In this document: one piece after another, positions 1 through 64,000 of the stretch
How positions within the stretch are numbered: the stretch's first letter is position 1
Layout: the number at the start of each line of letters is the position of its first letter
Assembly: GCF_947077775.1 (NCBI RefSeq)
Contig: NZ_CAMTTE010000001.1
Coordinates: 2,694,501 to 2,758,500 of the forward strand
DNA length: 64,000 nt
Reading direction: 5' to 3'
Origin: Salinibacter pepae
GTDB taxonomy: Bacteria > Bacteroidota > Rhodothermia > Rhodothermales > Salinibacteraceae
Notes under the pieces: model-generated
What the model saw: the letters and a program-made list of their open reading frames with translations, nothing else
Told to the model about the DNA's origin: nothing
Databases searched by the model: none
Made by a program: the position numbers and the translations under genes

Positions 1-818
1 GCACCACGGCATCGGAAACGACAAAGGTGCTGGAAAACTCGTATCGGGCCATGAACATTGCGTTTGTACAAGAGTGGACAGAGTTTGCTGAAGAGGTGGG
101 CGTGAATCTTTACGAAGTCATTGAGGCCATTCGGAAGCGCCCAACACACCAAAACCTCATGTTTCCGGGGCTCGGTGTGGGCGGCTATTGCTTAACCAAA
201 GATCCACTTCTGGCATCTTGGGCACGCGATGCTCATGGAAATAGCGACGGGGAGGCACGTCTCCCTCAGAGTGAGACGGCCGTCGAGATCAATGACCGGA
301 TGCCTCGTCATACCTTTAATCAGCTTCGGGCGGCACTTGGTGATACGGTTGACGGACAGACGGTGCTTATGCTCGGTGTATCGTACCGGAAAGACGTGGG
401 GGATACGCGATACACGCCTGCTGAATACCTTTACGACCTCCTGCAGGAGCACGGGGCTGAAGTGCGACTCCACGATCCGTTCGTCGAGTACTGGGAAGAG
501 CGCAACCGCGATGTAAATCAGGACTTGGATGCTGCCCTTACCGACGAGATTGAGGCCGTCGTCTTTTCGACGCCGCATTCCGAGTACGAAGATAATGCTG
601 AACTGCACCGCCGACTGCATGGTCTTTCCCGTGCAATTGTTGTGCACGATGCCTGGGGGGTGTTGAGCGACGGTGAGATTGGCGCGCTGCAGAGCGCGCA
701 CCGCGTGCAGGTGACGGGGCGAGGCGATCTCAATTCCGAAGAGGTCGATTCTGACAACCGATCTTCTCAGTCGGCCTCCTCGCTCGAATCCTCTTCCAAT
801 GTCTCCCTTGCATCATGA
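1..818 (+). CDS. UDP-sugar/UDP-ManNAc-type dehydrogenase, C-terminal part (5' end outside window)
   Basis: The frame is open from the window edge (codons from base 3), so the N-terminal NAD-binding Rossmann domain is missing. The catalytic-cysteine motif of the UDP-glucose/GDP-mannose dehydrogenase family is visible (GVGGYCLTKDP), followed by the C-terminal UDP-binding domain signature (LGVSYRKDVGDTRYTP). These enzymes oxidise C6 of a nucleotide sugar to the uronic acid in two NAD-dependent steps in the cytoplasm. The end is a low-complexity Ser-rich tail of about 20 residues. The stop overlaps the next start by 4 bases (ATGA), so the two are probably translationally coupled. The substrate cannot be decided; UDP-ManNAc (WecC-like) is the best guess. 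Confidence 0.88.
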   Translation, partial: TTASETTKVLENSYRAMNIAFVQEWTEFAEEVGVNLYEVIEAIRKRPTHQNLMFPGLGVGGYCLTKDPLLASWARDAHGNSDGEARLPQSETAVEINDRMPRHTFNQLRAALGDTVDGQTVLMLGVSYRKDVGDTRYTPAEYLYDLLQEHGAEVRLHDPFVEYWEERNRDVNQDLDAALTDEIEAVVFSTPHSEYEDNAELHRRLHGLSRAIVVHDAWGVLSDGEIGALQSAHRVQVTGRGDLNSEEVDSDNRSSQSASSLESSSNVSLAS

Positions 819-1810
819 ACCGCATTCTTCTGCTCGGCGGTGCCGGATTTATCGGGTGCCACCTGGCTCGTTACTTCGTGGAGCGGGGCGACTGCCAGAT
901 CACGCTCGTTGATAACTTTTTTCGGAGCAAACAGGACGAGGAACTGGACACGCTACTCCAGACGCCGGCTGTTGACATCGTAGAAGGAGACCTCACCGAA
1001 CGGTCGACGTTCGACCGATTGGACGATGAGTACGACCACGTCTATGTCCTCGCCGCGGTGGTCGGGGTGGGGTACACTGAAGATATGCCGGAGGAGGTGT
1101 GGCGCATCAACACAGCGATCACGCTCAACACGTTCGAGTGGCTTCGCGAGAGCAGTGTCTCCCGTGTGCTCTTTGCCTCGACGAGTGAGACTTACGCGGG
1201 CACGGTGGAGGAATTCGGAGCCGAGATTCCAACGCAAGAGGACGTACCGCTCTCCATTACCGACATCACGCAGCCCCGCTTCACGTACGCGGTGACGAAG
1301 ATGCTCGGTGAGGCGGGCATCGCACATTACGCAGAGGCATATGACTTTGAGCAGATCACCGTCCGCTTTCACAACGTATATGGGCCGCGGATGGGGTTTA
1401 AGCACGTCATTCCGCAGGTCGTGGAGCGGTTCTATGAGGAGGAGGATCCGTTTACAGTCTACGGCTACGACCAGACGCGGGCCTTCTGTCACATTGACGA
1501 TGCGGTTCGCGGCGTGGCAGAGGCCATGGAGACGCCCGGGGCGGCCGGGCGAACCTACCACATCGGGGACGATCGGGACGAAATCACCATAGAGACCTTG
1601 ATTCGCTACATCGGCGATCTAATGGAGTTTGACGGCGAGTACGAACAAGGACCGTCGCATGCCGGCAGTGTGTCCCGTCGGTGTCCGGATGTGGACCGGG
1701 CCCGAGAAGTTTTCGGCTATGAGCCGCAGGTGCACTGGAAAGAGGGGGTGGAGGAAACAGTTGAGTGGTATACTGACTACTTTGAGTCGGAGCGTGAGGT
1801 GTTTGAGTAA
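815..1810 (+). CDS. NAD-dependent epimerase/dehydratase (extended SDR)
   Basis: A 331-residue extended short-chain dehydrogenase acting on a nucleotide sugar. An N-terminal glycine-rich NAD motif is visible (LLLGGAGFIGCHLA), as is the active-site Tyr-x3-Lys (YAVTK, about residue 153) preceded by a STSETYAG segment. The C-terminal half carries the sugar-binding features of the family (RFHNVYGPR). Length is normal. It overlaps the upstream dehydrogenase by 4 bases and lies 34 bases before the LegC-like aminotransferase, so it could supply the 4-keto sugar for that enzyme (LegB role) or be an independent 4-epimerase. Sequence alone does not separate 4,6-dehydratase from epimerase. Confidence 0.88.
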   Translation: MNRILLLGGAGFIGCHLARYFVERGDCQITLVDNFFRSKQDEELDTLLQTPAVDIVEGDLTERSTFDRLDDEYDHVYVLAAVVGVGYTEDMPEEVWRINTAITLNTFEWLRESSVSRVLFASTSETYAGTVEEFGAEIPTQEDVPLSITDITQPRFTYAVTKMLGEAGIAHYAEAYDFEQITVRFHNVYGPRMGFKHVIPQVVERFYEEEDPFTVYGYDQTRAFCHIDDAVRGVAEAMETPGAAGRTYHIGDDRDEITIETLIRYIGDLMEFDGEYEQGPSHAGSVSRRCPDVDRAREVFGYEPQVHWKEGVEETVEWYTDYFESEREVFE

Positions 1811-1844
1811 GGGGACTATTTTGTCGAACAGTGGGAGTGTGCGT

Positions 1845-3002
1845 ATGATGATCGCGAGTGAAATTGAGACGGCTATTCGGGCGGCTATTGGACCCCAGGA
1901 GGATTTTGTGGCGCTTCACGAGCCGACATTTCAAGGAAATGAGTGGGAATACGTAAAGGAGTGCATCGACACGGGCTGGGTGTCGCCTGTCGGGTCGTAT
2001 GTCGACCAGTTTGAGGAGAAGATTGCCGAATACACGGGAGCTGAGCGGGCCGTGGCTGTCAACAACGGAACGGCGGCCCTGAAGGTGGGCCTCCGGCTCG
2101 TGGGCGTGGAGGAGGGCGACGAGGTGCTCGTGCCGGCGCTCACGTTCGTCGCCACGGCGAACGCCGTCTCGTACCTTGGGGCGACGCCGCATTTTGTGGA
2201 CAGTGAGCGCCGGACGCTCGGAGTCGATCCAGATAGGCTGGACACGTATCTCGATCGGACGACAGAGATGCGAGGTGAGGCGTGCTACAATCGGGAGACG
2301 GGGCGACGCATTCGGGCCGTTGTACCCATGCACACGTTCGGCCATCCCGTCGACCTCGACCGCCTGGCCGACGTTTGTGACCGCTATAAGCTGGAGATGG
2401 TGGAGGATGCCGCAGAGTCGCTGGGCTCTACTTACAAGGGCAACCACACCGGGAACTGGGGACGTTGCGCAGCGCTCAGCTTCAACGGCAACAAGACAAT
2501 TACGACGGGCGGTGGGGGGGCGATTATAACTAACGACCCGGCTCTTGCAGACCGCGCCCGGCACCTCACGAAAGTAGCGAAAAAGGATCATCCCTGGGAG
2601 TATAACCACGACACGGTGGGATATAACTACCGGCTGCCCAACATCAACGCGGCTCTCGGCTGCGCGCAACTTGAACAGTTGCCCTTGTATCTTGAAAACA
2701 AGCGCCGGCTCGCTGAGCGGTACAGCGAAGAGGTAGACCGAATTGACGGGGTGACGTTCGTTGACGAGCCCGAGTTCGGGCGAAGCAACTACTGGCTGAA
2801 CGCCATCATGCTCTCGGCGGAGAAGGCGCACCGGCGGGATGACGTGCTGGCCCAGTTAAACGATCACGACTTGATGAGTCGTCCCGCCTGGAAACCTATG
2901 CACTGGCTTCCGATGTATGAGGATTGTCCTCGGATGGACGTGTCGGTGGCGGAAGCCGTGTACGAACGGCTCCTCAATATTCCGAGCAGTGTATTTCTAT
3001 AG
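1845..3002 (+). CDS. LegC-like PLP-dependent sugar aminotransferase (DegT/DnrJ/EryC1)
   Basis: About 385 residues of fold-type I aminotransferase. The PLP lysine lies in LSFNGNKTITTGGGG, and the DAAESLG and NNGTAALKVGL motifs are characteristic of DegT/DnrJ/EryC1 enzymes. Resemblance is closest to the LegC/PglE type that aminates UDP-4-keto-6-deoxy-GlcNAc at C4 in legionaminic acid synthesis. The frame is open from 1629 inside the upstream gene, but homology begins at MMIASEIETAI, so I place the start at 1845. The gene ends normally (NIPSS near the C terminus), and the base composition then collapses to AT-rich within a few bases of the stop. Confidence 0.9.
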   Translation: MMIASEIETAIRAAIGPQEDFVALHEPTFQGNEWEYVKECIDTGWVSPVGSYVDQFEEKIAEYTGAERAVAVNNGTAALKVGLRLVGVEEGDEVLVPALTFVATANAVSYLGATPHFVDSERRTLGVDPDRLDTYLDRTTEMRGEACYNRETGRRIRAVVPMHTFGHPVDLDRLADVCDRYKLEMVEDAAESLGSTYKGNHTGNWGRCAALSFNGNKTITTGGGGAIITNDPALADRARHLTKVAKKDHPWEYNHDTVGYNYRLPNINAALGCAQLEQLPLYLENKRRLAERYSEEVDRIDGVTFVDEPEFGRSNYWLNAIMLSAEKAHRRDDVLAQLNDHDLMSRPAWKPMHWLPMYEDCPRMDVSVAEAVYERLLNIPSSVFL

Positions 3003-3045
3003 AAAACATTAAGAGTTAAAAGTAAATACTTAAGAATTACTTCCT

Positions 3046-3927
3046 ATGGTCATGAAAGAAAAAATATGGGGAGAAAAAAAGATAAAAAAAGAGGAAGATC
3101 AAATAAAGCGTTTATTTATAAAATGTTATGATAAAAAAATAAGTAAAAAAAAGTTCGATCAACTTTATAAGAAAAATCCTTACGGGGAGTCGAGAGCGAT
3201 AGCTTTAAAGAAAAGTGATGAACTTATTGGGTTTTATGGGCTTATACCACAAAAAATTTCGAAGAGGTTGAATGAAAAGAAGTTATCAATGAACTATCTA
3301 TTGGGAGTATCCCTCATGATTTCTCCCGAATTCAGGGATGTGAGTACACTCGCAGTAATATTGAAAAGAGTGGATAAACATATAGGAAAAACGAACTACA
3401 TAACTGTCCTAGGATTTCCAAACGAGCAGTCAATCATCCCTTTAACTACTCTTTTTGGGTGGAATATTGTTGAGGAGGCAAAGTTTTATACGTGCAAAGT
3501 TAAAAATGCAAACCAGAATGCAAAAATAAAAGATATAAAAGAAAGTAAAATTTTATCAAAAAATAAGTGGTGTGTACCATATGAAGAAGAGGAGTTTATT
3601 GAGTGGAAAGAAATATGTAACTCATACAACACTGTCGAGATAAATAATGATTTAAAAGTAGTATATAAGAAATATAAAAACAAAATTGATCTATTGGATG
3701 TAAGTAGAATAAAAAATGGAAATGTAGAGAGAGAAAATTTAGAAAGTTTGGTGGAAAGAGAAAGAGCAAGTGGCTTTATAATTACAAATTACCACGCTAA
3801 AAAGATAGGTGTAAGCTTAAAAAAATGTGAGGGTTGGAATAATGGAAAAATACGATTGTGTTCTTTAGGAGATGGAGTGGAGTCGAAAAACCTACACTTA
3901 AGTCTACTCATGTCAGACGTGTTTTAG
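3046..3927 (+). CDS. GNAT-like N-acyltransferase of the polysaccharide locus (AT-rich)
   Basis: A 293-residue protein, very rich in Lys, Glu, Asn and Ile. The stretch GFPNEQSI followed by LFGWNIVEE resembles the hallmark of GNAT-like acyltransferases found in O-antigen and capsule loci, and a SPEFRD segment lies before it. I infer that it transfers an acyl group to a sugar amine. Codon use and base composition are far more AT-rich than the genes before it and the core genes on the right, a sign of recent transfer. The end overlaps the upstream part of the next open frame, but that gene's real start is after this stop. Assignment to the GNAT superfamily is moderate; the substrate is unknown. 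Confidence 0.65.
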   Translation: MVMKEKIWGEKKIKKEEDQIKRLFIKCYDKKISKKKFDQLYKKNPYGESRAIALKKSDELIGFYGLIPQKISKRLNEKKLSMNYLLGVSLMISPEFRDVSTLAVILKRVDKHIGKTNYITVLGFPNEQSIIPLTTLFGWNIVEEAKFYTCKVKNANQNAKIKDIKESKILSKNKWCVPYEEEEFIEWKEICNSYNTVEINNDLKVVYKKYKNKIDLLDVSRIKNGNVERENLESLVERERASGFIITNYHAKKIGVSLKKCEGWNNGKIRLCSLGDGVESKNLHLSLLMSDVF

Positions 3928-3938
3928 GTATTAATATA

Positions 3939-5099
3939 ATGAGAGTATTAGGTTTCACAAGCATAAGAGCTGACTACGACCTTTTAAGTGGTCTATACAA
4001 GAAGATGGATTCAGATGAAAATATGAAATTCAAAGTTCTAGTATCTGGTGCACACTTGTCTGAGGAGTACGGGAAGAGTCTAAGTCAAATTAGAGAGGAT
4101 GGGGTAAGCATACTTACAGAGGTAGAAAGCCTTATTAGCTCTAATTCGAAAAGGTCAAGACTTAAAACCGCTAGTATATTTCTTCAGAACTCTATCGATA
4201 TAGTTCGTAGCTACGAACCTGACCTTCTCATATATGCTGGAGACAGAGAGGACATACTCGCTGCCTCGATGATCGGGGCGTACCTTCAAATCCCAACTGT
4301 CCATCTTTATGGTGGAGATCATGTAGTGGATGGGCATGTTGATAATCCTGCACGGCATGCGACCTCCAAACTTTCTAGTGTTCACATGGTAACACTCCCT
4401 GAACACAAGCGTCGCTTGATGGCAATGGGAGAATCTGAAGAGCGTATTCACGTTGTTGGAGCCCTTTCGCTAGATCGTATTCGAAAGCACAGCCCAATGT
4501 CACGTAAGGAGGTATTGCAGCATTTCGGACTTAGTGATCAGCCCTACGCAATTGTAATATTTCATCCTCAAGATAGAGAGCTAGGCGAGTCCTCAAAATA
4601 TCTTGAACGAATTATTAACTCGTTTCATGAAAGAGGTATCTTTTGTTTCGTCGGTTATCCTAACACTGATCCTGATAATAAAAACATAATAAAATTACTA
4701 GAAAGGAAAGAAAGTAGAGGTCTCGTTTATGTATACAAAAGTTTGGAAAGAAATATTTTTCTTTCCTTGTACAAGAACGCATGTGTACAAGTTGGAAACT
4801 CTTCTTCTGGAATTATTGAGGCAGCTAGCATTCCTCTTCCCGTAGTAAATGTGGGAATGCGCCAGAAGGGGAGGAGGGCTGGCAAAAATGTGATATTTAC
4901 CGGTAAAAGCCAAGATGAAATTGACCAAGCAATCGACCGTGCTTTATCTGACTCTTTTCGTGAATCGATACAGGAAATAGAAAACATTTATGGCGACGGC
5001 AAAAGCATTGGTAGAGTCCATAGTATCATCAAGAATATAAATTTCGATAAATTTTTGTACAAAACTGAAGACCCCATAGAAGTTGCAAACAATCAATAA
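3939..5099 (+). CDS. UDP-N-acetylglucosamine 2-epimerase, hydrolysing (NeuC/LegG family)
   Basis: A 386-residue GT-B-fold epimerase. Family features are DLLIYAGDREDILAA, the HLYGGD segment with HATSKLSSVHMV after it, and GNSSSGIIEAA in the C-terminal UDP-binding half. NeuC-type enzymes convert a UDP-GlcNAc-type sugar to the 2-epimer and release UDP; LegG does this on the 2,4-diamino sugar (or its GDP form) in legionaminic acid synthesis. The frame is open from 3858, but MRVLGFTSIRADYD at 3939 matches the usual N terminus and leaves 11 bases after the upstream gene. Composition is intermediate, more AT-rich than the core. The nearby neuB and neuA homologues support the role. Confidence 0.88.
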   Translation: MRVLGFTSIRADYDLLSGLYKKMDSDENMKFKVLVSGAHLSEEYGKSLSQIREDGVSILTEVESLISSNSKRSRLKTASIFLQNSIDIVRSYEPDLLIYAGDREDILAASMIGAYLQIPTVHLYGGDHVVDGHVDNPARHATSKLSSVHMVTLPEHKRRLMAMGESEERIHVVGALSLDRIRKHSPMSRKEVLQHFGLSDQPYAIVIFHPQDRELGESSKYLERIINSFHERGIFCFVGYPNTDPDNKNIIKLLERKESRGLVYVYKSLERNIFLSLYKNACVQVGNSSSGIIEAASIPLPVVNVGMRQKGRRAGKNVIFTGKSQDEIDQAIDRALSDSFRESIQEIENIYGDGKSIGRVHSIIKNINFDKFLYKTEDPIEVANNQ

Positions 5100-5115
5100 A
5101 TTTGGACATACAAGT

Positions 5116-5379
5116 ATGAATGAAGAGGTGCGTGGAGTAATTGAAGAGATGTTCTTGTCTGAATTGGGTGATAGGGATAGAGGTGGTATGAATAGAGTGC
5201 CGGATGAATTGGTTCTTCTTGACAGTGGACTAGACTCAATCGGGTTTGCCACACTCGTTGCAAAACTGGAGGAGAAGTTGGGTTATGACCCTTTCGTCCA
5301 AATGGATGAGCCAGTTTATCCCCGTACGTTTGGTGAATTCGTTGAAATCTATGAAGAGCATGCTGATGGACAGTCATGA
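5116..5379 (+). CDS. Acyl carrier protein
   Basis: A small acidic protein of 87 residues with the phosphopantetheine attachment motif LDSGLDSIGFATLV, the serine following Asp as in all carrier proteins. A four-helix layout is likely. The frame is open from 5083 inside the previous gene; I prefer the ATG at 5116. The stop overlaps the start of the ligase downstream by 4 bases, strongly suggesting that carrier and ligase are made together. A dedicated carrier protein inside a nonulosonic acid locus implies an acyl-thioester substrate for sugar N-acylation rather than plain acetyl-CoA. This role is an inference. Confidence 0.85.
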   Translation: MNEEVRGVIEEMFLSELGDRDRGGMNRVPDELVLLDSGLDSIGFATLVAKLEEKLGYDPFVQMDEPVYPRTFGEFVEIYEEHADGQS

Positions 5380-6767
5380 AGCGCCTTGTTGACCATGTTG
5401 CGACCAGATCTGGAACCGACAGGGTCTTTGTTGATGACAGACTTGAGTTGAAGGGGGGTTCACTGATAGAAGTGGTCGAGCGGACGCGTGCAGAACATTC
5501 TGTATTTCGAGGATCGTCTGTAGGAGTGTGTTTTTCGAGAGGCTATGAGACGGCACTTGCACTCGTGGCTCTTGATGGCTTTGCTGAACAATTACTGATT
5601 GTACCTCCTACCTCGAAACCTGCACGGGTCCGTGAGTTCATAGATCGAACAGATACAGAGTTTATCCTTGGAAACCGAGAGAACCTCCGGACTGGAGGAC
5701 TTCGCCAGTATGATATCCGCAATCTTTGTGGCCTAAACGGAGGGTTGACCCAGAAAGAAGACGATGGAAATGCAGGTGACCGAGGAACTGTTTGCGATAC
5801 TGAATGGATATTGGCGACCTCAGGGACAACAGGTACCCCAAAACTTGTCGCACATGATTTATCTTCCCTCCTCAGAACGGTAAAAACAGACACAAAGGTG
5901 GGACACACTCTACGTTGGGGGTTGCTCTACGATCTCTGTCGTTTTGCTGGTATTCAAGTATTTCTACAGAGTTTAGTTGGAGGGTCTACACTCATATTTG
6001 CCGATCACGTGGAATCAATAGACGAACAGGTAAATCTGCTTCTGAGCGGTAATTGCAATGCCCTATCGGGCACGCCAACTATGTGGCGGCGCCTTTTAAT
6101 GAGTGACCAATTTGAGAACCTTTCGTTACGCATTGCGACATTAGGAGGAGAAATTGCCGACGGGCAAATATTAAAGGCTCTGCAGAGAACGTTCCCTGAA
6201 GCTAAAATCTCACATATTTACGCGTCCACGGAGGCGGGCGTGGGGTTTTCTGTTTCGGATGGGCAACCTGGTTTCCCAGCCACCTTTCTGGAAAATCCGC
6301 CGGAGGAGACTGAGATTAAGGTGAGTGATGAAGGACTCCTACATCTTCGGCCTCCCCAACCCGAACAAGAGCGCTATGTTGAAGAGGGCCTCACCCTCAC
6401 AGACGGCGAGGGTTGGATTAATACGGGCGATGTTGTAGAGCGCAGCGGAGATCGATTTCTGTTTCAAGGAAGGGAGAGCGGCGTCATTAATGTTGGGGGA
6501 AATAAGGTGCATCCAGAGAAGGTAGAAAACGTGATTCAAGAAGTTGAGGGGGTTGCGCAGGTTGTGGTGCGTGCAAAAAAAAGTGCGATTACTGGCAATC
6601 TCGTAGAGGCACTTGTGAAGCCAAGCGGGAACGTAGAAGGGGAACAGGAGTTGAGATCAGCTGTCCGGGAGAGGTGTAATGCTGACCTCAACAACTACGA
6701 AGTTCCGGCAGTCTGCAAAGTGGTCTCCTCCTTAGAGATGAATGCAGCAGGTAAACTGGTCCGATAA
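5376..6767 (+). CDS. Adenylate-forming acyl-CoA/acyl-ACP ligase (AMP-dependent synthetase)
   Basis: A 463-residue member of the ANL superfamily. The P-loop A3 motif is ATSGTTGTPKLVAH (about residue 148), the A5-like motif is STEAGVGF, the A7-like motif is GWINTGDVVE, and GRESGVINVGGNKVHP begins the C-terminal lid. A conserved lysine for the adenylation half-reaction lies in the final NAAGKLVR. The enzyme should activate a carboxylic acid as acyl-AMP and load it on a thiol. Overlap of 4 bases with the carrier-protein gene makes that protein the likely acceptor. The gene is somewhat shorter than free-standing acyl-CoA synthetases (about 500-550). The acid is not predictable from sequence. Confidence 0.88.
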   Translation: MKRLVDHVATRSGTDRVFVDDRLELKGGSLIEVVERTRAEHSVFRGSSVGVCFSRGYETALALVALDGFAEQLLIVPPTSKPARVREFIDRTDTEFILGNRENLRTGGLRQYDIRNLCGLNGGLTQKEDDGNAGDRGTVCDTEWILATSGTTGTPKLVAHDLSSLLRTVKTDTKVGHTLRWGLLYDLCRFAGIQVFLQSLVGGSTLIFADHVESIDEQVNLLLSGNCNALSGTPTMWRRLLMSDQFENLSLRIATLGGEIADGQILKALQRTFPEAKISHIYASTEAGVGFSVSDGQPGFPATFLENPPEETEIKVSDEGLLHLRPPQPEQERYVEEGLTLTDGEGWINTGDVVERSGDRFLFQGRESGVINVGGNKVHPEKVENVIQEVEGVAQVVVRAKKSAITGNLVEALVKPSGNVEGEQELRSAVRERCNADLNNYEVPAVCKVVSSLEMNAAGKLVR

Positions 6768-7513
6768 TGCAAGAACAGGAATCTGGCGAAGGGTCAACTG
6801 TACTCGTGACCGGTGCTACTCGCGGTCTGGGTCTTGAGATAGCAAGACATCTGGCGATGAAGGGGTATGAGATCGTTGGGGGAGCTCGAAAGCCCTCGGC
6901 TGAACTGGAAGCAGTGATCGAGGATTTTCCGAACCAAGTTCACTACGAGTCGCTCGATCTATCGGAGTTCGATTCCCTGCACGGTTACGTGAGGAGCGTG
7001 ACGAATAAGTACGGGCGCCTTTATGGTCTCGTCAACAACGCGGCGATTGCACGTGAGGGGGTTCTCGCTACTCAGCACGACTCCGAGATTAGCGACATGA
7101 TTGAAGTGAACGTAACGGGCACTATACTCCTCACGAAGTATGCAGTCCGCTCGATGCTGATCGAGGAAGAGGGACGGGTAGTAAACATTGCTTCCATAAT
7201 TGCCGAAACGGGATTCAATGGATTGTCCGTATATGGGGCCAGTAAAGCCGCCCTGGTAGGGTTTAGTCGCTCACTCGCTCGCGAATTAGGAGACCGAGGA
7301 ATTACGGTCAACGCTATATTGCCAGGGTACATGCAGACAAGCATGTCCTCCTCTCTGAGCGAGGAACAACTTGAGACCATTCGTCGAAGATCCGCCCTCC
7401 AGCGATTGGTGGAGGTGGACGAGGTAGCACCGAGCGTATCTTTTCTCTTATCCCCGACTGCTTCCAGTATAACCGGTACTACGCTTACGGTTGATGCTGG
7501 AAGCACGGCCTGA
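6767..7513 (+). CDS. Short-chain dehydrogenase/reductase, FabG-like
   Basis: A 248-residue classical SDR. The cofactor motif is TGATRGLGLEIA, the structural NNA motif is present (VNNAAI), the catalytic Ser is in IIAETGFNGLSVYGASK with Tyr-x3-Lys as YGASK, and the end has the usual SITGTTLTVDAGS. It overlaps the stop of the ligase by one base. In this operon it could reduce a 3-oxoacyl group on the carrier protein to a hydroxyacyl group, as FabG does, or act on a sugar, as proposed for PtmA in Campylobacter. Family assignment is firm; the substrate is open. Confidence 0.9.
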   Translation: MQEQESGEGSTVLVTGATRGLGLEIARHLAMKGYEIVGGARKPSAELEAVIEDFPNQVHYESLDLSEFDSLHGYVRSVTNKYGRLYGLVNNAAIAREGVLATQHDSEISDMIEVNVTGTILLTKYAVRSMLIEEEGRVVNIASIIAETGFNGLSVYGASKAALVGFSRSLARELGDRGITVNAILPGYMQTSMSSSLSEEQLETIRRRSALQRLVEVDEVAPSVSFLLSPTASSITGTTLTVDAGSTA

Positions 7514-7527
7514 TAGAAAGTCAGCTG

Positions 7528-8208
7528 ATGCAGATGGAAGGAACTCAAATTGTGGTTGCTCCACATCCTGATGATGAAACGCTTGGGTGTGGTGGGACAA
7601 TGCTTAGGTGTAAAGATGAGGGGGTTCCAGTCCACTGGTTGATTGTGACCCACGTTACCACAGACCTAGGCTACTCAAGCGATCGTGTAGAACAACGGGA
7701 GGAAGAAATTCGACACGTAGCCAAGCAGTATGGGATTTCGGAAATTACAAACCTGAGGTTTCCTGCAACTCGGTTGGACACAGAACCTCTTGGGGATATC
7801 GTGGAAGCAATTGGGAGAGTATTTCAAAAGCTTGAACCGGAGGTCGTCTACGTTCCGTATCGGAACGATATCCACACAGACCACGCTGTTGTATTTGACG
7901 CTGTTACTTCATGCACAAAGTGGTTCCGATATCCCTCCGTACGGCGAGTGCTCGCATACGAGACTCTGTCGGAGACCGATTTCACGATTGATCCGGACGC
8001 GACTGGGTTCCGCCCCAACGTATTCTGTAACGTAACAGGGTATGTAGAAGAGAAGGTAGAGATCATGCGGATGTACGAGAGTGAGATGGGAACGCATCCG
8101 TTTCCCAGAAGCGACGCATCCATTCGTGCCCTAGCCACCCTTCGCGGAGCTGCATCGGGATTTGAAGCGGCCGAGGGCTTTATGTTACTGCGCGAACGAA
8201 TCCAGTAG
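7528..8208 (+). CDS. PIG-L/LmbE family N-deacetylase
   Basis: A 226-residue zinc-dependent deacetylase. The metal-binding signature HPDDETLGCGG is at residues 12-22, and the distal metal ligand motif DIHTDH is near residue 114. Family members remove N-acetyl from GlcNAc-type sugars or act on similar amides. Between the acyl module and neuB it could unmask an amine, which is then formylated or acylated by neighbours. The start at 7528 follows the previous stop by 14 bases. Length is normal for the family. Confidence 0.87.
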   Translation: MQMEGTQIVVAPHPDDETLGCGGTMLRCKDEGVPVHWLIVTHVTTDLGYSSDRVEQREEEIRHVAKQYGISEITNLRFPATRLDTEPLGDIVEAIGRVFQKLEPEVVYVPYRNDIHTDHAVVFDAVTSCTKWFRYPSVRRVLAYETLSETDFTIDPDATGFRPNVFCNVTGYVEEKVEIMRMYESEMGTHPFPRSDASIRALATLRGAASGFEAAEGFMLLRERIQ

Positions 8209-8211
8209 ACC

Positions 8212-9288
8212 ATGTCCACGTATGTCATTGCCGAAGCGGGAGTAAATCACAACGGCTCGATGGATCTGGCTCGCGACCTCATCGCGGCGGCGGCCGAGGC
8301 AGGCGTGGACGCTGTCAAATTTCAGACCTTCCGTGCTGACGAACTGGTAGCAGAAGACGCTCCCAAAGCCGATTACCAGACCGAGACGACCGACGTGGAC
8401 GACTCGCAGGCGGACATGCTGCGCCGGTTGGAGCTAAGCCCGGAGCAGCATCACACCATTGTGGAGCACTGCGCGGCGCACGACCTACAGTTTCTTTCAA
8501 CGCCGTTCGACGCACAGAGCGCGCGCTTTCTGGTCGAGGAGTTCGACGTGCCACGCCTCAAGATTGGGTCCGGCGAGCTCACGAACGGACCACTGCTTTT
8601 GGACGTCGCTCGTCTGGGACGCCCGATCATCCTGTCGACGGGCATGGGGACACTCGGCGAGGTAGAACGGGCGCTGTCGGTGCTGGCCTACGGCTACACC
8701 ACTGGCGACGGACGCCCTACACCGGAGGATCTGGACCGGGCGCTGGCATCGGCCGAGGCAATCCACGCTCTGGAACAGAAGGTGACGGTGCTCCACTGCG
8801 TAACGGAGTATCCCGCGTCGGTAGAAACAATCAATCTGAGGGTTATGGACACGCTGCGCCGGGCGTTCGACCTTCCGGTTGGCCTGTCAGATCATACGCC
8901 GGGCACTGCCGTACCGGTTGCCGCCACCGCGCGAGGGGCAACCCTCATTGAAAAGCACTTTACGCTTGACCGCTCGCTTCCAGGTCCGGACCACCGGGCC
9001 TCGCTCGAACCCGACGAGCTTCAAAACATGGTCCAGGGCATCCGCGATGCCGAGGCCGCACTGGGCACGGCTCGGAAGAGACCAGCCGATCCCGAATGGA
9101 AGAATCGTCCCGTGGCCCGGAAAAGTCTCGTGGCTGCTCAAGCCATTTCGGAGGGAGAAGTGTTTACGAGAGAGAACCTTGAGGTCAAACGACCGGGGGA
9201 TGGCGTGTCCCCGATGCGATACTGGGAGTACCTGGGCCGTACGGCCAAGTCAAGCTATGAGCCGGATGAACAGATCAGCAAACGATGA
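8212..9288 (+). CDS. N-acetylneuraminate/legionaminate synthase (NeuB/LegI)
   Basis: A 358-residue synthase that condenses a 6-carbon (di)amino sugar with phosphoenolpyruvate to give a nine-carbon nonulosonic acid. The TIM-barrel domain begins IAEAGVNHNG and contains the segments VKFQTF, LKIGSGELTN, HCVTEYPAS and GLSDHTPGT with EKHFTLDR, all family hallmarks. The C-terminal SAF (antifreeze-like) domain starts around RPVARKSLVAA. It begins 3 bases after the deacetylase stop and overlaps the next gene by 4 bases. The neighbourhood favours a 5,7-diamino acid such as legionaminic acid over Neu5Ac. Confidence 0.93.
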   Translation: MSTYVIAEAGVNHNGSMDLARDLIAAAAEAGVDAVKFQTFRADELVAEDAPKADYQTETTDVDDSQADMLRRLELSPEQHHTIVEHCAAHDLQFLSTPFDAQSARFLVEEFDVPRLKIGSGELTNGPLLLDVARLGRPIILSTGMGTLGEVERALSVLAYGYTTGDGRPTPEDLDRALASAEAIHALEQKVTVLHCVTEYPASVETINLRVMDTLRRAFDLPVGLSDHTPGTAVPVAATARGATLIEKHFTLDRSLPGPDHRASLEPDELQNMVQGIRDAEAALGTARKRPADPEWKNRPVARKSLVAAQAISEGEVFTRENLEVKRPGDGVSPMRYWEYLGRTAKSSYEPDEQISKR

Positions 9289-10274
9289 ACATTGGCTACT
9301 TTGGAGACGGCCGCTGGGCGCGTCTCGCTCTCGACAGAATTCATGAGGATCCCGAACTCGAGGTGGTGTACGTCGTCGCGCGACACGACGCACCGGACCC
9401 AGGACTCCGTGATCGGGCAAACACTTTGGACATCCCCTTCTTTGCCCCCGAAAACGTGAATGCGCCGTCGTTTCTCGAAGAGATCGGTGCGTTCGTGCCA
9501 GACATAAACGTCTCCATGTCGTACGATCAAATTCTCCAAACCGATGCCATTGAGGCTGCTCCGAAAGGATTTATTAACTGCCACGCCGGTGCGCTTCCCT
9601 TCTACAGGGGGCGCAACGTGCTCAACTGGGCACTTATTAACGGGGAGGATCGTTTTGGAGTAACGGTCCACTGCGTCGAAGAGGGCATTGACTCGGGAGA
9701 CATTCTCACGCAGCGGTTTGGGGTGATCACGCCGCAGGACGACTATCAGTCTCTGCTCGATAAGGCCGTAGAACTGTGTACCGAAGTCCTTCTCGATGCA
9801 CTTCACGATGTCCGCCGCGGCGAGGTGACCGTTACTCCCCAGGAGGATATTCATCCCGCCGGCTTTTACAGCAGTGCACGAGGCGAAGGCGACGAATGGA
9901 TCGACTGGTCGTGGCCGACGGAACGAATTTACAACTTGATTCGGGCCATTTCCCCACCCGGACCGGGGGCTCGAACTCTTCTGGATGGGCGTCCAGTCGT
10001 GGTGACGGAGGCGGAGCGAATACCGAATTCGCCTGAATATATTGATCGGCCCGGAACCGTCGTCGGGAAGTCGAGCGATGGGATTGTAGTGAAAACGGGA
10101 GATACAACCCTGAAGGTGACGAAGATCGCCGACTGGGAGGGCGAAATTGTAGATCCGCGGGTACCCAAACACCGAATCGGCACGGTGTTTGGGCAGAATT
10201 TGAAAACCAAGGTAAAGCGATTGTCGGACCGCGTATCTGAGCTTGAGCAACGCATTTCAACTCTTGAAGAGTAG
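9285..10274 (+). CDS. Sugar N-formyltransferase (methionyl-tRNA formyltransferase-like)
   Basis: A 329-residue protein with a formyltransferase fold. The catalytic Asn-x-His is in FINCHAGALPFYRGRN and the conserved Asp in EEGIDSGDIL. The family transfers a formyl group from N10-formyltetrahydrofolate to an amine, here most likely a 4-amino or 7-amino sugar. A second domain of about 90 residues with a FMT C-terminal-like character (SPPGPGARTLLDGR) follows. The last about 25 residues are a short heptad-like coiled coil (RLSDRVSELEQRISTLEE) that may dimerise the enzyme. It overlaps neuB by 4 bases. Confidence 0.87.
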   Translation: MNIGYFGDGRWARLALDRIHEDPELEVVYVVARHDAPDPGLRDRANTLDIPFFAPENVNAPSFLEEIGAFVPDINVSMSYDQILQTDAIEAAPKGFINCHAGALPFYRGRNVLNWALINGEDRFGVTVHCVEEGIDSGDILTQRFGVITPQDDYQSLLDKAVELCTEVLLDALHDVRRGEVTVTPQEDIHPAGFYSSARGEGDEWIDWSWPTERIYNLIRAISPPGPGARTLLDGRPVVVTEAERIPNSPEYIDRPGTVVGKSSDGIVVKTGDTTLKVTKIADWEGEIVDPRVPKHRIGTVFGQNLKTKVKRLSDRVSELEQRISTLEE

Positions 10275-10284
10275 TCTCCCTCTC

Positions 10285-11334
10285 ATGGATTGGACTCAAA
10301 TCGCGATACGTCCTGATCAGACCATCCGAGAGGCGCTCGCGGTGATCGACGAGGGCGGTATCCAAGTTGCCCTCGTCGTGAACGAGCAGGAGCAGCTTCA
10401 AGGCGTGGCGACAGATGGGGACATTCGGCGAGGCATCCTCGACGAGATCGATCTCGATGCACCGGTGCGGACAGTTATGAACGAGGACCCCGTCACGGCC
10501 CGGCCGCAGGAAGACTGGCAGAGTTTGATTGACCGAATGCGAGCGCGCCGCGTCCATCAGATTCCGGTGGTAGACGACGACGGACGGATGGCGAGGATCG
10601 AAGTGCTCGACGACCTGCTCGACCCCGATGCACGCTCCAATCCAATTGTACTCATGGCCGGTGGTCTCGGCACGCGTCTCCGCCCGCTCACGGAGGATTG
10701 TCCCAAGCCCCTTTTGGAGGTTGGGGAACAGCCGATTCTCGAAACAATCCTCGAAGGATTTATCGCGCACGGTTTCCATCGCTTCTATATCTCCGTCAAC
10801 TACATGTCGGGGATGATTGAAGACTACTTCGGCGACGGGAGCGACTGGGATGTTGACATCACGTATCTCCACGAGCAGAAACGCCTCGGTACGGCGGGGC
10901 CGCTCTCGCTGCTGCCGGAGCGTCCCGAAGAGACTGTAATCGTGATGAACGGGGACCTGCTCACGAAGCTCAACTTTGCCCACCTGCTCAACTTCCACCA
11001 CGAGCATGAATCAACAGCCACGATGTGTGTGCGCGAGCACGAGACGCAAGTGCCGTACGGCGTCATCGAAACGGAGGAGCAGTTCATGACGGGGCTGGAG
11101 GAGAAGCCCACGGAACGCTACTTCGTGAACGCGGGCATTTACGCCCTTGAGCCCGAGACGCTCAACCTCATTCCCGACGGGGAGTTTTTTGACATGACGG
11201 AGTTGTTCGAGCAGCTCGTTGAGCAAAAGCAATCCGTGACCGTGTTTCCGGTGCGGGAATACTGGCAGGACGTGGGCCAGAAAGAAGACTTTCGCCGCGT
11301 TAATGGAGAATACGAAGAGGTGTTTGAAGAATGA
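10285..11334 (+). CDS. CBS-domain sugar nucleotidyltransferase (PtmE-like)
   Basis: A 349-residue fusion. Residues 1-115 form a tandem CBS pair (ATDGDIRRGIL, VHQIPVVDDDGR) and residues 118-349 a nucleotidyltransferase domain with the signature MAGGLGTRLRPLT and the metal-binding MNGDLL. This architecture matches PtmE of Campylobacter, which makes GDP-glucosamine at the head of the GDP-linked legionaminic acid route. The frame is open from a TTG at 10243, inside the previous gene; MDWTQIAIRPDQT at 10285 matches the usual N terminus. It overlaps the CMP-sugar synthetase gene by 4 bases. Confidence 0.88.
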   Translation: MDWTQIAIRPDQTIREALAVIDEGGIQVALVVNEQEQLQGVATDGDIRRGILDEIDLDAPVRTVMNEDPVTARPQEDWQSLIDRMRARRVHQIPVVDDDGRMARIEVLDDLLDPDARSNPIVLMAGGLGTRLRPLTEDCPKPLLEVGEQPILETILEGFIAHGFHRFYISVNYMSGMIEDYFGDGSDWDVDITYLHEQKRLGTAGPLSLLPERPEETVIVMNGDLLTKLNFAHLLNFHHEHESTATMCVREHETQVPYGVIETEEQFMTGLEEKPTERYFVNAGIYALEPETLNLIPDGEFFDMTELFEQLVEQKQSVTVFPVREYWQDVGQKEDFRRVNGEYEEVFEE

Positions 11335-12044
11335 TTGACGGACACAGTGTCCTTGGTGTCATCCTCGCACGTGGCGGATCGAAAGGCCTTCCCCGAAAGA
11401 ACGTGCGAGACCTGGCGGGGAAGCCGCTGATTGCCTGGACCATTGAAGCTGGGCACGAGTCTGAAGATCTTGACCGGCTCATCCTCTCCAGTGATGATAA
11501 AGAAATCATGACGGTCGGAGAGGAGTACGGCTGCGAGGTTCCGTTCCGGCGTCCGGATGAGTTCGCTCGGGACGACACGCCGAGCATTGACGCGCTGCTC
11601 CACGCCGTAGATCAGGTTGAGTCGTACGAGTACATTGTACTACTCCAGCCGACATCGCCGCTTCGCACAGCTGACGACATCGACGCGACTATTGCCTGCT
11701 GCCACCGAAACGGCGGCACAGCCTGCGTGACTGTAACCGAGACCGATAAGCCACCTCAATGGATGTATACGCTTGGTGAGAACAATCGGCTGGATCCAGT
11801 GATGGACCGAGACGAAGCGATTACGCGGCGGCAAGAGGCGACAACTACGTATATTCCAAATGGTGCGGTGTATGTGGCCGGAACCACATGCCTGCGAGAG
11901 CACGAAACGTTTTATACCGACGCCACCATTGGGCATCCTATGCCATTGGAGCGGTCAGTGGATGTGGACACGGCGCTAGATCTAGCGTGGTGCGATGTGT
12001 TATTGGAGAGAAATCTGCACACTGAAGTCCGAAAGCGATCATAA
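11331..12044 (+). CDS. CMP-nonulosonic acid synthetase (NeuA/LegF)
   Basis: A 237-residue cytidylyltransferase activating the nonulosonic acid with CTP. The nucleotide-binding motif LARGGSKGLPRKNVRDLAGK is at residues 11-30, LLQPTSPLR binds the nucleotide, and VDVDTALDLAWCD near the end carries the metal-binding aspartates. Length is normal (about 230). It is the last gene of the tightly overlapping chain that starts at neuB, and its stop lies only 6 bases before the duplicated target flank of an insertion element, so the operon may once have continued. Confidence 0.93.
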   Translation: MIDGHSVLGVILARGGSKGLPRKNVRDLAGKPLIAWTIEAGHESEDLDRLILSSDDKEIMTVGEEYGCEVPFRRPDEFARDDTPSIDALLHAVDQVESYEYIVLLQPTSPLRTADDIDATIACCHRNGGTACVTVTETDKPPQWMYTLGENNRLDPVMDRDEAITRRQEATTTYIPNGAVYVAGTTCLREHETFYTDATIGHPMPLERSVDVDTALDLAWCDVLLERNLHTEVRKRS

Positions 12045-12054
12045 AATACTGATT

Positions 12055-13044
12055 ATGCCAATCAGGGGTAGAAAAACCATGTCGCCGCAGGCAGCTTCGA
12101 AAGAGGTGTATCCAACATCTCTAACAAGCTCCCCTTGGCGACATGGGTCCTCAATATACGCTCGTTCGGATCTACCTGTTCGTTTGCCAGCACTACTGGG
12201 GTCGCCTTGCGGCCACGACCTAGCGACAAAGCAACAATGATCAGCCCGACTTTACCGACGAGGAAGTGCTGACCATCTACCGACCAAAGCCTTTTCAAAA
12301 ATCGAGAGACTGTCAGCAACATTCACGAGTACGCCGAGGATCACTTTTCAGATTGGTTTCCGGATCTGCTGACGCAGAAGAGCTACAATCGGCGCCTAAA
12401 CCGGCTGAATGCGGTGTTCTCCCCGCCTGTTGAGAAGGCTCTTCAGGAAATCGATGGGAAGAGAGCAAGGAAAACGATCCTCCGCATCATGGGCTCGATG
12501 CCAATTATGATCTCGAAAGGGCCGCGAGCCTCTCAAGCCAGTGTCGCTTCCAAGCAGATTGCAGACGTAGGATACTGCTCCTCGAAAGACACCTTCTATC
12601 ATAGAGGGAAGCTCCACGTCGTTGCTGAGCGAAGAGACGACAAGCTTCCGGTCTCGAAACGCATTGGACTAACGCCCGCCAGCGAAAATGACCTCAAAGC
12701 GCTCAGGCGCGTCTTGCCGACAATCGAAGATAGAATTCTCTGTGGAGACAAGGCCTACTGTGACGGTCCGCTCAAGGAGCGGCTCGCCGAAGATCAAAAT
12801 CTCGACTTGCTGACCCCAGTTAAGAAAGATAAAGGTCAAGAGGTCCTCTCCGCGGTAGATCGGCTATATTCGGAATCCGTAGGTCGGCTCAGGCAGCCAA
12901 TTGAGTCGCTGTTCAACTGGATCAACGAGAAAACCGGCATTCAGGATGCCTCGAAGACACGTTCACACAGGGGGTTGATTGTTCATGTCTTCGGTCGGCT
13001 CACTGCTGCGATGCTGATGCTCGCTCTCAACCCCTGATTGGCAT
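12055..13044 (+). mobile_element. Degenerate IS982-like insertion sequence with terminal inverted repeats and 5-bp target duplication
   Basis: The left end starts with ATGCCAATCAGGGGTAGA, and the right end at 13027-13044 is its reverse complement with one mismatch. The flanks are both TGATT (12050-12054 and 13045-13049), a direct repeat consistent with target-site duplication. The total of about 990 bp matches IS982-family size. It inserted between the neuA homologue and a sulfotransferase gene. The transposase inside carries a stop and a frameshift, so the copy is dead by itself. Confidence 0.8.
12143..13037 (+). pseudogene. IS982-like transposase, broken by an in-frame TAG and a frameshift
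   Basis: Reading from ATG 12143 gives MGPQYTLVRIYLFVCQHYWG, then an amber stop at 12221, then NNDQPDFTDEEVLTIY in the same frame. After about 12280 the sequence continues in another frame with RETVSNIHEYAEDHF and SYNRRLNRLN, through the DDE-like domain (GDKAYCD near 12760 and RQPIESLFNWIN near 12900), to the stop at 13037. FTDEEV and YNRRL are recognisable IS982-type segments. The sulfotransferase start follows 27 bases after the stop. No single intact frame spans the domain. Confidence 0.8.
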
Positions 13045-13064
13045 TGATTGTAGTTGTTTGAGGA

Positions 13065-13892
13065 ATGCGTCCTGATTTTATAATTGTTGGGGCAATGAAG
13101 TCTGGTACGTCGACGCTTGCACACTATCTCCGTCAGCATCCGGAGATTTATATGCCGGACGATGAAGTCCACTTCTTTTATGAAGAAGGGAGAGGGCACT
13201 GGCAGAAGGGTGTCACATGGTACGAGGCTCAGTTCCAAGAGGCATCGGTCAAACAGATTGTGGGGGAAAAGACACCGACGTATTCGTATCTGCCCGCTAT
13301 TCCCAAACGCATTCATGATCTTCTGCCCGATATAAAGTTGATCTGGGTCTTTCGCAATCCGGTCGACCGGACGTATTCAAATTACTGGCACGCAGTCTGT
13401 CAGGGGACTGAACGGAGTGGGTTTGCTGAAGCAGTCCGGCGAGAAGACGAGCGAGACAAATGGAAGGGATACGTGCGACGCAGTCAGTACTCGGATCAGG
13501 TCGACCGATATCTAGACTATTTCGACCGGGACCAGATGTACTTTTCACTGTTTGAAGACCTGAAAGGAGATCCTGAGGCTCTTTTGGAAGAGGTGTTTCA
13601 CTTTTTGGAAGTTGATCCTAAGTATAGCCAACAGTCAAATAATCGAGTGAGAGAAAACGTAACCAAAATCCCACGGTTCGCTACCGCCCGTTATATAACA
13701 AGATCGATTTCAGATGAGATCCCACTGTTGGGTGCCCTAATATATTACTTAGACCAGTGCGTTAACCGACGAGGCGAGAGTGGATACCCAGAGATGGATG
13801 AAGGCATAAGAGATCACCTTAGAGTTTACTTCCAAAAATATAATGATAAACTGGAAGATCTAACTGGTTTGGATACTAGTAAATGGAATTAG
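13065..13892 (+). CDS. Sulfotransferase, NodH/heparan N-sulfotransferase type
   Basis: A 275-residue PAPS-dependent sulfotransferase. The 5'-phosphosulfate-binding P-loop-like motif is VGAMKSGTSTLAHYL at the N terminus. The 3'-phosphate-binding motif is FRNPVDRTYSNYWH near residue 100, with Arg and the downstream serine as phosphate contacts. It probably sulfates a sugar of the surface polysaccharide. Its own promoter context was probably changed by the IS that ends 20 bases upstream. The last 60 codons grow AT-rich, leading into the next gene. Length is normal. Confidence 0.88.
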   Translation: MRPDFIIVGAMKSGTSTLAHYLRQHPEIYMPDDEVHFFYEEGRGHWQKGVTWYEAQFQEASVKQIVGEKTPTYSYLPAIPKRIHDLLPDIKLIWVFRNPVDRTYSNYWHAVCQGTERSGFAEAVRREDERDKWKGYVRRSQYSDQVDRYLDYFDRDQMYFSLFEDLKGDPEALLEEVFHFLEVDPKYSQQSNNRVRENVTKIPRFATARYITRSISDEIPLLGALIYYLDQCVNRRGESGYPEMDEGIRDHLRVYFQKYNDKLEDLTGLDTSKWN

Positions 13893-13913
13893 GATAGGTT
13901 AAATATAATAACG

Positions 13914-15305
13914 ATGGATCTTAATTTAAAAAATTTCGCAAAAATAGAGCAAAAGTATAATGTAACAGAAACAGTCGTAAATGGTGTATACATATGGGAT
14001 TATATAAGATTCGGAGTATATAATGAGATAAGAGAAAAGTTGTCTGGTAATGTGGCACATGACAGGCCAAAGAAAACACTGACAAATAAATTGCGTAAAG
14101 TAAGTTTGTTAATCAAAAACTTAATTTACAAAAATCCTTTTTTGGAAGAAGAAAAAGGCTGTATATTGTATGGGCATGAGAGGCGGAAAAAAGAGAATGA
14201 TGAGTACTACTGGGATATATATACTGATACTATACATGATTTATGCAGCATTGACGGAGTTAGTTTTGAGTCTGATCATTTGCTTAAGCACAATACACCA
14301 GCTAAGACAGATGAGTTAAGATACCTCGACCTAGTTAAGTATGGTTCATCTATATTTGGGAAATTAGCTAGACACATCCCTAATATACCTGATTCCGAGA
14401 TGTCCAAGCTAGAGAGCATTGAGTATACTATTCAACGTAAGTTCGGCGTCAGTGTATCAATAGTAAATCGAATTATGCAAAAGCTAAGTCAAAGAAAATT
14501 TGAAATATTCATGTACAAATTGGTTCTTCAATCAATAAGTCCAAAAATTGCAGTAGTTGTTGTAAGTTATGGAAAAGAAACATTTATAGAGGCTTGTCAA
14601 TCACTAAATATACCTGTCATAGAGCTGCAACACGGTTATATCAGTGACAACCACTCTGGATATCACTTCCCTGGTAGTCTGAAAAAGGAATATTTTCCCG
14701 ATTATCTGCTGACATGGGGAAGTCATTGGTCTAATGCAGCGTCCTTTCCTATAAGTAATGAAAATGTTATAGAAGTGGGCTTTCCTTATATTGAGCAAAA
14801 GAAGAAAAAGATTGATCCTACAAATAATGAGATTATATTGTTTATATCTCAAGGGACAGTCGGAAAAGAACTTTCTAGGTTTGCTGTATCTGTCGCAAAC
14901 CAATTAGATAATCGTTATAAAGTGGTATATAAATTACATCCTGGAGAGTATAAGAGATGGGAGGACGAGTATTCGTGGCTATTACATGACGAAATCACTG
15001 TCATTAGTGATGAAAAACAATCCTTGTATAGACTATTCAGTAGAGCCATTTTACAAGTAGGAGTCAACTCCACCGCTCTATTTGAGGGTACTTACTTCGA
15101 TGTACCTACATTGCTTTATACTGAAACACCTTCGAAAGTAAGCTCAATATTGATTGATAAAAGTGGCGCTAAAAGAGTTACCACAGTACGCGATGTTATA
15201 CGGTCTATCGGAGTAGAAAAAAAAGTTATACCAAATAAGCACATGTTTTTTTCTAAAAATGCTAAAAGTAAGATGTGTAGTACGTTGTCGTCTTTTATAG
15301 ATTAG
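13914..15305 (+). CDS. Putative GT-B glycosyltransferase of capsule type (AT-rich)
   Basis: A 463-residue protein without a family I can name with certainty. The segment VIELQHGYISDNHSGYHFPG, then FPDYLLTWGSHW, and later VYKLHPGEY and LQVGVNSTALFEG match the general pattern of GT-B enzymes of the capsule-synthesis/CDP-glycerol transferase kind, where the His-Gly and the Lys-Leu-His-Pro segment surround the donor site. With neuA nearby it could transfer the CMP-activated nonulosonic acid, but this is inference. The gene is strikingly AT-rich, rich in Lys, Ile, Ser and Tyr, unlike the GC-rich genes beyond it, indicating transfer from a low-GC donor. Confidence 0.6.
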   Translation: MDLNLKNFAKIEQKYNVTETVVNGVYIWDYIRFGVYNEIREKLSGNVAHDRPKKTLTNKLRKVSLLIKNLIYKNPFLEEEKGCILYGHERRKKENDEYYWDIYTDTIHDLCSIDGVSFESDHLLKHNTPAKTDELRYLDLVKYGSSIFGKLARHIPNIPDSEMSKLESIEYTIQRKFGVSVSIVNRIMQKLSQRKFEIFMYKLVLQSISPKIAVVVVSYGKETFIEACQSLNIPVIELQHGYISDNHSGYHFPGSLKKEYFPDYLLTWGSHWSNAASFPISNENVIEVGFPYIEQKKKKIDPTNNEIILFISQGTVGKELSRFAVSVANQLDNRYKVVYKLHPGEYKRWEDEYSWLLHDEITVISDEKQSLYRLFSRAILQVGVNSTALFEGTYFDVPTLLYTETPSKVSSILIDKSGAKRVTTVRDVIRSIGVEKKVIPNKHMFFSKNAKSKMCSTLSSFID

Positions 15306-15321
15306 AACTGAAAAAGTACGT

Positions 15322-16479
15322 ATGAAAGTATGTTTTGTTACGCACTATACTCACCTTTACGGTGCTAACAAGTCCCTTCTATCGCTAATCGATAAACTGC
15401 AAGATCACTCCGTTGAGCCGTTTGTTTTGGTTCCGTCGACTGGACCTATTACTGACAAACTCTCTAGTCTTGGCGTTCAGTTTTATAGCCTTCCTCATAA
15501 ACGGTGGATGTCTAAGGCGCCTTGGAAAGCTCCGGCTCGTCTTGTTGCAAATGTTTCTGTACTTCCATTTGCTGTGACGAAAATCCTCAAGTGGGATATT
15601 GACCTTATTTATACTAACTCTTCTGTTATTCCCATCGGTGCCGTCCTTGCCGCACTGCTTTCACTACCCCACGTCTGGCATATTCGTGAATTTGGCCAGC
15701 GCGACTTCGGCCTCCACCATGACTGGGGGAAGTCTCTATTCCAGACGCTCATGAGTCGCGCGGATGCAAGGATTGCAGTATCGGAGGCTGTACGTCAGCG
15801 GGTGCTTTCGGACGTGCAGCCTCCAACCTATGTTGTTTATAACGGGGTGACTTCACGAGAGCGTTTGGACCAACTGAACCCGAAACAAAAGGAGTCTGGA
15901 GGGAAGCCGTTCACGTTTGCTATCGTCGGACAGATTAGCCCAGCAAAAGGACAGAAGCAGGCGCTGCAAGCCTTACATCAGTTGAGGCAAGAGGGTGTAG
16001 AAGCTCGTTTGCTAGTGGCGGGCGATGGAGCGGCCGAGCATCTTGAGTCGCTTGATCAACTGTGCCAGTCATTGGGTTTAGATGATGTGGTGACATTCTT
16101 GGGGTATGTGTCAGACCCGTTTGAGGTCTACCAGCAAGCGGATGCAGTGCTCATGTGTTCACCGCACGAAGCAATGGGGCGCGTAACCGCCGAGGCCATG
16201 GCGGCGGCACGTCCCGTTATCGGTTACAATAACGATGGCACGGCCGAACTCATTAACGATGAACAGAATGGCCTCTTGTACGATGGGACGACGGAAGGCC
16301 TGGCTGACTGCATGAGACGTCTTATAGAGGAGCCAGACTGGACGCGCTCACTGGGGGAAAATGGGCAAAAAAAGGTAAGAAGTAAATTTACAAATGAGAC
16401 ATATGCAAAAAAAGTATACAATGTGATAGAGGAAGTTTGGTGTAATGGGAAAAATATGACATCTAGGTCGTGCTCCTAA
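15322..16479 (+). CDS. Glycosyltransferase family 4
   Basis: A 385-residue GT-B retaining glycosyltransferase. The acceptor domain begins VCFVTHYTHLYGANKSLLSL, and the donor domain has FAIVGQISPAKGQKQALQAL and the nucleotide-sugar motif CSPHEAMGRVTAEAMAAARP with the conserved glutamates (E-x7-E type). It sits between an AT-rich glycosyltransferase and an insertion-sequence island. The last 40 codons are AT-rich although the middle is not, so the gene appears to be a compositional mosaic. The tail (YAKKVYNVIEEVW) still looks like a normal GT4 C terminus, so it is probably complete. Confidence 0.88.
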   Translation: MKVCFVTHYTHLYGANKSLLSLIDKLQDHSVEPFVLVPSTGPITDKLSSLGVQFYSLPHKRWMSKAPWKAPARLVANVSVLPFAVTKILKWDIDLIYTNSSVIPIGAVLAALLSLPHVWHIREFGQRDFGLHHDWGKSLFQTLMSRADARIAVSEAVRQRVLSDVQPPTYVVYNGVTSRERLDQLNPKQKESGGKPFTFAIVGQISPAKGQKQALQALHQLRQEGVEARLLVAGDGAAEHLESLDQLCQSLGLDDVVTFLGYVSDPFEVYQQADAVLMCSPHEAMGRVTAEAMAAARPVIGYNNDGTAELINDEQNGLLYDGTTEGLADCMRRLIEEPDWTRSLGENGQKKVRSKFTNETYAKKVYNVIEEVWCNGKNMTSRSCS

Positions 16480-16831
16480 CTACACGACAAAAACGAGCGC
16501 GGAGCGATAAGGGCCTGAATACACCGGTGCAGCTTGTCTCCTGTCCAATGCCAGTTGGCCGTAAGCTCCCGGAGACGATCCAGTCCACAAAAGAAATAGA
16601 CTCTGGTATGTTGATTTTCCCTCGTGAGAGGGGCACCTTCCCGGACCAGTCGGGAGAGATCCGAGGACGCTCGGACGGGAGGTGGGACCCCTGAGAAGAG
16701 CCTTTGGCCCCGGTGTTGGAAGCACCGTTCAAAACACCGGTGAGCCCGTAGAGAAGATCAGCTCCCGCCTCCCTTTTCGGTGCATCCGACTCCGAACAGC
16801 ATCTTAGGACCTAGATCCTGCATTTACCAGC
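16480..16831 (+). ncRNA. Candidate IS110 bridge RNA region (structured 5' noncoding end of IS110 element)
   Basis: This stretch of about 350 bases upstream of the IS110 recombinase has no credible gene but has strong hairpins. One has a 5-bp stem 16619-16623/16628-16632 with a GTGA loop, one a 6-bp stem 16660-16665/16670-16675, and one an 8-bp stem 16710-16717/16733-16740 with a 15-base loop. A longer outer pairing encloses the middle hairpin (CACCTTCCCG with CGGGAGGTG). IS110-group elements are known to encode a bridge RNA in the 5' noncoding end that specifies donor and target. Position and structure fit; function is inferred. Confidence 0.45.
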
Positions 16832-17836
16832 ATGGAAGAAGCACCGAGCAGTTCGAGCAGATTGACGTTCTCTCTGGGCATTGATGTCGGTAAGTCGGCT
16901 CTGGAACTGGCCTTGCGCGACGGGAAGGATACCGTCGCGGGAACGACGGTTTCGAACAACCCGGAGGGACACAAGAACCTGGCGGATTGGCTCCAAGATC
17001 GGGGAGCCGAGCCCGAGAATACCTGCGTATGCATGGAAGCCAGCGGGGACTTTCAGGAGGCCGTCGCCCGATTCCTCCACGAGGAGGGCTACCGGGTCAG
17101 CGTAGTCAATGCGAGGCGAATCAAAGGATATGCGGCGAGTCAGCTTCAGCGCACGAAGACCGACGCTGCCGATGCTGCCTTGATCGCTCGCTTTGGCTGG
17201 CGGGAAGACCTGAGGGCGTGGGAACCGCCTTCAGCGTCTGAGAGCCGTCTTCAGGAGCTTACGCGGGCTCGTCAAGCGCTGAAGAAGGAGAAAACCAGGA
17301 CGCAAAACCGATTGGATGAAGCCGAGGATGAGGCCGTTCGCCGAGCCCACCGGAACCTACTCGACGAGATCGAACAGCAGATCGAGGATCTAGAGGAGGA
17401 GATCGAAGAACACGTCGAGGAGGATCCGGAACTGAAGGGGCGATGCTCGCTTCTGGACACGATTCCGGGAGTAGGGCTTCAAAACGCTGCGATCGTAATA
17501 AGCGAACTCGGATCCCCCGAACGGTTCGATAGCGCACGACAGGCAGCCGCCTACGCAGGCCTCGTGCCGAGTCACAGGGAGTCGGGCACCTCTGTCCGAG
17601 GCACCCCTCGAATGTCGAAGGTAGGCAACGGGCGACTGCGCCGAGCAATGTACTTTCCAGCAATGACGGCCCTTCGGTTCAACTCAGCGGTGAAGGCCTT
17701 CGGCGATCGACTCAAGGAGCGAGGGAAGGAGAAGATGGTCGTAATCGGAGCGGCAATGCGGAAACTTCTGCATATTTGCTACGGGGTCTTGAAGTCAGGA
17801 CGTCCGTTTGACGCATCCCTCCATCCAGGGACCTGA
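16832..17836 (+). CDS. IS110-family transposase (DEDD recombinase)
   Basis: A 334-residue IS110 recombinase. The N-terminal RuvC-like DEDD domain starts FSLGIDVGKSALELAL; its glutamate is in CVCMEASG and the Asp pair in KTDAADAALIARF. A coiled-coil region about 150-205 (EEIEEHVEED) precedes the C-terminal transposase_20 domain, whose TIPGVGLQNAAIVISELG and FAAYAGLVPS-like segment (AAAYAGLVPSHRESG) contain the catalytic Ser region with GNGRLRRAMY. The frame is intact and of full length. The long noncoding region is on the 5' side, as in the IS110 group proper. The gene ends 11 bases before the stop of an opposing IS4-type pseudogene. Confidence 0.92.
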   Translation: MEEAPSSSSRLTFSLGIDVGKSALELALRDGKDTVAGTTVSNNPEGHKNLADWLQDRGAEPENTCVCMEASGDFQEAVARFLHEEGYRVSVVNARRIKGYAASQLQRTKTDAADAALIARFGWREDLRAWEPPSASESRLQELTRARQALKKEKTRTQNRLDEAEDEAVRRAHRNLLDEIEQQIEDLEEEIEEHVEEDPELKGRCSLLDTIPGVGLQNAAIVISELGSPERFDSARQAAAYAGLVPSHRESGTSVRGTPRMSKVGNGRLRRAMYFPAMTALRFNSAVKAFGDRLKERGKEKMVVIGAAMRKLLHICYGVLKSGRPFDASLHPGT

Positions 17837-17847
17837 AACGCTTGAAA

Positions 17848-18853
17848 TTAACCACAGCATCTTCTCTGGATACCCGTTGGCACATTCCCGAGGGGGCCTT
17901 CTCTGGCCTCGCGGTCAATGCCGATAATCCGAGTCCAGCTGTAGGTCAGCGCCAACATTCCGAGCAGCTTCCGAATCCGATCCGGCCTGGTAATGTGGGC
18001 TTTCCTCCAGCCCAAAGCCTCTGGACTTGAGTGCCGCAAACAGCGTTTCAATCTCCCATCGCTTCCGGTAAAGGGTCATCATCGAATCGGGGCTGACCTG
18101 CCGACCGGCTAGGATCAAAAACGAGCCGTCTTCCAAGCGCTTTGTGACCACCTGGCTATCGACCGACTCAGCTCCTCCAAGTCCTTTCAGCCCATTGAGA
18201 TGCGCGGCTTGTTCCGGGGCGCAAGTCCGGGCAAACATCCGGGCCGGAAGGGACCACTCCCTGGAAGATCTTTCGTTGGAGGGCGGTCCTATACGGCGAT
18301 CTTTCCTCAACCGGATCATGAAGGGAATCTCCCTCTTTTTCAGTCCCTTCAGGAAGCCTGCTCCCGTAAATTTCCGATCCGCAACAAGTGCTCGAATGTG
18401 CTCCGGATCTACAATCTGGAGAAACTGCTCCAACAGGTCGGTGTGCCTGTCGGCCCCGGACCCGCTGCCGTAACCCAAAGCGCTCCACGCGACTGGAAAG
18501 GCGATTCCATTCTGTGCAATCCCAATCATAAGTACGTTTACCGGCGTCTGACCGAAGTGCCACTCGGTTCGGTCCAGAACCGCCAGATAGGGCGGACTGG
18601 TCGGAACGAGATCCAGCAAAAACCGACCGAGCGCCTCGTAGCCGAAGGCAAACTCGGCGAAAAACCGTTGGAGGCGCCGGTAGGTCGAGTCGGTCTCGAC
18701 CTGCGGCTTCATCACGACGGCCAACTGGGCAAGGTTCGTGGTCGTCTGCATCGGAAGGGCCCGCATGAGCCGGGCCATTAGCTTCATCCGAGCCCGGTTC
18801 CAGCCGAGCCTCTCGGAGAGAACGCGCGTCAGCTGCTTCACGTAAGGAAGCAT
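17848..18853 (-). pseudogene. IS4-family transposase with a C-terminal frameshift
   Basis: Read from ATG 18853 on the minus strand. DDE residues are in VLDRTEWHFG, LVADRKFTG and the IS4-family Y-2-R-3-E-6-K signature YRKRWEIETLFAALK. Right after it, at about 18000, the frame shifts: the coding continuation HITRPDRIRKLLGMLALTY lies in another frame and runs to the stop at 17848. Removing one A from the AAA in GAGGAAAGCC restores the frame. It is either a disabling indel or, less likely, a frameshift used for expression. Only about 55 C-terminal codons are affected. No clear terminal repeats were found. Confidence 0.8.
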
Positions 18854-18976
18854 GGGGCTGGTTAGCGGCACTGATCGTGTTTGGATGCACGACCTTTACC
18901 GCCGCTGATCAGCCCCGGTTCATTTTTGTACCTAATGGCTAAAGCTCCCAAGCGCCGCACTTGATGCCATAGAGAA

Positions 18977-19030
18977 GAGGCCTCACGTTCTGGAAAGACG
19001 CGCAATCGTTAACCAGAACAGTGAGACCTC
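18977..19030 (+). repeat. Imperfect hairpin just upstream of the second IS110-type recombinase gene
   Basis: Left arm 18977-18993 (GAGGCCTCACGTTCTGG) pairs with right arm 19013-19030 (CCAGAACAGTGAGACCTC), about 17 bp with one mismatch and one bulge and a 19-base loop. The right arm ends 5 bases before the ATG at 19036, so the transcript would carry a strong stem directly in front of the start codon. It may be an element end, or a structure that stops read-through transcripts from expressing the transposase. Confidence 0.6.
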
Positions 19031-19035
19031 CTGCC

Positions 19036-20319
19036 ATGAATGTACAAGATCTACCCCGCAGAATAAACGCCAACGACGAACTGGTGGTCTGCTTCGACGT
19101 CAGCAAAAAGAAACTGGACGGCTACGCGATCCACTCTCGCACGGGAGCCTCGGACCGAGAGATTACCGTCACGATCGATCGTCGGACTGACCAGATTGAA
19201 GAGCAGCTCAACGAGCTGTCCAGCTACGCCGACGAGCATGGATTGGATGGTCTTTGTGTGGTGTGCGAACCGACTGGTGGCTACGACCAGGAGCTGCTTC
19301 GCCTTGCGCGCAGGCAGGGCCACCGAACCGCCTACGTCAACACTGAGCACAGCGCGAAGATGTCAACCGTCGAGTCCGGGGACACCAACAAGACGGATCC
19401 GGCCGACGCCAGGGCGATGTCCCTGGTCGCCGAGGTCGACCGGACGCAGGCCCATCGAACACTGGAAGGGGAGTACGGATTGCTCCGCGAGCTGGGCCAG
19501 ATGTATGAGGACGAAGATAGGCAGGCGGTCCAGGTCCGAACGCGCTTCCATCACGTGCTGAAAAAGCTGTTTTGCGACTACGAGAAGGACGCTGACTTTC
19601 TGTTCGGCTCAACTGGTGAGGCGGTGATGGAAGAATACGCGTGGGATCCCCAAGCGATTATTCAAGACGGATACGAGCAGTTCTGCCAAAAGGTCAAGAG
19701 CCACGTCAAAAATGCCCGGTGGGCCACCTTGGAGGCCCTCTACGAGCAGGCCCAGAGGTCGGCCCGCATGCAGTGGCCTGAGGGCTACAGGCTAGCTTGG
19801 AAGCGGCGCCTGAAGCAGCTGTGGGCCGATTACAAGCGTCACACGCACCGCAAAGAGCAGATTGGGGAGAAGATTGAACGGCTCTACCTACGGCTGCAAA
19901 AGCGAGGCGAGGTACCAGCGCCCTTTGAGCAGATCAGCTCGAAGCAACTGGGGCGTTTGGTTGGCGAACTTGGCCCAGTGGAGGACTTCGATGCCCACCA
20001 GGAGATCGAAAAATACGTCGGTCTCAATCTGCGGGAGCGTCAAAGTGGCGACTACGAGGGGGAGGTCAAGATCACAAAGAAAGGACGCCCGCTGGCTCGG
20101 AAGATACTCGGTCAAATGGCCCACCAACTCATCCCGAAGGGAAGGCTCTTTGGTTCCTACTACCGCCGGAAGCTCCAGCAGGGGATGCGAAGGGCAAAGG
20201 CGCGCGTAGCCGTGATGCGCAAGTTATTGAAACTGATCGTCGGGCTCTACCAGTCCGATCGGCCCTATGACCCAGACCGGGTCTTCACCTGTCGCTCCCA
20301 GTACGCAGGAGCAGGATAA
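19036..20319 (+). CDS. IS110/IS1111-type transposase
   Basis: About 427 residues, longer than the first IS110 protein. The DEDD domain starts LVVCFDVSKKKLDGYAI, with VVCEPTGGYDQELLRLA carrying the conserved Glu and DTNKTDPADARAM the Asp pair. A long linker (about 200-330) with basic residues follows, then the C-terminal segment LGRLVGELGPVEDFD with GLNLRERQSGDYEG and TKKGRPLARKILGQMAH. The frame is open from GTG 19021, but ATG 19036 is preferred. The frame is intact. Noncoding DNA of about 400 bases follows on the 3' side rather than the 5' side, as in IS1111-group elements. Confidence 0.88.
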   Translation: MNVQDLPRRINANDELVVCFDVSKKKLDGYAIHSRTGASDREITVTIDRRTDQIEEQLNELSSYADEHGLDGLCVVCEPTGGYDQELLRLARRQGHRTAYVNTEHSAKMSTVESGDTNKTDPADARAMSLVAEVDRTQAHRTLEGEYGLLRELGQMYEDEDRQAVQVRTRFHHVLKKLFCDYEKDADFLFGSTGEAVMEEYAWDPQAIIQDGYEQFCQKVKSHVKNARWATLEALYEQAQRSARMQWPEGYRLAWKRRLKQLWADYKRHTHRKEQIGEKIERLYLRLQKRGEVPAPFEQISSKQLGRLVGELGPVEDFDAHQEIEKYVGLNLRERQSGDYEGEVKITKKGRPLARKILGQMAHQLIPKGRLFGSYYRRKLQQGMRRAKARVAVMRKLLKLIVGLYQSDRPYDPDRVFTCRSQYAGAG

Positions 20320-20732
20320 TTGAATGCAAAGCGAGCCCCCCAGAAGACGAAACCTCACCAGAATGTTGACTTCGCAACCAACTTGAAAGACCCGTGATGC
20401 TGACCTCCTGAGCGCTTTTTGCCATGCAAATTTGCCGTGGAAGACGATCGGATTTTTGTTCGGACCGGGCCGTTCCCGAGTCTCCACATGACCATTGTCG
20501 CTTCCACGCGTGCTGTCTCGGTGAAGGCGAACATGGTCGATATAGTGCGATTGCTGCTCTGCACCTGGCAGTGACAGCCGTAGTCGAGGTACACTTGCCA
20601 GTTCGTCTTCCCATTCTGAGACCCGCGGCAGACCGGCCGCAAGCGACAGATACTGGTCAGTATCGTGACCCGAAAAATTCAGGACGTGAGGCCAAGGTAG
20701 GGGTCCACTACCTCAACTCGACTTGACATTGG
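20320..20732 (+). other. Noncoding 3' region of the second IS110/IS1111-type element
   Basis: This interval of about 410 bases has no gene I trust: the two open frames on the minus strand show no recognisable domain. A perfect hairpin is visible at 20649-20654/20659-20664 (GATACT with AGTATC, loop GGTC). In IS1111-group elements the structured guide RNA is encoded on this side of the recombinase gene, so a second bridge-RNA-like transcript is possible, but I could not identify paired loops. The right boundary merges with the degraded IS701-type copy. Confidence 0.35.
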
Positions 20733-21822
20733 CTATATTGTGCGGTGCCTATGGAAGGCCTCGTACTTTCGTACCTCATACTCGTCGAGGCCGCAGACAT
20801 CTTTGGCCTGCTCAAAGCCTTCTTCGATTCGCCAGCGCATGCCTGCGACCCTGACGACCGTTTCCAGCGAGGCCTTCTCCTGAGGCGCAAAAACAACGTA
20901 GTAGGCTTTCTCTTCTGGGTCTTCGATCGAACGACGAACCAAAAGCGCATGGGCTCCACCCCTGTTCTTCTGCGGTCAATTGAAGGCGCCAAAGCGGAGT
21001 CAGAGCCCAGTCGTAGAGTCGCTCTCCCTTCGATCCTTTCCCGGCTGAGAGCCGCTGGAAGGCCCCCGATGAGAGACTATCGGCGATCTCGGCGGCCGTT
21101 CGTACCTGACCCTCTTCCCAGATTGGCCCCGACCATAGCGATTCGTTGGATGGAACAGCCAGCACAAAGGGCTGCCGTTTCTCCTCAAGCCACCGCCGGA
21201 GCGTGCGGCTGCTTCCATAGACACTGTCGCCTGCGGCCCAGCACCGTGGAACTCCCTCATCGAAGGCGCGCTCCAGCATCTGCCGGGCAAGCTCAGGCTT
21301 CGTGGCAAACTCAACTTCCTCTGGGACGCCTGCTTTGCGGCGCCGCTCTGTGCCCAAGGCCCATTCTTCCGGTAAATACAACCTCCGATCGAGGAAAGCA
21401 GTCCCTGATTCGGTGGCCTGACACAGAAACACACCGATCTGACAATTGTCGATCTTTCCGGTTGTGCCAGTATACTGGCGCTTCACCCCCACTGACTCGG
21501 TTCCCTTCTTTACAAACCCGGTCTCGTCGATGATAAGCACTCCCTCGTCGCTTCCCAGGTGCCCGACGGCGTACTCACGTAGGTCATCCCGAACTGCGTC
21601 TGCGCTCCACTGGGAGCCGTTTAAAAGACGCTGCGTGCCGTAGGGAGTGGCCTCACCGAGAGCCTCGGCCACTTGCCATCCGTTTTTGCGTTTTACTTCC
21701 GAAAGCAGCCCGCGCAGGTAGCGGAGAGCCCTCTCCCGGGGCTCGGAGCGCGCAAATCGGGGCGCGATGCGCCCGTGCAGCTGCGTAAGTTCTTGGTTCC
21801 AGGCCAGAGCCGTTTCGATCAT
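20733..21822 (-). pseudogene. IS701-like transposase, frameshifted and C-terminally truncated
   Basis: From ATG 21822 the protein begins MIETALAWNQELTQLHGRI and has the DDE-type segments GVLIIDETGFVKKG (first Asp) and CWAAGDSVYGSSRTLR (second Asp). Near 20955 an extra C shifts the frame; the continuation in another frame is LVRRSIEDPEEKAYYVVFAP, then MRWRIEEGFEQAKDVCGLD with the final catalytic Glu. It stops at 20733 after EAFHRHRTI, lacking roughly the last 60 residues usual in this family. Upstream bases to about 21915 belong to the element or to the promoter of the next gene. Confidence 0.82.
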
Positions 21823-21940
21823 CGTCGCCGAGGGACAGAAAGTAGAAGATAGGAACCGCCAAATGTACGACACCCCCCCGCTGAAGTCAAGTGCAACTGT
21901 AGTACTAGTTGAACTTACCGCACAAGCCTGATTCTGAGTC

Positions 21941-23167
21941 ATGGAAACCGTAGGAAGGATTTCCCGAACAGGCACGATCGGCAGTCTGGTGGTCTTCTGC
22001 GTTATATTTCTTCAGCTCAACCAGAGGCCCGCCATACTTCAGGCAATGGGGAAGGGGATGTTTCTACTTTCGTCGTCGCTACTTGCACTACTCTTCTTCC
22101 TTGGGTACCGAGCAGAACTGACAGCGAGGAAACGGGCATTTCTCGGGATTACATGGTTAGCCGCCTCTTATCTCGTCGGTCAGTCGCTTATTACGGCGGA
22201 GGGAATCTCGTTTCCCGTATTGGTAAATACGTTGTTCGTCCTTTCGGCAGGGCTGAGTGTGCTAATTATCTCTCGTGAGAACTGGAGGACGGCACTCGGT
22301 GCGTTCGTTTATCCGACACTTGTCTTTGCGCTTTCATATTTTGTGACCGCGGTCCTTGTCTTGATTATTCAGGTTCCACTTGAAAATCTTTCATGGACAT
22401 CGTTCTATCTTGCGCAGGCCGGTGATCCAACGAGATATGACATCACAGTTTATTTTCCATTCTCGCTCGCTGTGGGGTTTGGAAATGCCCGGTTTTTAGA
22501 AATTCCACTTGCCCGAGCCATTGGATACTTCCGAGAACCAGGTATCTTTCAAATACTTGTCGTTATTTCTTATTTCGGAGTTGATTACCTCGACATTCAG
22601 TACAGGCGGTTTTGGAAGATCACGCTCGTCGTTACTCTCCTGCTTACGTATTCGACAGCGGGGATGGGGTGCTTTATTGCCGCTTATATGTACTATTATG
22701 TATTTGCTCATCAACCAAGCAAGACAACCCTAAAAGCATGGAGGCAGCGAATCGCGTCAATTGTATTGCTATTACCTGTCTCGTACTGGTTTATATTCGG
22801 GGAGAAGAAGTTTGCTCTACTCGAAAAGCTAACCGGCTCCTCGGGAGGAGTGCGAGTAGAAAAGACGATGAAAGGGTTGGAAGCCCTACAGGCACATCCT
22901 GTTCTCGGGGTTGGCTACCAGCATCCTGATCTCTCTGCGATCACGTTTCTCAGTGCCGCAGGAGAGATTGGAGGACTTGGAGTTTTGCTTTTTCTGTCGG
23001 CATGGATTCTGCCGAATATCGATCTTATTCGGCGGCGGGATCGTCGTCTTGTCTTCCTGGTGCCTGTGATGCTCACAACGCTTTTTGGACAGCCGCTGTT
23101 TGACAAGCCGCTCTATCTTCTGACGACTGCCCTAGTCGTGGCAGCTCCTCAGGTTGATAGAGGATAG
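21941..23167 (+). CDS. O-antigen polymerase/ligase-like membrane protein (Wzy-type)
   Basis: A 408-residue polytopic inner-membrane protein with about 10-12 hydrophobic segments starting at residue 12. A long periplasmic loop around residues 150-190 (SFYLAQAGDPTRYDITVYFP) and HPVLGVGYQHPD later are typical of Wzy/WaaL proteins, where a G-x-G segment precedes the active loop. It is the candidate polymerase for the repeat unit built by the surrounding glycosyltransferases. It begins about 120 bases after the broken IS701-type copy, and its original promoter may have been altered by that element. Confidence 0.78.
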   Translation: METVGRISRTGTIGSLVVFCVIFLQLNQRPAILQAMGKGMFLLSSSLLALLFFLGYRAELTARKRAFLGITWLAASYLVGQSLITAEGISFPVLVNTLFVLSAGLSVLIISRENWRTALGAFVYPTLVFALSYFVTAVLVLIIQVPLENLSWTSFYLAQAGDPTRYDITVYFPFSLAVGFGNARFLEIPLARAIGYFREPGIFQILVVISYFGVDYLDIQYRRFWKITLVVTLLLTYSTAGMGCFIAAYMYYYVFAHQPSKTTLKAWRQRIASIVLLLPVSYWFIFGEKKFALLEKLTGSSGGVRVEKTMKGLEALQAHPVLGVGYQHPDLSAITFLSAAGEIGGLGVLLFLSAWILPNIDLIRRRDRRLVFLVPVMLTTLFGQPLFDKPLYLLTTALVVAAPQVDRG

Positions 23168-23211
23168 AGACCTGGTTCGGGGATCCTTCAATATCATCTC
23201 AGTCGAAATTT

Positions 23212-24789
23212 ATGGATCGCCGCATGTTTGCTGGACGGATATTGGCCGGACTGTGCGGTGTTCAATTACACAAAAAATATGTTTCCGGTGCCCTCGTCAA
23301 TACCGCCGAGCACCCGCAGCCTAAGGACGGTTCCGTAATCGTTCGTCCGTCGATCCGAGAGCTTCGAGAACAGATTCCGGAGGAAAATCAAGTCGTGTGG
23401 GTTCTTGGGTACCACTCCCCCTTCGACGGCGGAGGCGGGCTGTTTGTTGGGCAGCCCGCTTCGGAACGAGAGCCGGATGGGGGACTCGTGGTCGAGTCAG
23501 AATCAGGGGGCGGTACGTCCGGCCGCTGGGTCCGAATGGCGAATCAGAGTTCGTACAATGGGGGATGGTGGAGGGCACATCCGTCTCAGGAAGGAGCCGT
23601 CAATGCAGATGCCTTTCAGCGATGTGTGGATGCTGTGCCAGAGGGGAGCACGATCGCTGTTCCAGAAGGGATTTACGACGTCTCCGGGCCGATTGTGATT
23701 GACGGGAAGCAGGTGGACTTTGTCGGGGCAGGGGATGGCTACTGGGGGTGGGACGACGGTGGAACGGTACTACGGGCCACAGATGAGCTCGGAGTGACCG
23801 ATGATCTACTGCTTATCACCGACACGACGAGCGAGGAGGGGCGGACGAACAACGTTCGGGTTGCGGATCTACAGCTCATCGGCGGAAAGAACCGTGGAAG
23901 TACAGGACGGGACGGAATTCACGTGACGAAGGGATGGAATGTCCGGATTGAGCGAGTAACCGTGAAAGAGGCGAGTCGTGACGGAATGCACCTGCGCAGT
24001 GGAGAAGAGCAGGTGAGTAACCTTTGCATGCTGTACCACTGCCATGCCAGCAACAACGGTCAGGATGGCTATTACTTTCTTGCCCACGACAGCTGGGCGT
24101 CCTTCTGCCGTGGGAACCACAACCGGCGAAACGGCATCACGGTAGGAGCGACGAATGTGGGCTTGAACGGTTTGCGCCTCGACCTCAATGGAGGAGACGG
24201 TGCCCGCATCTTATCCAAGCACTGCCGATGTGCCAGCAGCATGGCGGATCTGAACGGAGGGCATGGATTTCACGTTACGGGACCGGGACACATCATTACA
24301 GGCAACATGAGCAGCAGCAACGGCACCAGAGAGGCTCGAATCGAAAACCCTTGCGGCTTTCGGCTCGGGGTGGAAAATAGTCCGGATGAGCAGTCCGTGT
24401 TTTCTGAGAACGTCGCACTGCGCAACCAAGGCGACGGGTTTTGGCTCGACGGAGGCGCTCATGTTTTTAAGGACACGAATACTGCGACGGGAAATCAGGG
24501 CCGGGCCCTTCGTCACGGCGACAGTCGCCGCTATCAGCTATCGGCCCGACAAACGCGGACGGACGTGGACCTCGCGGAGCGGGCGAACGACGGTGTTGCC
24601 ACCTTCACGGTGCAGGTCCCGGAAGCGGCATCGGGAGATGCGGTATCGGTGCAGCCCGATCGGATCGCCGATGGACTGCTCTGGTCCGCGTTCGTTCGAG
24701 AACCGGGCCAGGTTGAGGTCCGCGTGTTTGATCCAACCGGGGAGTTTCCCGAAGGAACGACGGACTGGACGGTACACATCGACCGGTAG
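23212..24789 (+). CDS. Right-handed parallel beta-helix (pectate-lyase-like) protein
   Basis: A 525-residue protein. Residues 1-20 contain an Arg-Arg pair followed by a short hydrophobic stretch (DRRMFAGRILAGLCG) suggesting export, possibly by Tat. Residues 120-160 contain the typical coil start AFQRCVDAVPEGSTIAVPEG, and many Asn/Gly-rich rungs follow to about 430 (HASNNGQDGYYF, LNGGDGARI, LNGGHGFHVTG). The C-terminal 80 residues form a separate beta domain. Such proteins act as polysaccharide lyases, hydrolases or epimerases in exopolysaccharide export loci. The catalytic residues cannot be assigned. Confidence 0.78.
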   Translation: MDRRMFAGRILAGLCGVQLHKKYVSGALVNTAEHPQPKDGSVIVRPSIRELREQIPEENQVVWVLGYHSPFDGGGGLFVGQPASEREPDGGLVVESESGGGTSGRWVRMANQSSYNGGWWRAHPSQEGAVNADAFQRCVDAVPEGSTIAVPEGIYDVSGPIVIDGKQVDFVGAGDGYWGWDDGGTVLRATDELGVTDDLLLITDTTSEEGRTNNVRVADLQLIGGKNRGSTGRDGIHVTKGWNVRIERVTVKEASRDGMHLRSGEEQVSNLCMLYHCHASNNGQDGYYFLAHDSWASFCRGNHNRRNGITVGATNVGLNGLRLDLNGGDGARILSKHCRCASSMADLNGGHGFHVTGPGHIITGNMSSSNGTREARIENPCGFRLGVENSPDEQSVFSENVALRNQGDGFWLDGGAHVFKDTNTATGNQGRALRHGDSRRYQLSARQTRTDVDLAERANDGVATFTVQVPEAASGDAVSVQPDRIADGLLWSAFVREPGQVEVRVFDPTGEFPEGTTDWTVHIDR

Positions 24790-24815
24790 AACAGCTTCTG
24801 GCTCCGCCGACTCTT

Positions 24816-25652
24816 ATGATACTGAGCATTATCACCCCGGCCTACAACGCTCGGGACACGATCGAGACAACCCTGAAGAGTGTCCTGCTTCAGGAGTCAA
24901 AGTCGAGCGTCGAATACATTGTTGTGGATGGAGGATCGTCGGACGGGACCGTGGATCTGCTTCGGGAGTACAAAAACCACCTTGAGTGGATGTCGGAGTC
25001 CGACGACGGGATATACGATGCCATGAACAAGGGCATCCGGCGTGCCAGGGGAGATTGGATTGGAATTCTGAACAGCGACGATTGGTACGCGAAACACACC
25101 TTTCAGGAGTTGGAGGCGGCGGTACAGCGTCACCCACGGGCTGGCATTGTAGTAGGGGGAGTGACACGGGTGAGTGAGGATGGCACGACCGGCAAGTACG
25201 TCCCCCCGCCGCAGGGAGCATTCACTACCCTCAATCCCAACAACCACCCGGCGACGTTCGTGCATAGGGATGTGTATGAGCGCCTGGGCACCTACCGGCT
25301 CTCGTATCCGATCTCTGCGGATCTTGATTTCATATTGCGGGCACAGAAAGAGGGATGCCCTATCGTGCGTGAGGACACCCTGTTCACGTACATGCGTGAA
25401 GGAGGGGCGTCCAGTGGATTCAAAGGCATTCTTGAAAGCTGCGCAATCGAGAACAAATACGGCCACTCCGCCCGTGCGGTCCGCGTCTTGCTCCGCAAGA
25501 TGTGGCAAAAAGGACGGCGCAGTGCTCTGAAGGCGCTTCTGCCATCGTCGGCTTCCCATGCTCTCCGGAAAGCGTGGTGGAGCGTGCGCCGCGACCGACG
25601 GGCGCTGACAGAGGACGACCACTGGGTGCAACATCGGCACCTGGAGGCTTGA
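24816..25652 (+). CDS. Glycosyltransferase family 2
   Basis: A 278-residue GT-A-fold inverting glycosyltransferase. The start SIITPAYNARDTIETTLKSV and the segment IVVDGGSSDGTVDLL are GT2 hallmarks; the DxD-like metal site is in ILNSDDWY near residue 90. A short basic C-terminal tail may associate with the membrane. It is close in type to the WcaA/colanic acid family. It starts 26 bases after the beta-helix gene stop, in the same direction, and probably belongs to the same operon. Confidence 0.9.
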   Translation: MILSIITPAYNARDTIETTLKSVLLQESKSSVEYIVVDGGSSDGTVDLLREYKNHLEWMSESDDGIYDAMNKGIRRARGDWIGILNSDDWYAKHTFQELEAAVQRHPRAGIVVGGVTRVSEDGTTGKYVPPPQGAFTTLNPNNHPATFVHRDVYERLGTYRLSYPISADLDFILRAQKEGCPIVREDTLFTYMREGGASSGFKGILESCAIENKYGHSARAVRVLLRKMWQKGRRSALKALLPSSASHALRKAWWSVRRDRRALTEDDHWVQHRHLEA

Positions 25653-25690
25653 GTCTTCCCCAGTAATCAGCGACTGCGTTTTCGCTCTGT

Positions 25691-26794
25691 ATGGTATCTT
25701 CGCCCCCCCAGGTCATCGCCTACGGGCCCAATCCCGATGCGGCTCATCGGACCGGGGGCGTGGCCGTCTGGCTTCGGTATCTGCGACGAATATGCGACGC
25801 TGCCGCCCTTCCGGCCCGGTTTATCTATGTCGACCAGCCAATTCCGAACCGCCTCCCCCTGCCGCGTATTTTGAAACGGGCGCTGGGAAGTCTCATTGCA
25901 GCCTTTAAGGTGCTCGGCACGCGAGGGGAAGTAGCGCCCGTGGTGCACGTCAACGCTTCACTCTATCCCTCTACGGTGCTTAGGGACCTACCGGTGGTCA
26001 TAGCGGCAGCCCTCCGAGGATGTCCGATTCTCCTGCAGGTACACGGCGGCCGGCTCGCAAACCTCACACCGGGAAAGATTCCATGGCGGGCCTGGCACTG
26101 GATGTGCCGGCGGGCGACCTGCCTGGGCATCCATCCTGGTCCCCAGTGGGAAGAGTTTAAAAATGCGGGCTACGAGCGGAGGATGCGTCGGATGTACAAC
26201 CTCGTGCCATCCACTGACCATCGCGCCGATCTTGCGGCGGCGCCTCATTTTCTATTTCTCGGCCGTGTAGTAGAGGAGAAAGGAGTACGGGAGGCTCTCC
26301 GGGTTGCCCTGCGTCTCCGAGATGAAGGGCACGACGAGGTGCGCATGACCATTGCAGGAGAGGGGGATCTTGTCGAGCAGTTGCGGAAAAAAATCCGGTC
26401 CTCTCCTCACTCGGAAGCCGTGTCGGTGACGGGGTTCCTGGAGGGTGATGCACTTGAGTACGTGCGGCGCCAGGCAAACATCTTCGTCCTGCCGAGCCGC
26501 CATCAAGAGGGATTCCCATTTGCATTCCTTGAATCTGCTGAGCGAGGTATGGCCTGCATCACAACGACGGACTCGGCGATTGCGGATGTCTTTGAGCCGG
26601 AGGAAGAGTTTCAACCGGTGGATATCAACCAACCGAGTGATCTCTACGACCAGATGAAACGTATGGTCACGGATCCGACCCATCGTGAACGGATTGGGAC
26701 GGGAGGCTACGAGGCCGTTCAGGAGTGCTGCACGATTGAGGCGGCCGCAAATCGATTCGAAAATTTATATCTCAAATTGGCTAAACAAAAATGA
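25691..26794 (+). CDS. Glycosyltransferase family 4
   Basis: A 367-residue GT-B enzyme. The donor-domain start is FLFLGRVVEEKGVREALRVA and the E-x7-E-like motif is in PSRHQEGFPFAFLESAERGM, both GT4 features. The acceptor-side signature GGVAVWLRYLRR is in the first 40 residues. The stop overlaps the next gene by 4 bases, and the last about 15 codons are already AT-rich, showing that the composition border lies inside the coding sequence. The sugar specificity is unknown. Confidence 0.88.
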   Translation: MVSSPPQVIAYGPNPDAAHRTGGVAVWLRYLRRICDAAALPARFIYVDQPIPNRLPLPRILKRALGSLIAAFKVLGTRGEVAPVVHVNASLYPSTVLRDLPVVIAAALRGCPILLQVHGGRLANLTPGKIPWRAWHWMCRRATCLGIHPGPQWEEFKNAGYERRMRRMYNLVPSTDHRADLAAAPHFLFLGRVVEEKGVREALRVALRLRDEGHDEVRMTIAGEGDLVEQLRKKIRSSPHSEAVSVTGFLEGDALEYVRRQANIFVLPSRHQEGFPFAFLESAERGMACITTTDSAIADVFEPEEEFQPVDINQPSDLYDQMKRMVTDPTHRERIGTGGYEAVQECCTIEAAANRFENLYLKLAKQK

Positions 26795-27561
26795 ATAAGT
26801 TAAAGGAAGAAAAAAGGGAACACGACAAAATATACGAAAGAGCATCGAAGCAAATTATAAATGATCCGATAAGTTGGGAAAGGTATAGAAGGAAACGGTG
26901 CGTACCACCTGAAAAAGGAGGTGGTCTCTACGGAAGAGATAATAAAATATTCTTAAACAAGGTGGAAAAGGAACTAGAAAAAAGGGATCCAAAAAATACG
27001 GTAGTATTGGACTATGGGTGCGGAATGGGGGATATGGCATTACTGGCAGCTAAGAAAGGTTTTAGGGCGAGAGGATTCGATATATCGGAAAAAGGAATAG
27101 AAAAAGCAAAGAAGTGGTCAGAAATAAGTGGTGTAAGTGATAAAACAAAGTTAGATGTAGCCAGCGCTGAAAAGCTACCATACGATAAAAAAAGTTTCGA
27201 CGTAGTTTTGGGAAAAGCAGTTATACATCATACAATAAAGTACGAAAATACTGGAAGCGAGCTAGCACGTGTAATGAAAAGGGGCGCAAAAGGATTGTTC
27301 TCGGAAGGTGCTGCATCAAACCCCATTATAAGACTTTCTAGAAAAGTAACGATTAAGGAAGAAATGGGAGATGTGCCACTGAATAGAAAAAAACTGAAAA
27401 GGTGGTCGAGTGAATTCGAAAAAGTTAAAATAGATGGTTACTTTTTTATATACATGATTAAAAGATTTGGTTTTACAGGAAACTCAGACAAAAGAAGTAA
27501 AAATGTAATAGGAAAACAGAGACATTTAAAAAATTCTTTCCGCAGCGCTGAAAATAGATAA
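26791..27561 (+). CDS. SAM-dependent methyltransferase, class I (AT-rich; C-terminal frameshift likely)
   Basis: A 256-residue protein with the SAM-binding motif VLDYGCGMGDMALLAAKKGF (about residues 69-88), an acidic motif II-like FDVVLGKAVIHH and a leading Lys-rich region. It may methylate a sugar or a nucleotide sugar. In the printed frame it ends SFRSAENR at 27561, an unusual end. Dropping one A from the run at 27528-27533 gives a continued C terminus, LSAALKIDKNTF to RYIIEIEK, with its stop at 27629-27631, which looks like a typical methyltransferase end. Composition is very AT-rich, so the gene is probably foreign. Confidence 0.78.
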   Translation: MNKLKEEKREHDKIYERASKQIINDPISWERYRRKRCVPPEKGGGLYGRDNKIFLNKVEKELEKRDPKNTVVLDYGCGMGDMALLAAKKGFRARGFDISEKGIEKAKKWSEISGVSDKTKLDVASAEKLPYDKKSFDVVLGKAVIHHTIKYENTGSELARVMKRGAKGLFSEGAASNPIIRLSRKVTIKEEMGDVPLNRKKLKRWSSEFEKVKIDGYFFIYMIKRFGFTGNSDKRSKNVIGKQRHLKNSFRSAENR

Positions 27562-27638
27562 AAATACATTCAACAAGGAAACATTTGGGACGAAATGGAA
27601 CGGAAGGTACATAATAGAAATAGAAAAATAACTACCCA

Positions 27639-28574
27639 ATGTTAATTTTTATTGTGGGTGTAGGCCGGTCGGGGACGAGTTTGCTCCAGAGCATGTTGCA
27701 CGCCCACCCCGAGATTGCCGTCCTTCCGGAGACACACTTTTTTCGAAAATACGTGGCGCGGCCTCTCGACCGCTGGCGACACGAACAGGCCGGGGCGGAA
27801 GCGTTTCGTCGCACGCTACTCGACGATGACGAATACCTGCGGGCCAAAATCCCTGCAGATGAGACCCTTTCCCCCTTTCTGAACGGCGGGCGTGCCCTCG
27901 ACCTTTGTGAGGCGTACGGCCAACTGCTCACGCTGTATTGCAACCGGGAGGAGGCAACCGTCGTTGGCGAGAAGGATCCTCGGTTGATTGACTACCTTCC
28001 GAAGCTCAAGCGCGCCTTTCCCGAGGCCCGGGCCATCCATATCGTCCGTGATCCCCGCGACGTACTGCTCTCCCGGAGGAATGCCGAGTGGTCGTCGGGA
28101 CGTCCGGACTGGATGCATGTCCTCACCTATCGCGCACAGATCACGCGTGGGCGGACGGAGGGGAGGCGCGCATTCGGAGGAGGCTACATGGAGATCCGGT
28201 ACGAAGATCTGGTGACGAGTCCAGAAGAGACGCTCCGGACGGTTGCGGGGCACATTGGGGTCGGCTATACGGATGCCATGCTTGCGTTTCAAGAGTCGGC
28301 GGAGGCTCTTGTGGGGAACAAGGAGCGCGATTGGAAAGAGGAAACGACCGGCCCGTTGCTTCAAGACAACACAGAGAAGTGGCGCGGGCGTCTCTCTCCC
28401 TGGCAGATACGCCTGACAGAGCAGGTGTGCGCGCCGGCTTTCGACTGGTTCGGATACGAAACCGCCGGAGAAGACGTAGATCTGAGTTGGGAATGGGAGC
28501 ACCTCCTCCGTATCGCGCCTCTCACGGGGACAGGTTTCGAATATGCTTACTCGGTCGCCCGTTATTTCCGATAA
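27639..28574 (+). CDS. Sulfotransferase
   Basis: A 311-residue PAPS-dependent sulfotransferase. The N-terminal phosphosulfate-binding motif is VGVGRSGTSLLQSMLHAHP and the 3'-phosphate-binding motif is HIVRDPRDVLLSR near residue 130; EIRYEDLV lies further on. The family includes bacterial Stf-like and tyrosine-sulfotransferase-like enzymes. Within the polysaccharide locus it probably sulfates a sugar. Unlike the gene just before it, its composition is GC-rich. A second sulfotransferase lies at 13065, so the surface polymer is likely to carry sulfate at more than one site. Confidence 0.88.
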   Translation: MLIFIVGVGRSGTSLLQSMLHAHPEIAVLPETHFFRKYVARPLDRWRHEQAGAEAFRRTLLDDDEYLRAKIPADETLSPFLNGGRALDLCEAYGQLLTLYCNREEATVVGEKDPRLIDYLPKLKRAFPEARAIHIVRDPRDVLLSRRNAEWSSGRPDWMHVLTYRAQITRGRTEGRRAFGGGYMEIRYEDLVTSPEETLRTVAGHIGVGYTDAMLAFQESAEALVGNKERDWKEETTGPLLQDNTEKWRGRLSPWQIRLTEQVCAPAFDWFGYETAGEDVDLSWEWEHLLRIAPLTGTGFEYAYSVARYFR

Positions 28575-28577
28575 CGA

Positions 28578-29696
28578 GTGTTGCGTGTAGTGCAGATCAG
28601 AGACAAAAATGCACCAGCGACGAAGAGCCGTCTTAGGCCGCTTTTTGTGGACGGAGAGGTGTTCTACGTGAGTAAGGGGCTTGATGTGATGGTCACAAAA
28701 GATGGTGGGGACACGTTCGAGTTTTTCGCTACGTGTCCAGGCGGCCTGGCCGAGACGTGGGGAAGCCAATTGCGGATTTTGTCCCGTTTGGGACGACTGG
28801 GGGTCCATGCCTTCCGCCCGCTACCGGATGGGGGGGGCGTTGCGGTCTTGCGCCGCCGTGTTGTGTGGTGTCCAAGCGGCGCACGTCAATTTCGGGAGGT
28901 GCTGCGGATCGACCGTGGGAGTCGCCCGCTCAATCTCTGTCGGACGTCGGGGGGGCGGATGTACTTCGGGGAGTACTTCGGGAACCCGAATCGTGATGCA
29001 GTGCACATTTACGGGAGTGGAGACGGACAGCGCTGGTCCGTAGTGCATACCTTTCCGGCAGGCGCAGTTCGACACATACACAACGTGGTAGAGGACCCGT
29101 ACCGCGGTGGGGTCTGGGTGCTCACCGGCGACTCGGATGAAGAATCAGGACTCTGGTTTACGAAGGACCGCTTCCAAACCCTCGACCGCGTGTTCGGCGG
29201 CACGCAGCGAGCGCGTGCAGTGTCCCTCATTCCGCTGCGACGCGGACTCATAGTGCCCACCGACACCCCGCAGGAACAGAATTACGTTCAATGGGGGAAT
29301 CCGGAGACTGGAGAATTGACGCCCGTTGCTCCTCTCCCCAACAGTGCCTTTCATGCGTCCGAGCGAGACGGAATACTTCTCGTTTCGACTACTGCGGAAC
29401 CAAGTCCCTGCAACGATACGGCGGCCGCACACGTCTTTGTAAGTCCGAATGGGATCGAATGGCATCGGTTCGACTCGTTTCGGCGTGACTGGAGTTTTCT
29501 CCGGGGGCGACACTCCTTCATAGATCGGGCTGTTCGCCACCCTGAAATTGAACTCGTTCCTGGAGACAATAACACCAGCTTCATATTTGGGTACGGGCGG
29601 GGCATCCGCGGGGCCGATGGACGGCTGCTGCGCTGGACGCGGGAGCAAGTGCTTGATTGCATCCGGGAGGATGTGGAACAAGGACTGGTTAGCTGA
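28578..29696 (+). CDS. Asp-box beta-propeller protein (sialidase-fold-like), function unknown
   Basis: A 372-residue protein with Asp-box-like repeats: TKDGGDTFEFF near residue 40, GSGDGQRWSVVH near 145 and SPNGIEWHRFD near 290. These mark a beta-propeller of sialidase/BNR type. No signal peptide is visible, but the start is uncertain: the printed GTG at 28578 lies 4 bases after the previous stop, and later starts exist. Sialidase catalytic residues cannot be assigned. Propeller proteins of this kind occur in polysaccharide loci with lyases, as here with the heparinase-like gene downstream. Confidence 0.68.
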   Translation: MLRVVQIRDKNAPATKSRLRPLFVDGEVFYVSKGLDVMVTKDGGDTFEFFATCPGGLAETWGSQLRILSRLGRLGVHAFRPLPDGGGVAVLRRRVVWCPSGARQFREVLRIDRGSRPLNLCRTSGGRMYFGEYFGNPNRDAVHIYGSGDGQRWSVVHTFPAGAVRHIHNVVEDPYRGGVWVLTGDSDEESGLWFTKDRFQTLDRVFGGTQRARAVSLIPLRRGLIVPTDTPQEQNYVQWGNPETGELTPVAPLPNSAFHASERDGILLVSTTAEPSPCNDTAAAHVFVSPNGIEWHRFDSFRRDWSFLRGRHSFIDRAVRHPEIELVPGDNNTSFIFGYGRGIRGADGRLLRWTREQVLDCIREDVEQGLVS

Positions 29697-29716
29697 CACA
29701 GATTGGGGACGACCGG

Positions 29717-31339
29717 ATGAGGATTCGTGATTGGCAGCTGTACTATCACACGCTCCGCCACCTGAAGTCCCGTCAGGTAATCGGTCGCGTCGCTCGGTCC
29801 GTTCGAGTACGCCTCGGTCTTCCGCGGATTCCTCGTCTCCCTGCCGATCTGGATGGAAGCTTGGAGGGGACAGAATCATTTCCACTGCACGACGCTTGGA
29901 ACGAACCAGAGGACGTTCTACGCGGCCGATTTCAGTTCTTGAATCAAACAAAGAATCTGGGCCGCCCAGTTGATTGGCACCCCGATGCTCCGCTCCTCTG
30001 GCAGTTCAATCTTCATTACTTCAATTACCTGCACCTACTTGAGGAGGCGGATCAGCAGGAATTAATTCGTGAGTGGGTTTACACAAATCCTGTCGGTGCG
30101 AAGCCAGGATGGGAGCCGTATACTATGTCACTCCGCATCATAAACTGGTGCAAGGCGGGGTTTGGGGCGGAAGACCTCTTACATAGTCTGTACCGTCAGG
30201 CTGCCTATCTCTATCGGAGTTTAGAAACACATCTTCTTGGCAACCACCTTCTTGAAAATGCACGCGCCCTCGTGTTTGTTGGGGCGTTCTTTGGCGAACA
30301 GGGCGAAGCGCCACAGTGGTTGGAACGGGGAGTGGAGATCTATCGCGATCAAACCCCGGAGCAAGTCCTTGAGGACGGTGGGCATTTCGAGCGCAGTCCT
30401 ATGTACCATGCGCTCATGCTGGAAGGGTACGTGGATGTGTTGAATCTTCTTCCTGAAGACCATTCGGATTGGGGCTGGCTGGCTGAAACCGTGCGGAAAA
30501 TGGGTGACTTCTTGCTCTCGATGACGCATCCGCGCAACCGCATCAGTCTATTCAACGATGCGACCCGAAATGTGGCCTGTCCCACCGGCAAGCTGGTGGC
30601 GTACGCCAGGCGCGTGCTGGATCTTCAACCAGAACGCCGTTCACAATTTGAGGAAACCGGATACTACATCCACAACTCCGACGATGTCTACCTCATTATC
30701 GACGGTGGGCCCATTGGTCCTGACCATCTTCCGGCTCACGCTCACGCGGACATATTCAGCTACGAGCTGTCCGTTGGGGGAGACTTGTTTATTGTCGATA
30801 CCGGGGTATACGAGTATGAAGCAAGCGACATGCGGGATTATGTTCGTAGCACGAAAGCGCACAACACGGTTTGCGTCAACGGGGTCGATCAGGCCGAGTG
30901 CTGGGACAGCTTTCGGGTTGCCCGGCGCTATCCGCCGCGTAGCGTGTCATTCACGCGTGAGGGAGGGCAGAGTCACTTTGAGGGCCACTTCGACGGCTAC
31001 GCACAATTGATTGGCGATGGAATCGAGCACAGACGGTGCATTGTAGCTGACCAGAATGAGCGATGCATTGTTGTAGAGGACACCATTACAGGTGAGGGAT
31101 GTCATACCGTCGAGTCAAGAATCCATCTGCACCCGGACGTTCAAGTCGAGCGGAACCGAGATCATATTTCTCTGGAACGAGGAAGCCATGACATCTGCAT
31201 TTCCGCAGGGGATTCAACTGTTCGGTTTGAGAACGGGTGGTACTGTCCCGAATTTGGACTGCGAGAGTCAAATACAGTGATTGTTCTAGGGGGCGATCAC
31301 CCCTTGCCAGTTCATCTACGCTATTCCATACGGTACTGA
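29717..31339 (+). CDS. Heparinase II/III-like polysaccharide lyase
   Basis: A 540-residue protein. The N-terminal part (to about 330) is an alpha/alpha toroid with the segments PLLWQFNLHYFNYLHLL, SLRIINWCKAG and GNHLLENARALVFVG. The C-terminal part is the beta-sandwich heparinase II/III domain, with HAHADIFSYEL and FIVDTGVYEYE around 340-370, where the His and Tyr are family catalytic-type residues. There is no signal peptide, unusual for a degrading lyase but common in capsule loci, where the enzyme may trim or modify a polymer or lipid-linked intermediate. It begins 20 bases after the propeller gene. Confidence 0.85.
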   Translation: MRIRDWQLYYHTLRHLKSRQVIGRVARSVRVRLGLPRIPRLPADLDGSLEGTESFPLHDAWNEPEDVLRGRFQFLNQTKNLGRPVDWHPDAPLLWQFNLHYFNYLHLLEEADQQELIREWVYTNPVGAKPGWEPYTMSLRIINWCKAGFGAEDLLHSLYRQAAYLYRSLETHLLGNHLLENARALVFVGAFFGEQGEAPQWLERGVEIYRDQTPEQVLEDGGHFERSPMYHALMLEGYVDVLNLLPEDHSDWGWLAETVRKMGDFLLSMTHPRNRISLFNDATRNVACPTGKLVAYARRVLDLQPERRSQFEETGYYIHNSDDVYLIIDGGPIGPDHLPAHAHADIFSYELSVGGDLFIVDTGVYEYEASDMRDYVRSTKAHNTVCVNGVDQAECWDSFRVARRYPPRSVSFTREGGQSHFEGHFDGYAQLIGDGIEHRRCIVADQNERCIVVEDTITGEGCHTVESRIHLHPDVQVERNRDHISLERGSHDICISAGDSTVRFENGWYCPEFGLRESNTVIVLGGDHPLPVHLRYSIRY

Positions 31340-31343
31340 TCGG

Positions 31344-32318
31344 ATGGAGACACTCGTCACAGGATCATCGGGATTTGTTGGCTCACATCTGGTTCCCGCG
31401 CTGCAAGAAAAAGGACATCGGGTAACGGGCATCGATCGGAATCCGCCTTCCACCGGGACGGAACCGGATCATTTTATCGAAGGGGATCTCATGCACCGTG
31501 AGATTCTTGATGAAGGGTTGCAACGCGCAGATCGCGTTTTCCATCTCGCAGCGGCGAAAGATGACTGGGGCATTTCCCGTGAGGAGTACTTCCGGGAAAA
31601 TGTCGGGGTCACGGAGGCTCTTTTAGAGGCAGCCCATGAGCATGAGGTCTGTGACCACGTGTTCTACAGCACGGTGGCCGTTCATGGAACGGGACCCGAG
31701 CCAAAAGCCGAAGACGCTCCGTTTGCCCCGGAAATTCCCTATGGAGAGTCAAAGGTTGAAGCTGAGAAACACTATCGTAAGTTCGCCGCCGAGCATGACG
31801 AGGCGCATGTTTTAGTATTACGACCCTCCGCAATTTTTGGGGAGGGACAACCGTGGCGCACAAACGTTCATCGTCTCATTGAAGCGATCTATCAGCGTCG
31901 ATTTTTGATGATTGGTGATGGGTCGGCTCGAAAGACCACATCATACATCAAAAATCTACTGGCAGCCAACTTTTTTCTGCTCGAGCAGATGGAGGGTGAA
32001 GTGGGGACATACATTTACGTGGATGAGCCGGTCATGTCGACTCGGGAACTCGTCGATGTCATCTACGACGAACTGGGGCGAGATCCGCTACGCTGGTCGA
32101 TTCCGCTCTCCATTGCGAGGCCCGTTGCGTCAGTGGCCGATGTAGCCGCCTCCGTAACAGGCATTGATTTCCCAATCACTGCGGCCCGGATCGAAAAGTT
32201 TTGTACGTCAACAATGTTTGACGCCAGTGCAATTCGGGAATTAGGCTTTGCCCAGCCTGTCGAGAACGAAGAAGCCGTCCGAAAGACGGTTCGGTGGCAG
32301 ATTGATCAATACGAGTGA
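31344..32318 (+). CDS. NAD-dependent epimerase/reductase (extended SDR)
   Basis: A 324-residue extended SDR. METLVTGSSGFVGSHLVPAL is the NAD-binding start, and YGESKVEAEKHYRK carries the active-site Tyr-x3-Lys. The C-terminal region (SYIKNLLAANFFLL, then SIPLSIARPVASVADV) resembles the group that contains WbpV-like reductases and 3-beta-HSD-like sugar enzymes. It starts 4 bases after the lyase stop, and the following glycosyltransferase starts 7 bases after its stop. The probable role is reduction or epimerisation of a nucleotide-linked keto sugar; the substrate is unknown. Confidence 0.85.
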   Translation: METLVTGSSGFVGSHLVPALQEKGHRVTGIDRNPPSTGTEPDHFIEGDLMHREILDEGLQRADRVFHLAAAKDDWGISREEYFRENVGVTEALLEAAHEHEVCDHVFYSTVAVHGTGPEPKAEDAPFAPEIPYGESKVEAEKHYRKFAAEHDEAHVLVLRPSAIFGEGQPWRTNVHRLIEAIYQRRFLMIGDGSARKTTSYIKNLLAANFFLLEQMEGEVGTYIYVDEPVMSTRELVDVIYDELGRDPLRWSIPLSIARPVASVADVAASVTGIDFPITAARIEKFCTSTMFDASAIRELGFAQPVENEEAVRKTVRWQIDQYE

Positions 32319-32325
32319 CGAGCAC

Positions 32326-33567
32326 ATGCGCGTACTCCTTGTTTCGCAGTATTTTCCGCCTGAGACTGGAGGCCCTCCCAATCGACTTCTATCGATTGCA
32401 AACGGATTGCGTGATGCTGGGCATGAGGTCCACGTAATCGCTGAAAAGCCCAATCATCCGGAGGGGATTATTCGTGAGGGATACCGAGGAGGAATCTTCG
32501 ATGAGCGCACCTATGACGGTATTTCCGTCACCTATACCTGGGTCTACACTCACCCAGAGAAGGATTTTGTAAAGCGACTGTCGTTCTATCTTTCGTTTAT
32601 GGTGATGGCGATATTGGGTGCTTGGCGCACACACGGGGAGTATGACGTTGTGCTGGCCTCGTCACCGCCTCTATTTGTGGGGGTATCAGGTTGGTTGGCT
32701 GCTCAGTTGAAAGGAGCCCAATTCGTCTTCGATGTGCGAGATCTGTGGCCCGATCTGGCCGTCGCCATGAATGAACTTGACGGTCCCCTAAAAATTTGGC
32801 TTGCCAAGCGACTGGAGCACTTTATCTACCACAGAGCCGATGCCATTACGGCCGTTACGAATGGGTTTTGCGAGACAATTCAATCCGTTACCGGACCGGA
32901 CACGCCGGTACAACGCGTGATGAACGGCACGGAGCCCGAGGTTTTTCAGCGGGATGAGGCCGGACGACGATTGCGGAAGGTGAGTGGATTTGATGATCGA
33001 TTCGTCGTCACGTACGCTGGAAATATCGGAATTTGTCAGGGGCTTGATCACATTTTGGAGGCTGCGAGCCGCTTGGAAGAAGAGCAACCGGAGGTTCTTT
33101 TTCGATTTGTAGGAAGTGGTCCGGTGAAGGATAAGTTGCAGCGAGAAGCTGAGCGACGTAGTCTCAACAATGTCGAATTTCATCCACGCGTCTCGCTCGA
33201 CGAGGCGGCCGCCCACATGGCTGCAGCGAATGCCCTTCTCGTTCCGCTGGCCGACCACGAAATCTACCGGTCCTTCATTCCGTCGAAGCTCTTCGACAGC
33301 ATGGCAGCCGGCCGTCCAGTATTGCTCTCTGTAGACGGAGAAGCTCGAAGCATACTGGAAGATGCAGAGGCTGGGCGGTATTATCCAGCGGAGAATGGAC
33401 AGGAGCTTGCCAATCATATTCGATGGATGGTCGATCATCCGGAAGCCCGTACACAAATGGGGGAGAACGGGCGAGCCTACGCTCAAACGCACTGCACCCG
33501 CGAAGCTCAGGCTAAGCGAATGACAGCTTTCTTGGAGGAACTGGTTGGTCAAGCCGCTAGCGGATAG
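32326..33567 (+). CDS. Glycosyltransferase family 4, WbuB-like
   Basis: About 413 residues. VLLVSQYFPPETGGPPNRLL is the typical WbuB-type N terminus, with DVVLASSPPLF and FDVRDLWPDLAVAMNEL further on, and the donor domain has VTYAGNIGICQGLDHILEAA and IPSKLFDSMAAGRPVLLSVD. Members transfer N-acetyl-fucosamine or related amino sugars. The frame is open from 32248 inside the upstream gene; MRVLLVSQYF at 32326 is the correct start by homology. Length is normal. Confidence 0.9.
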   Translation: MRVLLVSQYFPPETGGPPNRLLSIANGLRDAGHEVHVIAEKPNHPEGIIREGYRGGIFDERTYDGISVTYTWVYTHPEKDFVKRLSFYLSFMVMAILGAWRTHGEYDVVLASSPPLFVGVSGWLAAQLKGAQFVFDVRDLWPDLAVAMNELDGPLKIWLAKRLEHFIYHRADAITAVTNGFCETIQSVTGPDTPVQRVMNGTEPEVFQRDEAGRRLRKVSGFDDRFVVTYAGNIGICQGLDHILEAASRLEEEQPEVLFRFVGSGPVKDKLQREAERRSLNNVEFHPRVSLDEAAAHMAAANALLVPLADHEIYRSFIPSKLFDSMAAGRPVLLSVDGEARSILEDAEAGRYYPAENGQELANHIRWMVDHPEARTQMGENGRAYAQTHCTREAQAKRMTAFLEELVGQAASG

Positions 33568-33594
33568 ATATTCACACTCACATTCAAAGGGGTC

Positions 33595-34443
33595 GTGTCG
33601 CACGTTTTTTCGATTGACGTTGAGGACTGGTACCAGGGAGTTGAGATTCCCATGGACCAGTGGGATGGTTTTGAGCGGCGGGTCGAAGCGAGCATGGAGG
33701 ATTTGCTCGATCTTATGGCTCACTACGACGTGACGGCGACCTGCTTTGTGCTCGGGAAAGTCGCCGAGGAGCATCCAGGGCTGGTTCAGCGAATTCACGA
33801 GGCGGGTCACGAAATTGCCACACACGGGTACTCGCACGCTAAGATCTACAACCTGTCTCCGGAGCGCTTTCGTCGAGAGCTGCAGCATTCCATCAACCTG
33901 ATTCAGGGTCTTACGGGGGAACGAGTCCGTGGCCACCGGGCCCCCTACTTTACCATCACAGAGAAGTCACTCTGGGCCCTCGACATCCTGCGGGACGAGG
34001 GGATTCTCTACGATTCCAGCATCCATCCGGTGTTTAACTATCGGTACGGCATCCCGAACGCAGACCGACAGCCGTCCGTGATTGAGTCGGACGACGGGGC
34101 GCAGATGCTGGAGATCCCCGTCGCGACGTATCCACTTCCCGATCCTCTCCCTGATACCAATGTTCCTTGCGGTGGAGGCGCCTACCTGCGGATCTATCCG
34201 TATCCGTTCCAGCGGTGGCTACTCAGGAAGATTGAGGAACGCGGCGAACACATCAGTGTCTACGTGCATCCCTGGGAGGTAGACCCGGGGCACCCGAAGA
34301 TCGATCTTCCATTCCGTGTGAGTGCTACGCACTACTGGAATCTGGACTCCACGCTTCCAAGACTGGAACGGCTCTTTCAGGACTTCACCTTTCAATCGTA
34401 CCGTGACGTCTTTGCAGACGAACTGGAGGCCCTGTCCGCATGA
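33595..34443 (+). CDS. Polysaccharide deacetylase, NodB type with DUF3473 C terminus
   Basis: A 282-residue NodB-domain protein starting at a GTG. The first metal/catalytic motif is FSIDVEDWYQG, the zinc-binding HGYSHAKIY with EIATH before it follows near residue 78, and RGHRAPYFTI is the third motif. The C-terminal half (YVHPWEVDPGHPKI) matches the DUF3473 extension of the exosortase/PEP-CTERM-linked deacetylase group. It removes N-acetyl from a polysaccharide or lipid-linked sugar. Its stop overlaps the formyltransferase start by 4 bases, suggesting that a free amine is made and then formylated. Confidence 0.88.
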   Translation: MSHVFSIDVEDWYQGVEIPMDQWDGFERRVEASMEDLLDLMAHYDVTATCFVLGKVAEEHPGLVQRIHEAGHEIATHGYSHAKIYNLSPERFRRELQHSINLIQGLTGERVRGHRAPYFTITEKSLWALDILRDEGILYDSSIHPVFNYRYGIPNADRQPSVIESDDGAQMLEIPVATYPLPDPLPDTNVPCGGGAYLRIYPYPFQRWLLRKIEERGEHISVYVHPWEVDPGHPKIDLPFRVSATHYWNLDSTLPRLERLFQDFTFQSYRDVFADELEALSA

Positions 34444-35219
34444 ACCTCTTTCTCCTCACGCAGCCGGATGCGTTCTACATTCCCAAGCTGCTAGACCGGT
34501 TCATGGAGGAGAAGCCGGCTTCGGCCAACGTCGTTGGGGCGGCCGTCCTGCCGGGCGAAATTGCCGTCGAGAATGTACCCGACTATCTCCGCCTGATGGG
34601 TATGCGGGGGACGGTGCTGAATGGACTGGACTTTGTGCGGCACGAGGTCCTGGATGTGCTCGACCAAGCGGTGGGGCTTGACGATGTCTATTCCGTTCGG
34701 GGGGCGCTCCGGGCCCACGACATTCTGGAGCACACCCCAGAGAATGTGAACGATCCTGCCTTTCTCGATTTCCTGCGCGAGCAGAACGTCGATCTCGTCC
34801 TCTCCATCGCGTGCCCGCAGATCGTGCGGGAGGACTTACTAAACTGTCCACCAGAAGGCGTCATCAATATTCACGGGGCGCTACTCCCCAAGTATCGCGG
34901 AAAGCTCCCGAGCTTCTGGGTGCTTGCAAACGGAGAAGATAAAACAGGAGTGACAGTGCACTATATGAACGAAGATTTGGACGATGGACCGATTATCGTG
35001 CAGAAAGAGGTGCCGATTCGTCCCGGCGATACACTCCACTCGCTGGTGCTGCGGTCGAAGGTTCAATACGGTGCCTCGGCTCTAGCAAATGCCATCCAAC
35101 AGATTGAGTCTGGAACGGTTGAGGCCGAGGACAATCCAGAGGAGGAGGCGACGTACTTCTCGTTTCCAGATGGTCGGGCTATTCGACAATTTCGAGAGCG
35201 AGGACGAAAGATTCGCTAG
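34440..35219 (+). CDS. Formyltransferase-family protein
   Basis: A 259-residue formyl_trans_N-domain protein. The catalytic Asn-x-His is in GVINIHGALLPKYRGK and the Asp in NEDLDDGPII. It lacks the long C-terminal domain of the formyltransferase at 9285 and may represent a different specificity. It uses N10-formyltetrahydrofolate in this family. Four-base overlap with the deacetylase gene ties the two steps together. The target amine is unknown: either a sugar nucleotide or an aminosugar of the polymer. Confidence 0.85.
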   Translation: MNLFLLTQPDAFYIPKLLDRFMEEKPASANVVGAAVLPGEIAVENVPDYLRLMGMRGTVLNGLDFVRHEVLDVLDQAVGLDDVYSVRGALRAHDILEHTPENVNDPAFLDFLREQNVDLVLSIACPQIVREDLLNCPPEGVINIHGALLPKYRGKLPSFWVLANGEDKTGVTVHYMNEDLDDGPIIVQKEVPIRPGDTLHSLVLRSKVQYGASALANAIQQIESGTVEAEDNPEEEATYFSFPDGRAIRQFRERGRKIR

Positions 35220-35246
35220 CCACTTCTACATAAGTAGGTATCCCCT

Positions 35247-36356
35247 ATGAAAATTATCAGCGTCGTTGGGGCTCGTCCCAATTTTATGAAAGTAGCTCCC
35301 CTTCATCGTGCTTTTGAGGTTCAGGGCGCAATTGATGAGTCGTTCATTGTGCACACGGGACAGCACTACGACGAGCAGATGAGCGACATCTTCTTCGAGC
35401 AGCTCGAACTGCCTCGTCCGGATCGATACCTCGGCGTCGGAAGTGCCTCCCACGCCCAGCAGACCGCCCGCGTGATGACGGCATTTGAGGAGGTTGTGGA
35501 GGAGGAAGAGCCCGATCTCGTTCTGGTAGTAGGAGACGTCAATTCGACGCTGGCGTGTGGTCTCGTGGCTACGAAGATACACGTTCCCGTGGCACACGTG
35601 GAGGCAGGCCTTCGAAGTGGAGATCGAGACATGCCGGAGGAAATCAACCGTCTCCTCACGGATACAATTGCCGATTTCCTCTTTGTCACCGAGCAAGACG
35701 GCGTCGACAACTTGAAGGCCGAAGGCGTTTCCGACGACCGGATCTTCTTCGTCGGCAACGTGATGATTGACTCTCTCGTCTTCTTTCGGGAAAAGGCGGC
35801 TCGGACAGGCATCGTTGAAGAGTTGGACTTCACCTCGGGACGCTACGCTGTGATGACGATGCATCGGCCCTCAAATGTAGACAATCAAGAGGGGCTTAGG
35901 CGTCTTCTTGAGACGATCGAGCGGATCGCGGATCTCGTGCCGCTGGTGTTTCCGATGCATCCGCGCACCCGCAATCGATTTGATGAGTTCGGGCTGGCGG
36001 ATCGTCTGGAGGCTGTTGAGGATCTAATTCTCTTGGAACCGCTCGGCTATCTCGAATTTCTGCGGCTCATGGAAGAGGCCGGCGTTGTAGTGACGGACTC
36101 TGGCGGCATACAGGAGGAGACGACCTTTCTGCAAGTACCGTGTCTTACGCTTCGCGATAGCACCGAGCGGCCCATTACAATCACGCAGGGAACGAACGAG
36201 TTGATGGATCTGGATCCGAAAAACGTGGGTCAGCGCGTTCAGGAGATATTGAGTGGAGACCGCCCAGACGGACAAATTCCACAGAAGTGGGACGGCAAGG
36301 CCGCCGAACGAATTGCAGGACATATCGAAAATCATCTTGCCCCGGCCACTGCATAA
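35247..36356 (+). CDS. wecB: UDP-N-acetylglucosamine 2-epimerase, non-hydrolysing
   Basis: A 369-residue epimerase that converts UDP-GlcNAc to UDP-ManNAc. Family hallmarks are VGARPNFMKVAPLHRAF, HTGQHYDEQMSDIFFEQL, VAHVEAGLRSGDRDMPEEIN, MTMHRPSNVDNQ and TDSGGIQEE. The start at 35247 follows the formyltransferase stop by 27 bases. Together with the dehydrogenase at the left edge it could supply UDP-ManNAcA. Length and motifs are normal. Confidence 0.93.
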   Translation: MKIISVVGARPNFMKVAPLHRAFEVQGAIDESFIVHTGQHYDEQMSDIFFEQLELPRPDRYLGVGSASHAQQTARVMTAFEEVVEEEEPDLVLVVGDVNSTLACGLVATKIHVPVAHVEAGLRSGDRDMPEEINRLLTDTIADFLFVTEQDGVDNLKAEGVSDDRIFFVGNVMIDSLVFFREKAARTGIVEELDFTSGRYAVMTMHRPSNVDNQEGLRRLLETIERIADLVPLVFPMHPRTRNRFDEFGLADRLEAVEDLILLEPLGYLEFLRLMEEAGVVVTDSGGIQEETTFLQVPCLTLRDSTERPITITQGTNELMDLDPKNVGQRVQEILSGDRPDGQIPQKWDGKAAERIAGHIENHLAPATA

Positions 36357-36395
36357 GATGTCCGTTTTTCTTCTCCGGAAGAGGCTTGCAGTGAC

Positions 36396-37379
36396 ATGCA
36401 CGTCTGCGTCACCGGCGGTGCCGGCTTCATCGGTGGGCACCTCTGTCGCCGTCTCTTGAATGGCGGCCACCACGTCACCGCCATCGACAACTTCGACCCC
36501 TTCTACCCGCGTGCCATGAAAGAAGAGGGGATCGAGGACTTTCCCCGAGAGCGCTTCACGCTCATCGAGGCGGACATTGGCGACACCGACGCCCTCCTGC
36601 AGGCCCTCCACGCTCGGAGCGTGGACGCGATCGTGCACCTGGCGGCCCGGGCCGGCGTGCGCCCGTCGATTGAGGCGCCGATGGCCTACGAAGAGACGAA
36701 CGTCGGCGGCACGCAGTCGATGCTGGAGGTGGCCCAGGAGTTGGGCATCGACACATTCATCTACGGCTCCTCCTCGTCCGTCTACGGCACCAACGACACG
36801 GTGCCCTTCGCGGAGGCCGACCCGGTGGGTGAACCGATCTCGCCGTACGCCGCCACGAAACGCTCCGGCGAGCTGCTGACGCACACGTTCCACCACCTCT
36901 ACGGGCTCACCGTCCACTGCCTCCGCTTCTTCACGGTCTATGGCCCCCGCCAGCGGCCGGACCAGGCGATCCACCGGTTTGCCCGGCAGCTGCTGACCGA
37001 TCAGCCCATCACCATGTATGGCGATGGCACCTCGCGCCGGGACTACACCTACGTCGCCGACATCGTCGACGGCATCGCCCGCAGCCTGCGCCGCGCGAAA
37101 GGGCTCGACAACCCCGAGTATGAGATCATCAACCTGGGCGGCTCGGAGACGACGCAGCTTAAGGATCTCATCTCCGGGATTGCGGAGGCGATGGAGATCA
37201 CGCCGGAAATCGAGCAGCTCCCCACCCAGCCGGGGGACATGACACGCACGTACGCCGACATTTCCAAGGCGAAGCGGCTCCTGGACTGGACGCCCGAGAC
37301 GCCAATCGACGAGGGGCTGCAGAAGTTCGCGGACTGGGTCACGGCATACTACGCGGACCGGCCGGTGTTGGAGGTGTGA
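36396..37379 (+). CDS. UDP-glucuronate 4-epimerase-like NAD-dependent epimerase
   Basis: A 327-residue extended [21 protein letters not shown] is the NAD motif; SSSSVYG (about residue 126) and YAATKRSGE carry the active-site Ser and Tyr-x3-Lys; [15 protein letters not shown] is the sugar-binding signature of the GalE/UDP-GlcA 4-epimerase group. Codon use is GC-rich and unlike the AT-rich block genes. The last 129 bases (37251-37379) recur, diverged, at 39364-39492. It ends the polysaccharide operon; a repeat-containing spacer and a toxin-antitoxin island follow. Confidence 0.9.
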
Positions 37380-37581
37380 TTTTGGGCGTGGGCGTTTAGA
37401 GCGTGGGTGTGGAGGGCGTGGGAGCAAAGAGTGGAGGAGAATGGGGGAGAGGGAGCGGTTGTACGTTACGCGTTTTGCGTTGGGTGTTTGAAAAGAGACA
37501 GGGGGAATGGACGTACGGAGCAATGTCGGCGTGTACTTGTATGTGCTGTACTAATTACGTATACGATACCCTACCAAGAGT
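37380..37581 (+). other. Intergenic spacer with heptad repeats
   Basis: No gene is seen in these 200 bases. The spacer is G-rich with recurring GGCGTGG words, and at 37470-37490 three heptads stand in a row (GCGTTTT, GCGTTGG, GTGTTTG). Related heptads occur at 39526-39560 and 42014-42034, between other TA modules. They may be remnants of a shared spacer sequence. Confidence 0.6.
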
Positions 37582-37827
37582 ATGACCCAGGTCCCGCTTC
37601 GAGAAGCGCAAGACTGTCTTGAGGCCCTTCTCGCTCGTGTGGAGGAAGGGGAAATGATTCTCATTACGCGGTCGGGACGCCCCCCGGTTCGTCTTGGGCC
37701 TGTACAGTCACAAGACGAAGAGGAGAATACCTTGCCGTCGCTCCATCAGTGGCGTGAAGATCTTCAGGTGAAGGGGGAGCCCCTCAGTGAAACGATACAG
37801 CATCAGCGAGAGGAGAATCGATATTGA
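37582..37827 (+). CDS. Phd/YefM-type antitoxin
   Basis: An 81-residue protein starting MTQVPLREAQDCLEALLARV, with the Phd/YefM pattern ITRSGRPPVRLGPV in which a small N-terminal DNA-binding domain precedes a flexible C-terminal toxin-binding tail (LPSLHQWREDL). It overlaps the PIN toxin start by 4 bases (TTGA), the classic TA arrangement. It should bind and inhibit the PIN toxin and repress its own operon. Operator sequences were not identified. Confidence 0.82.
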   Translation: MTQVPLREAQDCLEALLARVEEGEMILITRSGRPPVRLGPVQSQDEEENTLPSLHQWREDLQVKGEPLSETIQHQREENRY

Positions 37828-38264
37828 CCCAATACGTCGACACAAGCATTCTGGCGGTGTACTACTGCCCCGAGCCACTCAGCGGACGGGTGGAGCAACG
37901 GCTTCGTGCTCTTCGACCTCCCGTCGTTAGCTGGTTGACAGACGTGGAGATGCACTCGGCGCTGGCAAAGAAAGTGCGGAGGGGCGAATTGGCGGAAGAA
38001 GATGCCGAGCGGGTTCAGGACCTCTTCCGTACCCACGTGTCCCATGCATTGTATGAGGTCGCGGCAATCGAACACGGGGATTTTGTGCAGGCCCGGCAGT
38101 GGATCGCTCGAATGGACACGGCGCTCCGGACCCTGGATGCGTTGCACCTTGCCGTGGCCCGTTGTCGAGACCGGGAGGTTCTGACGGCGGATGAGGGGGT
38201 GGCAGACGCCGGTCGCACCTTCGAGCTGGACGTAGAATTGATGCGCGCCGGTGATTCTTCGTGA
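37824..38264 (+). CDS. PIN-domain toxin (VapC-like ribonuclease)
   Basis: A 146-residue PIN protein. The first acidic residue is in YVDTSILAVYY, the central Glu in DVEMHSALAKKVRRGEL, and the final Asp pair in RTLDALHLAVA and VLTADEGVADAG. These residues coordinate Mg2+ and cleave RNA in VapC-type toxins. The start is TTG at 37824, overlapping the antitoxin stop; the ORF has no upstream alternative. All catalytic acidic positions look intact. Confidence 0.88.
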   Translation: MTQYVDTSILAVYYCPEPLSGRVEQRLRALRPPVVSWLTDVEMHSALAKKVRRGELAEEDAERVQDLFRTHVSHALYEVAAIEHGDFVQARQWIARMDTALRTLDALHLAVARCRDREVLTADEGVADAGRTFELDVELMRAGDSS

Positions 38265-38514
38265 CCGGGAAAAGGGAGGAAGGCGGATACGTGTCGTCAT
38301 CGTGTTCGACACTCCCTACTGCAGTGTAATCGGTGCCGATTTGCAGGTGCGGAGTGTCGGATCCATCACTGTTTTGGAAGAAACGACGGACTGCAGGGGG
38401 CGTACGTTGATTCCAATTGAGTAGCTGTCTGCAGACGGAACCTCTGATCCGTGATCGGTGGTGGCTCGTCTGTCGGAGACGATGCGGAACCGTATGAAAA
38501 AGTGATACGCGTTC
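38265..38514 (+). other. Intergenic spacer between two TA pairs
   Basis: These 250 bases show no gene with a recognisable domain; a 68-residue minus-strand frame is not convincing. No strong hairpin or repeat is seen. The promoter of the MNT/HEPN pair should lie in the last 60 bases. Confidence 0.5.
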
Positions 38515-38802
38515 ATGACCAAGGTTGCTCACGAACACCGGACCGAGATTTTGCAGCTTGCTCGCGAGCACGGGGCGTACGATGTCCGGCTCTTTGGGTC
38601 GGTCGCCCGCGGTGAGGATCGGCCGGACAGCGATCTCGATCTGCTCGTTCGGATGGAGGACGGCCGAAGTTTGCTAGATCACGTCGCTCTGAAGCAGGAC
38701 CTTGAAGATCTGCTGGGACGAGATGTCGATGTGGTGACGGAAGCATCGTTGCACCCGGGGCTTCGCGATCAGGTGCTTCGGGAGGCCGTTTCCCTTCAAT
38801 GA
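38515..38802 (+). CDS. MNT-type nucleotidyltransferase antitoxin (MntA-like)
   Basis: A 95-residue minimal nucleotidyltransferase. The family signature GSxARGx5SDxD is present as GSVARGEDRPDSDLDLLV near residue 27, with a further Asp in GRDVDVVTEASL. In HEPN/MNT pairs this protein transfers AMP groups to the HEPN toxin and silences it. It overlaps the HEPN start by 4 bases. The active-site GS and DxD residues are intact. Confidence 0.9.
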   Translation: MTKVAHEHRTEILQLAREHGAYDVRLFGSVARGEDRPDSDLDLLVRMEDGRSLLDHVALKQDLEDLLGRDVDVVTEASLHPGLRDQVLREAVSLQ

Positions 38803-39146
38803 GTGCCGATGAGACGGATGAACTGTACCTTGAGCATATCCGAGAGCGCATCGGGCGGATTGAAGCATGTGCCCAAGAGGGACGAGAGGCCTTCGACGCG
38901 TCGCCCATCCTTCAAGATGCGGTCATGCGCAATTTCGAGGTGATTGGGGAAGCGGTGAAACAGCTCTCTCCCGATCTTCGGGACCGGTATGCAAGCGTGG
39001 AATGGCGCCGAGTGGCGGGCTTTCGAGATGTGCTTATTCACAATTACATGGGGGTTGACCTTGATGAAGTGTGGAACGTGATCGAAAAGGACCTGCCGCG
39101 GCTCAAACGTACGGTGACAGCCATGTTGGACGACATGAACGGATGA
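38799..39146 (+). CDS. HEPN-domain toxin (HepT-like, DUF86)
   Basis: A 115-residue all-alpha protein. The HEPN ribonuclease motif R-x4-H-x-Y is present as RDVLIHNY near residue 81. HepT-type toxins cleave RNA and are neutralised when the partner adenylylates the Tyr of this motif. It lies directly after the MNT gene (4-base overlap). The motif is intact, so the pair should be functional. Confidence 0.9.
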   Translation: MSADETDELYLEHIRERIGRIEACAQEGREAFDASPILQDAVMRNFEVIGEAVKQLSPDLRDRYASVEWRRVAGFRDVLIHNYMGVDLDEVWNVIEKDLPRLKRTVTAMLDDMNG

Positions 39147-39250
39147 CTCCCTTTTTTCGTCCAGGGTATCCTGATCGACGTTAGTGGCGTTTCATACCAA
39201 GTCGGTGCGCGGAGGGAAAATTGGACCTGATCCCGGTGATCAGGACGATC

Positions 39251-39355
39251 TGCGCCCTGAGCGAAGCGAGGAAGTGCTTTCAGAGTGCGCCCTGAGCGAA
39301 GCGAGGAAGTGCTTTCAGAGTGCGCCCTGAGCGAAGCGAGGAAGTGCTTTCAGAG
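39251..39355 (+). repeat. Three tandem copies of a 35-bp repeat
   Basis: Three identical 35-base units start at 39251, 39286 and 39321 (TGCGCCCTGAGCGAAGCGAG is the first 20 bases) and a fourth stops after 7 bases. They run directly into the duplicated epimerase fragment at 39364. No open reading frame of interest is present. The unit is not palindromic and is unlike CRISPR because there are no spacers. Confidence 0.92.
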
Positions 39356-39363
39356 TGCGCCCC

Positions 39364-39492
39364 TACGCGGACATTTCGAAGGCGAAGCAGCTGCTGGACT
39401 GGGAACCGGAGACGCCGATCGACGAGGGGCTGGAGAACTTTGCCGACAGGGTGACGGCCTACTACGCCGATCGGCCGGTGTTGGAGGTGTGA
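39364..39492 (+). pseudogene. Orphan 3' fragment of an NAD-dependent epimerase gene
   Basis: These 129 bases encode 42 residues ([20 protein letters not shown] to [10 protein letters not shown]) and a stop. They align without gaps to the last 129 bases of the complete epimerase gene at 37251-37379, with substitutions. No N-terminal part is present. It is the remains of a paralogue or of an ancestral allele left by recombination around the TA genes. Confidence 0.88.
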
Positions 39493-39845
39493 ACTGAGCG
39501 TGGGGGGTTGTGTGTTGAGGGTTGTGCGTTGGGCGTTTTGCGTTCAGCGTTGGGCGTTTGGATAGTGAAGGAGGTGCATCCCCGCGCGAAGGGAAAATGA
39601 GTGGAGAGGCAAGCAAGCCGTTACAACGAACAGGACTGCCTACATCCAACCCGCGAAGTGAGGAGGGTTGAAACGACTTCTCATCATCCTTGAGCCGGCT
39701 ATCTGGCCCTATCATCTCATCGCGAGGGCGCGGCACATGGTGAGCGAAGCGCCCGTCTCCGACTGACGGTGAGGAGACAACAGAAACGGAATGTGTTGAG
39801 GGGCGTTGGCTTCACGCAATCTATCACATGATCTTCCGATCTGTC
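39493..39845 (+). other. Noncoding spacer with heptad repeats
   Basis: No gene is credible in these 350 bases. At 39526-39560 five perfect-period heptads follow each other: GCGTTGG, GCGTTTT, GCGTTCA, GCGTTGG, GCGTTTG. Weaker heptads run from about 39498. The remainder is GC-rich spacer leading to the start of the antitoxin gene at 39846. Confidence 0.6.
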
Positions 39846-40109
39846 ATGGAGGTCATCAAACTCACGGCGCACGTGCAGCCGGACGGGACCCTTGAGTGGC
39901 CGGAGCCGCCCCCGAACTTGCCGGCGGGCGACGCCGAAGTCCTTTTGCTTGTCCCGTCCGCGCCTGAACGGGCGACGGCCTCTTCGGAGGCATCGTCGAG
40001 CGAACCGTCCGAAGACGTACTGGCAACGAACTGGCTGCGTCTCCGCGGGGACAGCTGGACGGGGGGTGCATTGCGGCGTGAAGACCTCTATGGTGAGGCA
40101 GGGCGGTAA
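39846..40109 (+). CDS. Probable antitoxin of a PIN toxin (small acidic protein)
   Basis: An 87-residue protein beginning MEVIKLTAHVQPDGTLEWPE, with a beta-rich N terminus as in the short antitoxins of PIN toxins (AbrB/UPF-like). Its tail is Ser/Glu-rich, then LRREDLYGEAGR. It ends at 40109, 1 base before the GTG start of the PIN gene. A start at 39828 is also possible. Position rather than a named family supports the antitoxin role. With its toxin split by an insertion it is now an orphan. Confidence 0.68.
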   Translation: MEVIKLTAHVQPDGTLEWPEPPPNLPAGDAEVLLLVPSAPERATASSEASSSEPSEDVLATNWLRLRGDSWTGGALRREDLYGEAGR

Positions 40110-40110
40110 C

Positions 40111-40527
40111 GTGACTGAATCGCGAGGAAAGGTCGATCGATGTATGGTCGACACCAATATTCTGGTCTATGCGACGATCGACGAGGCCCCAAAGTGCGGC
40201 GAAGCACGCCGGTGGATGCAGCGCCTTCAGAAGGACGGCGTCCAGCTTTGTGCAACGCCGCAGATTTACCGGGAGTACCTGGTCGTCCTGACGCGCGGCA
40301 GCGTGTTTGAACGACGCTTTTCGTCGGACGAAGCGCTTGCCACGCTCAACGACACACGCCCGGCGTTTCGAACCCTTTCGCCGACGGGCGATACGTCCGA
40401 AAAGTGTACGTTGCTCCTTCAGCGCTACGGCGTCCGTAGCAAGCAGGTGCATGATGCCAATATCGTTGCCGTCATGATGACGTACGGCCTCAAGGGGCTT
40501 GCCACGTTTGACTTCTCCCCCGGATAA
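40111..40527 (+). pseudogene. PIN-domain toxin gene, 5' part, split by an IS200/IS605-type element
   Basis: The true 5' coding part runs to 40507; the frame then enters the element and stops at 40527 (LATFDFSPG). The first PIN acidic residue is in MVDTNILVYATIDEA, and KQVHDANIVAVMMTYG carries the Asp of the C-terminal catalytic cluster. The missing end lies on the other side of the element at 41941-41993 (NQSDFRRFDDVFLLDP). Joining 40507 to 41941 gives one uninterrupted frame of 450 bases (149 residues). The start could be GTG 40111 or ATG 40144. Confidence 0.88.
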
Positions 40528-40700
40528 ATCCGGGGGATTCTTGCTCACGCGGCTGGCGTAGAAGCTGTCGCTTCGTTCCAGCACTCAGAATTACTCATTC
40601 ACAGGACCATGCACGTTCAGCACAAAGGCGTCCCGCGTCTTACTGTGTCCTCCAGAGTCATTGGCCTTTTGGGAGGCTCCCGCCAGCCCAGCGGTACGAA
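40508..40700 (-). ncRNA. Candidate omega-RNA (reRNA) of the TnpB element
   Basis: The minus-strand 3' end of tnpB and the region up to the element end should encode the omega-RNA. A two-part stem is visible at 40553-40556/40578-40581 and 40561-40565/40570-40574 (GAAGC with GCTTC, loop of 4), followed by the terminal hairpin at 40517-40536. The guide should be the flank just outside the end, 5'-ACGTGGCAAGCCCCTT on the minus strand (40507 down to 40492), inside the PIN gene. The 5' boundary is a guess. Confidence 0.5.
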
Positions 40701-41787
40701 TGTTTTTGGCGGCGTTGATGTCTCGGTCGTGACTGGCCTCACAACGGGGGCAGTCCCACGACCGCACCGACAACGGCTTGCTCTCGGTGACGTAACCGCA
40801 TTCAGAGCAACGTTTAGTTGAAGGGAACCAGCGGTCGATTTTGACGACTGTCCGACCTGCCTCTTTCGCTTTATACTCGATCATTCGAACGAGCGTAGAC
40901 CATCCAGTATCGCTTATCGACCGGGCAAGGTTCCGGTTCTGCTGCATTCCCTTCACGTTCAGGCTTTCCAGAGCGATGACTTGGTTCTCGTCAACGACCT
41001 TTCGAGACAGTTTGTGAAGAAAGTCTTCTCGTTTGTCTTGAATCTCGGCGTGGATCTTCGCTACGCGCTGCTTCTGCTTCTTCCAGTTCTCCGATCCCTT
41101 TTCCTTGCGAGAGAGACGGCGTTGTGCTTTCTGGAGTCGGTAGAGGTCATCTTCCAGATACTTCGGATTCCCCGACTTCCAACCGTCGGAGGTAACAACC
41201 ACATCGGCCACGCCAAGATCAATGCCGACCGACTTATGGTCACCCTCTTTGTCAGTGACAACTGGCCTTGGCTCTGGATCAGGTAACGTGCAGGTAATAC
41301 TCACGAAGTACCGACCTGCTGGATCTTTTGTGAGCGTAACCGAGGTCGGTTTGGCTTCTTCGGGCAGGTCACGGCTCCAGCGCACGTTCAGGCTTCCCGG
41401 CACTTTCGCCACCGACAGTTTCTTGCCGTGAAGCGTGAAGGCGTTGGAAGCGAATCGGGCTGCTTGCTTGTCGTGTTTGGCTTTGAAATTGGGGTATCCA
41501 CACCGGCCGTCGAAGAAATTCTGAAAGGCTTGGTCGAGGTCGCGGAGCTTCTGTTGGAGTGCCACCGACGAGACCTCGCGGAGCCAAGTTTTCTCTTTCT
41601 TGAGTCCAGTCAGGCGTTTGGCCGTGTCGGTGTAGCTCAGGCTTTCGCCTTCTTCGTAGTAGGCATCGGTACGAAGCTCCAAGGCCCAGTTCCAGACGTA
41701 CCGGGTGTGTCCGAAGACTTTGGCGAGAACCGCCTCCTGGTCTTCGGTCGGATAGAACCGGTACTTGAAGCCTTTCTTTTGAGCCAC
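40591..41787 (-). CDS. tnpB: RNA-guided endonuclease TnpB
   Basis: A 398-residue intact protein. The N-terminal part is KYRFYPTEDQEAVLAKVFGH with NWALELR. The RuvC-like catalytic residues appear as Asp in VGIDLGVADVVVTSDG (about residue 190), Glu in VIALESLNVKG, and Asp in HDRDINAAKNI; the zinc-finger cysteines are CSECG and CPRC near 335-355. Proteins of this family use omega-RNA to cut DNA next to a TAM, preserving the element at its donor site. No disabling change is seen. Confidence 0.93.
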   Translation of the reverse strand: MAQKKGFKYRFYPTEDQEAVLAKVFGHTRYVWNWALELRTDAYYEEGESLSYTDTAKRLTGLKKEKTWLREVSSVALQQKLRDLDQAFQNFFDGRCGYPNFKAKHDKQAARFASNAFTLHGKKLSVAKVPGSLNVRWSRDLPEEAKPTSVTLTKDPAGRYFVSITCTLPDPEPRPVVTDKEGDHKSVGIDLGVADVVVTSDGWKSGNPKYLEDDLYRLQKAQRRLSRKEKGSENWKKQKQRVAKIHAEIQDKREDFLHKLSRKVVDENQVIALESLNVKGMQQNRNLARSISDTGWSTLVRMIEYKAKEAGRTVVKIDRWFPSTKRCSECGYVTESKPLSVRSWDCPRCEASHDRDINAAKNIRTAGLAGASQKANDSGGHSKTRDAFVLNVHGPVNE

Positions 41788-41940
41788 AGCGTTTACAGCA
41801 ACATGGGTAGTAGCTGTAAGTTCCGAGGAGGAAACGATTCATCCTCACTCCGCTGGGCGAGAAGGGTCCGCTCAGCAGCAGCTTCTCCCGCCCCTAAAGG
41901 GGCGAGTTTTACAAGCCCTTCTCGCGCTCATCTCAATACT

Positions 41941-41993
41941 ATAATCAGAGTGACTTCCGGCGCTTCGACGACGTATTTCTTCTCGATCCATAG
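41941..41993 (+). pseudogene. PIN-domain toxin gene, 3' part
   Basis: This short piece encodes the C-terminal residues NQSDFRRFDDVFLLDP and a TAG, the usual final strand of PIN proteins. It is directly contiguous in frame with 40507 if the TnpB element is removed, reading LATYNQSDF across the join. It would not be expressed in its present place. Confidence 0.82.
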
Positions 41994-42116
41994 TGGGTGG
42001 GTCTGTGCGATGAGCGTTTTGCATTGGGCGTTCGGGGCGAGGGGACGGAGCAACGTGCGCGCTCGCTGGTTTGCTCTACCATGTCCTCTGTTTTCTGAGA
42101 TCTGGGGTGATCTGAC

Positions 42117-42374
42117 ATGTCCACGACCGTTTCGTTCGAGATTCCACGGGAGGTGTTGCGAGCGTCCCGAATGACGGAAGATGATCTTCGTCGTGAGTTG
42201 GCGCTTCATCTCTTCGAAGAGGAGAAGCTATCGTTCGGAAAAGCCCGAGCGCTGGCCGAAATGTCCGTGTGGGACTTCCAACAATTGTTGGGCAGTCGGG
42301 GCCTTCCCGTTCACTATGACGCGGAGGCGTACGAGAACGATCGAGAGACGCTGACGTGGTTGGGACGGATATGA
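42117..42374 (+). CDS. UPF0175-family antitoxin
   Basis: An 85-residue UPF0175 protein. The typical order is a short beta strand (STTVSFEIPREVL), helices with LRRELALHLFEEEKLSFGKA and the segment RALAEMSVWDFQQLLGSRG, then the acidic tail HYDAEAYENDRETL. Its stop overlaps the ATG of a DUF3368 gene by 4 bases. UPF0175 proteins are predicted antitoxins of PIN-like DUF3368 toxins. Its partner is broken. Confidence 0.88.
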   Translation: MSTTVSFEIPREVLRASRMTEDDLRRELALHLFEEEKLSFGKARALAEMSVWDFQQLLGSRGLPVHYDAEAYENDRETLTWLGRI

Positions 42375-42507
42375 CGGTCATCAGCGATGCCTCGCCCTGA
42401 CCGACGCCGTCCGCAGGAGGCGAGGAGGGAAGTATCCCGACGGCTATCGGGATGCGCCGTTGATTAATCTTGCGCGGATTGAAGCCCTCCACCTTCTTCC
42501 AGATCTG
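42371..42507 (+). pseudogene. DUF3368 (PIN-like) toxin, disrupted after nine codons
   Basis: The gene starts MTVISDASP at 42371 and then hits a stop at 42398-42400. The family continuation PLINLARIEALHLLPDL occurs 62 bases later in another frame (42457-42507). The intervening 62 bases hold a hairpin with 7-bp arms (42434-42440 and 42447-42453). After 42507 the homology ends, so the C-terminal catalytic part is also missing. The toxin is dead while its antitoxin is intact. Confidence 0.78.
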
Positions 42508-42566
42508 AGACCTGGGGCCTCGACTGGTAACAGCGTATCCCCTTTCTTCATCGGACCGGTAGGACC

Positions 42567-42842
42567 ATGATCGAAGAACACGATCGAGTGGCTCTCACGA
42601 CGAAAGAGCCCGGCGCGGGACTAGAACCGGGGGACGTGGGGACGATCGTCCACGCGTATTCTGGGGGAGAGGCCTTTGAGGTTGAGTTTGTCACCCTCAC
42701 GGGAGACACCGTGGCCGTGCTGGCCGTCGACCGGGACGAGGTGCGCCCGGTTCAGTCACGGGAGTTGACTCACACCCGGAGCTTGGAGTGGGGAAAAGAG
42801 GGTTCTGCTCTTGTCGGTACTCACCGGATTCCTGAAGAATAG
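42567..42842 (+). CDS. DUF4926-domain protein
   Basis: A 91-residue protein. The pattern DRVALTTKEPGAGLEPGDVG with AVLAVDRDEVRPV matches DUF4926, small beta-barrel proteins often encoded next to TA-like genes in bacteria. No catalytic residues are known. The upstream 60 bases hold only the decayed end of the DUF3368 gene. The function is unknown. Confidence 0.78.
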   Translation: MIEEHDRVALTTKEPGAGLEPGDVGTIVHAYSGGEAFEVEFVTLTGDTVAVLAVDRDEVRPVQSRELTHTRSLEWGKEGSALVGTHRIPEE

Positions 42843-42931
42843 AACAGCTCGACAATGTGGGAGACGGTCTCGTGTATCCGAGGATGCCTTTCCCGACCCG
42901 AGAGAACCCATGACGAGATCGCCGCCCGACC

Positions 42932-43237
42932 GTGCCCTGTTTTTCTCCCGAAGTTGGAGCCCACCTACTGAAGGCGACGCGTTCTCAAGACCTCGATGCG
43001 GCCTTCGAAACGGTCTTTTCGGAGTACTTGTCTCTGAAGATCGACAGTCTCGAGCGTTCGATTAAGCGCAAGGAAGAAAAGTGGGGCATGGAGTTTTCTA
43101 CCTTCAAGCGCCGACTGGAGGAGGATGACTTGCCGGGAAAGGCCGATTCCTACAGTGTGGAACAGGACTTCTGGGAGTGGGAGGAGGCTGAAACGCTCAA
43201 GGCCCACTACCAAGAGGTGCAGGCGGAATGGACGTAG
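42932..43237 (+). CDS. Hypothetical small protein, probable antitoxin partner of the TumE-like gene
   Basis: A 101-residue protein, acidic and helical (LERSIKRKEEKWGMEFSTFK, then FWEWEEAETLKAHYQEVQ). It overlaps the following TumE-like gene by 10 bases, the arrangement of a TA pair. The start is GTG at 42932, but the first 12 residues are not typical, so a start further downstream is possible. No named family was recognised; the antitoxin role is inferred from the neighbour. Confidence 0.65.
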   Translation: MPCFSPEVGAHLLKATRSQDLDAAFETVFSEYLSLKIDSLERSIKRKEEKWGMEFSTFKRRLEEDDLPGKADSYSVEQDFWEWEEAETLKAHYQEVQAEWT

Positions 43238-43566
43238 CGACCTTCCTCTCTTCGTTGCTGGATGCGTTGGCGGATCGGCCGTTTGTCCAGTCTGTCGATC
43301 TGGAGACGGAAGCCATTGTTGTCAAAGGCCGGGTGTTGCTCGACCAGGACCGCTTCCTGGAGGTCTACTTCAACGAGCAAACGGGGACCATGGCATTTGC
43401 CCTGATTGAAGACGACCAGCAGCGCATCTGGGGCGCCGACTATGATGACCTACGTGGATGGTACGTGCATCCGTTTCGGCACCCAGATCAGCACGAGGAT
43501 GTAGAATCAATGACGATTCGGGAGGTGGTCGAAAGACTGGCGAAGATGTGGAATCGTCTACCATAG
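43228..43566 (+). CDS. TumE-like toxin (DUF6516)
   Basis: A 112-residue protein that I compare to the TumE/DUF6516 toxins: KGRVLLDQDRFLEVYFNEQT, then MAFALIEDDQQRIWGADYDD and GWYVHPFRHPDQHEDVE. The aromatic and His positions in the last segment match the family pattern. A ten-base overlap with the upstream gene suggests coupling. TumE toxins belong to the small bacterial TA repertoire; their target is not settled. Assignment is from motif recall, not a database search. Confidence 0.65.
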   Translation: MDVATFLSSLLDALADRPFVQSVDLETEAIVVKGRVLLDQDRFLEVYFNEQTGTMAFALIEDDQQRIWGADYDDLRGWYVHPFRHPDQHEDVESMTIREVVERLAKMWNRLP

Positions 43567-43624
43567 TCTGTCTGCACACCGAAGACTGAGGCCGGGACGT
43601 AGGTCCGATCAACTCTTTTGGGTA

Positions 43625-44017
43625 TCAGTCTCTTGAATGCCTCTGAGGCTCGTAGTCTCGAAGAGCGTCGCAGAGGTGTCGATGAAGCTCCTCGAACGTG
43701 AGGCGGGCGTACGCCTCGCCTGTCCGCACCAGCAGCGGATCGACGTACTCTTGAGGGCTGCGCTCAGTACCCTTGCTCGTCTGTTCTGTCACGAACACGA
43801 CCGCACGCATGAATTCGTGCTCCCCGTGCTTGTTGGTTTCGAGTGGGGGCGGGAGAAACGCGCCGTAGGGATCACCGTCCTCGTATCCCAGGCCAGGCGT
43901 GGGAGAGCCAATGTGCGAGGGAACCCCTTGGGCTCGTACACGGACCCAGTCGCAGTCCAGGTGTGCGCGGCCCTGATGCGGAAACTTGAGCGTCCAGAGG
44001 GTTGCGTAGATGCTCAT
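43625..44017 (-). CDS. Conserved hypothetical protein
   Basis: A 130-residue protein with no domain of known function. It begins MSIYATLWTLKFPHQGRAHL and contains QGVPSHIGSPTPGLGYEDGD and RAVVFVTEQTSKGTERSPQE, features I recognise as recurrent in a family of short bacterial proteins of unknown role. Codon use is like the GC-rich core. It faces away from the neighbouring TA genes and is probably monocistronic. Confidence 0.72.
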   Translation of the reverse strand: MSIYATLWTLKFPHQGRAHLDCDWVRVRAQGVPSHIGSPTPGLGYEDGDPYGAFLPPPLETNKHGEHEFMRAVVFVTEQTSKGTERSPQEYVDPLLVRTGEAYARLTFEELHRHLCDALRDYEPQRHSRD

Positions 44018-44362
44018 ATCGGGGCGAAGACTGAAGTCTCATGTGGCGGCACTGGGACGTAGTACCGATCCCACTGCGAGGTTTCCCCAAAACGTTGATG
44101 TGAGGGCGGCCGGGCGTGCGGACCACGCTCTCCTCGAACAGGGCACGTCGAATGAGGCCGTTGCACACCCACGATGCCCCTGTTCTGGGGGGCAGCCATC
44201 CATGGAACCGTGTCCTGGTGGAGGGGGCGGATGACGATCGAGGGGCACTGCATGAGGCGAGCGCTCCGGGCGACGAGTCGGAACAAGGAGCGTCCACGCC
44301 GATGGACACGGGCGTTCTACGCATCGCCTCGACGCGCCGACTGCGAACACGCCGACCGCCCC
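44018..44362 (+). other. Spacer upstream of the wzi-like gene
   Basis: These 345 bases have long open frames on both strands only because the DNA is GC-rich; none shows a domain. The wzi-like frame is open upstream to 44174, but the signal peptide places the start at 44363. The promoter of the wzi-like gene should be here, but no clear -10/-35 pair was seen. Confidence 0.5.
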
Positions 44363-45877
44363 ATGACGGCTTCTTCCCGACATGTCCACCCCGGATGCAC
44401 GACCCGGTACACAAGGGCCATCCCGGCCAGCCTGATCGTCTGGGCGGGCCTCTGCGCCTTGCTGATGGGGGCGTCCGCCCGGCCCGCGCAGGGGCAGGGC
44501 GGGGGCCCGATTCAGTCGGAGGTGTCGGTCTTCGGGGCGGGGGCGAGCACGGAGGGGCTGCCCTTCTGGCTGGGCGCGAACCAGTACGGGCGGCTGGGCC
44601 GGAGCGGGACCCCCCTCGGGGCGCGCCTCGCGGCCCGGCGGCCCTTTTCGGGCGTAAAGGGCGGGCTCGACTACGCCGTCGGGGCGAGCCTTCTGGGACG
44701 GGCCTCCGCCAACAGCACGCTCCACGTGCAGGAGCTCTACGGGCAGCTCCGGTACGGGCCGTTGCAGCTGACGGCCGGGTGGAAGAAGCAGGTCATCGGC
44801 CGGGTCGACACGGCCCGCTCGCTCGGGGGCATCACGCGGAGCGAAAACGCGACGCCCCTGCCGAAGGTGCGCGTGTCGACGCCCGGCTACGTGCCCGTCC
44901 CCGGCACGAACGGATTCCTGGGGGTGAAGGGGTACCTCGCCCACGGGTGGATGGGGGCAGACCGGGTGGTGCAGAATGCCTTTCTGCACGAGAAGTACGG
45001 GTACCTCCGCCTGCTGCCCCCCGAGTGGCCGGTGACGCTCCACGCGGGGCTGATCCACCACGCGGTCTGGGGCGGGACGCCGACGGACGCGGTGGCGGGC
45101 CGGGAGGCGGGGGCCTTCCGGGACGGCCTTCGGCAGTTCGGCCGCGTGTTCTTCGCGCTGCGCGACTCCGACGAGCGGGGGCCCGACCACATGGGCAACT
45201 ACGACTTCAGCGTCGACGTGACGGCCGGGCCTGTGGAAGCACAGGTCTATCGCCAGTTCTTCTTCGAGGACAAGCCGGGCCTCTGGTTCCGGAACGTGTG
45301 GGACGGGCTCTGGGGCGCAGGGCTGCGGCGGACGGGCGGGCCGGCCCTGGTGGAGGCGGTCCTGTACGAGCACTTCCGGTTCATCCGCCAGAACGCCAAG
45401 TACGCGGAGGGGCAGCGGGCGGGGGCGGACCGCAACTTCAGCCAAGGCCTCTACCGGTCGGGCTGGACCCACCGGGGACGCACGATCGGCCTGCCGCTCG
45501 TGACGCCGCCCGCGGGCACGCCGGGCGTCCCCGACGACCGGCCCGGCATCGCCAACAGCCTCGTCGTGGCTCATCACGTGGCCGTGGAGGGCACCGTGCG
45601 GCCGGGCCTGTCCTACCGGCTCACGGGCACCTACAGCGAAAACAGCGGCTCGAAGAGCCTGTGCTCGGACCCCGAGTGTACAGACCTGCTCGACGACCGC
45701 TTTTCGCGGACGGGCCAGTGGTCGTTTCTGGTAGAGGCCTTCGGGCGGGTGCCGGGGACGGAGGCGCTTGCCTACGACCTGGGCGTGGCGGTCGACACCG
45801 GCGACTTTCGCGAGGAAAGCGTGGGCGTGCGGGTCGGCCTCACGTGGCGGGGGCTGCACGATCCGCTAGGCCGCTAG
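44363..45877 (+). CDS. Capsule assembly Wzi-family outer-membrane protein
   Basis: About 504 residues. Residues 1-45 form a signal peptide with a long basic n-region and the hydrophobic core LIVWAGLCALLMGASA, ending before Pro/Gln-rich AQGQ. The rest is a beta-barrel with alternating aromatic and Gly-rich strands, including YGQLRYGPLQLTAGWKKQVI and GLIHHAVWGG, as in Wzi, which anchors capsule at the cell surface. The start at 44363 was chosen for the signal peptide. It is the only capsule-anchoring gene seen here and might hold the polymer made by region 1-37 kb. Confidence 0.85.
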   Translation: MTASSRHVHPGCTTRYTRAIPASLIVWAGLCALLMGASARPAQGQGGGPIQSEVSVFGAGASTEGLPFWLGANQYGRLGRSGTPLGARLAARRPFSGVKGGLDYAVGASLLGRASANSTLHVQELYGQLRYGPLQLTAGWKKQVIGRVDTARSLGGITRSENATPLPKVRVSTPGYVPVPGTNGFLGVKGYLAHGWMGADRVVQNAFLHEKYGYLRLLPPEWPVTLHAGLIHHAVWGGTPTDAVAGREAGAFRDGLRQFGRVFFALRDSDERGPDHMGNYDFSVDVTAGPVEAQVYRQFFFEDKPGLWFRNVWDGLWGAGLRRTGGPALVEAVLYEHFRFIRQNAKYAEGQRAGADRNFSQGLYRSGWTHRGRTIGLPLVTPPAGTPGVPDDRPGIANSLVVAHHVAVEGTVRPGLSYRLTGTYSENSGSKSLCSDPECTDLLDDRFSRTGQWSFLVEAFGRVPGTEALAYDLGVAVDTGDFREESVGVRVGLTWRGLHDPLGR

Positions 45878-45963
45878 GCGGGGGGAACAGGCGGGCGGGG
45901 CGGACAACAGAGGAAGGGAACGGATCCTGTTTCGGGGCTGAGCGTTTTGGGATCTGCATATAC

Positions 45964-46491
45964 ATGAACTCTAATTGTCCAACCATGCCTGCGCCTACGA
46001 CCGCAGAACAGGACCAGCAAGAGCGGTGGGTGGAAATTCGCTCGGATCCCGTTCTCCGCGAGCTTCCTTACAAGATCGAAACCAACCGCAGAGGACAGCT
46101 GATTTTGAGTCCACACTCCGCGTCGCATTCCGACACGCAGGGCGACCTCATCGCTCTTCTGCACGAGCACGCAGGCGGGGGACGGGTCCGGCCGGAGTTC
46201 CCCATCGTGACGGCGAAGGGGACAAAGGTTGCCGACGTCGTCTGGTGCACGGCCGCGCGGAGGAACGAGATGGAAGAGACGGGGGATCCCCCCACCTTGG
46301 CCCCGGAGGTGTGCATCGAAGTCATGTCCGAGTCGAACGACTGGGACGAGATGGACGAGAAGCGTGCGCTCTATCGCGAGGCGGGAGCCAAGGAGGTTTG
46401 GGTTGTAACCGAAGAGAAGAGCATCCGCTTCTTTGCCGATGAGGAGCGAGACACGTCCGATGTAATCCCGGGCGTCCCAAATCGCCTGTGA
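45964..46491 (+). CDS. Uma2-family (restriction-endonuclease-fold) protein
   Basis: About 175 residues. The family pattern RELPYKIETNRRGQLILSPH (near residue 40), then RPEFPIVTAKGTKVADVVWC and LAPEVCIEVMSESN with YREAGAKEVWVV, are the core strands of the Uma2/DUF820 PD-(D/E)xK fold. The Asp of KVADVVW and the Glu of CIEVMS are the predicted catalytic residues. The start may be 45964 or the ATG at 45985. The role of this family is poorly known; it is abundant in multi-copy genomes. Confidence 0.85.
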   Translation: MNSNCPTMPAPTTAEQDQQERWVEIRSDPVLRELPYKIETNRRGQLILSPHSASHSDTQGDLIALLHEHAGGGRVRPEFPIVTAKGTKVADVVWCTAARRNEMEETGDPPTLAPEVCIEVMSESNDWDEMDEKRALYREAGAKEVWVVTEEKSIRFFADEERDTSDVIPGVPNRL

Positions 46492-46648
46492 GGAACGGTT
46501 GGTGTTCAGAACGTCTGCGGGCAGATTGTCCTTCCGAATTGTCTGGAGAGACGAGGCTGACCGAACTGGATACAGTAAATGTTAGAGTTCTGTGTAGAAC
46601 CGAACGGGCGTTGACATCCCTGCCTGCGTACCGTACCGTACGGTAGTC

Positions 46649-46792
46649 ATGAATCAGCGCGCTCTCCCATCCGCCATTCCGTCCGCGGCCAGCGCCTCTG
46701 TCGGCGCGACCGAAGGCCGCTGCGCCTTTGCCCGCTTCTATCTGGGCTACGTGTATGTCTATTTTTATCTCTGGACGGCCGGCGGCTCGTAG
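46649..46792 (+). CDS. Aromatic-amino-acid leader peptide
   Basis: A 47-residue open frame, MNQRALPSAIPSA and so on, whose C-terminal part is ARFYLGYVYVYFYLWTAGGS with five Tyr, two Phe and one Trp codons close together. It lies 137 bases upstream of the chorismate mutase gene, with a strong rho-independent terminator in between. This is the arrangement of an attenuator: when charged Tyr/Phe/Trp tRNA is scarce the ribosome stalls on these codons and the terminator is avoided. The reading is by translation; regulation is inferred. Confidence 0.7.
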   Translation: MNQRALPSAIPSAASASVGATEGRCAFARFYLGYVYVYFYLWTAGGS

Positions 46793-46815
46793 CGCGCGTA
46801 CCCTCTTGTTGTTGC

Positions 46816-46854
46816 ACCCCGCCGGCCGATCGCCTTCGGCCCCGGCGGGGTTTT
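46816..46854 (+). terminator. Rho-independent terminator, candidate attenuator of the chorismate mutase gene
   Basis: A 10-bp GC-rich outer stem pairs ACCCCGCCGG (46816-46825) with CCGGCGGGGT (46842-46851), and an inner helix CCGA/TTCGG encloses a short loop. The right arm is followed by TTTT (46851-46854). It begins 24 bases after the leader peptide stop and lies 76 bases before the chorismate mutase ATG. An antiterminator pairing with the leader was not resolved. Confidence 0.75.
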
Positions 46855-46929
46855 CGCATGTGTGGGCCGATGGCGCCGCGCCCGGTGGGTCCCCCGACGC
46901 ATTCTGACCCCCACGCCAGCGACCCACCC

Positions 46930-47313
46930 ATGTCCACGTCTCCCAGCCCAACGACCGTGCCGGAGGCCCGCGCCCGCATCGACGAGATCAACGAGCGGGT
47001 CGTGGAGCTGCTCGCCGAGCGGCAGGCCATCGTCGACGCCCTCTGCGAGTTGAAGGCCGACGCCGACCGCACTGTGCGCGACCCCGAGCGCGAGGCCGAA
47101 CTGCTGGCCCACGTCCGGGCCGTGGCGGACGAGGCGGGCCTGCCGCCCACCCTCGCCGAGACCCTCTTCGAAGAGATCCTGGCCCACTCCGTCGAGCGCC
47201 AGCGGCGCCAGCGGGCCGACGGGGCCGCGGGGCCGTCCGCCGAGGAGCCGTCCGCCGAGGAGCCCGCGGAGAAGGCGACCGGGGCCGTCTCCACGTGTGG
47301 GGCGCAGGCGTAG
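46930..47313 (+). CDS. Chorismate mutase, AroQ type
   Basis: A 127-residue all-helical AroQ-type mutase converting chorismate to prephenate, the first step towards Phe and Tyr. Helix 1 is EARARIDEINERVVELLAER, followed by the ligand-binding Lys region CELKADADRTV and RDPEREAELL, then EEILAHSVERQRR. The frame is open from 46858, but the ATG at 46930 gives the usual N terminus. There is a poorly conserved acidic tail of about 30 residues after the helical domain. A leader peptide and terminator lie upstream, suggesting control by aromatic amino acids. Confidence 0.88.
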   Translation: MSTSPSPTTVPEARARIDEINERVVELLAERQAIVDALCELKADADRTVRDPEREAELLAHVRAVADEAGLPPTLAETLFEEILAHSVERQRRQRADGAAGPSAEEPSAEEPAEKATGAVSTCGAQA

Positions 47314-47417
47314 GCGGGGCCCCCTCCGGCGATGTGCCCGCGCCGCCGGGGCCGAATCTCTCGGGACGGGCGGGCATTCAAGACGGGCCTGTTCTCGTGA
47401 ATTGGTTGGCGTTCCTC

Positions 47418-47849
47418 ATGAGCTCGTCCTCGGACCGCCCGGACTTCGTGCCGGAGTACAACAAGCCGGATGCGCCCGGCCTGCACATGAACTTCGACAA
47501 CACGGTCTCGCTCTACCACATAGTGCGGCCGGACGACGACTTCGAGACGGCGGCGCAGGACGTCTTTGCGCTGCTCAAGGAGGCGCAGGCGGAGTTTCCG
47601 GACTGGCCGCGGGTCCTGTACCTCGACATTCAGGGGCACGCCCGGGACGACGAGCGCCTGGAGGAGGACATGGTGGAGCTGCAGCAGGAGTTTCTGCTCG
47701 CCGCCATGGGCAAGTTCTTCACCGCCCTGGCCCTGCCGCTCGTGTCGGTCGTCAACCCGGACGACCAGGTGAACGACCTGCCGGACGAGCTCGTCCTGCA
47801 GCCCCCCGATGCGGAGCTGCCCGAGGAGACGGCCTGGCCCAAAGAGTGA
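47418..47849 (+). CDS. Conserved hypothetical acidic protein
   Basis: A 143-residue protein beginning MSSSSDRPDFVPEYNKPDAP and ending PEETAWPKE. It is very acidic, and VLYLDIQGHARDDERLEEDM followed by FLLAAMGKFFTALALPLVSV suggests a helical domain with one hydrophobic surface; there is no signal peptide. The function is unknown. The start at 47418 is preferred, although the frame is open earlier. Composition is like the GC-rich core. Confidence 0.72.
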   Translation: MSSSSDRPDFVPEYNKPDAPGLHMNFDNTVSLYHIVRPDDDFETAAQDVFALLKEAQAEFPDWPRVLYLDIQGHARDDERLEEDMVELQQEFLLAAMGKFFTALALPLVSVVNPDDQVNDLPDELVLQPPDAELPEETAWPKE

Positions 47850-47944
47850 GGCCCCGAACGGGCAGCCTTGTCGGCCAGTCGGGCGAGCCCCGACGCCGGT
47901 GCCCCCGCCGTTCATTCTTCCCCGCGAAACGCACAGTTGCCCCC

Positions 47945-48100
47945 ATGATGCTTCCCATCGCCCTTCTCCAGCGCGCCGCATCGTTCCAGGCGGACGCGCC
48001 GGTCGGGACGGGCATCGAGTGGCTCACCCTGGCCGCGATCTTCGTGCCCGCCGTGCTTCTCGTCGTGCTCGTCTACTGGGGGGCCCAGGAGACGGTGTGA
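47945..48100 (+). CDS. Small single-pass membrane protein
   Basis: A 51-residue protein starting MMLPIALLQRAASF with one strongly hydrophobic segment, EWLTLAAIFVPAVLLVVLVY, near the C terminus, then WGAQETV. No family was recognised. It is not visible as a separate product of longer frames. It lies between two acidic protein genes. Expression is inferred from composition and the clear ATG. Confidence 0.55.
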   Translation: MMLPIALLQRAASFQADAPVGTGIEWLTLAAIFVPAVLLVVLVYWGAQETV

Positions 48101-48250
48101 GAGGGGCCCCGCCTCTCCCTCCACTCGGGTGGGGCATGGAGCCGTGGGCCCATCCCGCCCAGGGGCAGACTGCCCCCACGGCCCCGCCCGGCGCGCCCTT
48201 CGCTGATGAGTGGTAGGTTCTGAGGACGAGGCGGTGCACCGTCAACACGA

Positions 48251-48278
48251 AACGCCCGCGCCGGAGGGCACGGGCGTT
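48251..48278 (-). terminator. Hairpin terminator downstream of the TPR gene
   Basis: A 12-base arm (48251-48262, AACGCCCGCGCC) pairs with 48267-48278 (GGCACGGGCGTT) with one mismatch and a 4-base loop. On the minus strand the stem is followed by only a short T-rich run, so the terminator is moderate. It ends 36 bases before the TPR stop codon and may also act for the plus-strand gene on the left. Confidence 0.5.
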
Positions 48279-48314
48279 CCGAGGGACACCGGAATGGCGC
48301 GGAGCAGCGGCGCG

Positions 48315-49229
48315 TCACACGTCGTCGCACTCGTTCTCCAGGTAGTGGTTGGCGCGGGCCTCGTAGTCGCCATACGTGGCGTTGGCAAACGTCTCGCAGG
48401 CGGAGGCCTTGTTGCCGGTTTCCATTTGCGACTCGGCGATCACGAAGTGGAACTTCGCGGCGTCGCTGCGGCTGCCCTGGTGCATCTCAAGTCCCTGGCG
48501 GGCTGCTTGAATGGCCTGCTGGTACTGCCCGCTCTCGTAAAGGGCCGTGCCGCGGTAGAACATCGCGTTTGCGTTCGGCTCCACGTACTCGGTCATCTGG
48601 TCGAGGGCGCTCAGGGCCTTGTCGATCTGGGCCTGCGACGGGCTGTCGCCCTGCAGGGCCTTCGAGGCGCGGGCCAGGAACTCGTCCCGGATGCGCTCGG
48701 TGGCTAAGCCCGCCACGCGGGTGTTGCCCACCTCGTTGCCCACCTCAATCGCCTGCCGCAGCGACTGCAGCCCGGCCTCCGTGCTGTCCTCCATGTTGAT
48801 GAGGGCCAGGCCCTGGTTGTACTGGACGGTGGGGTCGGCGTCCGTGTACTCCTGCAGCGTCTTGAAGTGGGACAGGGCGTCTGTGTAGTTCTCCTGCTTG
48901 AGCGCGGCGCTGCCGGCGCCCTTGAGGCTTTCGATGAGGTTGTTTTCAATCTTCCCGATGAGGTCGTCGAGCCCCAGCTTCTGGGCCAGCTCGATGGACT
49001 CCTCAAACCGCGTGGCGGCCACCTCGTAGTTCTCCGCGTTTCCGGCTTTGGCGCCTTCCTTGTACGTCTGCTGCAGCTCCTTCTTCAGCTTCTTCTTCTG
49101 AGCGTTGGACAGGGAGTTGTCGCTTTGAGCACGCACGCTCCCGGCGCCAAGCTGGAGCCCGAGCAGGCAGGCAAATGCGACGACCGTCCAGCGGGTTGCG
49201 AGAGCGCGGGGTAGCCAGTGGGTATTCAT
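48315..49229 (-). CDS. Exported TPR-repeat protein
   Basis: About 304 residues. The signal peptide is MNTHWLPRALATRWTVVAFA with a cleavage region near VRAQ. After a Lys-rich segment, five to six TPR-like helices pairs follow, including YEVAATRFEESIELAQKLGL, YTDALSHFKTLQEYTD and YQQAIQAARQGLEM. TPR domains mediate protein-protein contacts in the periplasm or at the outer membrane. The start at 49229 was chosen because the signal peptide begins there. The extra upstream frame is not supported. Confidence 0.85.
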   Translation of the reverse strand: MNTHWLPRALATRWTVVAFACLLGLQLGAGSVRAQSDNSLSNAQKKKLKKELQQTYKEGAKAGNAENYEVAATRFEESIELAQKLGLDDLIGKIENNLIESLKGAGSAALKQENYTDALSHFKTLQEYTDADPTVQYNQGLALINMEDSTEAGLQSLRQAIEVGNEVGNTRVAGLATERIRDEFLARASKALQGDSPSQAQIDKALSALDQMTEYVEPNANAMFYRGTALYESGQYQQAIQAARQGLEMHQGSRSDAAKFHFVIAESQMETGNKASACETFANATYGDYEARANHYLENECDDV

Positions 49230-49770
49230 GACTGGAAGACTGGTTGCGGGGAAGAATGAAAAAACCGTCGACGTCAAACACTAGACACGGTAGGAGTGCC
49301 CCGTACGTTTGTTTCCGGGGCCGAGGGCCCCGACGCCGACGGGGGCAGGCCGGCGGGCGGGAGGGCCGCCGCTGCCGTCGTTGTGGAGTTCAAAAGGTAC
49401 AACGTCTGTGCCGGAAGTGCAGCCGGGCCGACGAACCGGACGTGCTCGCCGGCCAAAGGGGCCGCGGCCCGCGGTGGGCTTCCAGAACGGTCGAAAATAT
49501 GAAGACGGCCTGGGGGGTGGGGCGGGCGAGGACGGGGGCGGGTCGTAGGCGGCAGTGCGCAGCGTTGTCCAGAATCGAGGACATTCCGGACCCGCCGAAA
49601 GAGGGGCGGTGCACGAGAAAATCGCGGCGGGCGCGCTGGCATTCGGCCCCCGATCTCGTTATTATCATGGCGGCGTCGCATCGAACGCGCACTCGACATG
49701 CGAGTGTCTCCCGCGCGTGGACGCCCACGGCCGTTCTTCTCGTTCTCTGCGCAACGCATCAATTCTGCCC
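49230..49770 (+). other. Intergenic region between divergent TPR and nucleotidyltransferase genes
   Basis: About 540 bases without a credible gene. Divergent promoters for both flanking genes should lie here. The sequence is GC-rich with GGGGCCG words. I see no operator, hairpin or short RNA that I would defend. Confidence 0.5.
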
Positions 49771-50784
49771 ATGAAGCTCATCGTTCCCATGGCGGGGCGG
49801 GGCACCCGCGTCCGCCCGCACTCGCACGTCACCCCCAAGCCGCTTCTCAAGGTGCGAGGGCGGAGCATCGTCGAGCGCATCGTCGACACCTTCTCCCGCG
49901 TCCTCCCGGCGCCCCCCGACGACGGCGTGTTCGTCCTGGGGCCCGACTTCGGCACCGAAATCCGCGACCAGCTCACCGCGCTCTGCGACGAGCGGGGCAT
50001 CACGCCGCACTTCCCCGTCCAGGAGGAGGCCCTCGGCACGGCCCACGCCGTCGGCTGTGCGGGCGAGCACCTCCAGGGCGAGGGCGTCGTGGTGTTTGCG
50101 GACACGCTCTTTGGCCTGTCGGGCGAGGTGACCCTCGGCGACGCCGACGTGGTGGCGTTTGTCCGCGAAGTGGACGACCCGCGCCGGTTCGGCGTTGCCG
50201 TGCGCGACGGGGAGGAGGTCACCGAGCTCATCGAGAAGCCCGACGACCCGGTCTCCAACGAGGCGCTCATCGGGATCTACTACCTCCGCGAGCTGGCCGA
50301 CCTGAAGGCCGGCATCGACCACGTCATCGAGACCGACATGAAGGGCGCCGACGGCGAGTACCAGCTCACCGACGCGCTGGACCACCGCCTGCAGGAGGGC
50401 GACGTGTTTACCACGGCGGGTGTGGACGCGTGGATGGACTGCGGCACGATCCCGGCCCTGCTGGAGACCACCGGGCGCGTCCTGGAGCGGGAGTCCGGCG
50501 ACGCCCGCCAGGGCACCGTCGAGGACAGTGTCATCCACGACCCGGTCTACATCGGCCCGGGCGCGACCGTTGAGAACGCCGTCGTGGGTCCGCACGTCTC
50601 GATCGAAGAGGGCGCGACCGTCTCCGACGCGGTGGTGCGGGACAGCATTGTCTTTGCCGGCGGCACGGTCGAGAACGCGGTGCTCGCCGACTCCGTTATC
50701 GGGCGCCACGCCGCGGTCGACCTGCGGCCGGAACGCCTTAACGTGGGCGACCACTCCCAGGTCAACGTGGAGCTGCGCAGCTAG
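49771..50784 (+). CDS. Sugar-1-phosphate nucleotidyltransferase with left-handed beta-helix
   Basis: A 337-residue enzyme. The signature VPMAGRGTRVRPHSHVTPKP is the nucleotidyltransferase P-loop-like start; VVVFADTLFGLSG carries the metal-binding Asp; IEKPDDPVSNEALIGIYYL follows. From about 260 to the end are hexapeptide repeats (GPGATVENAVVGPHVSIEEG) forming a left-handed beta-helix as in dTDP- and UDP-sugar pyrophosphorylases. The frame is open from 49555, but MKLIVPMAG at 49771 is the true start. It probably activates glucose-1-phosphate or a similar sugar with dTTP or UTP. Confidence 0.87.
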   Translation: MKLIVPMAGRGTRVRPHSHVTPKPLLKVRGRSIVERIVDTFSRVLPAPPDDGVFVLGPDFGTEIRDQLTALCDERGITPHFPVQEEALGTAHAVGCAGEHLQGEGVVVFADTLFGLSGEVTLGDADVVAFVREVDDPRRFGVAVRDGEEVTELIEKPDDPVSNEALIGIYYLRELADLKAGIDHVIETDMKGADGEYQLTDALDHRLQEGDVFTTAGVDAWMDCGTIPALLETTGRVLERESGDARQGTVEDSVIHDPVYIGPGATVENAVVGPHVSIEEGATVSDAVVRDSIVFAGGTVENAVLADSVIGRHAAVDLRPERLNVGDHSQVNVELRS

Positions 50785-51093
50785 GGAGCGTCGGGCCCCA
50801 CCGAGTCCGAGGACGTTGCCGCCGTATCGACGGCACAGGGGCCCGCTGCGTGTGGATTTTGGGTGGACTACGGCATTTGGCGCCGCTGAGGGCGCGTGGG
50901 CCGCGTGGCGTTGGAGCAGCCGGGCCGGTCGATTGTTTATGATCCTGCGCCAGGCGGCGATGGCCTGCCGGGCCGGCGGAGCAACGGCCGGCCCTTCCGT
51001 GAACGGACACGCGTGAGAGGCGGATGTCGTTTTTCGCGCCCCGGTTCACGGCCCCCGAGCGTCCCCCCTTCACCCTTGCGTGCTACGCGCCCC
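50785..51093 (+). other. Spacer upstream of mutS2
   Basis: About 310 bases. The mutS2 frame is open from 50896, but the homology begins at 51094. No second gene or repeat is seen. Confidence 0.5.
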
Positions 51094-53553
51094 ATGGAGA
51101 CGTACCCGGACTCGCTGGATGAGAAGCTCGGCTTCGACGTCGTGCGCGACCGCCTGGCGGCCCGCGTGCAGAGCCCGCTGGGCGAGGAGCGGCTGGCGTC
51201 CATGCGGCCGGCCCGCACGATGGACTGGCTGCGGGGCGAGCTGGGGCGGGTGGAGGAGCTGCAGGGCGCCTTTCAGTACGGGGACTCGGTGCCGCTCAGC
51301 CCGATGTACGACCTGCGGGACGCCCTCCGCCGCGCCGCCCCGGAGGACGCCTACGTGGACCCGGAGGACCTGATGGCGACCCGGCGGACCCTCGTCACAC
51401 TCCGGCGCCTGAAGAAGCACTTCGAGGCGCGGCGCGAGGACTACCCGCGGCTGGCCGACGCCGTGGCGCGGGCCACCCCGCTCCCGGATCTCGAAGAGAC
51501 GATCGCGTCGATCCTCGACGAGGACGCGTCCATCCGGGACGACGCGTCGCCGGAGCTGCGGCGCCTGCGCCAGCAGATTCGCTCGAAGGAGGAGGAGCTC
51601 CGCACGACGCTCGACAAGGCGCTCCGCCACGCCGTGCGGGAGGGCCACGCCACCGGCGAGCAGGCCACCCTCCGCGGCGGGCGCATGGTGATCCCGGTCC
51701 GCGCCAGCGCGAAGGGGAAGGTGGAGGGCTTCGTGCACGACCGCTCCGCCAGCGGGCAGACCGTCTACATCGAGCCGGCGGCCTGCCTGGAGCTCAACAA
51801 CGAGGTGCGCGAGCTCCAGAGCGCCGAGCAGGCCGAGATCGAGCGCATCCTGCGCCGGGTGACCGACCACGTGCGGGCCGAGAGCGACGCGATTGAGGAG
51901 AATCTGACAGTGCTGGCCCAGTTCGACCTGCTGCGCGCGAAGGCCCGCTTTGCCAACCGCTTGGGCGCCGTCGTCCCCAAGCTTAACGACGAGGGCCACG
52001 TCGAGATCTACGAGGGCCGAAACCCGGTCCTGCAACTGCACTTCGAGGGGCGCGATGCCGGGGGCGCCACCGACGGGCGCGCCTCGGGCGAGGAGGAGGC
52101 CCTCCCGCCGCGGGAGGTGGTTCCCCTCGACCTGGAGCTCGGCGCCGACTTCCGCACGCTCGTGATCACCGGCCCCAACGCCGGGGGCAAGACGGTGACG
52201 ATGAAGACCGTCGGCCTCTTCTCGCTGATGCTCGCCTACGGACTGCCCCTTCCGGTGGCGCCGCACTCCTCGTTCCCGCTCTTCGACCAGATTGTGGCCG
52301 ACATTGGGGACGAGCAGTCCATCGAGGACGACCTGTCCACCTTCAGCTCGCACGTCTCCAACCTCCGTCACATGCTCTCCGCGGTCGGGGAGAACGCGCT
52401 CGTCCTGATCGACGAGGCCGGCACCGGCACGGACCCGGACGAGGGAGCGGCCCTCGCGCAGGCGGTGCTGGAGCAGCTCACGGAGGCCGGCGCCCGCACG
52501 ATCGCGACCACCCACCACGGGACGCTCAAGACGTACGCCCACGAGGCGGAGGCTGTCGAGAACGGGTCGATGGAGTTTGACCAGGAGACCCTGCGCCCCA
52601 CCCATCGCTACCAGGAGGGCGTGCCCGGGTCCTCCTACGCCTTCGAGATTGCCCGGCGCATGGGCCTGTCGGGCGACCTGCTGGACCGGGCCCGCACCCT
52701 GGCCGGGACCCAGAAGACGGCCATGGAGAACCTCATCACCACGTTCGAGCGGCGCACGCAGGAGCTGGAGGACGAGCTCTACGACGCCCGCAAGGCCCGC
52801 GAGAAGGCCGAGGCGGAGCAGCAGCGCTACGAGGAGAAGACAGAGAAGCTGGAGAAGGAGCGCGACGCGTTTCGCCAGCAGGCCCTGGAGGAGGCCGAGC
52901 GCATCGTGGAGGAGGCCAATGCCCGCATCGAGAACACGATCCGCGAGATCAAGGAGGCCCAGGCCGAGTCGGACGCCACCCAGGAGGCGCGGGAGCAGCT
53001 CGAAGACTACAAAGCGGACCTCCAGGCGCGGCGCGAGGAGGCGGCGCCGGAGCAGGACGCGGCGCCGGCGGAGGCGGACGGGGCGTCGCCGGCGGCCGCC
53101 GGCGGCCCCATCAACGAGGGCGACCAGGTGGTGGTGGACGACGGGTCGACCGCCGTGGAGGTGCAGGAGATCGAGGACGGAGAGGCCCGCCTGCTGATGG
53201 GCTCGATGCACATGCGCGTGTCGCTCGACCGCCTGACCCGCGTCGGCGGGCCGGAGTCTGCGGAGCCCGACGAAGAGGATACGGGCGGCAACGCCGAGAT
53301 GGCGGCGCTGGAGGCGAGCCCCTCGATCGACGTGCGCGGGGAGCGCGTGGACGAGGCCCGGCGGCAGGTGCAGCACTTCCTCGACGACGCCGTGGCGGCC
53401 AACCTCGACACGGTCGAGATCCTCCACGGAAAGGGCACCGGGACGCTCCGCAATGCCCTCCACGAGATGCTTTCGGATCGGCCCGACGTGGCGGACCACC
53501 GCAAGGCCCCCATTGAGGAGGGCGGGGCGGGCGTGACGAAGGTAGACCTCTGA
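51094..53553 (+). CDS. mutS2: Endonuclease MutS2
   Basis: An 819-residue MutS2. The start is METYPDSLDEKLGFDVVRDR. Walker A is GPNAGGKTVTMK (about residue 360); the Walker B region is LVLIDEAGTGTDPDEG near 430; DDLSTFSSHVSNL lies between them. From about 540 a long coiled-coil linker (EEKTEKLEKERDAFRQ) follows, and the last 80 residues form the Smr nuclease domain with the motifs SIDVRGERVDEARRQVQHFL and LHGKGTGTLRNAL. MutS2 acts on branched DNA and collided ribosomes depending on species; which it does here is unknown. Length is normal. Confidence 0.95.
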   Translation: METYPDSLDEKLGFDVVRDRLAARVQSPLGEERLASMRPARTMDWLRGELGRVEELQGAFQYGDSVPLSPMYDLRDALRRAAPEDAYVDPEDLMATRRTLVTLRRLKKHFEARREDYPRLADAVARATPLPDLEETIASILDEDASIRDDASPELRRLRQQIRSKEEELRTTLDKALRHAVREGHATGEQATLRGGRMVIPVRASAKGKVEGFVHDRSASGQTVYIEPAACLELNNEVRELQSAEQAEIERILRRVTDHVRAESDAIEENLTVLAQFDLLRAKARFANRLGAVVPKLNDEGHVEIYEGRNPVLQLHFEGRDAGGATDGRASGEEEALPPREVVPLDLELGADFRTLVITGPNAGGKTVTMKTVGLFSLMLAYGLPLPVAPHSSFPLFDQIVADIGDEQSIEDDLSTFSSHVSNLRHMLSAVGENALVLIDEAGTGTDPDEGAALAQAVLEQLTEAGARTIATTHHGTLKTYAHEAEAVENGSMEFDQETLRPTHRYQEGVPGSSYAFEIARRMGLSGDLLDRARTLAGTQKTAMENLITTFERRTQELEDELYDARKAREKAEAEQQRYEEKTEKLEKERDAFRQQALEEAERIVEEANARIENTIREIKEAQAESDATQEAREQLEDYKADLQARREEAAPEQDAAPAEADGASPAAAGGPINEGDQVVVDDGSTAVEVQEIEDGEARLLMGSMHMRVSLDRLTRVGGPESAEPDEEDTGGNAEMAALEASPSIDVRGERVDEARRQVQHFLDDAVAANLDTVEILHGKGTGTLRNALHEMLSDRPDVADHRKAPIEEGGAGVTKVDL

Positions 53554-53723
53554 CGCCAGGTAGGGCGCGCGGGTACGTCCAGGGGAAAGCGGGGTCCCAT
53601 TGTTTCCGTCCCTGCCGTTTCCGGCTGCGCCTGTGCCCTCCCCGCTGGACGAAACGCCCGCCGCTTTGTAGCTTCGTGGGCGACAGCCCGACTCGACGAC
53701 GTTCCTTAGTAGCCCTTCCACCG

Positions 53724-54689
53724 ATGGCCCACATCGTTTCGACGCGCCCCCTCATCGACGGGGGCCTCTCCGGTGTGCGAGACGAGCACACCCTTACGGT
53801 CTGTGACCCGCCCGACGGCAGCACGCGCTCCGTCGATGAACTCATCGCCCTGGCCGACGGGGCCGACGTGCTTCTGTCCGTGCTCGCCGACCCGATCACG
53901 GAGGCGCTGTTCGAGGCCCGCCCGGGGCTGCAGATGGTGTCGCAGTACGCCGTCGGGGTCGACAACATCGACCTGGAGGCGGCGGAGGCGCACGACGTGG
54001 CCGTCACCCACACGCCCGGCGTGCTGACCGACGCGACGGCGGACCAGGCGTGGGCCCTGCTGCTGGCCGCCGCCCGGCACGTGCCGGCGGCCGACCGGTA
54101 CGTGCGCGACGGCCGCTTCGAGCGCTGGGAGACGACCCACTTGATGGGCATGGAGCTGGCCCGCAAGACCATCGGCATCGTCGGCATGGGGCGGATCGGG
54201 ACGGCGGTCGCGCGCCGCGCCCTCGGTTTCGGGATGGAGGTGATCTACCACAATCGGACGCGGGCCAATCCGACCGTGGAGCGCCAGGTGAGCGCCCGGC
54301 ACGTGGGGCTAGGCGAGCTGCTGACGACGAGCGACGTCGTCTCGCTGCACTGCCCCCACAACGACGAGAGCCACCACCTTCTCGACGCGGCGGCCTTCGC
54401 GAAAATGAAGGCGTCGGCCCTGCTGGTGAACACCGCCCGCGGGCCCGTCGTCGACGAGGCGGCCCTGGTGGACGCGCTCGAACGCGGCGAGATTGCCGGG
54501 GCGGGGCTCGACGTGTTCGAGGACGAGCCGGAGGTGCACCCGGGGCTGATGGAGCAGGACCGGGTCGTCCTGGCGCCCCACCTGGGGAGTGCCACCACCG
54601 ACACCCGCATGCGGATGGCCCAGATGTGCGTGGCCTCCATCACGGCGCTTCTGGACGGGGCCGAAAGCGTGCCGCACCGCCTGGTGTAG
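53724..54689 (+). CDS. D-2-hydroxyacid dehydrogenase (glyoxylate reductase/PGDH-like)
   Basis: A 321-residue NAD(P)-dependent enzyme. The nucleotide-binding motif is GIVGMGRIGTAVARRALGF; the catalytic Arg is in VNTARGPVVDEAAL, the Glu in FEDEPEVHPG, and the His in LAPHLGSATTDTR. These belong to the D-isomer 2-hydroxyacid dehydrogenases, for example glyoxylate or hydroxypyruvate reductase. The frame is open from 53676, but the start at 53724 (MAHIVSTRPLIDGG) fits. It is followed by 184 bases of spacer. Confidence 0.92.
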   Translation: MAHIVSTRPLIDGGLSGVRDEHTLTVCDPPDGSTRSVDELIALADGADVLLSVLADPITEALFEARPGLQMVSQYAVGVDNIDLEAAEAHDVAVTHTPGVLTDATADQAWALLLAAARHVPAADRYVRDGRFERWETTHLMGMELARKTIGIVGMGRIGTAVARRALGFGMEVIYHNRTRANPTVERQVSARHVGLGELLTTSDVVSLHCPHNDESHHLLDAAAFAKMKASALLVNTARGPVVDEAALVDALERGEIAGAGLDVFEDEPEVHPGLMEQDRVVLAPHLGSATTDTRMRMAQMCVASITALLDGAESVPHRLV

Positions 54690-54873
54690 GCCGCCGGCGG
54701 CTTCTGAACCGGGCGGCTTGGTGGACGCCACTGTGTGCGGCGCCGGACGGTTGGCGGCGGGGGAGCGGCCCGGCGGCCTGTAGAGCGGGATCGGTTCGTT
54801 TTTTGCAGGCATGGATCCGTGATCAGATCCATCGCGCTGTCGTTCACTCTTTGCCGGTTGGTTTCCTGCGTCC

Positions 54874-55338
54874 ATGTCCGTCCCCAAATCGCTGGTGGTG
54901 CTCCTGGTCATCGGAATTGGAGGGGCCCCATCCGTTGGTCGGGGACAGCCGGCAGACTCGACGGCGTCGGGCCCGGGCTCGACGATCGAGGACACGTCCG
55001 CGGTGGCCCGGCGGGTGGCGACTGCGTTTGCGGAGGGGAACGCCCGCCGGCTCCTCACGCCGTCGGCCGACCGGGTCGAGATCAGTCTCTTCGGCAACCG
55101 CACCTTCTACAGCAGCTCGCAGGCCGTGTACGTGCTGCGGGAGTTCTTTCGGCGCCATCCCTCCGGCCGCTTCGCGGTGGGGGACGTGATGGAGGCCGGA
55201 ACGAGCTTTTTCGTCCGGGGCGAGTACGAGGAGGCCCGCATGGCCCGCCGGCACCACGTCTACGTGCGGCTCGACCAACCGCAGGGCAAGGACCTGTGGA
55301 ACCTGCACGAGGTTCGGATCGAACATGCTGCCAAGTGA
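54874..55338 (+). CDS. Exported DUF4783-domain protein
   Basis: A 154-residue protein. The signal peptide is SVPKSLVVLLVIGIGGAPSV. The mature part has VARRVATAFAEGNARRLL, then the DUF4783 core around VEISLFGNRTFYSSSQAVYV, FFRRHPSGRFAVGD and YVRLDQPQGKDLWNLHEVRI. DUF4783 proteins are typical of Bacteroidota-type bacteria and of unknown function, NTF2-like in fold. It precedes the sensor-kinase gene in the same direction by 126 bases. Confidence 0.82.
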   Translation: MSVPKSLVVLLVIGIGGAPSVGRGQPADSTASGPGSTIEDTSAVARRVATAFAEGNARRLLTPSADRVEISLFGNRTFYSSSQAVYVLREFFRRHPSGRFAVGDVMEAGTSFFVRGEYEEARMARRHHVYVRLDQPQGKDLWNLHEVRIEHAAK

Positions 55339-55464
55339 CGAGGGTGCTGGGGGAAAAACCGCCGATCCCTGAAGGGAGCGCGTCTGTCGTGGGCCCCGGG
55401 CCGATTGGGCCCATCTCCCAAGGGGGGCTCGCTCGTCTGTGGACTCGTAGCTCCGGTGCGCGTG

Positions 55465-58400
55465 ATGGATCGTCTGCTTCGTATGCTCCGCCGTCGTCCC
55501 TGGGCCTGGGGGGTGGGCCTGGGGATATGCGTCGGGCTTTTGGTGACGGCCGGGCTCCGGACGTACGCGGTGCAGAGCGTTGCGGCGAACGCGGCGGCCC
55601 GCCAGGAGGCGACCGTCGAGGCGGCCCTTGCGACGATCCAGGAGCGGTTTGAGGGGCTCCGCGACCGGCTGCACGACCGTGCGGAGGGGCTCGCCGCCGA
55701 CTCGACCATCTGGCAGGACCTGCGGGCGTGGCGGGAGCAGGGCACGCGCCCGGCGCGCCTTGCCCAGTACGTTTCCGCGCGCCCGCCTGCCGCCCGCATG
55801 GCAATCGAGGTGTACGCCCCGAACGGGCGTGCCCTTGCGTGGGCGGGGCCGCAGGTGCCCGTTGACAGTGCACAGGCGGGGAAGGGAGGGGCCGCCCGGC
55901 CCCGCACGGCCGTCGTCCGCGACGGCCGTGGGCGATGGGCCCTGGCGGCCTGGGCCCCAGTGACCCGTGGGGGCACACGGCTGGGGGCCGTGCGCGTCGT
56001 CCGCGTCGTGCGGTACCGGCCGCCCGTGCAGAACCGGTACGTGCAGGCGACGAGCCTGGAGGCCCAGTGGAGCCGGGCGACCGGCGAGCTGGTGCGGGTG
56101 CGCTGGAGCGGGGCCCCACCCGCGACGCCTCACCGGGCGCTTCGGGGCCGGAACGGCGCCGTCCTGGGGTACGCGTCCGTAGAGCCGCCCCCGCCCGACC
56201 GGCTCGTGGACCGGACGGCTGCGTTTTACACCGATCTCCTCGCGGCCGGGGCCGTCGGGCTCCTCGGGTGGGCTCTCGCTTTGGGGGGACACTGGTACCT
56301 CCGGCTCGCCCGGCGGCCGGGGCTGCGTCGCCACTGGCGGGCCCGGCGGGCGGCGGCGGGGCGGCTTGCCCTCGTCGCGCTCCTCGCGGTTGGGGCCCGC
56401 TACGCGATGCTGGCGCTCGACGTGCCGGCCCGGTGGGCGGGGCCCGGCTCGGGCATCGCCCCTCTCTTCAACCCGACGTACTTCGCGTCGACCCTCGGGG
56501 GCGGCCTGTTTCGGTCCATTGGGGACTTGCTCCTTACAGGCGTGTGGGCGGCGGGGCTTGCCACCGGGGTGGTCTACCTGGCCCGGCACTACCGCCCGCG
56601 GGCGGAGGCGCTCAGTGGGCTTCCGGAGGCCTTTCGCCGATACGCGCCGGACCGGCCGCACGCGGCTCGCTATCTGGGGACCCTGGTGGGGCTCGTGGCG
56701 GGCAGCCTCGGGGCGATTGTGGTCCTCGCCTTCATCGTGCGGCGGGCCGTCTTCGACAGCACCCTCGACTTCTTTGCCCGCACCGGGCTGCTCCCGGAGC
56801 CGCTCGTGCTGGGGGTGCTGTGCGGCCTGTTTCTCCTGGTGGCGGCCGGCATCCTCGTCGGGATCGGGGGCACGTGGGGGGCCCTGCGCCGCCTGCTGCA
56901 CCATCGGCCCCGCAGCTGGCCGCGGGGCATTGGGCTCGTGCTCGGGACGGGGCTCTACGGCGGGGCGCTGGCCGCGCTGTACCTCGGCACGGACGTGCAG
57001 GCCTTCGTGTCGCTGCCGTACGTGCTCGCCCTGCTCGCGGGCGTGGGGGGGCTGGCGACCTACGGCCTCGTGGGGCCGGCGCACGGGGACGAGGCCCTTA
57101 CGCTACGGGGGCTGCTGGGGGGCCTCTTCGCGGTCACGTTGCTGCTCTACCCGTTGCTGTACGCCGGGATGGACGCGAAGCGGCAAGAGCACATGGTCGA
57201 CGCCGCGCGGTCGTTCGAACGGGGACAGGACCCGCGCGTCCTCTACTCGGTGCGCCGGGTGCTCCGGTCGGCCGCCGAGGCGCTGGGGCCGTCCGTCCGG
57301 GCCGCGGACCCGGCGTCCGAGGCCCGCCTCGATTCAATTGCGCCCCAGGTCGTGCGGGAGTCGCTGCTGTCGTCCCTCGCGACGTACGAGGTGCGCCTCA
57401 GCGTGCTGGAGTGGGACGGAACGGTGCGCCGCCAGTACACGGCCGACGGGCCCGTGGCGGCGGGGGAGCAGACCGAGGACGCGGCCCGGCGGGCGTTCGC
57501 CGGCCTGTGGTCGCGCTACGGGCAGCGCCCGGGGCCCGTGGTCGAGCAGTTGTCGACGGGCGCGCCCGTGCGGACCGCCGAGACGCGACGCGTGCAGTAC
57601 GCCGGGCTGCTGGGCGTCCCGACGGGGGGCGAGTTCGTAGAGGGCTGGGTGCTGGTCCGGATCGAGCCGCAGTCCGTGCTGCCCGGAACGGGATTCGGCC
57701 TGTCTCGGGTCTTGCTGCCGGACGGCTCGTTCGGGGACCTGTACGCCGATCTGTCGCTCGCGGAGTTCCGGGACGGACGCCTCGTGCGGAGCGTGGGCGA
57801 GGCCTTCGGCCGGGCGCGCCTGCGGCCCCCCAAGCGCGACGCCCTCCGCGGAAAGCCGGGCGTGTGGTGGAACGAGACGGTGCAGGGGCGCGAGTACCTA
57901 ACCCACTACCGCCGCTTTGTGCCGGTGGGCGAGACGACCCCCTCGACCGTGGCGGTGCGCATCCCGGCCACCCTGGCGTTCGATCATCTCTACTACCTGC
58001 TTCGGCTCACCGTCGCCGGCCTTTGTGTGGGGCTCGTCGTGTACCTGCTCGGGCTCTATGTGCGGCACCGACGGGGGCGCCTGCCGGCCTCGCGCGTGCG
58101 CTTCCGCAACAAGGTCCTGAATGCCTTCCTGGTCGTCGGAATCGTCTCGATGGTTGCCGTGGGCGTCGTGGGGGTGCGCGTGGTGACGGGCGAGAACGAG
58201 CGGGCCATCGAGCGGCGCATGCACGACCAGCTCACCCGGGTCGAAGAGACGCTGGCCCTGGCGGCCCGCCCCGGCGAGCCCCTGTGGCGGACGGCGGAGC
58301 GGATGGACGTGGACACCCTTGCCGCCCGGGTGGGGCTCGACCTGCACCTCTACGACGAGGGGCGGCTCGCGCGCACGAGCCAACCCCGCCTCCGCCGCGA

Positions 58401-59571
58401 CGGGCTGGTGGACGAGCGCCTGCCGGGGGGCGTGTACCACGAGCTGTACGACGAGGCCTACCGGTTCGTCACCGCCGAGGGGTCCATTGGGCAGTTTCGA
58501 TACCGGGTCGGGTACCGGGCGCTGGTCGACGAGACGGGGCGGCCTCGGGTGGTCGTCGGGGTTCCTACGCTTGCGCAGCAGGAGCAATTGCAGGAGGAAA
58601 AGTCGCGCACCCTGGCCTACCTCTTCGGGGCCCTGCTGCTGCTCGTCGTGGTGGTTATGCTCACGGGCGTGGTCCTGGCCAATGCCCTGGCCCGGCCCAT
58701 TGCCCAGCTCCGGGAGGGCCTGGAGGCCGTGGGCGAGGGCCGGTTCACGCGCACCCTCTCCGTCGATACGCGGGACGAGGTGGGCGACCTCGTGCAGACG
58801 TTCAACGAGATGCGCGATCAGCTCGCCGAGAGCCGGCGCAAGCTGGCCCGCCAGGAGCGGGAGCTGGCGTGGCGCGAGATGGCCCGTCAGGTGGCCCACG
58901 AGATCAAAAACCCGCTCACGCCCATGAAGCTGTCCATCCAGCACCTCCGCCGGGCCTTCACGCGCACCGACGACGCCACGGACGCGGCCGAGTTTGCGGA
59001 GGTGTTCGACCGCATCACGAGCACGCTCGTGGAGCAGGTCGAGTCGCTCGTGCGCATTGCCGACGAGTTTTCGACCTTCGCCCGGCTGCCCACCCGCGTC
59101 CCCGAGCCGATCGACCTGGTCGAGGTGGTTCGGGGGGCCGCGTCGCTCATGGAGGAGGAGGCGGCCAACGCCGAGGCCCTGGCCCTCGACCTGCCCGGCG
59201 ACCCGTTGGTGGTGGAGGCGGACCGCGAAGAGCTGCGCCGCGTCTACATCAACCTCCTCAAAAACGCCCTGCAGGCCCTCCCCGACGACCGGGAGGGACG
59301 GGTTCGGGTCACCGCGCGCCGTGAAGAGAACGCGGGCGACGGGCCGTCGGTCTACAGCGAGGTGATCGACAACGGCACCGGCATCCCGCCGGAGGTGCAG
59401 GACAAGGTCTTCGAGCCCAACTTCTCAACGAAGACGAGCGGCACGGGCCTCGGGCTGGCCATCGCCCAGAAGAGCATCGACGAGCTGGGGGGCGCGATCG
59501 GCTACGAGACGACGGAGGGGGAGGGGACGACGTTTTGGATCCAGCTTCCCCTCGTGGACGAGCCGGCCTGA
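55465..59571 (+). CDS. Very large membrane sensor histidine kinase, NtrY-like
   Basis: A 1368-residue protein. It begins MDRLLRMLRRRPWAWGVGLG and has an N-terminal periplasmic region, several membrane segments between about 250 and 580, a second extracytoplasmic region about 590-840, another helix and sensor segment 850-1060, then HAMP (ALARPIAQLREGLEAVGEGR, about 1070-1120). The kinase core has the H-box VAHEIKNPLTPMKLSIQHL (His near 1146), the N-box NLLKNALQAL, G1 DNGTGIPPE, and G2 GTGLGLAIA. This matches NtrY-type kinases but is far longer (usually 700-900). No response regulator gene is adjacent. The frame is open from 55405; the ATG at 55465 is preferred. Confidence 0.88.
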   Translation: MDRLLRMLRRRPWAWGVGLGICVGLLVTAGLRTYAVQSVAANAAARQEATVEAALATIQERFEGLRDRLHDRAEGLAADSTIWQDLRAWREQGTRPARLAQYVSARPPAARMAIEVYAPNGRALAWAGPQVPVDSAQAGKGGAARPRTAVVRDGRGRWALAAWAPVTRGGTRLGAVRVVRVVRYRPPVQNRYVQATSLEAQWSRATGELVRVRWSGAPPATPHRALRGRNGAVLGYASVEPPPPDRLVDRTAAFYTDLLAAGAVGLLGWALALGGHWYLRLARRPGLRRHWRARRAAAGRLALVALLAVGARYAMLALDVPARWAGPGSGIAPLFNPTYFASTLGGGLFRSIGDLLLTGVWAAGLATGVVYLARHYRPRAEALSGLPEAFRRYAPDRPHAARYLGTLVGLVAGSLGAIVVLAFIVRRAVFDSTLDFFARTGLLPEPLVLGVLCGLFLLVAAGILVGIGGTWGALRRLLHHRPRSWPRGIGLVLGTGLYGGALAALYLGTDVQAFVSLPYVLALLAGVGGLATYGLVGPAHGDEALTLRGLLGGLFAVTLLLYPLLYAGMDAKRQEHMVDAARSFERGQDPRVLYSVRRVLRSAAEALGPSVRAADPASEARLDSIAPQVVRESLLSSLATYEVRLSVLEWDGTVRRQYTADGPVAAGEQTEDAARRAFAGLWSRYGQRPGPVVEQLSTGAPVRTAETRRVQYAGLLGVPTGGEFVEGWVLVRIEPQSVLPGTGFGLSRVLLPDGSFGDLYADLSLAEFRDGRLVRSVGEAFGRARLRPPKRDALRGKPGVWWNETVQGREYLTHYRRFVPVGETTPSTVAVRIPATLAFDHLYYLLRLTVAGLCVGLVVYLLGLYVRHRRGRLPASRVRFRNKVLNAFLVVGIVSMVAVGVVGVRVVTGENERAIERRMHDQLTRVEETLALAARPGEPLWRTAERMDVDTLAARVGLDLHLYDEGRLARTSQPRLRRDGLVDERLPGGVYHELYDEAYRFVTAEGSIGQFRYRVGYRALVDETGRPRVVVGVPTLAQQEQLQEEKSRTLAYLFGALLLLVVVVMLTGVVLANALARPIAQLREGLEAVGEGRFTRTLSVDTRDEVGDLVQTFNEMRDQLAESRRKLARQERELAWREMARQVAHEIKNPLTPMKLSIQHLRRAFTRTDDATDAAEFAEVFDRITSTLVEQVESLVRIADEFSTFARLPTRVPEPIDLVEVVRGAASLMEEEAANAEALALDLPGDPLVVEADREELRRVYINLLKNALQALPDDREGRVRVTARREENAGDGPSVYSEVIDNGTGIPPEVQDKVFEPNFSTKTSGTGLGLAIAQKSIDELGGAIGYETTEGEGTTFWIQLPLVDEPA

Positions 59572-59589
59572 GGAGGACGCCGGTCCGGG

Positions 59590-60846
59590 CTACGCGGCCG
59601 TGGAGCCCGACCGGGCCGCGGCGCGAATCTGCTCGATGCGTTGGGAGAGGGGCGGATGGGAGTACTCCAGCGCCACCGTGAGGGGGTGGGGCGTGAGGTT
59701 CGAGAGATTGGTTTCCGCGAGGCGCTTTAGCCCGCCGACGAGCGGCCCGTCCTGGTCGGTGGTCTCCACCGCAAAGCGGTCGGCCTGAAACTCGTGGCGG
59801 CGCGCCCAGGCGTTGAGCGGGATCGAGAGCAGCAGGTCCACCGGCGAGTAGACCAGGCCGAAGAACAGCAGCCCCGTGTAGACGGACGGCTGGTCGACGT
59901 AGAAGGCGTGGAAGAGGCCCTCCACCTGCAGGAAGAGGGAGAGCAGCAAAAAGAGGACGCCGGTCTGCACCACGCTGGTGGCGATGCGCTGCGGGATGTG
60001 GTTGAGCTTGTAGTGCCCCATCTCGTGGGCCACCACCGACCGCAGCTCGTCCACGGACAGCTGCTCCACGAGCGTGTCGAAGAGCACGATGCGCCGGTTC
60101 CCCCCGAAGCCGGTAAAGAAGGCGTTGGCCTTGTTCGAGCGGCGCGACCCGTCCATCACGTAGACCTCGCCGACCGGAAAGTCGACCGAGTCGGCGTAGG
60201 ACAGGATCGATTCGCGAAGCGTCCCCTCCTCCAGCGGCTCGAAGTCGTTGAAAATCGGCATCAGGTAGCGGGGGGCGAAGAACTGGAGGAGGAGCATCAC
60301 CGCCGTCACCACGGCCCAGGCGTACACCCAGCCGTACGGGCCGGTGGACTGAAAGAACCAGAGGATCGCGGCCAGGAGCGGCCCCCCAAGGGCCACCCCG
60401 AGCGCGACGCTCTTCAGCAGGTCCAGCGCGAAGGTCCGAGGCGTCGTCTCGTTGAAGCCGAACCGCTCCTCGATCCCGAACGTGGAGTAGAGCGAGAACG
60501 GCAGCGCCAGCAGTCCGCGCCCGAGGACGAGGAGGCCGATGTAGCACAGCCCCGTCCCGATCGGCCCGAAGCCCCAGCCGCGCACGACCGTATCGAGCCC
60601 CTCGAAGCCGCCCGCAAACCAGAAGACGAGCAGCACTGCCAGGCCGAACGTGGACGACACGAGCCCGAAGCGGGTCGTCGTGCGGGTGTATGCTTGGGCG
60701 CGCTCGTACTCTGCCTCGTCGAACGTATCGCGAAACTCCGCCGGCAACTCGGGCTGGAGGTGGCGAAGATTGAGGAGGTCCGAGCCGAGGTTGAGGACGT
60801 ACTCGGCCAGGAGGGCGGCGAGGATGAGGGCGGCGTAGGTGTTCAC
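59590..60846 (-). CDS. M48-family membrane metallopeptidase (Ste24-like)
   Basis: A 418-residue zinc protease. The HExxH motif is in VVAHEMGHYKLNHI (about residue 280) and the third zinc ligand Glu lies in EFQADRFAVET further on. Hydrophobic segments are spread over the first 330 residues (LAVLLVFWFAGGFEGLD, YIGLLVLGRGLLALPFSLYS). Members remove short C-terminal or damaged peptides at the membrane (CAAX protease in eukaryotes, HtpX-like in bacteria). It is convergent with the histidine kinase, 18 bases from stop to stop. Confidence 0.92.
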   Translation of the reverse strand: MNTYAALILAALLAEYVLNLGSDLLNLRHLQPELPAEFRDTFDEAEYERAQAYTRTTTRFGLVSSTFGLAVLLVFWFAGGFEGLDTVVRGWGFGPIGTGLCYIGLLVLGRGLLALPFSLYSTFGIEERFGFNETTPRTFALDLLKSVALGVALGGPLLAAILWFFQSTGPYGWVYAWAVVTAVMLLLQFFAPRYLMPIFNDFEPLEEGTLRESILSYADSVDFPVGEVYVMDGSRRSNKANAFFTGFGGNRRIVLFDTLVEQLSVDELRSVVAHEMGHYKLNHIPQRIATSVVQTGVLFLLLSLFLQVEGLFHAFYVDQPSVYTGLLFFGLVYSPVDLLLSIPLNAWARRHEFQADRFAVETTDQDGPLVGGLKRLAETNLSNLTPHPLTVALEYSHPPLSQRIEQIRAAARSGSTAA

Positions 60847-60986
60847 GTTGGCTCTGGGTTAGACTCAACCGGCTCGGGACGGTCGAATGAATGGACGGGC
60901 GACGGCGGGGTTCAGTTTTTTAGAACCGCCGTGGGAGCGGGTCGTATGCGTGATTGAACGGTCTTTTCACCAAACGCCGGGAAAAA

Positions 60987-61217
60987 ATGCAGGTAACCAT
61001 CGACCTTCCGGACGACGTGGGACTGGACGAGCACGAGGCGAAAGAACGGGTCGTCGCGTTGCTGTACGAGGCGGGGACGCTGTCGGAGAAGCAGGGATGC
61101 GAGGTGCTTGGACTCTCGCGTCGGGCCTTTCAAGAGATGCTCTCGGAGCACGACGTGGCGTACATGAACAGCGATCCGGAGGACATTCAGTATGAGTTGC
61201 GACATCGTCGCGAGTGA
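60987..61217 (+). CDS. UPF0175-family antitoxin
   Basis: A 76-residue UPF0175 protein. MQVTIDLPDDVGLDEHEAKE, then LSEKQGCEVLGLSRRAFQEM and an acidic tail. It is related to the copy at 42117 but is clearly a different paralogue. The frame is open from 60954; the ATG at 60987 gives the usual short N terminus. A DUF3368 gene follows 51 bases downstream. Confidence 0.86.
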   Translation: MQVTIDLPDDVGLDEHEAKERVVALLYEAGTLSEKQGCEVLGLSRRAFQEMLSEHDVAYMNSDPEDIQYELRHRRE

Positions 61218-61268
61218 TTTTGACGCCCGCAGTCCCGTCGGAATAAGCAAACCGATTGCTTTGACCCC

Positions 61269-61688
61269 GTGGAAGGCTGGGACATCCTCGTGAGCGATAC
61301 CGGACCGTTGATCAGCCTGGAGTCACTTCCAGCGGGGTTTCAGTGGATCCGGTCGGTCCTCGACCGGCTCATCATTCCGCCGACTGTGCTGGGGGAGGTT
61401 GCTCATCCGTATGGGGGACGACAGGCGTTTCTGGAAGACACAGGACTTCGTCGTCTGATTGACGTGCGGCGCCCAGGGACTCTCTCGGAGAAAACTCTTG
61501 CATCAGAGTGGCACGTGTTAGATGAGGGAGAGCAAGACGCGATTGCTCTTTCTCGACAACTTGGACAACCTCTCCTGATCGAGGAAACGGCCGGCCGCCG
61601 CGTGGCTAGAAGCCTCGGATGTGAGATCTCAGGAACCGCTGGGCTGATTGATCGAGCTCGCCAGGAAAATTTTCTCTCTCTGACATAA
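61269..61688 (+). CDS. DUF3368-family PIN-like toxin
   Basis: A 139-residue protein of the DUF3368 PIN-like family. The N-terminal acidic motif is ILVSDTGPLISLESL, the central Glu is in VLGEVAHPYGGR, and the C-terminal cluster is in VLDEGEQDAIALSRQL with LIEETAGRRVARSLG. The start is a GTG at 61269. The set of acidic residues is complete, so unlike the copy at 42371 this toxin can be active. Confidence 0.85.
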   Translation: MEGWDILVSDTGPLISLESLPAGFQWIRSVLDRLIIPPTVLGEVAHPYGGRQAFLEDTGLRRLIDVRRPGTLSEKTLASEWHVLDEGEQDAIALSRQLGQPLLIEETAGRRVARSLGCEISGTAGLIDRARQENFLSLT

Positions 61689-62101
61689 GCAGAGCGAATG
61701 TGGGAGGTTCTACTGGAAGAGAATCGGATTTCCGAGTCCTTGTACCAGTCTCTGGTGCAGAACGAATAGTGGTCTACCGCTCAGCGGGCAGAACGGCCCT
61801 CCGATCCGTCGGCAGCGCCTGCACGTCAAGGGCCGCATCGGCCTCGACGACGGCCCCGTCAACACGTCCGACCACGTCCGCCTCGCGAGCGCGCCCTGAG
61901 GCGGCAGATGGCGACCGTGGGCGGGCTGTGCGTGGACGCGTGGAGGTGCGGAGGAATGGAAAAAGAGCCGACGCCGGAAGTCAGCTCGACTGAAAGATCA
62001 CAGTCTTGGGGCGTGTGAAGGAGATGGTGGCAGGAGAAACGGACAGTAACCGTGGGTCGAGGGGATAACTGCTTTGCTTGGTTTGCAGGGTGACGTGTTG
62101 C
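61689..62101 (+). other. Intergenic region between TA pairs
   Basis: About 410 bases. No convincing gene. A short coding-like stretch (about 61813-61899, RLHVKGRIGLDDGPVN and a stop) may be a gene remnant. No strong hairpin was found. Confidence 0.45.
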
Positions 62102-62395
62102 TCAGGCGTTCTTCGGCCGCACGTTCACGTCGACCTCCAGCCCCGCCCGGTCCAGCATGTTAATCAGCGCGTCGATGCTGAAGGCCTGGATCTTGCCGTT
62201 CGTCAGTTCGCTGATCCGGGCCTGCGTCGTGCCCAGCTCCTCGGCCGCCTCCGCCTGCGTGATGCCTTGCTCTCGGAGGGAGCGCTCCAGAGGGGCCATC
62301 AGGCGGGCCCGCACACGGAGGTTCTCTGCTTCTCCACCCTCAAAGCCGAGATCTTCAAAGACATTGCCGGTCGATTCGGTGATTTCGTTTTCCAT
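62102..62395 (-). CDS. HigA-like XRE-family antitoxin
   Basis: A 97-residue protein. The helix-turn-helix is in EQGITQAEAAEELGTTQARI with SELTNGKIQAFSIDALINML after it, as in XRE/HigA antitoxins. It follows the toxin gene by 54 bases on the minus strand, giving the toxin-first order of higBA. The protein should bind the palindrome upstream of the toxin gene and repress the operon. Confidence 0.9.
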   Translation of the reverse strand: MENEITESTGNVFEDLGFEGGEAENLRVRARLMAPLERSLREQGITQAEAAEELGTTQARISELTNGKIQAFSIDALINMLDRAGLEVDVNVRPKNA

Positions 62396-62449
62396 AACTG
62401 AGATGGTCTTGCAAGAGAGAACACTGACTTAAAGGCTGTGGGTGCGAGG

Positions 62450-62779
62450 TCACTCACCAGCGTGTTCTTTCGCGATCTTGTAGCGTCGGCGACCGATGTT
62501 CAGATGCCGCTCCGGGGTCTTCCGAGACGTTTTCTTAAAAGCATGGAGCACATAAATCGAGTCGCCAAACTTTGCTACGTAAAAGATGCGGTACTCATTG
62601 CCGTACTCCTTGATGCGGAGCTCGTAGGTTCCAGAGCCGATTGTCTTCATCGGTTTGAAATCCGTCGGTTGGTCGCCGCGCTGGACTTTGTCAAGCTGGT
62701 AACCGGCTTCCCTGCGGACATCCTCCGGGAATGTGCAAAGGTCTCCTCGGCTCGATCCAACAAAAGCGAGATTTTGCAC
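62450..62779 (-). CDS. HigB-like toxin (RelE/ParE superfamily, Gp49 type)
   Basis: A 109-residue protein. FPEDVRREAGYQLDKVQRGD, then KTIGSGTYELRIKEYGNEYR and IYVLHAFKKTSRKTPERHL match phage-derived Gp49/HigB toxins, with the conserved Arg and Lys-Lys pair of the ribonuclease site. The start is a GTG at 62779 on the minus strand. The final residues (KEHAGE) are short and basic. All positions expected for activity appear present. Confidence 0.9.
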   Translation of the reverse strand: MQNLAFVGSSRGDLCTFPEDVRREAGYQLDKVQRGDQPTDFKPMKTIGSGTYELRIKEYGNEYRIFYVAKFGDSIYVLHAFKKTSRKTPERHLNIGRRRYKIAKEHAGE

Positions 62780-62810
62780 GAGCGTCGGGACTATTCAGCG
62801 GATGTGCCGC

Positions 62811-62842
62811 ATCACTTTATATTGAAATCGATATAAAGTGAT
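62811..62842. promoter_or_regulatory. Palindromic operator of the higBA operon
   Basis: A perfect inverted repeat with 12-base arms, ATCACTTTATAT (62811-62822) and ATATAAAGTGAT (62831-62842), separated by TGAAATCG. It lies 32 bases upstream of the toxin start on the minus strand. AT-rich palindromes at this place are the usual HigA binding sites, overlapping a promoter. Confidence 0.75.
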
Positions 62843-62889
62843 CCAGGTTGTTCTTTAGTTCAATAAAAAAGTCGGGCGGATGGCTCCAT

Positions 62890-64000
62890 TCAGTCCCCCT
62901 GCACTACCACCGCCCCGGGCCGCGAAAACGACACCGTCTCCTCTGTGAGTGCAGGCGGACGCGGGGCCGGGGTGTAGCCGGCCTGCTCGGTGTGAAGCAG
63001 TACGGAAGGCCCCGAGGCCAGGTCCAGATCGGCGGTGCCCTCCAGATTTACGGCAACGTGGATCGGGGGACGCTCCAGCCGAAGCGTCGTGTCGCTCGGC
63101 GCCTCCACGGTCAGCTCGTCGCCGAGCCGTGGGCGCAGGGCCAGCAGGTCGTGGTAGAGGGCCAGCACGCCGTCGTGGGGCGGGCGGGTGGGCTCGTCCC
63201 AGTCCAGCACGCTGCGCTCGAAGGGGGCCGGGGCCTGCGGGTCGGGCACCGCGCCCTCAAACCCCGAGAAGTCCGCGAACTCGTCCTTGCGCCCTTCGGT
63301 GACCGACGGGCCGAGCTCCTCGTCGTGGTCGGTAAAGAACTGGAACGGCGTGGACGCCGCCCACTCCTGGCCCATGAACAGCAGCGGCACCTCCGGCACC
63401 ACGCAGAGGAGCACCGAGAGCGCCCGGTACGTCGCGGGCGACACGTCGCCCGTGAGGCGGGTGCCGGTGGGCCGGTTGCCCACCTGGTCGTGGTTCTGGA
63501 TGAACACGACGCACTGCGTCCGGTCGACCGGATCGGGATCGGTGCCGCGAGGGCCGTCGAAGTGCTCCGAGTGTTCACCCCGGTAGAACCAGCCGTCGCG
63601 CAGGGTCGTGGCGATGTCGGCGGCCGTCGTATCCTGGTAGTCGCGGTAGTAGCCTTCGGTGTCCCCCGCCGTGAGGACGCGCAGCTGGTGGTGCAGGTCG
63701 TCGCTCCACACCGCATCGAGCCCGTAGCCGCCGTCGTCGCGGGGCTGCACGAGGCGGTTCAGGTTGCGGCGGTCCTCGGCGATGAGGTGCCGTTCGGGGC
63801 CGTCGACGTGTTCGCCCACCGCGGCCGATAGCTCCCCCAGAAAGTGCGTTTCGCTCTCATCGCGGAGGGCGTGGGTGGCGTCGAGGCGGAGGCCGTCGAC
63901 GTGGTACTCGCGCAGCCAGTGCAGCGCATTGTCGAGGAAGAAGCGCCGCACGCCCGCCGAGCCCTCGCCGTCGAGGTTGACGGCCGGGCCCCAGGGCGTC
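62890..64000 (-). CDS. treZ: Malto-oligosyltrehalose trehalohydrolase (3' part; 5' end outside window)
   Basis: The frame is open to the window edge on the minus strand, so the N-terminal part is missing. GH13 motifs are visible: HVDGLRLDATHAL carries the nucleophile Asp, HLIAEDRRNL the acid/base Glu, and FIQNHDQVGNR the third carboxylate; this set is diagnostic of TreZ. The enzyme releases trehalose from maltooligosyltrehalose made by TreY. Trehalose is a compatible solute, fitting a halophile. The C-terminal domain ends ...AVVVQGD at 62890. Confidence 0.92.
   Translation of the reverse strand, partial: TPWGPAVNLDGEGSAGVRRFFLDNALHWLREYHVDGLRLDATHALRDESETHFLGELSAAVGEHVDGPERHLIAEDRRNLNRLVQPRDDGGYGLDAVWSDDLHHQLRVLTAGDTEGYYRDYQDTTAADIATTLRDGWFYRGEHSEHFDGPRGTDPDPVDRTQCVVFIQNHDQVGNRPTGTRLTGDVSPATYRALSVLLCVVPEVPLLFMGQEWAASTPFQFFTDHDEELGPSVTEGRKDEFADFSGFEGAVPDPQAPAPFERSVLDWDEPTRPPHDGVLALYHDLLALRPRLGDELTVEAPSDTTLRLERPPIHVAVNLEGTADLDLASGPSVLLHTEQAGYTPAPRPPALTEETVSFSRPGAVVVQGD

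Follow-up and report, generated by a model that had tools for sequence, protein, structure and literature searches.

The window analysed here is a 64-kb stretch (64,000 nucleotides) of the genome of Salinibacter pepae, and it includes aroQ, a gene for a type-II chorismate mutase that is preceded by a promoter-like sequence, a short open reading frame (ORF) rich in aromatic codons and a predicted intrinsic terminator (Table 1). The product of aroQ matches the CM_2 family (PF01817) at 75.2 bits, against a Pfam cut-off of 27, and it is encoded by the sole CM_2 gene in the 3.63-Mb genome. The leader ORF translates as MNQRALPSAIPSAASASVGATEGRCAFARFYLGYVYVYFYLWTAGGS, followed by a stop codon, and includes the run FYLGYVYVYFYLW, in which five Tyr, two Phe and one Trp codons fall within 13 positions. 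Between the leader stop codon and aroQ lies a hairpin with the sequence ACCCCGCCGGCCGA/TCGGCC..CCGGCGGGGT, followed by TTTTC, at which a transcript end near 46854 is predicted. In these respects the locus is as a first-pass annotation of the window had described it, namely a 47-codon leader of this aromatic composition, then a terminator, then an AroQ gene. Just 3' of aroQ, on the same strand (47421-47849), is an ORF of 142 aa with no match in Pfam or NCBIfam, and similar sequence is found beside aroQ at other Salinibacter loci.

Table 1. Positions of the features of the aroQ leader region within the window
Feature	Position	Strand	Remarks
Predicted promoter, -35 hexamer TTGACA	46611..46616	+	17 nt before the -10 hexamer in 16/21 loci scanned
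Predicted promoter, -10 hexamer TACCGT	46634..46639	+	9 nt to leader ATG; implied 5' UTR ~2-3 nt
Leader peptide ORF	46649..46792	+	47 codons, ATG to TAG; homologous leaders at 26 further loci
Regulatory codon run FYLGYVYVYFYLW, predicted Tyr/Phe stall codons	46736..46774	+	Leader residues 30-42
Predicted antiterminator strand CGGCCGGCGG	46776..46785	+	In the last leader codons; 10 bp complementarity to 46819-46828
Predicted intrinsic terminator hairpin	46816..46851	+	5' arm 46816-46828 common to the antiterminator; kept at all leader loci
Short U tract of the terminator, TTTT	46851..46854	+	5-8 T in many relatives
aroQ, monofunctional type-II chorismate mutase, 127 aa (presumed regulated gene)	46930..47313	+	ATG at 46930; PF01817, E=4.7e-21

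The promoter and the aromatic codon run

Within the 64-kb window the motif TTGACA-N16-18-TAnnnT has a single occurrence, at the leader promoter. In all 16 loci having the strict form of this motif (TTGACA-N17-TAnnnT) the distance to the leader ATG is 9-10 nt, and at the loci of families f10, f12 and f13 a -10-like element was recognised by eye 6-7 nt from the start codon. A promoter 9-10 nt before the ATG would place the start of the transcript at the start codon itself or no more than about 3 nt away, which implies that the leader mRNA is nearly leaderless. A Shine-Dalgarno signal has been reported to be absent in S. ruber (PMC3155529), and the title of a paper cited in PMC4046766 describes formation of the ilvBNC leader peptide of Corynebacterium glutamicum without a ribosome-binding site. 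The apparent absence of a 5' UTR raises the question of whether ribosomes initiate on leaderless mRNA quickly enough for the coupling to RNA polymerase in attenuation.

Only two short ORFs in the window have at least eight aromatic residues in 13, these being the leader and a TTG-started ORF on the opposite strand, and in dinucleotide shuffles of the window (n=60) the mean number of such ORFs was 0.0. A Tyr/Phe-rich leader is present at all 27 loci where a homologous element was found, its codons being those of the product amino acids of the pathway, as in classical ribosome-mediated attenuators. Within the genus, pairwise identity is 0.55 for leader residues 26-42 versus 0.30 for residues 2-25. 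Tyr and Phe are freely exchanged between genera, and the aromatic run itself is kept. The first-pass annotation had listed one Trp codon beside the Tyr and Phe codons of the run; a Trp codon is found in only 2 of the 13 genus leaders, so that the genus has not kept Trp among the sensed codons. With regard to codon choice, 69 of the 92 Tyr codons of the leaders are TAT, whereas in six neighbouring genes TAT makes up only 2 of 38 (the other 36 being TAC), and the Phe codons of the leaders are likewise shifted to TTT.

Distribution of the leader and of the aroQ genes behind it

An aromatic leader and a GC-rich terminator were found upstream of aroQ in each of the 13 Salinibacter-genus genomes searched, the window included. 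The same pair of elements is present in five other genera of the family (G013, G016, G018, G019 and G023) and in four other families, represented by G033 (f10), G034 (f11), G035 (f12) and G036 with G074-G078 (f13). This brings the loci to 27, 13 from the genus and 14 more, in five families of the order. Conservation of the leader and terminator among relatives had been put forward in the first-pass annotation as the check on its reading, and the codons proved to be conserved in this comparison. Farther upstream than the promoter, conservation is lost, and ungapped identity to the window is 0.19-0.41 at -240..-90.

This bears on the possibility that the hairpin is simply the terminator of the upstream gene, with no regulatory role for aroQ. 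Intergenic terminators are normal and an upstream ORF does end at 46491; against this, a promoter-like motif lies between that ORF and the terminator, and it is the element that is conserved and not the sequence farther upstream. Such an origin of the hairpin is hardly credible.

The order holds two kinds of AroQ, and the leader and terminator precede one clade only. A tree was built from 102 AroQ domains found in the order, with few columns and rough support; in it the 26 leader-bearing domains group together and 75 of the 76 leaderless ones fall apart from them; the presence of the leader requires 2 changes on this tree versus a mean of 23 when shuffled. The single leaderless AroQ placed among the leader-bearing ones (L105) has a very long branch. 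No such leader was found before the 20 stand-alone prephenate dehydratase genes checked, and a sample of AroQ genes from other parts of the phylum, with further orders of this class among them, likewise had none.

The enzymes encoded behind the leader are of four architectures. The AroQ behind the leader consists of one domain in Salinibacter and in G016; AroQ-DAHP synthase fusions follow the same leader in G013 (L021), G018 (L014) and G019 (L015); in G023 the AroQ domain is fused to a prephenate dehydratase with an ACT domain; and in G033 (L019), G035 (L020) and G036 (L018) single reading frames join chorismate mutase, prephenate dehydratase, ACT and DAHP synthase. Together these loci make up a natural series, with the same regulatory leader retained while the enzyme domain behind it underwent one gene fusion after another. 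With respect to the Salinibacter pathway itself, type-I DAHP synthase was found in none of six genomes, a type-II DAHP synthase is present and AroQ stands alone; the type-II enzyme gene has no such leader in front.

The terminator, the alternative pairing and a proposed mechanism

A hairpin and T tract follow the leader in 27 of 27 loci, and in the window the terminator (46816-46854) is GC-rich. A consensus promoter/terminator scan, with thresholds of five T and an unbulged stem, called no terminator here, since the hairpin has a bulge in its stem and is followed by just four T; relaxed searches and folding did find the hairpin. RNA elements that bind a ligand, a tRNA or a protein (T-box, riboswitch or TRAP-like) also commonly have a conserved terminator ahead of a biosynthetic gene, and the short ORF could be incidental to an element of that type. 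Nevertheless, an Rfam scan of the window gave no match at the gathering score, with the amino-acid leader families (Phe leader, Trp leader) and the T-box included, and a permissive scan gave one sub-threshold match for the leader, on the opposite strand, and none at five related loci. An identity as an Rfam riboswitch or T-box was rejected, the permissive scans having returned nothing relevant. Moreover, conservation resides in a reading frame, in aromatic codons and in one alternative helix, and not in an aptamer-like fold, which makes control by such an element very improbable.

The alternative helix is formed between the tail of the leader ORF and the 5' arm of the terminator, which can pair over 7-13 contiguous bp in most loci. 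Shorter pairings are found in L018, with 6 bp, and in L003 (G004), where one A.C mismatch leaves 5. The terminator 5' arms vary by lineage (CCGCCGGCC, CCCGTCGGCT, CGCTTCCTCG and GTCGGTGCCGC), and leader strand and arm have changed together, as in L015 (AGCCGATGGGTA/TGCCCGTCGGCT), L107 (CGAGGAAGCG/CGCTTCCTCG) and L020 (GCGGCACCGGCGG/CCGTCGGTGCCGC). Leader strands pair more strongly with their own arms than with swapped ones (permutation p about 1e-4), and for 12 representatives combined the comparison with shuffled leader tails gave p = 2e-7. Taken singly, the duplex of the window beats its shuffles weakly (p = 0.043), and those of the f10 and f13 loci are not better than GC-rich shuffles. The predicted antiterminator, a feature that the first-pass annotation had not mentioned, is mutually exclusive with the terminator and is preserved across divergent loci.

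One could also view the ORF as encoding a functional small, membrane-seeking protein, with the hairpin as its own terminator and aroQ expressed from its own promoter. The part of the leader that is conserved is indeed its aromatic, hydrophobic C-terminal half, and the ORF has a promoter and a terminator of its own. However, the length of the leader ranges from about 27 to 52 residues, there is little conservation in its N-terminal half and Tyr and Phe interchange freely; the ORF has been kept before one AroQ clade across the four architectures; and its 3' end stays complementary to the terminator arm, which would be needless for a plain protein gene. We therefore regard a small-protein gene as quite improbable.

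For the attenuator reading, the two conformations were compared over the 27 loci by constrained folding in which the ribosome footprint was excluded from pairing. For a stalled ribosome and a freshly completed arm, the mean antiterminator probability was 0.79, and with the ribosome at the stop codon the mean terminator probability was 0.96; without a ribosome, the terminator was predicted in most loci. In full-length equilibrium folding the terminator usually wins, in the window with P 0.85 even with the ribosome stalled, and therefore antitermination must be kinetic, that is, decided during transcription. For classical attenuators, such a co-transcriptional decision is accepted. In the window the antiterminator strand ends 4 nt before the leader stop codon, so that it would be covered by a terminating ribosome and free when the stall is early in the run. 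With a footprint taken to reach about 12 nt downstream of the A site, a ribosome that stalls at the final codons of the run could mask part of the strand.

From this arrangement we infer a course of leader translation, stalling, termination and physiological response. Transcription would start a few nucleotides 5' of the leader ATG, as the promoter-to-ATG spacing suggests, with a ribosome following RNA polymerase. With both Tyr-tRNA and Phe-tRNA in the charged state, this ribosome would run on to the stop codon and cover the antiterminator strand, the hairpin would form and transcription would end near 46854. When either tRNA is uncharged, the ribosome would stall in the Tyr/Phe run and leave the strand free to pair with 46819-46828 once the arm has been transcribed, so that the terminator would be blocked and aroQ transcribed. 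If no ribosome is present, upstream leader sequence is predicted to pair with the antiterminator strand, and the terminator would form. Production of chorismate mutase would then probably be confined to conditions in which charged tRNA for Tyr or Phe is scarce. With the conserved run and terminator, the link to one AroQ clade and the preserved antiterminator all in support of the initial proposal of a Tyr/Phe attenuator for chorismate mutase, we hold with considerable confidence that the element before aroQ is a ribosome-mediated transcription attenuator that senses charged Tyr and Phe tRNA.

Relation to known attenuators and the Trp leaders of the order

The closest parallel is the pheL-pheA system of E. 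coli, where an aromatic leader peptide, an intrinsic terminator and an antiterminator likewise precede a chorismate mutase gene, that of the P-protein with its chorismate mutase and prephenate dehydratase domains (PMC11802643); the regulated enzymes of f10, f12, f13 and G023 have both of these domains as well. Unlike pheL, which relies on Phe codons alone, the aroQ leader mixes Tyr and Phe codons about equally, its ORF appears to be nearly leaderless, its sequence is unrelated and without an Rfam match, and its target in Salinibacter is a monofunctional AroQ. A mixed leader (Phe-Tyr-Phe) before an early aromatic-pathway gene is also known from aroR-aroF of C. glutamicum (PMC11802643; PMC4046766). 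That leader, from a different phylum, has three aromatic codons as opposed to about eight, is placed before a DAHP synthase gene and is reported to respond to Phe and not to Tyr.

According to a survey from 2010, leader-peptide systems had, to its authors' knowledge, been shown only in Proteobacteria and Actinobacteria, to which the survey added Firmicutes (PMC2965389). The first-pass annotation took attenuation to be well described in Proteobacteria and Actinobacteria but not in this lineage, which is nearly right. No report of leader-peptide attenuation in Salinibacter or Rhodothermota was found in a literature search that covered few subscription papers and not the older comparative attenuation surveys. 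However, clues to leader-peptide attenuation have since been described in Flavobacterium psychrophilum, a member of the Bacteroidota, in a passage of PMC9723704 in which aroQ and Tyr/Phe leaders are absent; current NCBI taxonomy places Salinibacter in Rhodothermota, a different phylum. The principle of attenuation is old, and it is the aroQ case and its spread through the Rhodothermales that appear to be undescribed. We think it likely that this is a Rhodothermota attenuator with a nearly leaderless ORF and joint sensing of Tyr and Phe, retained by a single AroQ lineage across four architectures, in an order where trpE is also leader-attenuated in many families.

The attenuator search covered the neighbourhoods of trpE, hisG, leuA-type, pabB/menF-type, pheA and DAHP-synthase genes, and the scan found no leader at the hisG, leuA-type and pabB/menF-type loci. 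At trpE, a leader of the trpL type is present in the same genome. This Trp-rich leader, MIDKSGTTSFGWWLWRPSLRVESPLRA (L180 629-712), has a terminator and a nearly leaderless promoter and lies upstream of the chorismate-binding/TrpE gene at G000:C1:370030-371394. It shares the overall logic of the aroQ leader and differs from it in its Trp codons, in the operon that it precedes and in its occurrence in more families of the order. A Trp-rich leader and terminator precede trpE in all six Salinibacter examined, where pairing was judged by eye; outside Salinibacter the leaders were read by script, and WW/WWW leaders with terminators were found before trpE in G015, G016 and members of f2, f3, f5, f7, f8, f12 and f14. 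Classical attenuation is thereby extended to the Rhodothermales with strong comparative support, with Tyr/Phe leaders at aroQ and Trp leaders at trpE.
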